Assembly: GCA_003554585.1 (NCBI GenBank)
Contig: PWGV01000084.1
Span: 1 to 40,011, forward strand
Source of the DNA: Halobacteroidaceae bacterium
GTDB taxonomy: Bacteria > Bacillota > Halanaerobiia > B1SED10-174
Direction: 5' to 3'
DNA: 40,011 bases
The stretch's first letter is position 1. The number at the start of each line of letters is the position of its first letter. The notes beneath the pieces are model-generated. The model worked only from the letters and a program-made list of their open reading frames with translations. It did no database searches and had not been told where the DNA came from. The translations under genes were made by a program, and so were the position numbers. This document shows, piece after piece, positions 1 through 40,011 of this stretch.

Positions 1-1473
1 TGCTGCATTTCCCTTGAGGTAACGCTTTATACTGAGTGGAACACTCCTCAGTAAAAGTTCTTTTGTTCCGAATTCTTCAATAGTAAAATTCAAACCTTCC
101 AGGTAAGAAATAATTTCTTTTTTCTGTTCTACCTGGGCAGGATCCAGGGAGATGGGAATGGGCGTTAAAAGGTTTTCCCGGGGGGAATTTTTCTCTTTTA
201 CCTCTTTTTGCAGCTGGTTGTAAAGAAGGCGTTCGTGGGCCGCATGCTGGTCAATTATATATATGCCGTCGGGACATTCAACAAAAAGATAGGCCTGCCG
301 AACCTGAAAGATCTTGTAGACAGGATCATAGGCGGTTTCGGATTTTTCTTCCACCCCTGAATCTTTCTTACCCCCAACCTTTTCGGCGGTGGTTTGAGAG
401 GGAAAAAGATGTGTTTTCTCAGCAGGTTTTTGTATTTTCTCTTCCGGGGAGGCCTGCTGGCCCTGGTTTTTCCCACCCCCAACCTTTTGAGGGAGGTTTT
501 CTCTGATCAGGCTGGTTAAATTTTGCGCCAGGGTTTCCAACTGGCTGAAGCTGACCTCTCTCTTGGTTGGGTGAACATTAATATCGAGGTGGATGGGATT
601 GACCCGGAAAAAAATTAAAGCCTGAGGTACTTTACCGGGAGGCAGCATTTCTTCATATCCATCGACAACGGCCTGGATCAACCGCCGGTTATAAAAGGGA
701 CGGTTGTTTACAAAAAGGTAAATCCCTCTCCGGGTAGAGCGAGCGATAGGGGGCAGCCCCAGAAATCCTTCTATTTCAACGTAATTTTTCTCCACCGGTT
801 TTAGTTCCAGGAAACTTTCTTTTTCTTCATGGTTGAAAATATCACCCCAGGCAGTTAAAACGTTTCCCCTGCCTCCTGTTCTGATCACCTGTTTATTATT
901 ATTCAATACTTTAACCCTGATCCCGGGATGGGCCAGGGCCAGGGGGATGGCCTGTTGTAAAATGTAACCGGTTTCCCGCCGGGGATCACTTAAAAATTTT
1001 TTCCTGGCCGGGGTATTATAAAAAAGGTCCTGGACCTCGATGCTTGTTCCCTGCGGAGCCCCTACAGGCTTGATTTCTCCTCTTTTCCCTCCCTCGACCG
1101 CTACCCGCATTCCTTTTGCACTGTCTCGGGTTCGAGAGGTAATACTTACCCGGGAAATACTTACTATGGAAGCAAGAGCTTCTCCCCTGAACCCCAGGGA
1201 AGTAAGCCGCCATAAATCGTCTATGCCTTCAAGCTTGCTCGTTGTATGGCTCTGAACAGCCAGCTGGAGATCTTCTGCAGTCATCCCCTCGCCATCATCA
1301 GTGATCTGGATCCTATCCCTGCCACCGTCAGTAAAGCTTACCTGGATATTTTTTGCTCCAGCATCTATGCTATTTTCCAGGAGTTCTTTTACCACAGAAG
1401 CAGGTCGTTCGATTACCTCTCCTGCCGCAATTTTATCTATTACCTCTGGAGGCAGGGCTTTAATTTTGGCCAT
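1..1473 (-). CDS. mutL: DNA mismatch repair protein MutL (3' end beyond the window)
   Basis: The first 491 codons of MutL, the GHKL-ATPase mismatch-repair protein that couples MutS recognition to strand incision, are present and the frame is open to base 1. The N-terminus carries the ATPase motifs: E-rich helix around VKELLENSIDAGA, DDGEGM, and GFRGEALASI near residue 100. A charged, low-complexity linker follows (about residues 330-385), then the start of the C-terminal domain with DQHAAHE at 408-414. That motif marks the endonuclease-type MutL of bacteria without MutH. The start at 1473 has GGGGATGG upstream; an in-frame ATG at 1482 would have no spaced ribosome binding site. It overlaps the mutS stop by 14 bases, so translation is probably coupled. 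The last acidic residue of the usual DQHA(X)2E(X)4E motif is Asn419 here. Confidence 0.97.
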   Translation of the reverse strand, partial: MAKIKALPPEVIDKIAAGEVIERPASVVKELLENSIDAGAKNIQVSFTDGGRDRIQITDDGEGMTAEDLQLAVQSHTTSKLEGIDDLWRLTSLGFRGEALASIVSISRVSITSRTRDSAKGMRVAVEGGKRGEIKPVGAPQGTSIEVQDLFYNTPARKKFLSDPRRETGYILQQAIPLALAHPGIRVKVLNNNKQVIRTGGRGNVLTAWGDIFNHEEKESFLELKPVEKNYVEIEGFLGLPPIARSTRRGIYLFVNNRPFYNRRLIQAVVDGYEEMLPPGKVPQALIFFRVNPIHLDINVHPTKREVSFSQLETLAQNLTSLIRENLPQKVGGGKNQGQQASPEEKIQKPAEKTHLFPSQTTAEKVGGKKDSGVEEKSETAYDPVYKIFQVRQAYLFVECPDGIYIIDQHAAHERLLYNQLQKEVKEKNSPRENLLTPIPISLDPAQVEQKKEIISYLEGLNFTIEEFGTKELLLRSVPLSIKRYLKGNAA

Positions 1474-4090
1474 TTTTACCATCCCCGTTAATCAGTTTTT
1501 GAACCTTTTTCTGCAATTTATGGACCTGATTTAAAGATTCCAGGGGGGACTGTTCCATAAAATCTATAGCCGAGAGTTCCTTGAGTAGTTTTTTCATATT
1601 TTCCTTGTCGGAATCGGGAAAAAGAGGAACACGCCTGGGTGGTGGTGGTTGAACCCTGTGGTCCTTTTTTTCCAGGGAATTAAGAATCTCCCTGGCCCGG
1701 AAAAGGACTTCTGGGGGAATTCCAGCCAGGCGAGCCACGTGGATCCCATAGCTTTCATCGGTGCTGCCTTCTTTGATTGTATGCAAAAAGATTACTTCCT
1801 CACCCTGTTCTTCCACAGCAACATTGTAATTGCGCAGGCCCTTTTCCTTTTTGTCCAGGACCGTCAGTTCGTGGTAATGGGTGGCGAAAAGGGTGCGGGC
1901 TCCAATTCTACTGGGATTGTTAATATACTCTGTTACGGCCCAGGCTATACTGAGCCCGTCATAGGTTGAAGTCCCCCGCCCTACTTCGTCAAGCAGAATC
2001 AGGGAACGAGAGGAAGCAGAATTAATTATCTGGGCTACCTCATTCATCTCAACCAGGAAGGTGCTCTTACCCCTGGTTAAATCGTCTGTTGCCCCCACCC
2101 GGGTAAATATTCGATCAACAAGACCTATCCTGGCCTCCTCAGCGGGGACGAAACAGCCGATCTGAGCCATCAAAACTATTAAAGCGACCTGGCGCAGGTA
2201 AGTTGATTTCCCGGCCATATTTGGGCCTGTAATCAAGTGAAAGCGGTTTTCCTGCCCATCCATGGTCGTATCATTGGGAACAAAGCCATCCTCACCCATT
2301 GCTGCTTCCACTACCGGATGGCGCCCTTTTGTTATCTTAATCTCCCTGGAATTATTTAGCCCTGGTCGGGAATAATTGCGGTCTAAAGCGACTCTGCTAA
2401 AAGAAAGGAGAACATCCAGGGCTCCCAGGATCGAAGCAACCCTCTGGATTCGGCTCATTTCTCTTTCAACCTGGTCGCGGAGTCCTGTAAAAATTTCATA
2501 TTCCAGGGCATTGATTTTTTCCTCCGCACCGAGGATCTGGTTTTCTTTTTCTTTTAATTCTGGAGTGAAATAGCGTTCGGCGTTGGCCAGGGTTTGTTTG
2601 CGGACGTACTCCTCCGGAACCAGATGCAAATTGGCCCTGGTAGCTTCCAGGTAATAACCGAAAACTTTATTGTAACCGACCTTGAGAGACTTTATTCCTG
2701 TCCTTTTCCTCTCCGAGTTTTCCAGGTTGGCTATCCAGACCCGGGCTTTTTGGGCCTCGTCCCGGAGCTTATCGAGCTCTTCATTGAACCCCTCACAGAT
2801 CAGCCCTCCCTCAGTTAAGGTTAAAGGAGGTTCTGCTGCCAGGGCCTGGGACAGGAGGGCTTCCAGGTCGCTCAGGTCATCAAGTTCTTTTCCCTCGAGC
2901 AGATACTCTCCACTGTCCAGAGAATTCAGGATATTTTTAATCTCGGGAAGATGAACCAGGGATTTCTGCAGGGCCACCAGGTCCCGGGCGTTAGCGGTTC
3001 CGTAGCCAACCTTGGTTAAAAGCCTTTCCAGGTCGTACACGTCACCCAGCATTTTAGCCAGTTTGTCCCTGATTTTATCTTTGTTGATTAATTCTTCTAC
3101 AAAACCAAGCCTTGCATCTATGGTAGAAATATCGAGCAGGGGCTGATTGATCCATTTCTTCATTAACCTGCTGCCCATCGCTGTTTTGGTCCGATCCAGA
3201 ATACCCACAAGGCTGCCCCTGGTTGACCCGTGGACCAGTCCCCTGTTTAATTCCAGGTTGCGGCGGGTGTGGGGATCCAAAACCATATAGCCCTCAAGGT
3301 TGTAGTAATGGATGTTCCGCAAATATTCCAGGGGGCGTTTCTGGCTGTGCAAAAGGTATTCTGCCAGGACTGCAGTTGCTTTACTGGCCGTCGGTTTTTT
3401 TTCCAGGCCAAACCCTTCCAGGTTGGCTACTCCGAATTGATCTTTGAGAAATTTCCGGGCCTGGCTTACCGAGATATTTCCTTCAATAGAATTAATCAGG
3501 GGATTATTGAGATTCGATGAAATTTCCCGGAAGTTTTCATCCCCGAGCAATTCCCGGCAAACATATAGCTCCCGGGGTTGAAGCCGGGCAATTTCCCCCC
3601 AGAGAGTACCTGTATTATTAATTTCAAGTTCAGTGCTCCCGATTTCTCCCGTAGAAATATCGCTGTAGGCAAGGCCCCAGTGTTCTTCGGTTTTAACGAT
3701 GGTTAACAGGAAATTATTTTCTCCTGCCGGAAGCAGTTCTTCTTCTACCACCGTTCCCGGGCTAATTACCCGGACTACCTGCCGGGAAACAATACCTTTG
3801 GCCTGGCGGGGGTCCTCCATCTGTTCGCAGATCGCAACCCGGTAGCCTTTTTCAATTAACTGGGCTATGTAACCTTCGGCAGCATGGTAGGGAAAACCGG
3901 CCATGGCTGCCTTCTCGCCTCCCCCTGCCTGGCGGGAGGTCAGGGTTATCCCCATTTCTCTGGCTGCAGTTTCCGCGTCTTCAAAAAACATTTCGTAAAA
4001 ATCGCCCAGGCGGAAAAAAAGAATACAACCGGGATATTCTTCTTTTAGTTGCAGGTACTGTTTAATCATGGGGGTAGCATTCTCATTCAT
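1460..4090 (-). CDS. mutS: DNA mismatch repair protein MutS
   Basis: MutS binds mismatches and small loops and recruits MutL using an ABC-type ATPase. The 876-residue product has the mismatch-reading motif GDFYEMF at about residues 29-35, the connector, lever and clamp domains, Walker A GPNMAGKST (lysine about residue 628), Walker B LILLDEVGRGT, and the C-terminal helix-turn-helix region. Length is normal. The start at 4090 was chosen because AGGAGG lies nine bases upstream and this ATG overlaps the miaB stop; a further ATG at 4117 lies inside miaB and lacks such a site. Order miaB-mutS-mutL with overlaps indicates one operon. Confidence 0.98.
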   Translation of the reverse strand: MNENATPMIKQYLQLKEEYPGCILFFRLGDFYEMFFEDAETAAREMGITLTSRQAGGGEKAAMAGFPYHAAEGYIAQLIEKGYRVAICEQMEDPRQAKGIVSRQVVRVISPGTVVEEELLPAGENNFLLTIVKTEEHWGLAYSDISTGEIGSTELEINNTGTLWGEIARLQPRELYVCRELLGDENFREISSNLNNPLINSIEGNISVSQARKFLKDQFGVANLEGFGLEKKPTASKATAVLAEYLLHSQKRPLEYLRNIHYYNLEGYMVLDPHTRRNLELNRGLVHGSTRGSLVGILDRTKTAMGSRLMKKWINQPLLDISTIDARLGFVEELINKDKIRDKLAKMLGDVYDLERLLTKVGYGTANARDLVALQKSLVHLPEIKNILNSLDSGEYLLEGKELDDLSDLEALLSQALAAEPPLTLTEGGLICEGFNEELDKLRDEAQKARVWIANLENSERKRTGIKSLKVGYNKVFGYYLEATRANLHLVPEEYVRKQTLANAERYFTPELKEKENQILGAEEKINALEYEIFTGLRDQVEREMSRIQRVASILGALDVLLSFSRVALDRNYSRPGLNNSREIKITKGRHPVVEAAMGEDGFVPNDTTMDGQENRFHLITGPNMAGKSTYLRQVALIVLMAQIGCFVPAEEARIGLVDRIFTRVGATDDLTRGKSTFLVEMNEVAQIINSASSRSLILLDEVGRGTSTYDGLSIAWAVTEYINNPSRIGARTLFATHYHELTVLDKKEKGLRNYNVAVEEQGEEVIFLHTIKEGSTDESYGIHVARLAGIPPEVLFRAREILNSLEKKDHRVQPPPPRRVPLFPDSDKENMKKLLKELSAIDFMEQSPLESLNQVHKLQKKVQKLINGDGKNGQN

Positions 4091-5402
4091 TGGGCAAAGC
4101 CTCCTGCAGTTCACCATAAAGGGTATGGGTATTACAATCAGTTAACCTTACGTCTTGCAGGCTACCCGGAGTTGCCTGACCGGGAAAAACAACAGGGCGG
4201 TTGGTTCTGGTCCTACCCATATAAATTTCGCTGTCCTTCTTGCTGGGACCTTCTACCATAATCTGGGCCAAAGTCCCGATTAAAGCACGGTTATAATTCA
4301 GGCTGATTTTATTCTGCCGCTCCATTAAATAGTTAAGCCGCTTTTTTTTAATCTCCCGGGGAACCTGGTCCGATAAAATTGCAGCGGGGGTTCCTTCGCG
4401 CGGGGAATAGAGGAAGGTAAAGGCGGAAGCAAACCTGGCCTTTTCTACCACATCCATGGTAAGGGCAAAATCCTCCTCTGTTTCACCGGGAAAGCCCACT
4501 ATGATATCAGTGGTAATGCTTGCGCCGGGAATTTTTTCCCGGATATACTCAACCAGGCGGAGATAATCCTCCCGGGTATAACCCCGGTTCATTTTTTTCA
4601 GGATCCGGTTGCTGCCGGCCTGGATGGGGAGGTGTAAGTGTTCACAGACCCTGGGCATTTTACTGATAGCATCCACCAGTTCCAGGGAAAAATCCCGGGG
4701 ATGACTGGTCATAAAACGCAATCTTTCCAGCCCGGGAACTTCATCAACGTTCTTTAAAAGCCGGCTAAAATCCACCTTGCCTGTATCCCGACCGTAAGCA
4801 TTTACATTCTGGCCCAGGAGAACTACTTCTTTAACTCCGGAAGCAATGTGTTCTTCTACTTCAGACACAATTTCCCCGAGAGGCCTGCTAACTTCTTTCC
4901 CTCGCACGTAGGGAACAATACAGTACGAACAGAAATTCTCGCAACCTTTTATAATCGATACCCAGGCCCGGAAACTGCTTTCCCTTTTAATGGGTAACCT
5001 GGGCACATCAAAACGGTCGTCTTCCAGCTCCAGGACTCTACCGGTACAGCTTTTTTCTACAATTTCGTTGAGCCGGTCCATGGTATGGGGACCAAAGATG
5101 AAATCGACAAAGGGAAACTGCTGCAAAAACTTTTCCCCTACATTATCCTGCTGCATCATGCAGCCCCCAATACCTATTAAGAGGCGTGGTTTGGCCAGTT
5201 TTAATTTTTTTAACTGGCCGAGCTTCCCTTTAACCTTGTCTTCGGCCTTGGCCCGGACACAACAGGTGTTCAGGATTACTAGATCAGCATTTTCTAAGTT
5301 TTCTGCAGAATCCCAGCCGTTTTCTTCCAGGATTCCGGCCATTTTTTCGCTATCAAGTTCGTTCATCTGACAACCGTAGGTTAAAAGATAGTATCTTTTC
5401 AT
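4083..5402 (-). CDS. miaB: tRNA-2-methylthio-N6-dimethylallyladenosine synthase MiaB
   Basis: MiaB is a radical-SAM methylthiotransferase that adds the 2-methylthio group to i6A37 of tRNAs reading UNN codons. Visible domains: N-terminal UPF0004 domain with cluster cysteines 11, 47 and 81, radical SAM motif C154-x3-C158-x2-C161, and a C-terminal TRAM domain (about residues 375-435). The product is 439 residues, typical of MiaB. The start at 5402 has GGGAG upstream; an in-frame ATG at 5462 would add 20 atypical residues. It overlaps mutS by 8 bases. The related MtaB cannot be excluded by motif alone, but the mutS-mutL context and YGCQMNELDSE favour MiaB. Confidence 0.96.
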   Translation of the reverse strand: MKRYYLLTYGCQMNELDSEKMAGILEENGWDSAENLENADLVILNTCCVRAKAEDKVKGKLGQLKKLKLAKPRLLIGIGGCMMQQDNVGEKFLQQFPFVDFIFGPHTMDRLNEIVEKSCTGRVLELEDDRFDVPRLPIKRESSFRAWVSIIKGCENFCSYCIVPYVRGKEVSRPLGEIVSEVEEHIASGVKEVVLLGQNVNAYGRDTGKVDFSRLLKNVDEVPGLERLRFMTSHPRDFSLELVDAISKMPRVCEHLHLPIQAGSNRILKKMNRGYTREDYLRLVEYIREKIPGASITTDIIVGFPGETEEDFALTMDVVEKARFASAFTFLYSPREGTPAAILSDQVPREIKKKRLNYLMERQNKISLNYNRALIGTLAQIMVEGPSKKDSEIYMGRTRTNRPVVFPGQATPGSLQDVRLTDCNTHTLYGELQEALPNE

Positions 5403-5550
5403 TTTATCATCTCCCGTTGGAGCGGGTCTCCAATCAATTTTCCTTCCCTTATGATAACACAAAAAAAGTGTTTTTTGCAGATATTTATAAGGGATTAAGT
5501 AGCAAATTCATTTAATGGCCCAGCCAGGGGAGACTCCTTATTTAAATAAG

Positions 5551-5579
5551 AACAAAAAATACCTCCCGCAGGAGGTATT
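5551..5579 (-). terminator. Intrinsic terminator of the esterase-like gene
   Basis: A perfect 9-bp stem (arms 5558-5566 and 5571-5579, four-base loop) is followed on the minus strand by a T-rich run. The gene's TAA stop lies inside the hairpin's first arm, so translation and termination end almost together. Confidence 0.85.
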
Positions 5580-6858
5580 AAGGTTGATAAAAAGGCCTGG
5601 TAGGGGGTGACCCCTGAATTACAAAAATAAACTGGAAAAAATCCGTGGAGGCTCCTCCGGTTTGCTCCCGGAGAAAATACTGGCCTCTGGAAAAAGGCGA
5701 TCCAGATGCGTTCAACTGGAAAAGGGAAACTTCTGCAGGAGATATTTCGACCAGTTCATTTAAATTTTCCATTATATAGCCACTATCAAATTCTACTTCC
5801 TCTCCCGGGGAGAAAGGTTGCATCTGAAGGGAATCGTGATAAACGTACCATAGGGACAGTACTTTGCCAGAAAACGGGGAATTCCGGCCAGCAAGTTTGG
5901 CCCCGAGCCATTCAACTTCCCGGTAGGGCTTTTGCAAAACATTAAGTTCTTCCCACTGACCAAAAAATTTTTCTCTTTCCAATCCTTCCAGGAGGTTAAG
6001 TAGATTGGAGAAAGCCTTTTCGCTGCGAAATTGGTGGCTGGCTTCCATCCCTTCTTTCAATTTTTCCTCCATGGCAAAAGCATCTTTAATATTATTTAAT
6101 ACAAAGAAAAATTCCTCGGGGTCATTTAAAAATTCGTGGTAGTGATCGGGGGCTTCTTCCCAGTGTTCAAGGATATCCCTGGTTATTTCCCTTGTATCCT
6201 CGATCATTTCTTCCGGAATACCGGCTGTATATTCTGTCTGAGCCAGGCGGGAATGTTCGGGATCGAGCCGGAGTTCCATAAAATCCTGGGCCAGAGCAAC
6301 CAGGGGTAAAAGATAGTATTCCAGTTCAAGGGGAATATGAGTTTGCATTAGAAGGTCTCCCAGGTAATTTATAGAAATCAGTGTTCGAGGAGGACCTTGC
6401 ACATCAAAGCCTATAACCCGGATCTGTTCTTCATCGGGAAACTGGAGATTGTATTCCCGCAACCACTGGAAAAACTCAAATTCGTCCTGGCTGCGGCGCC
6501 AGTAGGAAATAACAAGTTCCAGGTATTCTTCTTCTCCTGTCTGGAGGTAGCGGTTCAAAAACTCCCCGCTGGCATAGGTAGCTTCAACCAGAAGGTTCTT
6601 TACTCCAGCCTCCTGGTGGAAAAATTCCAACAAATCCTTCTGCAATTCTTTATTGTATTCCAGGCCCTGGTTTTTCCCTGCCAGGAAAACTGAATTCCCC
6701 TCAAGCTGGTTTTTCAGGAGAGGAAACTCAACTTCGCCCAGGCGAACTTCCTGAGAATTGGACCTCAGATATTCAATTTCCTGGTCCCCCAGGGGAGCAG
6801 CCTGGCCAGAAAAGCCCAGGAAAAGAATAATTATAATGGCAATCCCTTTTTTAAGCAA
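5578..6858 (-). CDS. Secreted erythromycin-esterase-like protein, catalytic residues replaced
   Basis: The product is 426 residues with a signal peptide (residues 1-20, cleavage probably after GQA). The body matches the erythromycin esterase/EreA-EreB fold: VFLAGKNQG aligns with the family's FLGEATHG, LLVEATYASGEFLNRYL (89-105) with the helix after it, and GFDVQGP (150-156) with the conserved GFDMQ segment. In characterised members the Glu and His of GEATHG are catalytic; here the block reads GKNQG (61-65), so neither is present. It may be a non-hydrolytic relative or have a different activity. The start is TTG with GGAGGG seven bases upstream. It is monocistronic, divergent from the THEP1 gene, and has its own terminator. 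The family call rests on my motif alignment. Confidence 0.65.
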   Translation of the reverse strand: MLKKGIAIIIILFLGFSGQAAPLGDQEIEYLRSNSQEVRLGEVEFPLLKNQLEGNSVFLAGKNQGLEYNKELQKDLLEFFHQEAGVKNLLVEATYASGEFLNRYLQTGEEEYLELVISYWRRSQDEFEFFQWLREYNLQFPDEEQIRVIGFDVQGPPRTLISINYLGDLLMQTHIPLELEYYLLPLVALAQDFMELRLDPEHSRLAQTEYTAGIPEEMIEDTREITRDILEHWEEAPDHYHEFLNDPEEFFFVLNNIKDAFAMEEKLKEGMEASHQFRSEKAFSNLLNLLEGLEREKFFGQWEELNVLQKPYREVEWLGAKLAGRNSPFSGKVLSLWYVYHDSLQMQPFSPGEEVEFDSGYIMENLNELVEISPAEVSLFQLNASGSPFSRGQYFLREQTGGASTDFFQFIFVIQGSPPTRPFYQP

Positions 6859-6887
6859 GTTTTTCCCTCCCCCATTTTACCTTTACT

Positions 6888-6918
6888 CTAATTAATTTCC
6901 TCCCTCTTATTTAATTAG
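6888..6918. repeat. Inverted repeat in a divergent intergenic region
   Basis: Arms CTAATTAA (6888-6895) and TTAATTAG (6911-6918) are perfect inverted copies 15 bases apart, in the 128-bp region between the divergent esterase-like and THEP1 genes. It could be an operator or overlap promoters; no clear promoter pair was identified. Confidence 0.4.
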
Positions 6919-6986
6919 GTTTTTCCAGCTCCTTTCCTGCTTTTTAGCAGTCCTTTCTCCGGTGTATTTAGCGAGGTGAATAAAAA

Positions 6987-7532
6987 ATGAAGTTTTTATT
7001 AACTGGAAAACCCGGAACAGGCAAAACAACAGTGGTAGAGAAACTGAGGTTCTATTCCCCCTTCCCGGTTTGCGGTTTTTGGACAGGGGAAATCCGGGAA
7101 GAAGGACGGCGGAAAGGTTTTTCCATTGAACCTTTAGGTCTGCCAATGGAAAAAGCCATTCTCGCCCATAAAGATCTTCCCAGCCCAAATCGGGTCGGGA
7201 GTTATGGAGTTTTTCCTGAAGGTTTGGATCCTTTTATTACAGAAATCCAGAATAAGTTAAACTCAAGAGAAGCTGTTCAAACCCTTTTTCTTCTAGATGA
7301 AATCGGGAAAATGGAATTATTAAACCCGGGCTTTTTTCCCCTGGTTGAAAGGATACTTAAAACACCGAATATCAGGGTTGTGGCAACAATCCTCGCTGCA
7401 AAAAACCCAAAGACAGATCCCCTGAAAACTATTCCCGGGGTAAAGGTCATTGAAGTAACCAGGGAAAACAGAAGTGTCCTTCCCGCTCAAATTGCGCAGG
7501 AAATGGGTGGTGAAAATATTGGTGGAAGATAG
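6987..7532 (+). CDS. THEP1-family nucleoside-triphosphatase
   Basis: A 181-residue P-loop protein of the THEP1/NTPase_1 family, which hydrolyses NTPs to NDPs in vitro; the physiological substrate is unsettled. Walker A GKPGTGKT lies at residues 7-14, the family segment CGFWTGEIREEGRRKGF follows at about 30-46, and Walker B LFLLDEIGKMEL is near 101-112. Length matches the family (about 175-190). GAGGTG sits seven bases before the ATG. It overlaps the following sirtuin gene by 23 bases, so the two are probably translated together. Confidence 0.9.
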   Translation: MKFLLTGKPGTGKTTVVEKLRFYSPFPVCGFWTGEIREEGRRKGFSIEPLGLPMEKAILAHKDLPSPNRVGSYGVFPEGLDPFITEIQNKLNSREAVQTLFLLDEIGKMELLNPGFFPLVERILKTPNIRVVATILAAKNPKTDPLKTIPGVKVIEVTRENRSVLPAQIAQEMGGENIGGR

Positions 7533-8256
7533 AGAAATTAACCAGCTGGTCGGATTGATTAAAAATTCGGGTTATTCTGTTGTTCTCACCGGGGCAGGAA
7601 TGTCCACCGAAAGTGGACTACTGGATTTTCGTTCCCCTGCAGGGATATGGAAGGACCAGGATCCCCGTCTTTTAGCTTCTCAAGAGGCTCTGGAGAACAA
7701 TTACGGGGAGTTTCGAGATTTCTACCTCTGCCGAATTGAGGCGCTAAAAAAAACAGCACCCCACGAGGGGCACCGGGTTCTTTCCCGCTGGGAAAAGGAG
7801 GGTTTTTTACAGGCAGTTTTGACCCAGAATGTAGATGGTTTTCACCAGGAAGCCGGGAGCAGGGAAGTAATGGAACTGCACGGGAACCTGCGGAATATTA
7901 TCTGTGCTGATTGCAATTGTCAAAGTGATTTTAAATTGTTTGAGCAAGGTTTGACCTGCCCCAGGTGCGCGGGGTCACTCCGCCCGGGAGTAGTTCTATT
8001 TGGCGAGGGTTTACCTTCCAATCAATGGGAAAGGGCCCTGGCTCACTTAGAAAGAGCTGAAATCCTGATTATCATTGGCACCAGTCTGGAAGTAGCGCCG
8101 GTTAACCAGATCCCGCTATTTTTCCGGGATAAAGGACCCCAGGTTTTAATCAACAAAAACCCCACAGCCCTGAACAACCTTTTTGACCTGTTCATCCAGG
8201 GTTCCTGCGGGGAAGTATTGAGTCGGGCCGATGAAATTTTAAAAAAGGATTTTTAA
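7510..8256 (+). CDS. Sir2-family NAD-dependent protein deacylase
   Basis: Sirtuins remove acyl groups from lysines with NAD as co-substrate. Seen here: GAGMSTESGLLDFR (28-41, NAD binding), TQNVDGFHQEAGS (from 105), catalytic His124 in LHGN, four zinc cysteines (132, 135, 150, 153), FGEGLP, and GTSLEVAPVN (190-199). The usual GIPDFR is GLLDFR. The Tyr/Arg pair of the CobB/SIRT5 desuccinylase class is not evident. The start was set at GTG 7510, with AGG nine bases upstream inside the THEP1 gene; GTG 7522 is an alternative. The stop overlaps that of the convergent kinase gene, with no terminator between. Confidence 0.93.
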   Translation: MKILVEDREINQLVGLIKNSGYSVVLTGAGMSTESGLLDFRSPAGIWKDQDPRLLASQEALENNYGEFRDFYLCRIEALKKTAPHEGHRVLSRWEKEGFLQAVLTQNVDGFHQEAGSREVMELHGNLRNIICADCNCQSDFKLFEQGLTCPRCAGSLRPGVVLFGEGLPSNQWERALAHLERAEILIIIGTSLEVAPVNQIPLFFRDKGPQVLINKNPTALNNLFDLFIQGSCGEVLSRADEILKKDF

Positions 8257-9239
8257 TTTTCCCCCAGGGCTTTTTTCCAGTCCCGTGTGCATTTCTCCAG
8301 GCAACCCATCATCCAGGGAGACATTCTCTTCCCGGCTTTTTGATTTCGCCGAGCAGCTTTTAAAATCACCGGGAGAAAAATGGCACCGTTAAAAAGCCGG
8401 CAGTAGAAGAACTTTTCCCCGAAAGTTTCCGGGGAAATTTTTTTGCCCAGGAGTCGGGATATTTCACTGGTGTAAAATTCAAGCCAGTTTTGATCCCAGG
8501 AAATATCCATCTGGGCCAGATCGATAGGTGCCGGACCGCTACTGGCCAGTTGCCAGTCTAAAATCACTGCCCTTTTCTCTCCGCTTAAGGGCAGACCAAT
8601 ATTTCCGGGGAAAAAATCGTTGTGCAAAATTGTTTTTTTCATTTCCAGAACTTCATTTTTCACTCTCTCCACCAGGTTAAAAAAAGCTCCGGAAAAAACA
8701 ATTTCCCCCGCTATTTCTTGAGTTAAGAAATGGCGACTTAGCTCCTCCCAGGTTGCAATAATTTCCTCCAGGCAATACTTTTCCTCCAGGGGAGGGTTCA
8801 GCCAGGAGGGTATTTCCTGCTTTTGGAAAAACAACTCGCAAAAAGAGTGGAAAACAGCGTAACTTCTTAAAATTTTTTCCCAGCCTGCTCTTTTTAAATA
8901 TTTGGTCTGGCTGGGGATGGAAAAGGACTCGGAAATATCGGAAAAAAATATATAATTGCCTCCATCGGGGAAGAGGCCATTTTCCAGGACCTCCGGGCCG
9001 GGTAAATCCAGGGCAGGGAAAAATTCCCGGTAAAAATAATACTCGGTTTCTGCAATCTTCGGGTACTGTTCGATTAAATAATGAGGTATATCTTCAGGGC
9101 GGGTGGTTTTTAGAATTAAGCTCTCGCCACCTTCTCTTTTTATGCGGTATAATCTGCTGCCGCTCTCCCCTGCGGTGATTGGTTCGAAGGAAATAAAACC
9201 AGGAACAAGCTCCCGGGTTAGGTTTTTATCTTCCAGCAT
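8253..9239 (-). CDS. Aminoglycoside phosphotransferase (APH) family kinase
   Basis: A 328-residue APH/choline-kinase-fold protein. The catalytic loop HNDFFPGN and the metal-binding ILDWQLA followed by PIDLAQM are intact, so it should phosphorylate something; the substrate cannot be read from sequence (an antibiotic, a sugar or a small amine are all possible). It starts at ATG 9239, with AAAGGA upstream inside the methyltransferase gene whose stop is three bases away. It is last in a run GNAT > pseudokinase > methyltransferase > kinase. The C-terminus is rich in Lys/Arg. Confidence 0.85.
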   Translation of the reverse strand: MLEDKNLTRELVPGFISFEPITAGESGSRLYRIKREGGESLILKTTRPEDIPHYLIEQYPKIAETEYYFYREFFPALDLPGPEVLENGLFPDGGNYIFFSDISESFSIPSQTKYLKRAGWEKILRSYAVFHSFCELFFQKQEIPSWLNPPLEEKYCLEEIIATWEELSRHFLTQEIAGEIVFSGAFFNLVERVKNEVLEMKKTILHNDFFPGNIGLPLSGEKRAVILDWQLASSGPAPIDLAQMDISWDQNWLEFYTSEISRLLGKKISPETFGEKFFYCRLFNGAIFLPVILKAARRNQKAGKRMSPWMMGCLEKCTRDWKKALGEN

Positions 9240-9242
9240 CGG

Positions 9243-9938
9243 TCAAATCCTTTCATCCATTTTTTTGATTAAATATAGCCGGTTTTTGGGAGCATTTTCT
9301 CCCTGTTCAATTTCTTTTTCTGCTTCAATCTGGAGTTCTGGTGCAATCAGGTCTTTCAGTTTTTCCGAAGAAATATTCCAGAAATAAAGTCCGCTTTGTT
9401 CAAGGAAAAGGTTGTTTTCCAGTGGCACTGAATTGGGGAGGTTTTCCGAAATTTCCTGGGGGGACATGAAGGGATTTAGTTTCAACAAAAACTTTCCCCC
9501 CGAAGAAAGTAAGCGTTTAGTTTCCTCGATTAGCAATTCCCCATGGTCAGGCAGCAGATTATCCAGAACATTAAAGATAATTATTCCCTGGAAATAACCG
9601 TCCTTAAACTTTTTTAATTCTGGAATTCCTCCCTGGATGAATTCGAACCTGTTATTCAGGTCAAAACTTTCTGCGATATTCTTCCCCTTCGCCACTGCTT
9701 CTTTGGAAATATCAACCCCCACTCCCTCCCTGACCCCGTGGTTATTGGAACGGAGCAGGACCTTGCCGTGGCCGCAGCCAAAATCTAAAACCCGGGGGTT
9801 TTCTTCCCCGAGCCATTGCAGTGCTTTTTCCAATTCCAGAACCCCCAGGGGTTTTTCCGGGTCAAATTCAGGAACCCGGTAAAAAGCCTGATCCCAAAAT
9901 GCTGCAGTTTTTTTGTACGGGTTGGTATAATCTTCCAT
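9243..9938 (-). CDS. Class I SAM-dependent methyltransferase
   Basis: A 231-residue Rossmann-fold methyltransferase. Motif I VLDFGCGHGK is at about residues 50-59, the acidic end of strand 2 is GVGVDIS, and the post-motif region IIIFNVLDNLLPDHGE followed by LLSSGGKFLLKLNPF is typical of methyltransferase 11/25-type domains. The substrate is unknown. GGGGGGA precedes the ATG. It is three bases from the downstream kinase gene and 68 bases from the upstream pseudokinase gene, so probably co-transcribed. Confidence 0.85.
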   Translation of the reverse strand: MEDYTNPYKKTAAFWDQAFYRVPEFDPEKPLGVLELEKALQWLGEENPRVLDFGCGHGKVLLRSNNHGVREGVGVDISKEAVAKGKNIAESFDLNNRFEFIQGGIPELKKFKDGYFQGIIIFNVLDNLLPDHGELLIEETKRLLSSGGKFLLKLNPFMSPQEISENLPNSVPLENNLFLEQSGLYFWNISSEKLKDLIAPELQIEAEKEIEQGENAPKNRLYLIKKMDERI

Positions 9939-10006
9939 GACTTAAAATCCCCCCACTTGGATAAAAATCGGAGAATAAAGGTTTTGATTAAAGTTTTAAA
10001 CAAAAT

Positions 10007-10933
10007 TTAAAGAGTCGGTTCAAGGCTGGTTTTTGGCCATTTGTCACGTGCTTCTGCATAGGTCAAAAGTAGTTTTTTTCTTCTTTCTTCTAAATTGGTT
10101 TGTTCTTTTTCTGGCCCCAGGGCAAGGGAAAATAAAAGGGTGTAATACTTGTAGAATTCTTCGTGCTCGAGGTAAATGGAAGGCAGGGGTTTAAATCTGC
10201 TGTATCCCTCGTAAAAGGGTGTTGGAGAGATATTTTCATTCGGGATTTTTAATTCCAGAATAAAATCGGCCAGATCTAAAAATGGAGGTGCTGCTCTGGC
10301 CTTTTCCCAGCCCACAATTCCCCTGATCCGATCCTTGTCTGCAAAAAGGTTGCCAGGAGTATAATTCCCATGGCAGAGGACATTGGATTTATCACCAAAA
10401 AAGAAGTCCAGATCGACCCGCAACAAATCCGGGAGAAGACGGTCCGGAATTATTCTCGTTTCCGCCAGATCTCCTAAGGTTTTCTGGTATTCCTGCTGGG
10501 GGAAAAGCCGTATTTTTCTGATACCTAGGTCTGGTTTTAAAAGCCCCTGCTGATGCAGTTCAATACTATGCAGGACCCCCAGTAACTGCCCGGCGGAAAA
10601 AAGAACGTCCTCCCAGCTTTCCCCTGATTCTAATAAATCCTGCAAGGTAGGCCCAGAAAAGGTTGAATAAATTAAATAGGAGAGGGTGCCCCACCTTCCC
10701 TTCCCCAAAACCTCTGGAGCAGGAAGGCTGGTTTCCCTATTAATGAACCGGTACAGGGAAGCCTCGGTATCGATAAGCTGAGTTTCCTCTTTTTGGGCAA
10801 TTTTGAGCCCGCAGACAACCCCGTTTTTCCGGGTAAAAAAGAAAGTGTTTTTGCTTTTAGAGATTTTGGGCTCCTCTCCCATAACCTCATATATTATTTC
10901 TTTTATGAGACCAGTTTTTTCCGCCAATTTCAA
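10007..10933 (-). CDS. APH-fold pseudokinase (catalytic aspartates replaced)
   Basis: A 308-residue protein with the aminoglycoside phosphotransferase fold: Lys in FFFTRKNGVVCGLKIA, a helical linker, and the catalytic-loop region LCHGNYTPGN. The family's HGD is HGN here (residues 188-190), and the metal-binding Asp of the usual IDWE segment is Gly208 (IVGWEKA). Loss of both makes phosphotransfer unlikely, although the frame is open and full length, which suggests a retained binding or regulatory role. The start is TTG at 10933, only three bases after AGGAG and overlapping the GNAT gene's stop, so it probably depends on coupling. Confidence 0.75.
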   Translation of the reverse strand: MKLAEKTGLIKEIIYEVMGEEPKISKSKNTFFFTRKNGVVCGLKIAQKEETQLIDTEASLYRFINRETSLPAPEVLGKGRWGTLSYLIYSTFSGPTLQDLLESGESWEDVLFSAGQLLGVLHSIELHQQGLLKPDLGIRKIRLFPQQEYQKTLGDLAETRIIPDRLLPDLLRVDLDFFFGDKSNVLCHGNYTPGNLFADKDRIRGIVGWEKARAAPPFLDLADFILELKIPNENISPTPFYEGYSRFKPLPSIYLEHEEFYKYYTLLFSLALGPEKEQTNLEERRKKLLLTYAEARDKWPKTSLEPTL

Positions 10934-11478
10934 TTTCTCCTTTCCGGAGTATGGCGTTTTTCCAGGGCCAATAGCTTTCTTTCCATGATGATCCGCGGTT
11001 TTCTTATCCTGTTATTCCCGAAGGGTTCGGTTACTTCCCCGCAGAAAGAGAAACCATTTCTCCGGAAGAATTTCTGAGCCCACCCGTTTTCCTTGCTGAC
11101 CCGCAACCGGATTTTCTTCTTCCCTTCCCGGGAACCTAATCTAAAAAGAGAAGCCATTGCCGAACTGGCCTTTCCCGAACCCCACATACTGGGGGTAAAA
11201 GCGATTAACTCCAGCCAGATTAATTCGGGGTCAACGGAATCCTCTTTGATTACCATAATCCCCTGTTTTTTTGCTGGACCGCTTTTATTCTCAATAATAT
11301 AGGGGTAGGTTTTTTTATCATCCAGCCACTGCTTTAGAGTTTCCGTCCACCGGGAAGATGTTGAGGGTCGGAGGGCAAAAATATCCATGATGATCGGGGT
11401 ATTAAATAGTTCTCTTAAAAAGTTAACATCACGGGAATGGGCATTCCTCAGTCTGATTTCCTCCCTGGTTTTTTCCAT
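10930..11478 (-). CDS. GNAT-family N-acetyltransferase
   Basis: A 182-residue GNAT-like protein. It opens with IRLRNAHSRDVNFLRELFN, as in RimJ/RimL-type acetyltransferases. The acetyl-CoA loop is degenerate (TPSMWGSGKASSAMASL in place of R/Q-x-x-G-x-G/A), followed by KIRLRVSKENGWAQKFFRRNGF, the usual motif B. The start at 11478 has GGGAG eight bases upstream; an in-frame start at 11499 is less likely. It is first in the four-gene run and lies 75 bases after a terminator-like hairpin. The substrate is unknown. Confidence 0.8.
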   Translation of the reverse strand: MEKTREEIRLRNAHSRDVNFLRELFNTPIIMDIFALRPSTSSRWTETLKQWLDDKKTYPYIIENKSGPAKKQGIMVIKEDSVDPELIWLELIAFTPSMWGSGKASSAMASLFRLGSREGKKKIRLRVSKENGWAQKFFRRNGFSFCGEVTEPFGNNRIRKPRIIMERKLLALEKRHTPERRN

Positions 11479-11552
11479 ATCCAGCACTCCCGTTTTCAAA
11501 ATTTCCTCTTCTTTCTAGAATTCGTAAAATACCCTTTAATCCCTGCATCTAC

Positions 11553-11583
11553 TAAAAAAAATAGCCCTGCAAAAAAGCAGGGC
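11553..11583 (-). terminator. Terminator in the leader upstream of the GNAT gene
   Basis: A 7-bp GC-rich stem (arms 11564-11570 and 11577-11583, six-base loop) is followed on the minus strand by TATTTTTTTT. It lies between a consensus promoter (11636-11664) and the GNAT start. It may end a short RNA of about 75 nt, act as an attenuator, or serve as the end of the thioesterase operon. Confidence 0.8.
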
Positions 11584-11635
11584 CTCCGGGGTGGAATATA
11601 TGTTATTTGGGGTGTCTGTTTCTATTTCTGCCTTA

Positions 11636-11664
11636 ATTATATGCACAAAAATATAATTTGTCAA
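11636..11664 (-). promoter_or_regulatory. Consensus sigma-A promoter
   Basis: TTGACA (11659-11664) and TATAAT (11636-11641) are both perfect and separated by 17 bases on the minus strand. Expected start of transcription is near 11629, giving a leader that meets the hairpin at 11564-11583 after about 45 nt. Confidence 0.85.
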
Positions 11665-11767
11665 GCTTTAATTAAAATTTTTAACCCCAATGAATCTATT
11701 TTTTAGTAATTTTATTTGATTATTAAATAATTACTGCTTTTTTGTTTTAAAACCAAAGATTATTTTT

Positions 11768-12172
11768 TCAGTTACCCTCGCTTTTTTTATTCTTGGTTTG
11801 GGCTCGCTGCAAAAAACTTTCCGCGGGAACCATGACCCGATAATGCTCGCCCCGGGCTATTAGTTCGGTTTGATCCCCTGCTTCAACCTGGAAATGAAGT
11901 CTTTGTCCTTCAACTCCTGTTAGTTTCGCCCGCGCTTTTACTTCCATCCCGATAGGGGTTGGAGCAAGGTGATGGATATCAACCCTGATGCCCACAGTTG
12001 TCTGGCCCTCGGGGAGGTGCTCGGCTATGGCTTTAGTTGCAGCTTTTTCCATTAAGGCTACCAGGGCAGGAGTAGCCAGGACTGCAAGGCTTCCACTCCC
12101 CATTTTTTGCGCAGTATTCTCTTCGCTAACTATCAAACTTGCTTCTCCATGCAAACCAGGTTTTAAACTCAT
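11768..12172 (-). CDS. Hotdog-fold thioesterase (FlK-like family)
   Basis: A 134-residue single hotdog domain resembling the fluoroacetyl-CoA thioesterase/YbgC-like group: GSGSLAVLATPALVALMEKAA in the long helix, TTVGIRVDIHHLAPTPIGMEV, then strands ending GEHYRVMV. Such proteins hydrolyse acyl-CoA thioesters; members of this subgroup have Thr/Glu/His or related residues, and Glu42 (MEKA) and His70/71 (DIHH) are candidates. The ATG is preceded by AGGTGAAAGGA. It is 22 bases downstream of the glycosylase-like gene, so likely the last gene of that operon. Confidence 0.82.
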   Translation of the reverse strand: MSLKPGLHGEASLIVSEENTAQKMGSGSLAVLATPALVALMEKAATKAIAEHLPEGQTTVGIRVDIHHLAPTPIGMEVKARAKLTGVEGQRLHFQVEAGDQTELIARGEHYRVMVPAESFLQRAQTKNKKSEGN

Positions 12173-12194
12173 TTCCTTTCACCTCCATTTTGTT

Positions 12195-12686
12195 TTAATC
12201 AAGAAAGTTTAAAATTCTTTTCCAGGCTTCCATCTTTTCCCGCCGGGTTATAGTATGCGCGGGACTGGATGAGGGAAGATAAAAACTTTTTACATCAGGA
12301 GGCAGGGGTTTATTAAATCTACCAAAAAGCTCCCCTGCCTTTTTTCCGTTGAAAAAAACCGCCCTGAGTCCAGGGTATTGGGTAAATAATTTAGCAAAAC
12401 CATTGGATTTTCCTTGCCTGATTGCATTATCCGAACTGCCCTCTCGCCTGCAGCTTTGGAGGACATCCCACAGAGCAATACCTTTTCCCAGAATCAGGTC
12501 TAACCTCTGGTCGTAACTTTCCGGGAGGGACATTTGCAGCAAAGAAAAAATAATGGGCCAGAAATCATTGCGGGCATTGGCATAGTACTGTCTTTTTTCC
12601 AGGGATATTTTTCCTGGCATTGATCCCAGAATTAAAACCCGGGAAAAACTATTAATAACTGGAGGAAAACCAACCTGTTTATCCAT
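12195..12686 (-). CDS. DNA-deoxyinosine glycosylase-like (uracil-DNA glycosylase superfamily)
   Basis: A 163-residue protein with the UDG-superfamily layout of the hypoxanthine-DNA glycosylase family (family 6): LILGSMPGKISLE (motif 1), YYANARNDFWPI, and motif 2 YLPSSSPAHT near residues 136-145. These enzymes excise deaminated bases such as hypoxanthine and start base-excision repair. Length fits. AAGGAGAGG lies upstream of the ATG. It sits 36 bases after the GrpB-like gene in an operon with an HD hydrolase, a grouping suggestive of nucleotide or DNA housekeeping. Confidence 0.85.
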   Translation of the reverse strand: MDKQVGFPPVINSFSRVLILGSMPGKISLEKRQYYANARNDFWPIIFSLLQMSLPESYDQRLDLILGKGIALWDVLQSCRREGSSDNAIRQGKSNGFAKLFTQYPGLRAVFFNGKKAGELFGRFNKPLPPDVKSFYLPSSSPAHTITRREKMEAWKRILNFLD

Positions 12687-12722
12687 CCCTGTTTCCTCTC
12701 CTTTGAAAGAAAGTGAAGCTTT

Positions 12723-13295
12723 TTAAGCCAGGGCTTTCCTCAAATCATAGTCCGGGGCCCCTTTTTTTAAAATACCTTCCAGGAATTCGGTTTTAGCTTC
12801 TGTATAACCAATTCGGTCAAAACCGAAATTTTCGGAAAAGATCTTTTTTAATTCCCCGTACTCTTCTGCTTTTTTCGGATGGTTTCGCAGGTATTCCCGC
12901 AGAAAGAGATGTCTTTTTAACTCCCTGCTTTCCCGGGGGCAAACGTAAAGGTGGTGGTCCCTCCAGGTTCTATTCCCTCCATCCTTGGGGGTCTTTTCAT
13001 CTTTTCTTCCAAAGGCCCAGCGCCGGGGAATACCCTTTTCTCCCTCAAAAAAATACCCGAGTTGGACCAGTTTATCCCTGACCAGTGGGAATTTCTCCTC
13101 AGCCGAAATGACAATATCAATATCCAGGATAGGTTTGGCAGCAAGTCCGGGAACAGCCGTGCTTCCCACGTGTTCTATTGCCTCATGGGAATCCCCGAGG
13201 AATCCATTTAAAACCCGGGCAAGCCGGGTAAATTCAACTGGCCATTGGGGATCGTATTGCATAATTAATACCCGCTCATTTTTATTCAGGGGCAT
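12723..13295 (-). CDS. GrpB-family (UPF0157) nucleotidyltransferase-like protein
   Basis: A 190-residue GrpB/UPF0157 protein, a nucleotidyltransferase-fold family of uncertain substrate, sometimes fused to dephospho-CoA kinase. Motifs: YDPQWPVEFTRLA, AIEHVGSTAVPGLAAKPILDIDI (the GS..DxD site), RDHHLYVC, and HLFLREYLRNHP. GGAGG precedes the ATG, and the gene overlaps the HD hydrolase stop by 13-14 bases. Confidence 0.88.
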   Translation of the reverse strand: MPLNKNERVLIMQYDPQWPVEFTRLARVLNGFLGDSHEAIEHVGSTAVPGLAAKPILDIDIVISAEEKFPLVRDKLVQLGYFFEGEKGIPRRWAFGRKDEKTPKDGGNRTWRDHHLYVCPRESRELKRHLFLREYLRNHPKKAEEYGELKKIFSENFGFDRIGYTEAKTEFLEGILKKGAPDYDLRKALA

Positions 13296-13923
13296 CTTTC
13301 AATTCCTCCAGGTTGAGTATTTCCCCGTTGTTCTCCTCCTCCAGGCGTTGAATGAACTGATTTAAAAAGTCCATCCTTTCGGCGAATATTTTTCTGGCCT
13401 GTGCATAATTCAAGCGATCTCTCCATTTTATTAGCTTTTTCTGGTAAAAATCACTCTTCCAGTAGCCCAGGGTATCTTCAATACTTTCCCCCCGGCGGGA
13501 ACTATAGCAGAACTTCAGCCAGATTTCCAGGGTTCCCATATGGTCCAGGAGATCCGCGTCCTGAATTAATTTAACATAAAAGGGGTGTTCGTTGCCAGGA
13601 ATAATTTTATTGTGTTTTTCAATTATTTCCAGGACAATTTCCAGATCTTTTTCTGTTAAATGGTCCTTTAGAACTTCCCGGGCCAAAAGCACGCCTGCAC
13701 GGGCGTGGGGTTCAATCCCCTTCCCTATGTCATGGTATAAACCGCCCAGGAAAATCAGGTCGTCAAAGGAAGAACAATCCGGAACAACAAGGGGGCGAAG
13801 ATTGCGGGCAAGAAGGCCGGTTCTTCGCCCGTGGTTAAAAATATGTCCTTTTTCCCTGCTGTTATGAGTTTGTCTATTACCCATGAGTTCACGGGCCAGT
13901 TTCTCCAGTTTTACTAAATCCAT
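13282..13923 (-). CDS. HD-domain phosphohydrolase
   Basis: A 213-residue HD-superfamily metal-dependent hydrolase. Seen: HIFNHGRRTGLLA (first His), GGLYHDIGKG (HD), then HARAGVLLAREVL, EKHN and LIQDADLLDHMGTLE (last Asp). It is likely a nucleotide phosphohydrolase or phosphodiesterase; the substrate is unknown. GGGGAG precedes the ATG. The overlap with the GrpB-like gene implies coupled expression. Confidence 0.87.
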   Translation of the reverse strand: MDLVKLEKLARELMGNRQTHNSREKGHIFNHGRRTGLLARNLRPLVVPDCSSFDDLIFLGGLYHDIGKGIEPHARAGVLLAREVLKDHLTEKDLEIVLEIIEKHNKIIPGNEHPFYVKLIQDADLLDHMGTLEIWLKFCYSSRRGESIEDTLGYWKSDFYQKKLIKWRDRLNYAQARKIFAERMDFLNQFIQRLEEENNGEILNLEELKDAPE

Positions 13924-13932
13924 TTTCTCCCC

Positions 13933-14742
13933 CTACCTTTGATTATTTAAAAAGTCCCAGATTATCCTGGAAAAATCCTTTTTGCGTTCTTCAAACCCTC
14001 CATGTCCTACTCCTTTTAAAAGAACGTATTCCCCCCTGGGGAGCCTTTTGCTCAATTCCAGACCCAGCCCGGGGGGAGTAATCTGATCTTTTTCTCCGCT
14101 AATAACCAGGGCCGGGGATTGAATTTTATCCAGGCTGTCCCACCCGTTATGTTCTAAGCAGGCCCCGGCCTGGGCCAAAAAGTTGGAAAAACTCCGGGGG
14201 CGCATAAAACGAGCCCCCAGGGAACCCAGGCGGGCGTAACGGCTGGCTTTGGGTTCCTGGAAGGTTTTTCGAGTTGTATCAATTATGAGATTTTTGAAAT
14301 CATTTTTGCGGGCCATTTCCAACCAGCTGGTAATAATGTCCCTTCCCTGTTGATCCAGTTCGGGAACCGTGACTGCGAATACAGTTTTTTCTACACTGTC
14401 GGGAAAATCCGAAGCAAGATACTGGGCAATCATCCCTCCCATGGAAATCCCCAGAACATTAAAGCGGGTAAACCCCAGGTTTTGCATTAAGGCAGCGTAA
14501 TCTTGGGCCATGGTTTTGGTGGTTGAATTTTCGGGTACCGGATCGGGCCTGCTGGCAATAATGATCCGGGCTTTCTTTCCATAAGACCGGTAATAGAAAT
14601 AGAGCTGTAGGGCGCTTTTCCCCACAGATGCAAGCCCATCACCCAGACCGGGGATAATTAAAAGAGGGTCTCCCTTGCCGAAGGCAATGTACTCCATTTG
14701 CCCCTCGCTCTGAGCAAAATTTCCTTTTTCGTAAAGTCCCAT
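13933..14742 (-). CDS. Alpha/beta-fold hydrolase
   Basis: A 269-residue alpha/beta hydrolase. The oxyanion region is PLLIIPGLGDG, the nucleophile elbow GISMGG (Ser near residue 100), the acid ALVISGEKDQITPP, and the catalytic His GVGHGGFEE. No signal peptide, so cytosolic. The natural ester or other substrate is unknown. GGAGGAAG precedes the ATG, which directly follows the TAA of the upstream GNAT gene. Confidence 0.9.
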   Translation of the reverse strand: MGLYEKGNFAQSEGQMEYIAFGKGDPLLIIPGLGDGLASVGKSALQLYFYYRSYGKKARIIIASRPDPVPENSTTKTMAQDYAALMQNLGFTRFNVLGISMGGMIAQYLASDFPDSVEKTVFAVTVPELDQQGRDIITSWLEMARKNDFKNLIIDTTRKTFQEPKASRYARLGSLGARFMRPRSFSNFLAQAGACLEHNGWDSLDKIQSPALVISGEKDQITPPGLGLELSKRLPRGEYVLLKGVGHGGFEERKKDFSRIIWDFLNNQR

Positions 14743-15216
14743 TTAACTTCCTCCTTTCTCTCTACCTTTTTTATCGGTCAATTGCTTGCTCATAATAATC
14801 TTTATTTCACCCCGCCGGTCGAGCTGGCAACCTATAATATCAAACCCAAAAGAAAGATTCAGCATCAGCATCGCCCGCCAGCGGTTTTGAGTTTTGGTCA
14901 GGACCTCCAGGTAGCCCTTTTCCCTGCATATTTGGTGTTGATTGCGCATTAACTCCCGGGCAATGCCCTGACCACGGTAATCGGGGTCAACCCCTCCCAT
15001 CCAGCTGTAAAAGGTAACAGCATCCTCGGGGTAACCAATTTTGTAGCCCACAACTTTATCCCCATCGAGTGCTACCAGGGTAAGGACTCCGTCCTTTTCA
15101 ACCGCTTTTTGCAGAACAGATTGAGGGCCAAATATTTTTTTATTGAGTTCAACAATGTTTTCCCAGTGGAAAAATTCCACCGGAGATCCCTGATGAAAAA
15201 TATATTCAATCCCCAT
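14743..15216 (-). CDS. GNAT-family N-acetyltransferase
   Basis: A 157-residue GNAT protein. Motif A is intact: GGVDPDYRGQGIARELMRNQHQ, then KGYLEVLTKTQNRWRAMLMLNLSFGF (motif B) and an Arg/Gly turn before the last strand. The start at 15216 has a GGGGGTG site upstream; a frame extension to 15285 would add 23 Lys/Arg-rich residues and is less likely. First gene of the six-gene minus-strand operon. The substrate is unknown. Confidence 0.88.
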   Translation of the reverse strand: MGIEYIFHQGSPVEFFHWENIVELNKKIFGPQSVLQKAVEKDGVLTLVALDGDKVVGYKIGYPEDAVTFYSWMGGVDPDYRGQGIARELMRNQHQICREKGYLEVLTKTQNRWRAMLMLNLSFGFDIIGCQLDRRGEIKIIMSKQLTDKKGREKGGS

Positions 15217-15331
15217 GGTTTGCACCCCCAATTCTTTTTTTCTACCCCGAAGGTTTTTCTCCTTTTCCGTGTAAATAAAGGGCAATTTTAAAAATTCTTT
15301 CTAGTTTCTCCAGAAAAAAATGATTAAAAAC

Positions 15332-15360
15332 TTGACATTCAGTTTTAATTGTAATAAGAT
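15332..15360 (+). promoter_or_regulatory. Sigma-A promoter of the metNIQ operon
   Basis: TTGACA (15332-15337) and TAAGAT (15355-15360) are separated by 17 bases, about 25 bases ahead of the SAM riboswitch aptamer. Confidence 0.85.
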
Positions 15361-15384
15361 ACCCTCAATATTAAAATTAAATAC

Positions 15385-15489
15385 CTCTTATCAAGAGTGG
15401 CGGAGGGACTGGCCCTATGAAGCCCGGCAACCGGCAGAAAGCCTGCACGGTGCTAATTCCAGCAGAACGATAGTTCTGGCAGATGAGAT
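15385..15489 (+). ncRNA. SAM-I (S-box) riboswitch aptamer
   Basis: The sequence follows the S-box consensus closely: P1 5' strand CTCTTATC (15385-15392), AGAGTGGCGGAGGGA, CTGGCCCTATGAAGCCCGGC, AACCGGC, GGTGCTAATTCC, and a 3' P1 strand GATGAGAT (15482-15489). SAM binding stabilises P1 and lets the following terminator form, so the metNIQ genes are expressed when SAM is low. Confidence 0.97.
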
Positions 15490-15495
15490 TATTTT

Positions 15496-15530
15496 ACCTC
15501 TTCTTGGTCAGAAGAGGTTTTTTGTTTTTT
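15496..15530 (+). terminator. SAM riboswitch expression-platform terminator
   Basis: A 9-bp stem (ACCTCTTCT 15496-15504, AGAAGAGGT 15510-15518) with a five-base loop precedes a T-rich run. The 3' P1 strand lies just upstream, in the usual arrangement for an S-box transcriptional off-switch. Confidence 0.93.
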
Positions 15531-15542
15531 AGGAGGGGGAAA

Positions 15543-16439
15543 ATGATTGAAATTCGCAATCTAAATAAAACTTTTTTTACTGCAAAAGAACAATTTCAGG
15601 TTCTAAAAAATGTAAATCTTAATGTCCGCGAGAAGGAAATCCTGGGAATCATTGGCCCCAGCGGGGCGGGAAAAAGCACCCTTTTGCGCTGCATGAATTT
15701 TCTGGAAAAACCCTGTCGGGGCACTGTCAGGCTGGATGGAGCGCTTCTTAACCACCTTGCTCCCCGGGACCTGCGCCGGATCAGGCAAAAGACGGGAATG
15801 ATTTTCCAGGAATTCAACCTTTATCAATTTCAAACCGCCGCGGAAAATATTGCCTTTCCCCTGAAAATCAAAAAAGTTTCCCGGGGGCAAATAAAAAACC
15901 GGGTGATAGAACTTCTTGAACTGGTCGGTATCGCTGATAAGGCAGATGCCTATCCAGCTCAACTCTCGGGAGGACAAAAACAGCGAGTGGGCATTGCCAG
16001 GGCTTTAGCCTGCCAGCCCAAAATTCTTTTTTGTGATGAAGCAACTTCTTCCCTCGACGAAAAAAATTCCCTGGCTATTCTGGACTTAATGAAAAAAATT
16101 AACAGAGCCCTGGGCTTGACCATAGTTCTGATTACCCATGAAAAAGAAGTGGTCCAAAATATTTGCACCCGGGTTGTGAGCCTGGAAAAAGGTAAACTAA
16201 TAGAACCACTCTTCCCTCTAACTTCTCAACTTCCTGCAGAAGTTGAGAAAATAAAAAAAGAATTTCCCCATTCCGATTTTCTGTATATAAAAAGTCCTCA
16301 AGAATTTTCCAAAGCCTTCCAAATTAAGGGAGAGCTGGTCTGGACTAATGGGATAAGCAGTCTCTGGCTCATCCGGGCAAAAGGGAGAGAAAAGGTGTTT
16401 TCTAAATCAGGGTTGGAACTGAAAGGAGTATTTTTATAA
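15543..16439 (+). CDS. metN: Methionine ABC transporter, ATP-binding protein
   Basis: ATPase of the methionine importer. Walker A GPSGAGKST (38-46), Q-loop IFQEFNLY, signature LSGGQKQR, Walker B ILFCDEATSSLD and H-loop LITHE are all present. The product is 298 residues, against about 340 for typical MetN: after the nucleotide-binding domain only about 65 residues remain and they do not show a clear NIL regulatory domain, which mediates methionine trans-inhibition in E. coli MetN. AGGAGGGGG precedes the ATG. TAATG joins its stop to the metI start. Control by the upstream SAM riboswitch supports the methionine assignment. Confidence 0.93.
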   Translation: MIEIRNLNKTFFTAKEQFQVLKNVNLNVREKEILGIIGPSGAGKSTLLRCMNFLEKPCRGTVRLDGALLNHLAPRDLRRIRQKTGMIFQEFNLYQFQTAAENIAFPLKIKKVSRGQIKNRVIELLELVGIADKADAYPAQLSGGQKQRVGIARALACQPKILFCDEATSSLDEKNSLAILDLMKKINRALGLTIVLITHEKEVVQNICTRVVSLEKGKLIEPLFPLTSQLPAEVEKIKKEFPHSDFLYIKSPQEFSKAFQIKGELVWTNGISSLWLIRAKGREKVFSKSGLELKGVFL

Positions 16440-17089
16440 TGGATTTGCTTTTAAGCGCCACCGTGGAAACTATTATAATGGTTTTTGCTGCCCTGGGGAT
16501 ATCCACACTGATAGGTTTGCCTTTAGGAATTGTAGTTGTTTTAACCGCAACACCCCACCTTCACTTAAATAAATATATTTCCCGCTTTCTGAACTGGATT
16601 ATTAATATCACCAGATCCATACCTTTTGTGATTTTACTGATCGTGCTGATCCCACTGACCAGGTTAATAACTGGAACTGCTATCGGGACAACTGCAGCAA
16701 TTGTTCCTCTTTCCATTGCTGCAATTCCCTTTGTTGCCCGGCAAACTGAAGCAGCCTTAAAGGAGGTTGACCTTCGTTTAATAGAAACCGCGCAGGCCAT
16801 GGGGGCTACAACTCCCCAGATTGTTTGCAATGTTCTCCTGGGGGAAGCCCGAACAGGAATTCTCGCGGGTATAACAATCACTGCAGTCAATTTAATCAGC
16901 TATTCTGCCATGGCCGGTGTTATCGGAGGGGGTGGTTTAGGTGATCTCGCCGTCCGCTATGGTTATCAACGCTTCCGTCCGGATATTATGGCCCAGACAA
17001 TTGTAATCCTGGTTTTATTGGTCCAGGGCACTCAGCTTTTTGGGGATTTTATCATAAATAGGATGCAAAAAGTAAAAACGGGAAATTAA
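16439..17089 (+). CDS. metI: Methionine ABC transporter, permease
   Basis: A 216-residue membrane protein with five predicted helices, the usual MetI size. It has the ABC-permease EAA loop (LIETAQAMGATTPQIVCNVLLGEA), the segment ITRSIPFVILLI and the C-terminal MAGVIGGGGLGDLAVRYGYQRF typical of MetI. The first base of its ATG is the last base of the metN stop, so the two are coupled. It forms the transmembrane part of MetNIQ. Confidence 0.95.
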   Translation: MDLLLSATVETIIMVFAALGISTLIGLPLGIVVVLTATPHLHLNKYISRFLNWIINITRSIPFVILLIVLIPLTRLITGTAIGTTAAIVPLSIAAIPFVARQTEAALKEVDLRLIETAQAMGATTPQIVCNVLLGEARTGILAGITITAVNLISYSAMAGVIGGGGLGDLAVRYGYQRFRPDIMAQTIVILVLLVQGTQLFGDFIINRMQKVKTGN

Positions 17090-17107
17090 AAACGAGGAGG
17101 CCTAAAA

Positions 17108-17896
17108 ATGAAGAGGATTTCGATCCTTTTGTTGGTTTTGTTTCTACTGGTTGGCGGGGGTTGCACCTTAAAAAAAAGCGATGAACAGATTATTAGAGTA
17201 GGCGCAACTCCTGTCCCCCATGCAGAAATTCTGGAGGAGATAAAACCCCTGCTTGAAGAAAAGGGGATTGAGCTGGAAATTGTTGAGTTCACAGATTATG
17301 TTCAACCTAATCTCCAACTTGGAGATGGTGAAATTGATGCTAATTTCTTTCAACACATCCCCTACCTGGAAGCATTCAGTTCAGACCATAATCTTGATTT
17401 AACCTACCTAGCCAAGGTTCACATCGAACCTATGGGAATTTATTCGCACCATATTAATGACCTTGCAGAAATCCCAATTGGGGCCAGGGTAGCCATCCCC
17501 AACGATGCAACTAATGGGGGTCGAGCTTTGTTGCTTCTGGAAAAAAGCGGTCTGATTGGATTGGGCAAGAAAACTCTGCCAAGCCCCGGGGATATTTCAG
17601 ATAATCCCAAAAACCTGGAAATAATTGAACTGGAAGCAGCGGCTTTGCCAAGGACCTTGGTGGATGTGGGCATTGGAGTAATCAATACAAATTATGCCCT
17701 CGAGGCAGGGCTGGACCCCTTAAATGATTCTCTTTTTATCGAGGATTCTTCATCCCCCTATGTTAATGTTCTCGCGATAAGAAAAGAGGATCAAAACAAT
17801 GAAAAACTCATCCAGCTTGCTGAAGTTCTAAATCATGATAGAGTCCGAAATTTTATTGAGGAAAAATACGGGCAATCGATAGTCCCCGCTTTTTAG
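17108..17896 (+). CDS. metQ: Methionine-binding lipoprotein
   Basis: A 262-residue NlpA/MetQ-family substrate-binding protein. N-terminal hydrophobic segment (residues 4-16) ending in GGGC gives a probable lipidated Cys, slightly off the LAGC consensus. Family segments: VGATPVPHAEILEEIKPLLE, VEFTDYVQPNLQL, GEIDANFFQHIPYLE, VAIPNDATNGGRALLLLE and NTNYALEAGL. AGGAGG precedes the ATG. It captures methionine outside the cell for MetNI and is in the SAM-riboswitch operon. Confidence 0.95.
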   Translation: MKRISILLLVLFLLVGGGCTLKKSDEQIIRVGATPVPHAEILEEIKPLLEEKGIELEIVEFTDYVQPNLQLGDGEIDANFFQHIPYLEAFSSDHNLDLTYLAKVHIEPMGIYSHHINDLAEIPIGARVAIPNDATNGGRALLLLEKSGLIGLGKKTLPSPGDISDNPKNLEIIELEAAALPRTLVDVGIGVINTNYALEAGLDPLNDSLFIEDSSSPYVNVLAIRKEDQNNEKLIQLAEVLNHDRVRNFIEEKYGQSIVPAF

Positions 17897-17900
17897 ATAA

Positions 17901-17935
17901 GAAACCTCCGGTTTCCCCGGAGGTTTCTTGATTTT
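17901..17935 (+). terminator. Terminator of metNIQ
   Basis: An 11-bp perfect stem (17901-17911 with 17917-17927, five-base loop) followed by TTGATTTTA, five bases after the metQ stop. On the minus strand it lies downstream of rsgA but lacks a T-tract there. Confidence 0.85.
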
Positions 17936-17948
17936 AGCTATGTTCTTT

Positions 17949-18986
17949 TTATAGTTCATTCTTGTAGAGTTTATCCCATTTCATCTTTTCCGCTTTGTTG
18001 GCGCCTCTTTTCTTTTTCATTTCTATAAAAGCAAGTTCTCTCTTTAATTTGCGGTAGCTTCTCAACCGGTCGCTGGTAATTTCCCCTTCATCAATAGCCT
18101 TTTTTACTGCGCAACCCGGTTCGGTGTCGTGGGCACAGTCATTAAAACGGCATTTTGCTGCCAGCTCTTCTATATCGGTAAAAGTTACTTCAATTCCCTC
18201 TTCACCTTCCCATAATTGAAGCTCCCGGAGTCCGGGGGTATCAATAAGCATTCCACCCCGGGGCAGGAAAAAGAGCCGGGAATGGGTGGTTGTGTGGCGC
18301 CCCCACCCATCGTGCTCGCGGATTTCCTGAACATCCATTATTTCTTCTCCCACCAGGGAATTGATCAGGGTGGATTTGCCCACTCCAGAAGAACCAATTA
18401 CAGCAACGGTCTTTCCAGTTTGCAGGTAAGGATAAATTTTTTCCTGCCCCTCACCGGTCAGGGCACTTAAAACCAGAACATCCCCTCCCGGGGCAATAGC
18501 TTCAACCTCTGCCTGCTTTTTTTCGGCTTCATCTTCAAGGTCAGCCTTGCTGAGCAAGATAACGGGCTGGGCCCCACTATTCCAGATTACGGTGAGGTAC
18601 CTTTCCAGTCGGCGTAAATTCAGATCCTGATTGAGGGAGGTCATCAGGAAAACTGTATCAATATTTGCTGCTACAACCTGTTCAGAAGTTACTTCACCGG
18701 CCTCTTTACGGGAAAATTTGCTCATCCGGGGCAGTATTTCCTGGATAATTGCCGGTCGGTCCTGGGCTGGAAGTGGAATTGTTACCCAGTCTCCAACTGC
18801 AGGGAAGACCCTTTTATGTTTCAAGCGTCCTGTGATATCAGCATTGTACTCCCCATTTTCACATAGAACCTGATAAATACTTTTGTGCCTGGCTATAACC
18901 CGGGCAGGAATCATCGGTCCTTCAGGCTTTAACTTTTTAAATTCATTCTCGAAATGTGTTTGCCAACCCATTTCTTGCAGTTGCAA
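17949..18986 (-). CDS. rsgA: Ribosome small-subunit GTPase RsgA (YjeQ/YloQ)
   Basis: A circularly permuted GTPase that helps late maturation of the 30S subunit. Seen in order: OB-fold N-terminus (ARVIARHKSIYQVL), G4 LSKADL (about 146-150), G1 GSSGVGKST (198-206), GRHTTTHSR, G3 DTPG (249-252), then the zinc-binding set Cys279, Cys284, His286, Cys292. Length 345 is slightly above the usual 290-330. The start is TTG with GGAGG eight bases upstream; the ATG five codons in is the alternative. A small membrane/coiled-coil gene lies 30 bases upstream. Confidence 0.96.
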   Translation of the reverse strand: MQLQEMGWQTHFENEFKKLKPEGPMIPARVIARHKSIYQVLCENGEYNADITGRLKHKRVFPAVGDWVTIPLPAQDRPAIIQEILPRMSKFSRKEAGEVTSEQVVAANIDTVFLMTSLNQDLNLRRLERYLTVIWNSGAQPVILLSKADLEDEAEKKQAEVEAIAPGGDVLVLSALTGEGQEKIYPYLQTGKTVAVIGSSGVGKSTLINSLVGEEIMDVQEIREHDGWGRHTTTHSRLFFLPRGGMLIDTPGLRELQLWEGEEGIEVTFTDIEELAAKCRFNDCAHDTEPGCAVKKAIDEGEITSDRLRSYRKLKRELAFIEMKKKRGANKAEKMKWDKLYKNEL

Positions 18987-19016
18987 TCGATTAACCTCCT
19001 CGGTTTTGGAAATTTG

Positions 19017-19154
19017 TTATCCCGCTAAATGTTTTTCCAGTTCGGCAACTTTTTCACTTAATCTGGCAACTTCTTTTTTAAGGAGAGTTGCCTGGGCAAT
19101 GGCGCTCAGGCTAAAAACAAATGCTACAGGTGCTAATAGTCCTATTATTTCCAT
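19017..19154 (-). CDS. 45-residue membrane-anchored coiled-coil protein
   Basis: An ATG frame of 45 residues. The first 21 residues are hydrophobic (one membrane helix, MEIIGLLAPVAFVFSLSAIA) and the remaining 24 form a charged heptad-like helix (KKEVARLSEKVAELEKHLAG) with V/L spacing of a coiled coil. The amphipathic periodicity and position 30 bases before rsgA support a real gene. The ribosome binding site is weak (AAAGGG about nine bases upstream). No function is known; it may dimerise at the membrane. Confidence 0.65.
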   Translation of the reverse strand: MEIIGLLAPVAFVFSLSAIAQATLLKKEVARLSEKVAELEKHLAG

Positions 19155-19274
19155 ACAAACCACGCCCTTTCTTTTTCTTATTACTGAAAAAATTATTAAT
19201 TAACGGAAAAACCCGAAAAGGAAATCATTCAATATTTTTTTTACCGGGGGTTTTGAATTATCCAGGAAATCTAT

Positions 19275-19303
19275 TTGAGAATTGGTTGTTCCAGAATTAT
19301 ATT
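19275..19303 (+). promoter_or_regulatory. Putative sigma-A promoter of the GGT-family gene
   Basis: TTGAGA (19275-19280) and TATATT (19298-19303) are 17 bases apart, about 110 bases before the ATG. The leader between can fold TGGCAA with TTGCCA. Confidence 0.6.
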
Positions 19304-19412
19304 ATCCTATTTTCGCTTTTTTGGCAATATTGAGGTTATAAGTTTTGCCAGGCAGGAAAAACCCCCAACCACGGGAAATTAAATAATAAAAGAAAAACAG
19401 GAGGCCATAACT

Positions 19413-21023
19413 ATGATAAATTTTAATCCCCATTACAACCCCTATCCCTCCCGCAGGAGCCTTGTTTACGCCAAAAATGGTCTGGTAGCTACCTCCCAAC
19501 CTTTTGCTGCCCAGGCTGGCCTGGAAATGCTGCAGGCCGGGGGCAATGCAATTGATGCGGCGCTGGCAGCGGCGATAGCTTTAACTGTTGTGGAACCAAC
19601 TTCCAACGGAATTGGCAGCGATGCCTTTGCCCTGATCTGGGCTGGAGATAAGCTCCACGGCTTAAACGCCAGCGGCCCCTCTCCCCGTTCTATCTCCATT
19701 GATAAAGTAGTCCAGGCGGGCCACGAAAAAATTCCGGCCTGGGGCTGGCTCCCGGTGACTGTTCCCGGGGCCGTAGCAGGCTGGGCAGCTGCTTCGGAAA
19801 GATTCGGCCGACTCCCCTTCCCGAGGCTTTTTGAACCTGCTCACCGTTACGCTGAGGAAGGCTACCCCCTTTCCCCTGTTCTGGCCAGAAACTGGGCCAG
19901 GGCTTACCAGATCTACTCGGAAAAATTAAAAAACGAGGAATTTAAAGAATGGTTTTCAACCTTTGCTCCTGGGGGTAGAGCGCCTAATCCCGGAGAAATC
20001 TGGAGTTCGAAAAATATGGCCGATACCCTGGGGGCTATTGCCGAGACCAATGGGAAATCTTTTTATCAGGGATCCCTTGCAGAAAAAATTGTAGCCGCTG
20101 CTCAAGAATATGGTGGGTTTTTAACTCAGGAAGACCTGGAAAATTATAAAGCCCAGTGGGTGCAACCCCTGGGGATGGAATACGGACGCTATAAGGTCTG
20201 GGAAATCCCCCCAAACGGCCAGGGGTTGGCTGCCCTAATGGCGCTGGGTATTTTAACCAAATTTTCCTCTGAAGGTGGTCCCCCGGAGGAATTTTATCAC
20301 CGGGAAATCGAAGCTTTGAAGCTGGCCTTAACGGATGGAATGGCCCAGATTACCGACCCGGAAGAAATGAAGGTATCTCCAGAAAAACTCCTTTCCCCCG
20401 AATATCTCGAGGAAAGAGCGCGGCTAATCGGGAAAAGAGCTTTGACTCCCGAACCCGGCCAACCTCCCTCCGGGGGAACTGTTTATCTTGCTGCTGCTGA
20501 CGGAGAAGGAAACATGGTTTCTTTTATCCAGAGCAATTTTATGGGTTTTGGTTCCGGAGTTGTTGTCCCGGGGACGGGCATCAGCATGCAAAACCGGGGT
20601 TTTTCTTTCCAGATGGATCCAAAACATCCCAACGCCCTGGCCGGGGGCAAAAAAACCTACCACACCATTATTCCCGGCTTTTTGACCAGGGACGATAATG
20701 CGGTAGGACCTTTCGGAGTTATGGGCGGTTACATGCAGACCCAGGGCCACCTGCAGGTAATCCGGAAAATGATTGACCAGAATCTTAGTCCCCAGGCTGC
20801 CCTGGATGCTCCCCGCTGGCAGTGGTTAGAGGGGCGGAAGGTCGCTGTTGAAAAAAGCTTCCCCGAACATATCGCCTCCTCTCTGTCTGACCGGGGACAT
20901 CAGATTGATGTCAGGCTGGAATCTGGTTCTTTTGGCCGGGGGCAGATTATCCTAAGAGAAAGAAATGGCGTCCTGGTAGGGGGAACTGAACCCCGCACGG
21001 ACAGTCATATAGCTTCCTTTTAA
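19413..21023 (+). CDS. Gamma-glutamyltransferase-family protein (YwrD-like, cytosolic)
   Basis: A 536-residue Ntn-hydrolase of the gamma-glutamyltransferase family, made as a precursor that self-cleaves before a Thr. Family segments: GLVATSQPFAAQAGLEML, GGNAIDAALAAAIAL, GIGSDAFALIW, PGAVAGWAAASERFG, and the cleavage site PPSGGTVYLAA, making Thr356 the expected nucleophile. There is no signal peptide, so unlike secreted GGTs it should be cytosolic. It may act on glutathione-like or gamma-glutamyl amide compounds or as an acylase. AGGAGG precedes the ATG. Confidence 0.9.
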   Translation: MINFNPHYNPYPSRRSLVYAKNGLVATSQPFAAQAGLEMLQAGGNAIDAALAAAIALTVVEPTSNGIGSDAFALIWAGDKLHGLNASGPSPRSISIDKVVQAGHEKIPAWGWLPVTVPGAVAGWAAASERFGRLPFPRLFEPAHRYAEEGYPLSPVLARNWARAYQIYSEKLKNEEFKEWFSTFAPGGRAPNPGEIWSSKNMADTLGAIAETNGKSFYQGSLAEKIVAAAQEYGGFLTQEDLENYKAQWVQPLGMEYGRYKVWEIPPNGQGLAALMALGILTKFSSEGGPPEEFYHREIEALKLALTDGMAQITDPEEMKVSPEKLLSPEYLEERARLIGKRALTPEPGQPPSGGTVYLAAADGEGNMVSFIQSNFMGFGSGVVVPGTGISMQNRGFSFQMDPKHPNALAGGKKTYHTIIPGFLTRDDNAVGPFGVMGGYMQTQGHLQVIRKMIDQNLSPQAALDAPRWQWLEGRKVAVEKSFPEHIASSLSDRGHQIDVRLESGSFGRGQIILRERNGVLVGGTEPRTDSHIASF

Positions 21024-21024
21024 A

Positions 21025-21057
21025 AACAAAGCCGGTCAACTTTTGACCGGCTTTGTT
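21025..21057. terminator. Bidirectional terminator between convergent genes
   Basis: A 15-bp perfect stem (21025-21039 with 21043-21057, loop CTT) begins one base after the GGT-family stop and ends at the last base of the nucleotidyltransferase gene. T-rich ends on both strands allow it to serve both. Confidence 0.88.
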
Positions 21058-21764
21058 CATTCCTCTACAAATTTATAGCCCGCAAATAGGCGGCCTCCGA
21101 ACCTTTTTAACTCCCGTTCGATAAAGGCCAGGAGCCTTTTTTTGTTACCCTCGGCATAAAAGGCCTTTAAAACTCCCATAAGTTCCTGATAGAGGTCTTC
21201 ATCGAGGTTTTTTAAACTACGGGCCATCCATTTCCCTTTGGCCTGCCACTCCCCGTTACCAACTAAAAGCAGGTTCCCCATTTCATGGACAAGTTCATTA
21301 ATAATAAAAAAATCCTGATCGGGGCTTGCAGACCCAATTAAATCATCTAAAAGATCTGTAATCCGGTAACGACAATTTTTAAGTTCCTGTTGGGAATAAG
21401 GTCGGACACCTCTTTGCAGCATCCGCAGGGCTTCATCTTTCAAAAAACCGGCTAATCCCTTTTCATCCTTGAGGACAAGCCCTTCGGATATCATCAATGG
21501 CAAACTGGGCCTGCGCCTATCCAGATCACCATTAGCGAATTTAAAAAAAGTTTCTTCTGTATGGACAAAAGCCTCTATGGGCCAGCCGTACCGGTACAGG
21601 CTTTCCCGGTAGGGAGGCTTAGAGCTATAGGTAATAATAATTATATCTAGGTCAGAAGTAGCAGTTGCCTCTCCGCGGACCACACTTCCAGCAAGAACTG
21701 CAGCCCGGCAATCGGGATAATATTCTTCTATGTACTTTTGAGCTGCTTCACTTGCTGGAATCAT
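21057..21764 (-). CDS. Nucleotidyltransferase-domain protein
   Basis: A 235-residue protein with the pol-beta-type nucleotidyltransferase signature GSVVRGEATATSDLDIII (residues 26-43; GS..SDxD), a third acidic position in WPIEAFVH, and a helical C-terminal half reminiscent of kanamycin- or streptomycin-nucleotidyltransferases and KNTase/HI0074-type C-domains. The substrate is unknown. GGAGGG precedes the ATG. Confidence 0.85.
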   Translation of the reverse strand: MIPASEAAQKYIEEYYPDCRAAVLAGSVVRGEATATSDLDIIIITYSSKPPYRESLYRYGWPIEAFVHTEETFFKFANGDLDRRRPSLPLMISEGLVLKDEKGLAGFLKDEALRMLQRGVRPYSQQELKNCRYRITDLLDDLIGSASPDQDFFIINELVHEMGNLLLVGNGEWQAKGKWMARSLKNLDEDLYQELMGVLKAFYAEGNKKRLLAFIERELKRFGGRLFAGYKFVEE

Positions 21765-21779
21765 TTTTTTCCCTCCGGT

Positions 21780-22412
21780 TTAAAAATAGAAAACAAGAAT
21801 TAAAAAGGCAGTAAAATTGGTTAAGGCGTGGGCTATCCAGTTGGGGAAAATACTCCCTCCCCCGGCCAGCATTTGTAGATAACCCATGATATATCCAGCC
21901 AGGGAAGAACCCAGGAAAATTGCAGCCAGAAAAAGTGTAGGAATTTCAGGGACTGCAGGAGCAAATTGAAACAGAACAACATGAGCCATTCCGAAAAGAA
22001 CAGCCTGAATTGCATTCCCGCTGGCAAAACCCAGGCGGTCAATCAGCTCCCGGGCAAGAAAAGCACGGAAAAGGATTTCTTCAGCAAGGGCCGTTTTAAA
22101 TACCGCTGTCACGAAAATACTTAAAACAACAATAATTCCCGGTTCATATTCATTAAAACCTCCCACAACAGAACCCGGACCAACCATGATCTCTCGGAAA
22201 TCCGGCCACAGGGCAGCACTAAAACCAAAAATAACTAAAAGTGGAGCACTCATTACTCCCATCTGCAGTCCAAAACCAGGGGCCTTGAAAAAGCCAAGAT
22301 AACCCAAAAACCCTTTGGGCGTCCTTTTTCTCGCCAGGTAAAAGATAAAAGGTAAAATGGTAAATAAACCGACCTGTAGGATTGAAGATGTAAGCGTATT
22401 TATAAAAAGCAT
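21780..22412 (-). CDS. CPBP (Abi/Rce1-like) intramembrane metalloprotease homologue
   Basis: A 210-residue polytopic membrane protein (about six to seven helices). The three CPBP motifs are present: AEEILFRAFL (EExxxR), FGMAHVVLF (FxxxH) and SIFPNWIAHALTNF (HxxxN/B). Family members process CAAX proteins in eukaryotes; bacterial roles include bacteriocin immunity and anti-sigma processing. The start at 22412 has AGGGG about ten bases upstream, just after the stop of the broken membrane gene; an upstream extension to 22472 would read into that gene. Confidence 0.87.
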   Translation of the reverse strand: MLFINTLTSSILQVGLFTILPFIFYLARKRTPKGFLGYLGFFKAPGFGLQMGVMSAPLLVIFGFSAALWPDFREIMVGPGSVVGGFNEYEPGIIVVLSIFVTAVFKTALAEEILFRAFLARELIDRLGFASGNAIQAVLFGMAHVVLFQFAPAVPEIPTLFLAAIFLGSSLAGYIMGYLQMLAGGGSIFPNWIAHALTNFTAFLILVFYF

Positions 22413-22416
22413 AATT

Positions 22417-23093
22417 TTAACCCCTGTTTGAATTTTCTCTCCTGATTTCTCGACCATAAAACACAATAACAATCCCTAAAGGAAGGGTAAGAAAACCGCT
22501 GATTGTTGTAGCCATATTTAAAGTGTTATTACTTAAAATTAAACCTAAAAAAGCTAAAAAAGAAAAAACCCCGGATATAAATAGTAAAACACCAATCCAC
22601 CTGGCCAGTCCCCCGGCCAATAAATAGCGGGTTCCAAATAACCAGGCAGCAAGTCAGAAGAAAAAATAACCTGTTTGATTGGAAAAATAAACAAAAGAAT
22701 CAGGATTGTAAAAATAAAAAAAGAGAGCCTGTTCTGTTAGACCTTCCTTTAAAAGCCTGGGTAAAAACGCAAACTGGCTGGTATAACTAAAAGTAACAAA
22801 AATCAGGTATAACATTAAAAAAAAGCGCCGAATAGGTTGAAAATTGGAGTTTCTTTTTTTAGAGGAGCCCAGAAACCTAAAACCCAGACCAGAAAGCTAA
22901 TTACGGGGGCAATTAAAGAAGCAATGACAAAGTTTATTTTAAATAATCCTGGTTTATGTAAAATACTTTCCAACTGGGTGGAAATATCCCCGCTGGGAGA
23001 AGTTAAAACCATAAAAATAACCCAGAGCAGGATCAGAATTAGGAAAAACAAACCTCCTCGAAATAATGTTGACCCGATCTCCCTTTTGGTCAT
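22417..23093 (-). pseudogene. Broken six-helix membrane protein (frameshift plus in-frame TGA)
   Basis: Three pieces in line make one membrane protein of about 225 residues with six hydrophobic helices. Piece 1 (23093 to 22815) ends in TAA within a run of eight T; one extra T would continue it into piece 2 (ATG 22815). Piece 2 stops at TGA (22654-22656) inside a hydrophobic helix, and piece 3 continues in the same frame to 22417 (reading LAAWLFGTRYLLAGG just after the TGA). GGA to TGA would explain that stop. GGGAG precedes 23093. The family is not recognised. Either a real decaying gene or sequencing error; it lies between intact Nudix and CPBP genes. Confidence 0.75.
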
Positions 23094-23106
23094 TCTATCT
23101 CCCTCT

Positions 23107-23565
23107 TCATTCTTTTTCAATTTCCAAAAAATTATGAAGAATTATCCGGTCAACAGGATTTATTTCCCGGGGCAATTCATTTTTTGCAAACCATTTTGCT
23201 TTGCTGGCTTCTTTTCCATCGGCCTTGGGGATCCCCTTGAAATCGCAGCAGGTAAAAATAGCAACAATATTATAAACCTGATCGCCATTGGGGTACTTAT
23301 AATAAAAATCGGGCCCGGAAAAAACCTTGAACATTTCCAGTTTTTCTGCAATTATTCCCGTTTCTTCTTTTATCTCTCTTCGGGCAGTTTCCGCCAGATA
23401 TTCTCCTGGTTCAAGAGACCCTCCCGGAATACCCCAAAAATTATTATCAGTTCTTAAAATCAAAAGAATTCTATCCTGGCTGTCCAGCAAGAGGACCCCC
23501 GCGCCAACTATTATCAGGGGACGAGAACCTACGTAGTGCCGCAGTTGTTTAATATAATCAGGCAA
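23107..23565 (-). CDS. Nudix hydrolase
   Basis: A 152-residue Nudix protein with a complete box: GGSLEPGEYLAETARREI followed by KEETGI (residues about 47-70). Such enzymes cleave nucleoside diphosphates linked to another group; the substrate cannot be told. The N-terminal segment RPLIIVGAGVLLLDSQDRIL and FWGIPGGS resemble ADP-ribose pyrophosphatase/MutT-type members. The start is TTG with AGGAGG six bases upstream. Confidence 0.93.
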   Translation of the reverse strand: MPDYIKQLRHYVGSRPLIIVGAGVLLLDSQDRILLILRTDNNFWGIPGGSLEPGEYLAETARREIKEETGIIAEKLEMFKVFSGPDFYYKYPNGDQVYNIVAIFTCCDFKGIPKADGKEASKAKWFAKNELPREINPVDRIILHNFLEIEKE

Positions 23566-23576
23566 GAATTTCCTCC

Positions 23577-24428
23577 TTAATCCGTTTCGGAGAATTTCCC
23601 GATCAGCGCAGATCCGACTTCCCGGAAGCCAATTTCTTCATAGATCTTGTTGGAAGTCGGGTTTTTTGCGTCGGTAAAAAGGGTGCAAAAGCTAAATCCC
23701 TCTTCCAAAAGTTTTTGGCTTAAAGCACTAACACAACCGGTAGCATAACCTTTTTTGCGATATTCTTGGGGGGTGTAAACCATTGTTATGGCAACACCAT
23801 TTGGAGTGGGCCGGGCTTTTTTTGCCATTGCAACGGGTTTTTCTTCTTCCCAGAGGAAAAATTCCCTCTGCTTAATGCCTCCCTCCGCTTTTTCCCGGGC
23901 CAGGGCGGGTGGAATCTCACCACCGGGATCAGCTTCTTTGGAGAACAATTCAACCCATTCGGTAACCTGTTCAATATCTTTTTCTACTGCCGGCCTTAAC
24001 TTCTCCGGACTAGCAGGTTCAATCTGGGGCTGATCCAACCGAAAGATCCTTTGCTCCATGATTTCCTGCCAGGAAACGGGGAAAATTTTTTTCCAGCTGC
24101 CAATAAACGCTTTGACCTGTTCCCTGGGTCCAAAAAGACCCGGGATGCTAATGTTTTCCAGGTTAGCGAAATTCGCAAAAATTTCAACTCCCTGGGAGAG
24201 GTGTTCTTCTTCACCGGAAATTATCAGGGGTCCAACATTTTTTATTAAAACCAACACGGGCTTGTTGTCTTTTTCAACTGTTGCCAGCAAATAATCATTT
24301 GGCACCGGGTCGCGAATAAGCTCCCCAATTACTCCCAGGGGAAGGTTATTCTGAGCTTCTTTTTCCAGGAGAAAATTTTCAGTGGCTTTCAAAAAGGCTT
24401 TGGGATCAGAAAATATCTTAATTTCCAT
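23577..24428 (-). CDS. GNAT-family acetyltransferase with an N-terminal extra domain
   Basis: A 283-residue two-part protein. The C-terminal GNAT domain (about 150-283) has motif A VYTPQEYRKKGYATGCVSALSQ and motif B FTDAKNPTSNKIYEEIGFREV. The N-terminal half resembles the degenerate acetyltransferase half seen in similar 270-290-residue proteins. AGGAGGGG precedes the ATG. The start is two bases after the nitroreductase stop, so co-translated. The substrate is unknown. Confidence 0.87.
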   Translation of the reverse strand: MEIKIFSDPKAFLKATENFLLEKEAQNNLPLGVIGELIRDPVPNDYLLATVEKDNKPVLVLIKNVGPLIISGEEEHLSQGVEIFANFANLENISIPGLFGPREQVKAFIGSWKKIFPVSWQEIMEQRIFRLDQPQIEPASPEKLRPAVEKDIEQVTEWVELFSKEADPGGEIPPALAREKAEGGIKQREFFLWEEEKPVAMAKKARPTPNGVAITMVYTPQEYRKKGYATGCVSALSQKLLEEGFSFCTLFTDAKNPTSNKIYEEIGFREVGSALIGKFSETD

Positions 24429-24430
24429 TT

Positions 24431-25009
24431 TCACCCCTCCTCCCATTTGGTTACAGCCTCCCGGGGTTTGCGGGGAGTTGTTTGGGGTTCTTCGTCAGGA
24501 TAACCCAGAGCTACAGCCGCTACAAGTTCATCCTTGCGCCCTAACCAGGCTGTTATTTCTTCATCTGCAAAAAAGACATCACAAATCCAGAGCGAACCAA
24601 TGCCTCTGGCTGTAGCTTCCAATAGCATGTTCTGGATTGCAGCTCCAATGGATTGGATATCAACTGACCACCGGTAACGAGCAGATCCCCGGGGAGGTTT
24701 CTGGGGATTGCCCCGGGTATTATAAATCAGGATCAAAACCGGGGCTTCATCCATGGCCCGGGCGGAGCCCAGACAACTTCCGGTATTGACTCCTTGGCCT
24801 ATCAATTTTTTCGTGGTTTTGACCAGTAACTCCACCAGGGCGTCTTTTTTCTCCCCGGTAACAACAGTAAAATGCCAGGGTTGGAGATTTTTCCCTGATG
24901 GAGCAGCAATTGCAGATTCAATAATTGCCGCAATTTCTTCCCGGGGAATGGTTTTGTTTTTAAATTTCCTTACGCTTCGTCTTTTTTTTATTGCTTCCCT
25001 TAGATCCAT
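24431..25009 (-). CDS. Nitroreductase-family FMN oxidoreductase
   Basis: A 192-residue flavin reductase-fold protein. FMN-binding segments: IKKRRSVRKFKNKTIP (Arg cluster at 9-15), SAIAAPSGKNLQPWHF, and GIGSLWICDVFF plus the C-terminal LGYPDEEP. Family members reduce nitro groups, quinones or related electrophiles with NAD(P)H. In an operon after the hemolysin III-type gene (10-base gap) and before the GNAT gene. Confidence 0.92.
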   Translation of the reverse strand: MDLREAIKKRRSVRKFKNKTIPREEIAAIIESAIAAPSGKNLQPWHFTVVTGEKKDALVELLVKTTKKLIGQGVNTGSCLGSARAMDEAPVLILIYNTRGNPQKPPRGSARYRWSVDIQSIGAAIQNMLLEATARGIGSLWICDVFFADEEITAWLGRKDELVAAVALGYPDEEPQTTPRKPREAVTKWEEG

Positions 25010-25019
25010 ACTTACCCTC

Positions 25020-25652
25020 CTAACTGCGGACAGCGGTTAAAACCAGGAAAAAATGAAAAATACCACCAAGGAGAATAAAAATATGGAATATTTCGTGGAA
25101 ACCAAACCGGGGAGAGAATACCGGTTTTTTCAACATGTAAAAAACTGCTCCAGTGGTAAAGGACAACCCCCCCAAAATTAAAAGGGCAATAGCAGCGGGG
25201 GACATCGCGGGGAAAAGAGTTCCTACTGAAACAATCCCGACCCATCCCATTACCAGGTAAATCAGGGTATACAAAAACCTGGGAGTTTTCAGGGCAAAAA
25301 ACTTGAAAAAGAAACCTGCAATCACCAGGGTCCACTGGGTAATTATTAATGACCAGCCCCAAACCCCTCCCAGATAAATATAACTAATAGGCGTATAGGT
25401 CCCTGCAATCATAACGAAGATGGCAAAATGGTCCAGCCGCCGCCAGATTGATATTTCTCCTTCCCTTTTTTTAAACGCATGATAAAGAGAACTGGAGAGA
25501 AAAAGAAAGCTTATGGAAAGCCCGTATATTAAAGAAACCAGAAACCTGTCCAAAGATCCCCAGGTTACAAAAACCAATAAAACCGTCCCAATAAGGGCAA
25601 GAACAAAACCCCCGAGATGAGTATAAAAAGAAACATATTCAGCTTTTTGCAC
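25020..25652 (-). CDS. Hemolysin III / PAQR-family membrane protein (TrhA-like)
   Basis: A 210-residue seven-helix protein. The three conserved metal-site segments are present: SSSLYHAF, LDHFAIFVMIAGTYTP, and HEIFHIFILLGGIFHF. Bacterial members (TrhA, YqfA) influence membrane fluidity; despite the name, haemolysis is not established for most. The start is GTG at 25652, eight bases after GAGGGGG; an in-frame GTG at 25661 overlaps that site and is less likely. Confidence 0.92.
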   Translation of the reverse strand: MQKAEYVSFYTHLGGFVLALIGTVLLVFVTWGSLDRFLVSLIYGLSISFLFLSSSLYHAFKKREGEISIWRRLDHFAIFVMIAGTYTPISYIYLGGVWGWSLIITQWTLVIAGFFFKFFALKTPRFLYTLIYLVMGWVGIVSVGTLFPAMSPAAIALLILGGLSFTTGAVFYMLKKPVFSPRFGFHEIFHIFILLGGIFHFFLVLTAVRS

Positions 25653-25819
25653 CGAACCCACCCCCTCAAATTAAAGCAGGAAAAGAGTCTCCAGAAAAAA
25701 ATAAGACAAGCAAAGTTTTTTTGGATATTACTTTTTAATTCTGCAGCGACTAGCTTAACCCTGCAGATTTAGAAATTATTCTTAAAAATTTTTCCCAGAC
25801 CTTCCAGCCATTGTTTTAA

Positions 25820-25856
25820 AAAATAAAAACCCTGCCCGAATTATCCCGGGGCAGAG
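25820..25856 (-). terminator. Terminator of the signal peptidase gene
   Basis: GC-rich arms (about 25831-25838 and 25847-25856) form an imperfect stem, followed on the minus strand by TTTTTATTTTTT. It lies about 30 bases after the signal peptidase stop. Confidence 0.78.
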
Positions 25857-25884
25857 TTTGCTGAAAATCTGTTGATATTTAAAC

Positions 25885-26409
25885 TTAACGTCGCGTTTCG
25901 CCTGCCAGTACTTTTAATTCAAAAACAGGCCAGAAAACAAAATCAGCCCTTCCTGAAATCTGTTCCAACCCAATAAAGCCCAAAGACGGGGAACGGCTAT
26001 CCAGGCTATTATTACGGTTATCTCCCATAACGAAAACCTTGTTTTCCGGAACTGGATAGGGCCCGTATTCCCCCACCATTCGTTCTTTCAGGTAGGGTTC
26101 GTTTATAATTTCACCATTAATATAGGTGAGTCCCCTCCTGATCTCAACTTTTTCACCGGGAAGTCCTACTATCCTTTTCAGGTATTCAGGATTATTATTG
26201 CCTGTTTTTAAAACTACAATATCGCCTCTTTGCGGAGAGGCGAAGCGATAGACCAGTTTATTTACCAGCAGCCGTTCTCCATTGGAAACCACCGGTTCCA
26301 TGGAGTTCCCTTCAACTATTGTGGGTTGGACAACGAATTGAACAGTTAAAAGGGCTATTAAAGCTGCCAGAGCTATTGTTTTTACCAAGACCCAGATTTC
26401 CCTCAGCAT
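25885..26409 (-). CDS. lepB: Signal peptidase I
   Basis: A 174-residue type I signal peptidase of the short Gram-positive form. One N-terminal membrane helix (residues 6-27), the nucleophile Ser36 in GNSMEP, the general base Lys78 in YLKRIVGLPGE, and box E GDNRNNSLDSR are all visible. It removes signal peptides of secreted proteins at the outer membrane face. A structured RNA with a terminator lies upstream and may be independent or an attenuating leader. The symbol lepB/sipS is used by homology. Confidence 0.95.
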   Translation of the reverse strand: MLREIWVLVKTIALAALIALLTVQFVVQPTIVEGNSMEPVVSNGERLLVNKLVYRFASPQRGDIVVLKTGNNNPEYLKRIVGLPGEKVEIRRGLTYINGEIINEPYLKERMVGEYGPYPVPENKVFVMGDNRNNSLDSRSPSLGFIGLEQISGRADFVFWPVFELKVLAGETRR

Positions 26410-26491
26410 CTTTTCACCCCGGCAAATAGCGATATAATTTAGCTATTCGCCTCAGCCCTTTAAATTCCTGCATAATTAAGGTTTGTCCAGT

Positions 26492-26512
26492 AAAAAACCG
26501 CCGGAGCGGCGG
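26492..26512 (-). terminator. Terminator of the candidate RNA
   Basis: CCGCCG (26498-26503) and CGGCGG (26507-26512) form a 6-bp all-GC stem with a three-base loop, followed on the minus strand by TTTTTT. Confidence 0.85.
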
Positions 26513-26609
26513 AAAGAGCTGGGACTGATGGCGGTCGAATACATGCCAGCCAGGACAACCATCCGGGTTACCATAATTCTCGATACCTTTCAGCCGCGCT
26601 CTTTTTTTA
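26492..26609 (-). ncRNA. Candidate structured RNA of unknown class, about 118 nt
   Basis: A sigma-A promoter is followed by a GC-rich segment (unlike the AT-rich surroundings) and a strong terminator. The 5' arm AAAGAGC (26598-26604) pairs perfectly with GCTCTTT (26513-26519), and just inside it GGCUGA pairs with UCAGUC, closing a domain of about 90 nt. Inside, GGUAAC/GUUGUC and GAAU/AUUC can pair. A 6-bp GC stem and T6 end the RNA. I looked for signatures of T-box, TPP, FMN, cobalamin, glycine, lysine, purine, c-di-GMP, SRP RNA and others and found none. It ends 83 bases before the signal peptidase start, so it could be a leader element or a stand-alone RNA. Confidence 0.6.
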
Positions 26610-26615
26610 CTTTCT

Positions 26616-26643
26616 ATTATATTTACAATTTTTCACCTGTCGA
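26616..26643 (-). promoter_or_regulatory. Sigma-A promoter of the candidate RNA
   Basis: TCGACA (26638-26643) and a perfect TATAAT (26616-26621) are 16 bases apart on the minus strand. The expected start near 26609 places the RNA's closing stem about five bases in. Confidence 0.7.
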
Positions 26644-26705
26644 TAATTTGCCCTGGAAAATCCATATACTCTCTGGATAAATGAGAAATAAGGGTTTTAA
26701 CAAGC

Positions 26706-26726
26706 AAAAAAGAGTCGAGCTTTTTT
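26706..26726 (-). terminator. Probable weak terminator after the patatin gene
   Basis: Arms AAAAAAG (26706-26712) and CTTTTTT (26720-26726) can pair across GAGTCGAG-type spacer sequence, and the minus strand continues with T-rich bases. The low GC content makes it weak. Confidence 0.45.
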
Positions 26727-26757
26727 ATTAGTACAGGGAAGAATGGAATTAATTTTC

Positions 26758-27624
26758 TTATAATTTCCCGTAGTTTTCAATAATTTTTAGAATTTCAGGG
26801 ATTTTTTCTTCTGCTGCTTTCCGGCCCTGTTCAATAATTAAATCATAAGAACCCATCTGCGCTCCGCTAAAACCAGTGACATTGGGAGTAATTACCACAT
26901 CAGCATTCACTTCCATGATTCGGCCCCGTTGCATAAGGTTGTAGGTCCTGACTGCAACATCGATATAGCTATCAGGAGCCCCGTGAAAACTGAAGTTCTC
27001 ATTTAAACTAACGGCGATAACAATGTCAGCTCCCAGTTCCCAGGCCAGGTCATCAGGCAGATTCATCAAAACTCCCCCGTCAACCAAAAGCATCCCTTCA
27101 TAGCGAACGGGGTTGAAAATAATGGGCTGGGCTGAACTGGCGGCAACGGCAGTGCTGACCGAACCTTCTTTGAAAATAAAGATTTCCCCTTCAATTAAAT
27201 CTACGGCAACAATCCCAAACTTTTTTTCTAACTGGGAAAAATCATCGTGAGGTATATATTTTTTTACCTGGTTCATTATTCCCCGGGGGCTGAAAAAACC
27301 CAGGTCGGGAATTGCAGGAATGAGAAAATCCCAGTAACTGATGTTGTCCGCAACTTTTCTAATTTCTTTTGCAGTCATCCCATTGGCGTAAAGGGAACCT
27401 ACAATACTTCCGGCACTGGTTCCCGTAATTATATCAACTTCAATTCCGTGTTTTTCCAGGACCTCAATAACACCAATATGGGAAAAACCCCAGGATGCCC
27501 CACCGCTGAGAGCCAGACCAATTACAGGTTTTTTTGCTTCTTCCTGGGCGATAAGGAGCCCGGGCCAGGAAAAAAGAAGAAAGGTTATTAAGAAAAACAA
27601 CAGAGTTTTCTTGGTGGGAGTCAA
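26758..27624 (-). CDS. Patatin-like phospholipase with signal peptide
   Basis: A 288-residue RssA-type patatin. A hydrophobic leader (8-26) suggests export or membrane anchoring. The lipase elbow is GTSAG (Ser70) and the catalytic Asp is in VDGG (Asp182). The oxyanion segment, usually GGGARG, is GGASWG (41-46), with Trp where Arg/Lys is usual. Family members hydrolyse acyl-lipid or glycerophospholipid esters. The start is TTG with AGGAGG seven bases upstream. It is 33 bases after the AroM-family gene and probably in its operon. Confidence 0.88.
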   Translation of the reverse strand: MTPTKKTLLFFLITFLLFSWPGLLIAQEEAKKPVIGLALSGGASWGFSHIGVIEVLEKHGIEVDIITGTSAGSIVGSLYANGMTAKEIRKVADNISYWDFLIPAIPDLGFFSPRGIMNQVKKYIPHDDFSQLEKKFGIVAVDLIEGEIFIFKEGSVSTAVAASSAQPIIFNPVRYEGMLLVDGGVLMNLPDDLAWELGADIVIAVSLNENFSFHGAPDSYIDVAVRTYNLMQRGRIMEVNADVVITPNVTGFSGAQMGSYDLIIEQGRKAAEEKIPEILKIIENYGKL

Positions 27625-27657
27625 TTTTTTTCCTCCTATTCTGGAAAATAATATCTG

Positions 27658-28323
27658 CTATTTCTTTTTTTTAAAACCCTGCAGTTGTTGTAAAAAAACC
27701 ATGGTAACCTCCCGGACCAGCAAGACCGGAGAGGTTATTTGCCCCTGCAGAGCAACCCGGAAAGAAACATCATAACCGAAACAGTCTGCAAGGATCAGGT
27801 CGCATTTTTGCAGTAGTTTAACCTGATCGGAGGTGAGTTGCTCTCTTCCGTAAGGCGGATGAGGGTTAAAGATAATTGTTCTTCCCCCTGTTTCCCAGTT
27901 GGCCCTCATCATATTTTCCTGTCTGGGATCTGGGGCTATCAGGCCCATGGTTCCCCCGGGAAGCATCCGGTCGACCAAACTTCGGGTAAGATTATGTGGC
28001 AAAAGCAGGGGAACTTCACTTTTAAAGCGGGGAAGCGGAGCAGAGCAAAGGACAACAAGGGTCTGGGCTCCTTTGGCGATAAGCTGAGTTCCAGCAAGTT
28101 CCAGGTAAGGCTCTATTTTTTTTACCGATAACTTGATTTCTTTTTCATGGGCCCTGGTGTACAAAAAGTCCTCCCCTTCTTCAGGAGAAAGCCCCCGCCA
28201 TTTGTCTTCGGGAACCTGGTTGAGAACACCATTTTCCATTACGCTAAATTCATCGGGAACCCAGTTAACAAGTTCCGGCCGGGGAGCCAAACCGATAGTT
28301 ATCAAACCTAGTTTTGTTTTCAA
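27658..28323 (-). CDS. AroM-family protein
   Basis: A 221-residue AroM-family protein. It opens with LGLITIGLAPRPE, the family hallmark, and has VVLCSAPLP and LLILADCFGYD-like segments (ILADCFGYD) typical of Asp/Glu racemase-fold relatives. Function is unassigned; AroM genes often sit beside DUF917 genes, as here. The TTG start overlaps the DUF917 stop by three bases (TTGA), so translation is coupled. GGGG lies eight bases upstream. Confidence 0.88.
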   Translation of the reverse strand: MKTKLGLITIGLAPRPELVNWVPDEFSVMENGVLNQVPEDKWRGLSPEEGEDFLYTRAHEKEIKLSVKKIEPYLELAGTQLIAKGAQTLVVLCSAPLPRFKSEVPLLLPHNLTRSLVDRMLPGGTMGLIAPDPRQENMMRANWETGGRTIIFNPHPPYGREQLTSDQVKLLQKCDLILADCFGYDVSFRVALQGQITSPVLLVREVTMVFLQQLQGFKKKK

Positions 28324-29402
28324 GTCGTATCCCCTTTCTTCAACTCTATTTTCCTCCCCAGTTCATGGGTTAAAATGTTTTGCAAATCTTTTATTAAATC
28401 TGGGTCTTTGCTCCCGGCCCCCAGGAGCAGGTTTTCTGCAGGAACTGTAATAACAACAACTTCCTGTCCTTTTTCAATTTCTCCGGCAGCAACAGGCCAG
28501 CCAGTTTTTTTATCAAACATTGTTATAAGATCGGGAAAAACTGCCCTGAAATTATCCCCCTGGCCCAGTGTAATAAATTCATTGCAAAAGATTGCTTCAG
28601 CTTCAAGGCCAGAAATCCTGACATAACCAAGGTCAAGTCCATCTTTAGGATTTCTTTCAAGTTCTTCTATTCTCCCGGGGCCAATAAAGTTTCCTCTTAA
28701 AAAGCGAACGGCAACTTTTGCGGCTTCCATTCCCCCGAGGGGAACTCCCTCGGTCACTTCATACCCGAGTTTATAGGCCATTTCCAAAGCCCCAGGAGCT
28801 CCATTGGCGCGGGCATAACTCAATTCAACGGGATTTCGGGCTACTGCAATCATTGCATTCTGGGATTCGGCCATTTCAACAACCATTTTATTTCCTCTTT
28901 TTAAATTACCCCGGAAGGATAGTTCTTTATCGTTCGGACCAACAGCCGCCTGCCAGGATAAGAAGTCTTCCTGTAAATGAAGGCCCATGCCTCCCATCAA
29001 ACCCAGGGGATGAGCGCGCCCATTACAGGGACAGTCAACCAGGTGAAGTCCATAGGCCATGGCCTGAGAGAAACCATTAATACTGGCATAACCTCCGTTT
29101 TCATTGGTTATAACCCCGGAAATTTCTTCCGGATAATTGGCCTGAAGCTTTTGAAAAGCCCTGGCGAAAATTTCAGGCCTGGGGTAACTCTGCTTGGTTG
29201 AAGGGGGTCCAACAAGGGCCACGGTAGCAACAATTGTATCCCCGGGAAGTTTGTGTGGGGGAACTATTGTAATCGGGCCTACTTCCAGGGCCCATTGGAG
29301 AGCTTTTCTGCCCTCTTCAAATGACCCACCTCCCCCTCCTCCCAGGATCGAACCACCGAGGAGCAGGTATTCTCCCTGTCTCTGGTTATTTATTTTAAGC
29401 AT
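28320..29402 (-). CDS. DUF917 family protein (S-methyl thiohydantoin desulfurase-like domain)
   Basis: A 360-residue DUF917 protein. Segments: GGSILGGGGGGSFEEG near residues 16-31, VGPPSTKQSYPRPE, NENGGYASINGFSQA, DCPCNGRAHPLGLMGGMGL, and the C-terminal VITVPAENLLLGAGSK. The domain occurs in hydantoinase-like and thiohydantoin-desulfurase proteins; the substrate here is unknown. First gene of a DUF917-AroM-patatin operon with an extended -10 promoter. AGGAGGGG precedes the ATG. Confidence 0.88.
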   Translation of the reverse strand: MLKINNQRQGEYLLLGGSILGGGGGGSFEEGRKALQWALEVGPITIVPPHKLPGDTIVATVALVGPPSTKQSYPRPEIFARAFQKLQANYPEEISGVITNENGGYASINGFSQAMAYGLHLVDCPCNGRAHPLGLMGGMGLHLQEDFLSWQAAVGPNDKELSFRGNLKRGNKMVVEMAESQNAMIAVARNPVELSYARANGAPGALEMAYKLGYEVTEGVPLGGMEAAKVAVRFLRGNFIGPGRIEELERNPKDGLDLGYVRISGLEAEAIFCNEFITLGQGDNFRAVFPDLITMFDKKTGWPVAAGEIEKGQEVVVITVPAENLLLGAGSKDPDLIKDLQNILTHELGRKIELKKGDTT

Positions 29403-29467
29403 CCTTACCCCTCCTGTTTTTGGTTGAATAGTTCAGCATAAAGGGAAAATTCCATCCCCTGTTTTTT

Positions 29468-29476
29468 ATTATATCA
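29468..29476 (-). promoter_or_regulatory. Extended -10 promoter of the DUF917 operon
   Basis: TGATATAAT on the minus strand gives a perfect -10 (29468-29473) with an upstream TG. The nearest -35-like TTGAAG is 20 bases away, so the extended -10 probably does most of the work. Confidence 0.6.
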
Positions 29477-29530
29477 CCGGTTTAAATGGTTGTCTTCAAG
29501 AAATTGAAAAACAGGTCCGAAAAGGATCTT

Positions 29531-29872
29531 TTAACCGGCCTGTTCCGCCAGTATTTCCATAAAACTTTCTACCCTTGGCCTGATTTGCCCTGCAGGAAAG
29601 CTGCCCCGGTCAATATAGTCCCCCTGCAGGGCCAGAAAGGAGCTTTCTTTTTTCCTCAGTTCCCTCCTGATAAAGGGTTGGGAGTTGGTGAACTGGCGGC
29701 AACCCCAGGGAGAAAAATGGATTACACAATCGGCAGCAAATTCCCGGTAAGCTTGTTCTATTTTTTTAATTCTCCGCTTAACAGGGCCAGCGCCCGGGTG
29801 ACTTGGTATTTTTCGGGCCAGACTCTGATAGGTGTGGTCGGGGTTCGATGGCTCCCAGCTAATGTTATTCAT
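29531..29872 (-). pseudogene. C-terminal fragment of a 2-hydroxyacyl-CoA dehydratase-type protein (HGD-D family)
   Basis: A 113-residue open frame corresponding only to the C-terminal third of HGD-D proteins (HgdA/HgdB, FldB/C, YjiM), normally 350-430 residues. Matching segments: YQSLARKI, AGPVKRRIKKIEQA, CVIHFSPWGCRQ (with the conserved Cys), LALQGDYIDRGSFPAGQIRPRVESFMEIL. The N-terminal two thirds are absent. Between it and the methyltransferase gene, bases 29873-30029 hold coding-like helical pieces in two frames (LQVQELRKK and KKMQLHKEVEQIIREKK), consistent with decay. Such proteins carry an Fe-S cluster with an ATPase activator, none of which is nearby. Confidence 0.8.
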
Positions 29873-30029
29873 TTCCTCTAAAACAATGCGCCCTTTCTGT
29901 TTTTTTTTCCCGGATTATTTGCTCAACTTCTTTATGAAGTTGCATCTTTTTTCCGGAGTTCTTGGACCTGGAGCATATTTTCCGGGTTTTATTGGGCCAG
30001 TGAGACGATTCGGGCATATAGGATTGGCA

Positions 30030-30857
30030 TCATTTCTTTCCTGAAATATTTTCTCTGGAGCTTAATAAATTAGCAGGCCATCTTTTACCGAGAACAAGAT
30101 AAAGATTTCCCTGTTTTCCGTCGATTGTTTTTCCTTTTTCAACTTCCTGGAAATTTTCATTATATATCGCCAATAGTTCCCAGAATCCTGTTTCCTGGAT
30201 GGCTTTTTTAAAAGAAGGGTAGGTCCAGGAAGCCATGGTATGTTCTTCCTCCAGCTTTCCTTCTACACCTTTTTCCTTTACCTTCATAATGCACCGGTGC
30301 TGGGAAAGTTTTTTCTCCTGATTTTCTTTTAGAACCTGCCAGGTAGTTTCAATGCTAACTCCTTCTTTTTGTTCAACCCAGGTTTGCTGCTTGGGAAGTT
30401 CCTCCTGGGGAATGCGGAAGGAAATCTGGATAATATATAATCCATTCTCCCTGAGGCATCTGGCAGTGGATGCCAGGTGTTCTTTAACCAAGTCAGGTTC
30501 CAAAAGGTAACCCAAACTGTTAATCAAATTCAGTGAAATATCAAATTTGCCTTCCCAGGTAAAATTGACCATATCCCCTTCTACAGCTTTTGCTTTTTTC
30601 TCCACTCCTTCTTTAATTAATTTCTCCCGGGCAAATTCAACCATATTGGGGTTAATATCATACCCCAGGGCTGAATAACCGTGTTGGGCGAGAGCTACTA
30701 AAACCCTTCCCGATCCACAGGCCGGTTCAAGAACAGTTTTTACTTCCCGGGGGTAATGTTTTTTCCAGATCTTTTCCAGGCCTTTAATTTCCTCGGTTTG
30801 GTCCCAGCCAAAGGCCAGGTCGTAATAAAACGGGTGGTTGTAGAGGTCTGAAGTCAT
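30030..30857 (-). CDS. Class I SAM-dependent methyltransferase
   Basis: A 275-residue methyltransferase. Motif I TVLEPACGSGRVLVALA is at about residues 42-58, motif II-like ALGYDINPNMVEFAREKL, and GKFDISLNLINSLGYLLEPD is the usual post-motif loop with Asn/Asp. The C-terminal beta-rich portion (THR-like antiparallel region from 150) resembles methyltransferases of the DUF4942/methyltransf_25 kind. The substrate is unknown. GGAGGGTAAGG precedes the ATG. Confidence 0.87.
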   Translation of the reverse strand: MTSDLYNHPFYYDLAFGWDQTEEIKGLEKIWKKHYPREVKTVLEPACGSGRVLVALAQHGYSALGYDINPNMVEFAREKLIKEGVEKKAKAVEGDMVNFTWEGKFDISLNLINSLGYLLEPDLVKEHLASTARCLRENGLYIIQISFRIPQEELPKQQTWVEQKEGVSIETTWQVLKENQEKKLSQHRCIMKVKEKGVEGKLEEEHTMASWTYPSFKKAIQETGFWELLAIYNENFQEVEKGKTIDGKQGNLYLVLGKRWPANLLSSRENISGKK

Positions 30858-31049
30858 TCCTTACCCTCCTTCAAAATTTTTCCGTATATTATTATTTTTA
30901 CAGGGAACTTTAAAACCCCTTTATAGTAAATAATTATCCCCGGGAAATTAAATTTGAAATATCATTTTTGCGGCGTATGATTATTTTCTCCCCTTGGAAA
31001 AAAGGTTTAATTTGCAAGGGTTTTTTTGTTTGATTTATTTTTCCCCAGA

Positions 31050-31080
31050 AAAAAAATAACCCGCAGTATGGAGCTGCGGG
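31050..31080 (-). terminator. Terminator after the oppC fragment
   Basis: CCCGCAG (31060-31066) and CTGCGGG (31074-31080) form a 7-bp stem; the minus strand continues TTATTTTTTTT. It lies just after the fragment's stop and is presumably the original terminator of the lost transporter operon. Confidence 0.85.
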
Positions 31081-31088
31081 CCGTTAAC

Positions 31089-31424
31089 TTATTCGCCAAT
31101 CCGTGGATCCAGAGCATCTCTAAGCCCATCGCCGAAAAGGTTTATCCCCAGAATAGCAAGAGTGATAAAAGCACCGGGACCCAGAACAAGCCAGGGTGCA
31201 AGGAGCATATACTGTCTCCCCTGGTTGATTAAGCGCCCCCACTCCGGATCAGGAGGCTGAGCACCGAGACCCAAAAAGCTCAAAGAAGATGCTGCGAGGA
31301 CTGCACTGGCGACCCTAAATGTAGAGTAAACGATAATTGGGGCGATGTTGCTCAAAACATGGCGGAAAATGAGCCGGATGCTGTTAGCTCCAGAAGCCAG
31401 TGCCGCCTGGATGCAATCTTTTTC
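31089..31424 (-). pseudogene. Truncated OppC/DppC-type peptide ABC permease (C-terminal part)
   Basis: A 112-residue remnant beginning just after a TAA (31425-31427). It has the permease EAA loop (CIQAALASGANSIRLIFRHV) and then the family C-terminus: SSLSFLGLGAQPPDPEWGRLI, GINLFGDGLRDALDPR. OppC/DppC is normally about 280-300 residues, so the N-terminal helices are gone. The break point lies five bases from the stop of the formimidoylglutamase-like gene, pointing to a deletion junction. Any expression from an internal start (for example ATG in the remaining region) would give an incomplete membrane protein. Confidence 0.88.
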
Positions 31425-31428
31425 TTAA

Positions 31429-32433
31429 CTAATCATCAAAACCGCTTAGAACATTGACTGCAGCAAAAATGGTTATTGCGGCCAGTTGTGCTGTAGACTG
31501 GTCCAGGTCAAACCGTGGAGAAACTTCGGCGATATCAAAACCAACAATTTTCCCCGAGCGTAAAATGTGTTTAAAAAGTCTTAAAAATATTTCCGGTTCC
31601 AGGCCCAGGGGGTGCGACAAGCTTACTCCAGGGGCGAAGGCCGAAGAAAAGACATCGGCACAAATGGTAAGATAAATTTGGGATTGGCTTTTGATAAAGG
31701 TATCAATTTTTTCCAGGTTATCGCCTATATAATAATCTTTTATATCCCTGGCAAGAATAAATTCTGCCCCCAGTTCGTGAGCTTTATCAAACAAACTTTT
31801 CGTATTTCCATATTTTTGAATTCCCAGGGTGAGATAAGAAAATTTACTTCCTTCTTCCCTGCATTGATCTGCAATCTGCAAAAACATTGTTCCCGAATTT
31901 CCCCCATCGGGGTAGGGCCGAAGATCAAAATGAGCATCAAAATTGATTATCCCCAGATTTTCCTGGTCTAAATATCTTTTGATGCCATTGTAGTTTCCCA
32001 GGGCAATTTCGTGTCCCCCTCCCAAAACGATTGGGAAAAAGCCCATTTTTAAAATTTTGTTCACTGCTTCTTCCAGGGCTTTTTGCCCTTCTTCAAGGCT
32101 GGCCTCGCCGGAACAGTTAATATTCCCTGCATCATATAATTTTACTTCTTCTCCAAAACTACAGGGAAGATTGCCCATTTCCCGTCGAATACTTAAAGGT
32201 CCTTTTGCAGCTCCAGCTCTACCCTTGTTCTTTTGTACCCCTTTATCACAGAAAAATCCTAAAAAGCAAAAGTTTTTCTCTTTGTCTCCGGGAACTGGTA
32301 TTATATCATCCTCTAATAAATGAAATTTTTTAACCCATTGATGCCAGCGGAAAGATCTAAAGTTATCTTCATCATCTATTCTTCCCTGCCAGTCGTTTTT
32401 TGCAGTTGGTTGATAATACTTTTCTAAAAACAA
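31429..32433 (-). CDS. Arginase-family ureohydrolase, probably formimidoylglutamase (HutG-like)
   Basis: A 334-residue arginase/agmatinase/formimidoylglutamase-superfamily enzyme. Mn ligands: His in VLGGGHE, the DAHFD box (NFDAHFDLRP), and TICADVFSSAFAPGVS in place of the usual SxDxDxxDP, where the first Asp is Cys. SHPLGL after APGVS resembles HutG-type sequences more than agmatinases. It would cleave formimidoyl-glutamate in histidine breakdown, but no other hut gene is in view. The start is TTG with GGAGG seven bases upstream. Confidence 0.78.
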   Translation of the reverse strand: MFLEKYYQPTAKNDWQGRIDDEDNFRSFRWHQWVKKFHLLEDDIIPVPGDKEKNFCFLGFFCDKGVQKNKGRAGAAKGPLSIRREMGNLPCSFGEEVKLYDAGNINCSGEASLEEGQKALEEAVNKILKMGFFPIVLGGGHEIALGNYNGIKRYLDQENLGIINFDAHFDLRPYPDGGNSGTMFLQIADQCREEGSKFSYLTLGIQKYGNTKSLFDKAHELGAEFILARDIKDYYIGDNLEKIDTFIKSQSQIYLTICADVFSSAFAPGVSLSHPLGLEPEIFLRLFKHILRSGKIVGFDIAEVSPRFDLDQSTAQLAAITIFAAVNVLSGFDD

Positions 32434-32452
32434 AATGGCACCTCCACTATTT

Positions 32453-32989
32453 TCATGAGTTTAAAGGTAAGAACTTTTTAATTATATTAATTGCTTCCTG
32501 GGCCGTGTCAAAACCCATAATTATATCGTCCCGGGCAAAGTCATTAACCCTTCCCCGGGCATCAATCAATTTATCTGCAAGCTCTCCACTCCAACCGCTA
32601 CCTCTCCATCCCAGTAATAGTTTTCCTTTTTTCCAGGCCAGGGCGATTTCCGAAAGAGTCCCCGAGCCTCCTCCAATTGCAATAACAGAATCAGCAGCTG
32701 CAATAATAGCGTTGCGGGCTTCACCAATACCGGTAGGAATGGGAATATTAACAAATTGATTTGCTTCTTCGGGATTTTCTCCAGGAAGAATTCCCACAGT
32801 TTTCGCCTCTTCCCCTTTTGCTTCAAAAGCACCCTGGCAGACCCCTTTCATAACTCCACCAAGGCCACCGCAGGTTATAATGGCCCCTTCCCGGGCGATT
32901 AATCTACCTATCTCTTTGGCAATTTGATATTCCTTGGATTCAGGAGTTACATCTCCGCTTCCTATTACCGCAATATTAATCCTGTGCAC
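32453..32989 (-). CDS. TIGR00725-family (SLOG/LOG-like) protein
   Basis: A 178-residue Rossmann-like protein of the TIGR00725 group, related to lysine-decarboxylase-like (LOG) and molybdenum-cofactor-carrier proteins. Glycine-rich sites: TCGGLGGVMKGVCQGAFEAKG, the PTGIGEARNAII segment, and AIGGGSGTLSEIALAWKKGK. It may bind a nucleotide or cofactor; function is unassigned. The start is GTG at 32989 with GGGGAGG eight bases upstream; an in-frame start at 33010 overlaps that site and is rejected. Confidence 0.83.
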   Translation of the reverse strand: MHRINIAVIGSGDVTPESKEYQIAKEIGRLIAREGAIITCGGLGGVMKGVCQGAFEAKGEEAKTVGILPGENPEEANQFVNIPIPTGIGEARNAIIAAADSVIAIGGGSGTLSEIALAWKKGKLLLGWRGSGWSGELADKLIDARGRVNDFARDDIIMGFDTAQEAINIIKKFLPLNS

Positions 32990-33043
32990 GGGAAATCCTC
33001 CCCTTTGCAAATTAGACTAAATCCTTTCCTTTTAATTTACCCT

Positions 33044-33532
33044 TTAGGAAGAAATTACGCCATCGCAGGAAAAATTCCTGTTAAAAGTATTACACCATAA
33101 TTTCCCGCTAATTTCAAACCTGCATCTGTAGGAACTCCCCAATGGGAAAAAAGAATTTATTAGGTTAATAAATTCTTCCGAAATTATTGATCCATTAGTT
33201 TTCCCAACAAACAAATTAAGGCTTGTTTTTTCTTCTTTCCCTCTGGAAACCGCCCATTTGTAACTACGGTGGACAAGCTTATCAAAAGGGTTTTTCCAAA
33301 GGGAACCAGATCAATCTGTTTTCTTTATTCCTTCAGCCACCCGGGAGATGGGCTCCTCTGGGAATTCAATAACAGCGACTTCGTCCTTTTCGTTAAAGAT
33401 AACAGTGGATCCTCCCTGCCTAAGAACCTATTCTGCGCCCTTTTCCTGAATTCCAAGCTCCATAATTTCCTTCCCGGCAAAAATATCACTCTTGCCAAAA
33501 CCTCTGTTTTCTACTTGGGGATTTAATTCCAT
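33044..33532 (-). pseudogene. Possible decayed small gene with in-frame stops
   Basis: From ATG 33532 one frame reads 34 codons to TAG (33428-33430), then 38 codons to TGA (33311-33313), then about 88 open codons to TAA (33044-33046). The first 73 codons look protein-like (for example STVIFNEKDEVAVIEFPEEP); the final part overlaps a terminator-like hairpin and may be chance. AAAGGA lies directly against the ATG, so expression of the first piece is doubtful. The family is not recognised. This is the only candidate in the 782-bp stretch 32990-33771. Confidence 0.45.
33145..33177 (-). terminator. AT-rich terminator hairpin
   Basis: A perfect 12-bp stem (33151-33162 with 33166-33177, loop GGT) made mostly of A/T, followed on the minus strand by TTTT. 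It lies within or after the possible decayed gene and upstream of the TIGR00725-family gene. Confidence 0.6.
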
Positions 33533-33699
33533 TTCCTTTAATCGTTTTCAATTTTCTTTTCCCGCCTATTTCAGTAATCTCCTCCTATATTCATAGTAAA
33601 ATGTGGAGTTTTTATAACTGAACCCAAACCTCCTTCTAATTTAGACTATCCAGGTTGATGTTTTAATTTTCTTAGTAATTAGGGCCAACCATAACAAGA

Positions 33700-33725
33700 A
33701 AAGAAAAAGGCGGGAAATTACCGCC
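33700..33725 (-). terminator. Terminator of the beta-helix-like lipoprotein gene
   Basis: GGCGG and CCGCC (33721-33725 and 33709-33713 read on the minus strand) form a 5-bp GC stem followed by TTTTTCTTTTC. It is about 50 bases after the gene's stop. Confidence 0.75.
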
Positions 33726-33771
33726 AGGGAAATGAAATTTACATTTTGCGAAGAAAAAGTTTTCCCTTATT

Positions 33772-35184
33772 CTAAGTTTGAGGCCATGTAGAAAAAATAA
33801 TACTATCAATAATTACCTTGGTTGTTTTAAAATAAGTCCATTCGCGTATGGTAGTAACTTCAATGGAAATTTTTGTTCCTGCTTCAATTGTTTCTCCCTC
33901 TTTGACCGTAAGGTAAAGAGTTTCGACGGTGTTATTATAATCAAATTTATCTGGGCTTAAAGATACAGGTTCTGCATCTAATACATCATCAATCGTTATT
34001 TCAGTTCCACCTGCAATATCCTGGTTTAACTTAAATGAAACAACCTTAGTGTCTGGATTGGAATCAAGTTCTGTTGCAAGAATCCTATTGGTAATTTCAG
34101 GAGCTGCGACAATTCTGGATTGATTATCCCCAAAGTATATTTCCAAATTATCTTTTATTGTTGAAGGCTTCCCAGAAAAGGTTAGGGTATTTCCATCATA
34201 AATCCCCAAAGAATATTCAACAGCTCCTACTGTAACTCCATCAAAAATTGCGTCATCAGAAATTCCAATATCTTCAAGGGTTTTTGCGAAAACTACATCT
34301 TTTATTAGCATATTATTTGAGTCAAAATTAATTCCTCCTACCCCGCAACCAACTTCATTTCCATTCCCCTGCAATTCTGCATTATCTCCGGTGAAATATA
34401 CAAAGCTTCCCGAAGAAATAAACATACTATCGAGCAAAGTCAGTTTGCCCTTGACTATAGCAGCTCCTGGGTTAAATCTGACGTCATTAAAAATAGCATC
34501 GGAATTGAACTCCCATATTCCATTGGTTGAGGTTGTTCCCGCAAACTCAACATTTACAAGAATTACTTGCCCATTAAATTCGGAGGTAACGTAACCATCA
34601 GTTTTGGCTAAATATCCGTTTTTTAAGTTCCCGTGAAAGTTTTCAGTGAAATTAAAACCATTATTGGAGTTATCGTTGATAAGACTATACCCTCCCAGGT
34701 CAAAGTTTACCGGGCGCTCAACTAAAAGAGCATCTTCAAGAGTAATATCATTGGCAAGGATAATTAGCCTAAACTGAGGCTCATCCAGAGCGTCCAATAA
34801 TTGGTCCCAGTCAGCTACAGTTTTACTAAGTATGACTTCAAACGTTCCGTTTTTGTTTTTTCTAGATAAATTTATCGCTTCATTTTCAGTAAGGTATTCA
34901 CCCACAAATAAATCATTATTAATCACAAGGGTTGCGCTTGGTGTTCCGGAAAGGGTTAACGTCCCCGTTAAAGTATTGTTATCAAAACCTTCTGGTGTAA
35001 ATTCAAGAGTTCCAAAATCCTGGGTTGTAACCTTAAAAGCTTCTGCGTGTTCTTTTTTTTCAACTCCAGTAATAGTAATAGTCGCGGTATAATCCAAAAT
35101 ACCTCCACAACCGGTTAGGAAAATAAGAAAAACCAAAATAAAAAGAAAAGACAAAAACAAAAATTTCCCTTTTAGGTTTTTCAT
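33772..35184 (-). CDS. Surface lipoprotein, predicted beta-helix-like
   Basis: A 470-residue lipoprotein: hydrophobic leader and lipobox LTGC with lipidated Cys26. Residues about 110-370 hold short beta-strand repeats with Asn/Gly turns (NFDLGGYSLINDNSN, LKNGYLAK, WEFNSDAIFNDVRFNPGA), typical of parallel beta-helix surface proteins. The flanks resemble small Ig-like or SLH-free adhesive domains. Unlike its neighbours the gene is Asn/Asp/Thr-rich. The ATG is preceded by GGGGGT. An insertion sequence sits 95 bases upstream and may affect its promoter. No enzyme motif was seen; a cell-surface role is inferred. Confidence 0.72.
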   Translation of the reverse strand: MKNLKGKFLFLSFLFILVFLIFLTGCGGILDYTATITITGVEKKEHAEAFKVTTQDFGTLEFTPEGFDNNTLTGTLTLSGTPSATLVINNDLFVGEYLTENEAINLSRKNKNGTFEVILSKTVADWDQLLDALDEPQFRLIILANDITLEDALLVERPVNFDLGGYSLINDNSNNGFNFTENFHGNLKNGYLAKTDGYVTSEFNGQVILVNVEFAGTTSTNGIWEFNSDAIFNDVRFNPGAAIVKGKLTLLDSMFISSGSFVYFTGDNAELQGNGNEVGCGVGGINFDSNNMLIKDVVFAKTLEDIGISDDAIFDGVTVGAVEYSLGIYDGNTLTFSGKPSTIKDNLEIYFGDNQSRIVAAPEITNRILATELDSNPDTKVVSFKLNQDIAGGTEITIDDVLDAEPVSLSPDKFDYNNTVETLYLTVKEGETIEAGTKISIEVTTIREWTYFKTTKVIIDSIIFSTWPQT

Positions 35185-35270
35185 TGGATACCCCCTATTT
35201 TAGTTTCTTGACTTTAATATAGCATAGCAACCTAAAGCTTTTTTAAAGAAAACCTAAAAATCATTTTTTT

Positions 35271-35279
35271 ATTTGCAAG
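35271..35279. repeat. Target-site duplication, left copy
   Basis: ATTTGCAAG immediately left of the insertion sequence, identical to the copy at 36852-36860. Confidence 0.92.
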
Positions 35280-35403
35280 CACTATTGTTGCAAAAAAAAG
35301 ATGAATAAAAGTCAAGAAACGAAAGAACTAGGAAAAACGAGGGAAAAAGCGAAATCCTGGGAAATAATAGCTCCAAACCATATACAACAACAGAAAAATC
35401 CCT

Positions 35404-35409
35404 TATAAT
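35404..35409 (+). promoter_or_regulatory. Putative -10 element of the transposase gene
   Basis: A perfect TATAAT about 53 bases before the ATG. The hexamer 17 bases upstream (TATACA) matches the -35 consensus at four of six positions. Confidence 0.5.
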
Positions 35410-35461
35410 TGAGTTTAGGGTAGTCCTTGCCCAAATCTCAACTACAAGGGAGATTAGAAAA

Positions 35462-36676
35462 ATGCATGGCAAGGATACCACGAACACCACATTTTTTAAA
35501 CTGTTAGAACCCCTTAATAACGGAAGGATCCAGAAGGAAATCCGGGAAAGTGAGGTCGATAAGTATACCAAGAAGCTTTTTTTCTGGAAATTTAATTCTC
35601 TGTTTGTCTATTCCATGCTCCAACAAACATCCAGTCTTCGAGAAACTTCAATTGCACTGAATAACGAGCATCTGAGCCAGGAGTTAAATTTAAAATCCAT
35701 TAGCCCCTCTCAGCTATCCCGGCGGTTACGAATGATCCCCAAAGAACTTTTGCAGTTTATCTACTCCGATGTCCTGGGCCAGCTCCAACAAGTTATGGTT
35801 AGCCAGGGTAAGGATAAGGGATTAAATCTTTCCATTGTTGACTCTTCAGTAATCTCCTGTGCGGTGGGGAAATTTCCCTGGGCCAGATTCAGGAAAACAA
35901 AATCCGGGGTAAAAATCCACCTTAAAATCCAGTTACACGACGGAGAAGCCTTTCCCGTTGATAATACAGTAACAACTCAAAAAGATGCTGATAGAACCCA
36001 GATGGATCAACTAATAGAATACGACCCGGATACAATTTATGTTTTTGATCGGGCCTACATTGACTTTAAAAAGTTCGACCAGTATTGCTCGGAAGAACTG
36101 CTTTTTGTTACCCGGACAAAGGATAATACTGTAGTAACAGTGGAAGAGGAGCTTCCTGCCGAAGGCGAAATTACAAAACATCAGAAGGTGACCCTGGGTA
36201 AAGGCCCTAATAAGATGGAACATCAAATGCGACTTTTGGAAACCCTGGATAGCGAAGACAATGTAATCACTATAGTCACCAATGATTTCGACCGGGATGT
36301 AGAAGAAATTGCTGAGATTTACCGCCGGCGCTGGCAAATAGAGATATTTTTCAAATGGATCAAGCAGCACCTTGAAATCAAGCATTTATACGGAAATTCT
36401 CCGCAAGCAGTGGAAAATCAAATACTAATAGCGCTGATAACATATTGTCTTTTACTTCTGGCAAGGTACAAATTTAAGCCGAAAGAAAAGCTGCTCAAAG
36501 TAAAAAGAATAGTTATTGCCTGTCTTTTCGAGAGTTTTAAATCCTTTGTCCGCAAACTGAACAAACCACCAGCGAAAACCTCAAAGGGCCGAAGGAGAAT
36601 AGAGCATGAAAGGGAGTATAGAGAGATAGAAAGGCAGGTGATGAGCGGAGAAGCAGACCATTTATTGATGGTCTAA
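35462..36676 (+). CDS. IS4-family DDE transposase (DUF4372 N-terminus)
   Basis: A 404-residue transposase. The N-terminal part (about 10-85) matches the DUF4372 domain (FFKLLEPL, KFNSLFVYSMLQQTSSLRE). The RNase H-fold catalytic triad is readable: Asp127 in LSIVDSSVI, Asp196 in YVFDRAYIDF, and Glu294 in YRRRWQIEIFFKWIKQHL, the YREK-type motif of IS4 elements. GGGAG precedes the ATG. The frame is intact, so it should be able to mobilise the element. Confidence 0.95.
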   Translation: MHGKDTTNTTFFKLLEPLNNGRIQKEIRESEVDKYTKKLFFWKFNSLFVYSMLQQTSSLRETSIALNNEHLSQELNLKSISPSQLSRRLRMIPKELLQFIYSDVLGQLQQVMVSQGKDKGLNLSIVDSSVISCAVGKFPWARFRKTKSGVKIHLKIQLHDGEAFPVDNTVTTQKDADRTQMDQLIEYDPDTIYVFDRAYIDFKKFDQYCSEELLFVTRTKDNTVVTVEEELPAEGEITKHQKVTLGKGPNKMEHQMRLLETLDSEDNVITIVTNDFDRDVEEIAEIYRRRWQIEIFFKWIKQHLEIKHLYGNSPQAVENQILIALITYCLLLLARYKFKPKEKLLKVKRIVIACLFESFKSFVRKLNKPPAKTSKGRRRIEHEREYREIERQVMSGEADHLLMV

Positions 36677-36851
36677 GGAAATTTGACTGAGAATATAGAT
36701 TGTAAAAATGTGGTGTAAGGGCTACCCCCAAGTTATTAAGTCTTTAACTTTCCTGGGGAGAAGCGACTGGAAAATTTTAGAAATTATTGAATTTAAAGGC
36801 TTGCTAAAAAATTCTTTGATTTCTACATAAATCTTTTATGCAACAATAGTG

Positions 36852-36860
36852 ATTTGCAAG
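36852..36860. repeat. Target-site duplication, right copy
   Basis: ATTTGCAAG immediately right of the insertion sequence, matching 35271-35279. Confidence 0.92.
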
Positions 36861-37306
36861 AAAAATCTTTTTATTTATAAATAACCCCCTAACGCAATTG
36901 TCGGGGGATTGAAAAAAACTTGATCCAGGGAAATGGCTATTTCCGGAATTTTTAATCTTCCCTATTTATAGTTTCCCCTTGGTTTTTTGATAATTATTAA
37001 CTGGTTCTCCTGAAATAGTTTTTTGCTAAACCAATAAATCTTTTTCCCTCAAAAAAACAACTTAAAGATTATTTTATGCCTTCTTTACATTAACTTAATG
37101 TTATTGTGGTATTTTAAAACAAAGAACAACTTTCTTTTATCTTCTCTTTTAAGGATAAAAGGAGCACTTTCCCATCCACCTTAAAAAATAATTAAAGGCA
37201 AAGGATCCTTCTAACTTAATCTTCTCTTCGACAAAAGGTGGTGAGCAGACAAGTTTTAAAGGATTTTAGCTTTTGGTAAGTTACTATTAATTAAAAGGAG
37301 GAGAAA
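36861..37306 (+). promoter_or_regulatory. AT-rich upstream region of the modular lipoprotein gene
   Basis: No gene was found here. It holds a hairpin (CCCCC ... GGGGG near 36884-36907), a 15-bp palindrome ACATTAACTTAATGT (37087-37101) next to a TTTACA hexamer, and an inverted repeat CTTTTATC/GATAAAAG (37134-37141, 37154-37161). TCTTCTCTT occurs twice (about 37140 and 37220). These are candidate promoter, operator and leader elements for the plus-strand lipoprotein; none is proven. Confidence 0.4.
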
Positions 37307-39751
37307 ATGGGTCCTAATTACGAAAGGGTTGTTGTTTTCTTATTTTTATCACTTCTTTTAACTTTTTTTTCGGGATGCGGGGGAACACCTGTAACCCACA
37401 CTTTAACGGTCGATATAGAACCAGCAGGTGGTGGAACTGTTTCACCTTCAAGCGGAAGTTTTCAGGAAGGCATTATTACCCTGGAGGTTACTCCAGCACA
37501 GGATTTCGAATTTTTGGAATGGAGTGGTACTCACGGCAGTGAAGTAGTTCAGGATGGGGCTGAGTGGAAACTCAATATGAACGGACATAAAACAATTACT
37601 GCTATTTTTATTAATGTTACTCTTGATAACCTGGATCAAGTGACAAAACCTGTTTGGGATGATAACAAAGTTACCTGGGACGATGTAGACAACGCAGTTA
37701 ACTACGAAGTCAAGTTATTTAAAGATGGAGATCAAATTGAAACCAAGGTTGTTAGTCCAGGAGTTGAAGAATTTGATTTCTCCAGCATTATTGAAAATGA
37801 AGGTTCTGGGGAATACACTGCAACGGTTCAAGCTCTAGGTGATGGAACAAACTTTAACCATGGTCCTGTTTCCGAAACATCTGATCCTCTGGTTAAATTT
37901 AGCCTTACAGTTGAAGTTGAAGGGGCAGGAACTGTTGAACCCTCCGAAGGAATTTTCAGTGAAGGAATAATTACTCTGGTGGTTACTCCTGCCGAGGATT
38001 ATATCTTTGATGATTGGGCTGGAGATCATGGAAATGAGGTTTATGAGGAAGGTAATGAGTGGAAACTCATGATTGACGGTAACAAATCCATAACTGCAGT
38101 TTTTGCTGAAAGCACACTTGATCAATTGGATCAGGTTGGTAAGCCAATCTGGGTTGGAGATGTAATAACCTGGGATGATGTGGATAATGCGGTGAATTAT
38201 AATGTTCATTTCCACAAAGACGGCACCTATCTGGAAAATAGAATTGTTGCTCCAGGAATTGAAGAATATGACTTCTCAAGCGTAATGGAAGCTCAGGGTT
38301 CAGGAGCATACACTGTTAGAATTCAGGCACTTGCGGATGGAGTTAATTATAGACATGCCCCAATCTCCGACTTCTCTGAACCTCTAGAAAAAGTAACTTT
38401 AACTATTGGTATCGGTAAGGGTTTAGGTGAAACTGACCCAGAACCCGGAACTTATCTTTATAATAAAGATGAAGTTATCGATATAACTGCTACTCCTGAT
38501 GCGGATTTAAAATGGGAATTTGGAGGTTGGAAAGGTAGTGTAGAAGATTTCACTCAGCCCGCAACAAATGTAACTATGGATTCTGACCAGAAAGTGCTCG
38601 CAGTCTTTTCTGGTGGTTTTGCAGGCGGCAGCGGCACTGAAGAGGATCCATTTGAAGTTGAAGATGGCGATCAGTTGAATAATGTTAGAGGATATATAGA
38701 CCTTTGCTTTATTCAGACTGAAGATATCAGTTTAAGTAAATTTCGCCCTGGAGAAGGTTGGGAACCCATCATTAATTTCAAGGGAACTTATGATGGAAGC
38801 AGTAAAGAAATTACTGATTTAAAAATTGATCGGCCGGGGGATACCAAGGTTGGTTTATTTGGAAACATTATAGAAAACGCCACAATAAAAAATGTGAAAA
38901 TTATAGATGCTGAAATAACTGGATATAGCCAAGTTGGATTGTTAGTAGGGCACACACACTCGAGCGAAATATTTAACTGCCACGTAACAGGTGTTGTTTC
39001 CGGAGTCAATACAGTTGGTGGTCTTGTCGGAGGGTCTGTTTGGGGCCTTGTACAGTTTTCTTCTTCAAGAGATGGAATAGTCGAAGGTTTAACAGATGTA
39101 GGAGGATTAATTGGTCATAATTACATCTCAACCATTAGGAGAAGTTACTCAATTATTGAAGTTAAAGGGACAGGTTTTAATATCGGTGGTCTGGTGGGAT
39201 TAAATATTGGATATGATACTGGTAGTTCGGTTGCCCCAAGTTTAATAGAGGTTTCCTCTGCTTCCGGAAAAGTAAGTGGTTCAGGAGGAGAGAATGTTGG
39301 AGGGTTGGTTGGAAAAAATTCGGATTACGGGCAAATAAAGAATTGTTATGCCATAGGAACTACGGAAGGGAAAACAAATGTGGGAGGACTCGTAGGGCTA
39401 AACGAGGGCAGCGACACTGATCTGGTTTCCTTGGTTGAAAAATCCTACTCAATCGGTGAGGTTCAAGGCACCAGTTATGTGGGAGGACTAGTTGGTAAAC
39501 AAAATGGCACTGCCATTACAGAAAAAAGTTACTGGGATAGGGAATCGTCTGGGAGAAACACTTCAGCTGCAGGAGCAAGCAGAACCACAAAACAAATGCA
39601 AGAAGGAACCCCGGATCAGGAAGTTGATGGAGTTTTAATATACGAAGGTTGGAATACAGATGACGAGATCTGGAATTTTGGAACGGAAGAAGATTATCCT
39701 ATTTTCACATCTTTTCTTTTCCCCATCCCTCCAATAATTATCTTCCCATAA
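37307..39751 (+). CDS. Modular surface lipoprotein with B-repeat, FN3-like and GLUG domains
   Basis: An 814-residue lipoprotein (leader 8-21, lipobox FSGC, Cys24). A module of InlB-type B-repeat plus FN3-like domain occurs twice (about 31-195 and 199-361, 165-residue period; TWDDVDNAVNY in both). A third B-repeat follows (363-436). Then comes a GLUG-repeat region (about 550-740) with six or more copies of VGGLVG-N/K. Such proteins are adhesins or polysaccharide- and surface-binding proteins in Gram-positives; enzymatic motifs were not seen. AGGAGG precedes the ATG. It is divergent from the beta-helix-like lipoprotein, suggesting a surface locus. Confidence 0.88.
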   Translation: MGPNYERVVVFLFLSLLLTFFSGCGGTPVTHTLTVDIEPAGGGTVSPSSGSFQEGIITLEVTPAQDFEFLEWSGTHGSEVVQDGAEWKLNMNGHKTITAIFINVTLDNLDQVTKPVWDDNKVTWDDVDNAVNYEVKLFKDGDQIETKVVSPGVEEFDFSSIIENEGSGEYTATVQALGDGTNFNHGPVSETSDPLVKFSLTVEVEGAGTVEPSEGIFSEGIITLVVTPAEDYIFDDWAGDHGNEVYEEGNEWKLMIDGNKSITAVFAESTLDQLDQVGKPIWVGDVITWDDVDNAVNYNVHFHKDGTYLENRIVAPGIEEYDFSSVMEAQGSGAYTVRIQALADGVNYRHAPISDFSEPLEKVTLTIGIGKGLGETDPEPGTYLYNKDEVIDITATPDADLKWEFGGWKGSVEDFTQPATNVTMDSDQKVLAVFSGGFAGGSGTEEDPFEVEDGDQLNNVRGYIDLCFIQTEDISLSKFRPGEGWEPIINFKGTYDGSSKEITDLKIDRPGDTKVGLFGNIIENATIKNVKIIDAEITGYSQVGLLVGHTHSSEIFNCHVTGVVSGVNTVGGLVGGSVWGLVQFSSSRDGIVEGLTDVGGLIGHNYISTIRRSYSIIEVKGTGFNIGGLVGLNIGYDTGSSVAPSLIEVSSASGKVSGSGGENVGGLVGKNSDYGQIKNCYAIGTTEGKTNVGGLVGLNEGSDTDLVSLVEKSYSIGEVQGTSYVGGLVGKQNGTAITEKSYWDRESSGRNTSAAGASRTTKQMQEGTPDQEVDGVLIYEGWNTDDEIWNFGTEEDYPIFTSFLFPIPPIIIFP

Positions 39752-39852
39752 GTCCAACAGCAAATCATGCTTGGAGTTAGCGGTAAAAGAAGTTGCCTAA
39801 CTAATAAATGAAGTTTTTCCAGAGTGTCCAATTAAGGATGTAAAAACACAAA

Positions 39853-39888
39853 TGAACCCCCGGCTGAACGGGGGTTCATTATTTTTAG
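39853..39888 (+). terminator. Terminator of the modular lipoprotein gene
   Basis: A perfect 10-bp stem (39853-39862 with 39869-39878, six-base loop), then TTATTTTTA. It is about 100 bases after the stop. The 39752-40011 tail holds no clear gene; a short GC-rich hairpin (arms near 39983-39987 and 40002-40006) lies at the right edge. Confidence 0.85.
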
Positions 39889-40011
39889 TTTGATTCCGAA
39901 AACATAGGTTTGGAGAAGAATTTTCATCAACCTCCTTAACCCCTATCGGGTGGTAAGGAAAAACTGCAAGAAAAATTAAGTTACAGGGGGAGCGGCGGCC
40001 TCCTGTCACAA

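Follow-up and report, generated by a model that had tools for sequence, protein, structure and literature searches.

A candidate RNA gene of about 118 nt lies between a patatin-like phospholipase gene and the signal peptidase I gene (lepB, also sip) in the window, a 40,011-nt contig of a 2.9-Mb metagenome-assembled genome. The transcription unit has good comparative support and the fold moderate support, and together they point to a real, uncatalogued RNA gene candidate. The reading we favor, with about even confidence on the basis of sequence comparison, is an autonomous small RNA gene of narrow distribution that has its own promoter and terminator and folds into a rod. A sigma-A-type promoter would drive the RNA and an intrinsic terminator would end it; the product would then act in trans as a regulator, with lepB as its neighbor and not its target. 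We infer this mode of action, as no conserved unpaired seed is visible and the apical loop is divergent among the three known copies. In favor of an autonomous small RNA, the promoter, rod, and terminator are conserved in three species of one genus, with the length unchanged. Against it stand the small number of sequences (three), a weak fold in one of them, the lack of a seed, and an unexpected masked ribosome-binding site. On the minus strand, the gene order is AroM-like, patatin-like phospholipase, RNA, signal peptidase I, and haemolysin-III-like, with the lepB ATG at 26409, about 82-83 nt past the terminator and its T run. The closest named relatives of the LepB protein come from sediment metagenome-assembled genomes labeled Halobacteroidaceae or Bacillota, whose isolate names suggest a soda-lake source.

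Table 1 Features of the RNA locus and its flanking genes, in window coordinates.
Feature	Position	Strand	Basis and remarks
Patatin-like phospholipase, gene upstream of RNA	26758..27624	-	PF01734, E = 3.4e-33
-35 box TCGACA	26638..26643	-	sequence and promoter scan
-10 box TATAAT	26616..26621	-	sequence and promoter scan; identical in G002 and G003
Candidate RNA gene, about 118 nt	26492..26610	-	ends inferred from signals: start a few nt past the -10 box, stop at the last T of the run
Closing stem P1, 5' arm AAAGAGC	26598..26604	-	sequence, folding; identical in G002, shortened in G003
Inner stem P2, 5' arm GGCTGA	26590..26595	-	folding; invariant in three species
Remnant Shine-Dalgarno GAAAGG (GAAAGGGGGTGA in both homologs)	26586..26591	-	anti-Shine-Dalgarno pairing
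Possible small reading frame, 32 codons, crosses the terminator	26476..26574	-	coding support weak
Inner stem P2, 3' arm TCAGTC	26523..26528	-	folding; present in all three species, with one C-to-U change that makes a G-U pair
Closing stem P1, 3' arm GCTCTTT	26513..26519	-	sequence, folding
Intrinsic terminator CCGCCG-CTC-CGGCGG, all-GC stem, then T6 (26492-26497)	26498..26512	-	sequence, scan
Signal peptidase I (lepB/sip), gene downstream of RNA	25885..26409	-	PF10502, E = 9.5e-46

A DNA search of 60 related genomes returned two true homologs, in G003 (80%) and G002 (78%), on contigs (L032 and L034) that were recovered independently through the LepB protein; the other, short AT-rich matches (about 20-35 nt) were set aside as promoter-like low complexity. 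Both homologs share the order patatin, RNA, lepB. With the whole unit of promoter, RNA, and terminator found at this position in two further species, the observation goes beyond chance. The fourth congener, G004 (L033/L046), has the patatin-lepB pair 87 nt apart without the cassette. The gap is 333-348 nt in the carriers, so the cassette, about 246 nt, is either there in full or missing altogether; the patatin tree is compatible with its loss in G004 or its gain in the others. A covariance model built from the three copies brought up no further credible copy in the family, order, and class (59 genomes) or in 300 genomes of the phylum. A match in G249 (27.7 bits) was judged to be chance, as it falls in apparent coding sequence, in an unrelated genome of the phylum. 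Orphan small RNAs restricted to a genus are common. Presence or absence as a block and the narrow distribution would also suit a cassette whose RNA product has no function. The cassette would then be either transcription punctuation, with a strong terminator structure separating lepB from the patatin gene, or a selfish insertion in decay. We regard this as unlikely, as a conserved promoter directly above the RNA (12 of 12 consensus positions in G002) makes no sense for an insulator, the rod is conserved beyond the terminator, and the cassette is single copy, with no flanking repeats and no match to phage, plasmid, or viral contigs that would indicate a mobile origin.

The predicted boundaries of the RNA are set by transcription signals that had been proposed in an earlier note on this sequence, and both are where that note placed them. 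The promoter, TCGACA-16-TATAAT (26643-26616), matches the consensus at 11 of 12 positions and tops the promoter scan. It is a perfect TTGACA-16-TATAAT in G002, and in G003 TTGAAA is spaced 15 nt from TATAAT or, alternatively, 18 nt from AATAAT; blastn similarity between the window and the G002 locus begins at the -10 box. The 261 bp around the RNA contain two promoter-like sites, one per strand, versus 0.4 expected, and two overlapping terminator-like sites versus 0.2 expected. The all-GC terminator with its T6 run has an identical stem in G002 and is rebuilt as a shifted 4-bp stem in G003, and breaking it costs about 10 kcal/mol (6 in G003). Counted from the nominal start through the last T of the run, the RNA measures 119 nt in the window, G002, and G003 alike. 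A search for alternative pairing found no competing antiterminator that would exclude the terminator; a mechanism driven by ribosomes could work without one. Given a conserved promoter and terminator of its own, a rod, and a strong terminator without an antiterminator, an autonomous small RNA is the simplest reading.

A comparison by segment shows that the RNA is conserved to the same degree as the neighboring genes. Against G002, the 3' end of the patatin gene is 75% conserved, the RNA 78%, and lepB 76%; the promoter is at 77% with both hexamers kept, and the spacer upstream of it is not alignable (z = -0.2). Against the closer G003, RNA and lepB are both at 83%, with the upper spacer at 73%. 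The segment from terminator to lepB (26410-26491, minus strand) is 88% conserved against G003 and 77% against G002, and its GCAGGAA...GGGCGAA core is kept even in the RNA-less G004, so that lepB does without the cassette there. This segment may contain the promoter of lepB, perhaps one read by an alternative sigma factor. No clear sigma-A promoter with at least 9 of 12 matches was found between terminator and lepB, and thus lepB could depend on read-through.

The predicted transcript forms a single long, imperfect hairpin closed by AAAGAGC/GCUCUUU, with the terminator immediately after it. The 7-bp closing stem and 6-bp inner stem described in the earlier note are both present as placed, the inner one including a G-U pair. 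The window RNA folds to -44.7 kcal/mol versus -33.3 ± 3.2 for its shuffles (z = -3.5, with 1 of 200 as good); the G002 copy stands out further (z = -5.6), and the G003 copy folds like its shuffles (z = -0.8). When random substitutions of the same kinds were applied to the window copy, 0 of 1000 reached the energy of G002, and in the opposite direction 36 of 1000 reached the energy of the window copy, so the substitutions between these two preserve or improve folding. With G003 as the end point, the outcome is ordinary (279 and 367 of 1000). These folding scores and substitution tests indicate that the rod is probably real in the window copy and G002 and relaxed in G003, which is short of proof of a conserved structure. 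A consensus structure for the three sequences has 88.9% of its cells paired, and G003 disrupts about 10 of its pairs. Stem conservation in relatives holds in part: P2 is kept in three species and P1 is identical in G002, but in G003 P1 is shortened and several pairs are broken. Covariation in the closing stems, which the earlier note had put forward as a check, was not seen beyond the level of shuffles: 2 of 39 pairs are altered on both sides, and three sequences are not enough to test covariation. That note had wavered between a new small RNA and an attenuation leader for lepB. Its unclassified, independently transcribed RNA is supported by the conserved promoter and terminator and by an RNA conserved like coding sequence; the covariation it proposed as a check lends no support from the three sequences.

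Within the rod lies a feature that the earlier note missed, a masked ribosome-binding site with a short reading frame. In both G002 and G003, GAAAGGGGGTGA is followed by an ATG at normal distance, and its pairing with the usual Firmicutes anti-Shine-Dalgarno, assumed for these genomes, reaches -20.6 kcal/mol versus -10.9 for lepB, a value attained by 0 of 500 dinucleotide shuffles. Most of the site is paired within the rod. In the window copy only the remnant listed in Table 1 is left; the best start there has -9.3 kcal/mol (95 of 500 shuffles) and none stands out. The strong but masked ribosome-binding site in two of the three copies could drive a short peptide, so the RNA may be dual-function or else a uORF leader. 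The frame has 51 codons in G002, stopping 4 nt short of the lepB ATG, and 18 codons in G003, where a one-base length difference near a T run shifts it; this frameshift may be genuine or reflect faulty assembly. The peptide is conserved between the window and G002 more than under random placement, with p = 0.03 in that frame, which is not significant after correction for six frames; such conservation is absent in comparisons with G003. The peptide (about 28 residues, not basic) has no Pfam match above cut-off, and the frame contains no codon run. Translation of the small frame is therefore possible. The reverse-strand frames were rejected, having neither coding support nor a Pfam match.

These features give rise to our main rival, a cis-acting lepB leader in which the rod masks the ribosome-binding site of a uORF; its opening would let translation melt the terminator and allow read-through into lepB. 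The RNA lies on the same strand as lepB, 83 nt upstream, with a terminator at its end, the strong site and ATG occur in both homologs, and in two of the species the frame runs across the terminator. The same set of elements (promoter, ribosome-binding site, start codon, structure, terminator) is found in published uORF-type leaders such as uORFC-13-1 (aroF) and uORFC-6-1 (hflX) (PMC8632094), in which, too, a structured RNA ahead of a gene contains the ribosome-binding site and the start codon. The locus differs from them in lacking both a codon run and a known arrest motif, in preceding a signal peptidase gene, and in a ribosome-binding site that has decayed in one of three species. With the site decayed in the window, the frame shifted in G003, marginal peptide conservation in a single pair, and a lepB without such a leader in G004, we consider a lepB leader possible but doubtful. 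That such a leader senses ribosomes and controls signal peptidase through the masked small frame running across the terminator seems to us improbable. We know of no such control for signal peptidase genes; if the masked site is functional, it would offer a test case for translational control of protein secretion capacity.

The absence of a stop ahead of the T run in the window and G002 frames also fits a small-protein mRNA with its terminator inside the frame, most of whose transcripts would be stopless and policed by tmRNA. Such nonstop messages are represented by brfA/arfA, and Bacillus subtilis brfA has its terminator within the coding region (PMC6881298). The anatomy fits, but the peptide does not, being short, non-basic, and without homology; moreover, the G003 frame is broken and the start codon is strongly masked. 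We consider this reading very unlikely.

The autonomous small RNA resembles known systems in part. SR1 is a dual-function bacterial small RNA, and like RNAs of the SR1 type, the candidate would be transcribed on its own as a short RNA that ends in a terminator and holds a small frame; it differs in that its putative peptide is not convincingly conserved, and no sequence relation between the two is shown. The rod shape recalls 6S RNA (RF00013) and SRP RNA (RF01854), but genuine 6S and SRP genes occupy other loci in these or sister genomes. In G000, G002, and G003, the 6S gene sits on a different contig. SRP RNA has no match at the locus and is carried elsewhere by G003; it was not found in the incomplete assemblies G000 and G002, although sister genomes have it, probably reflecting assembly gaps. 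The description "unclassified" in the earlier note agrees with Rfam 15, in which no family reaches its gathering score for the window copy or either homolog and permissive E-values give chance matches only, with no credible sub-threshold match. No tRNA or tmRNA identity was detected, and a literature search found no paper on this RNA. The locus adds a well-delimited, uncatalogued RNA gene candidate in a poorly studied, probably soda-lake lineage.

Three further observations concern the window. An ordinary SAM riboswitch (RF00162, 91.1 bits) at 15385-15489 on the plus strand is its sole Rfam match. On the same strand, a promoter-like TTTTCA-16-TATAAT at 26411-26438, present in G003 and not kept in G004, would transcribe antisense to the RNA. 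The rod is followed by T7 on the plus strand as well, and bidirectional termination is possible.
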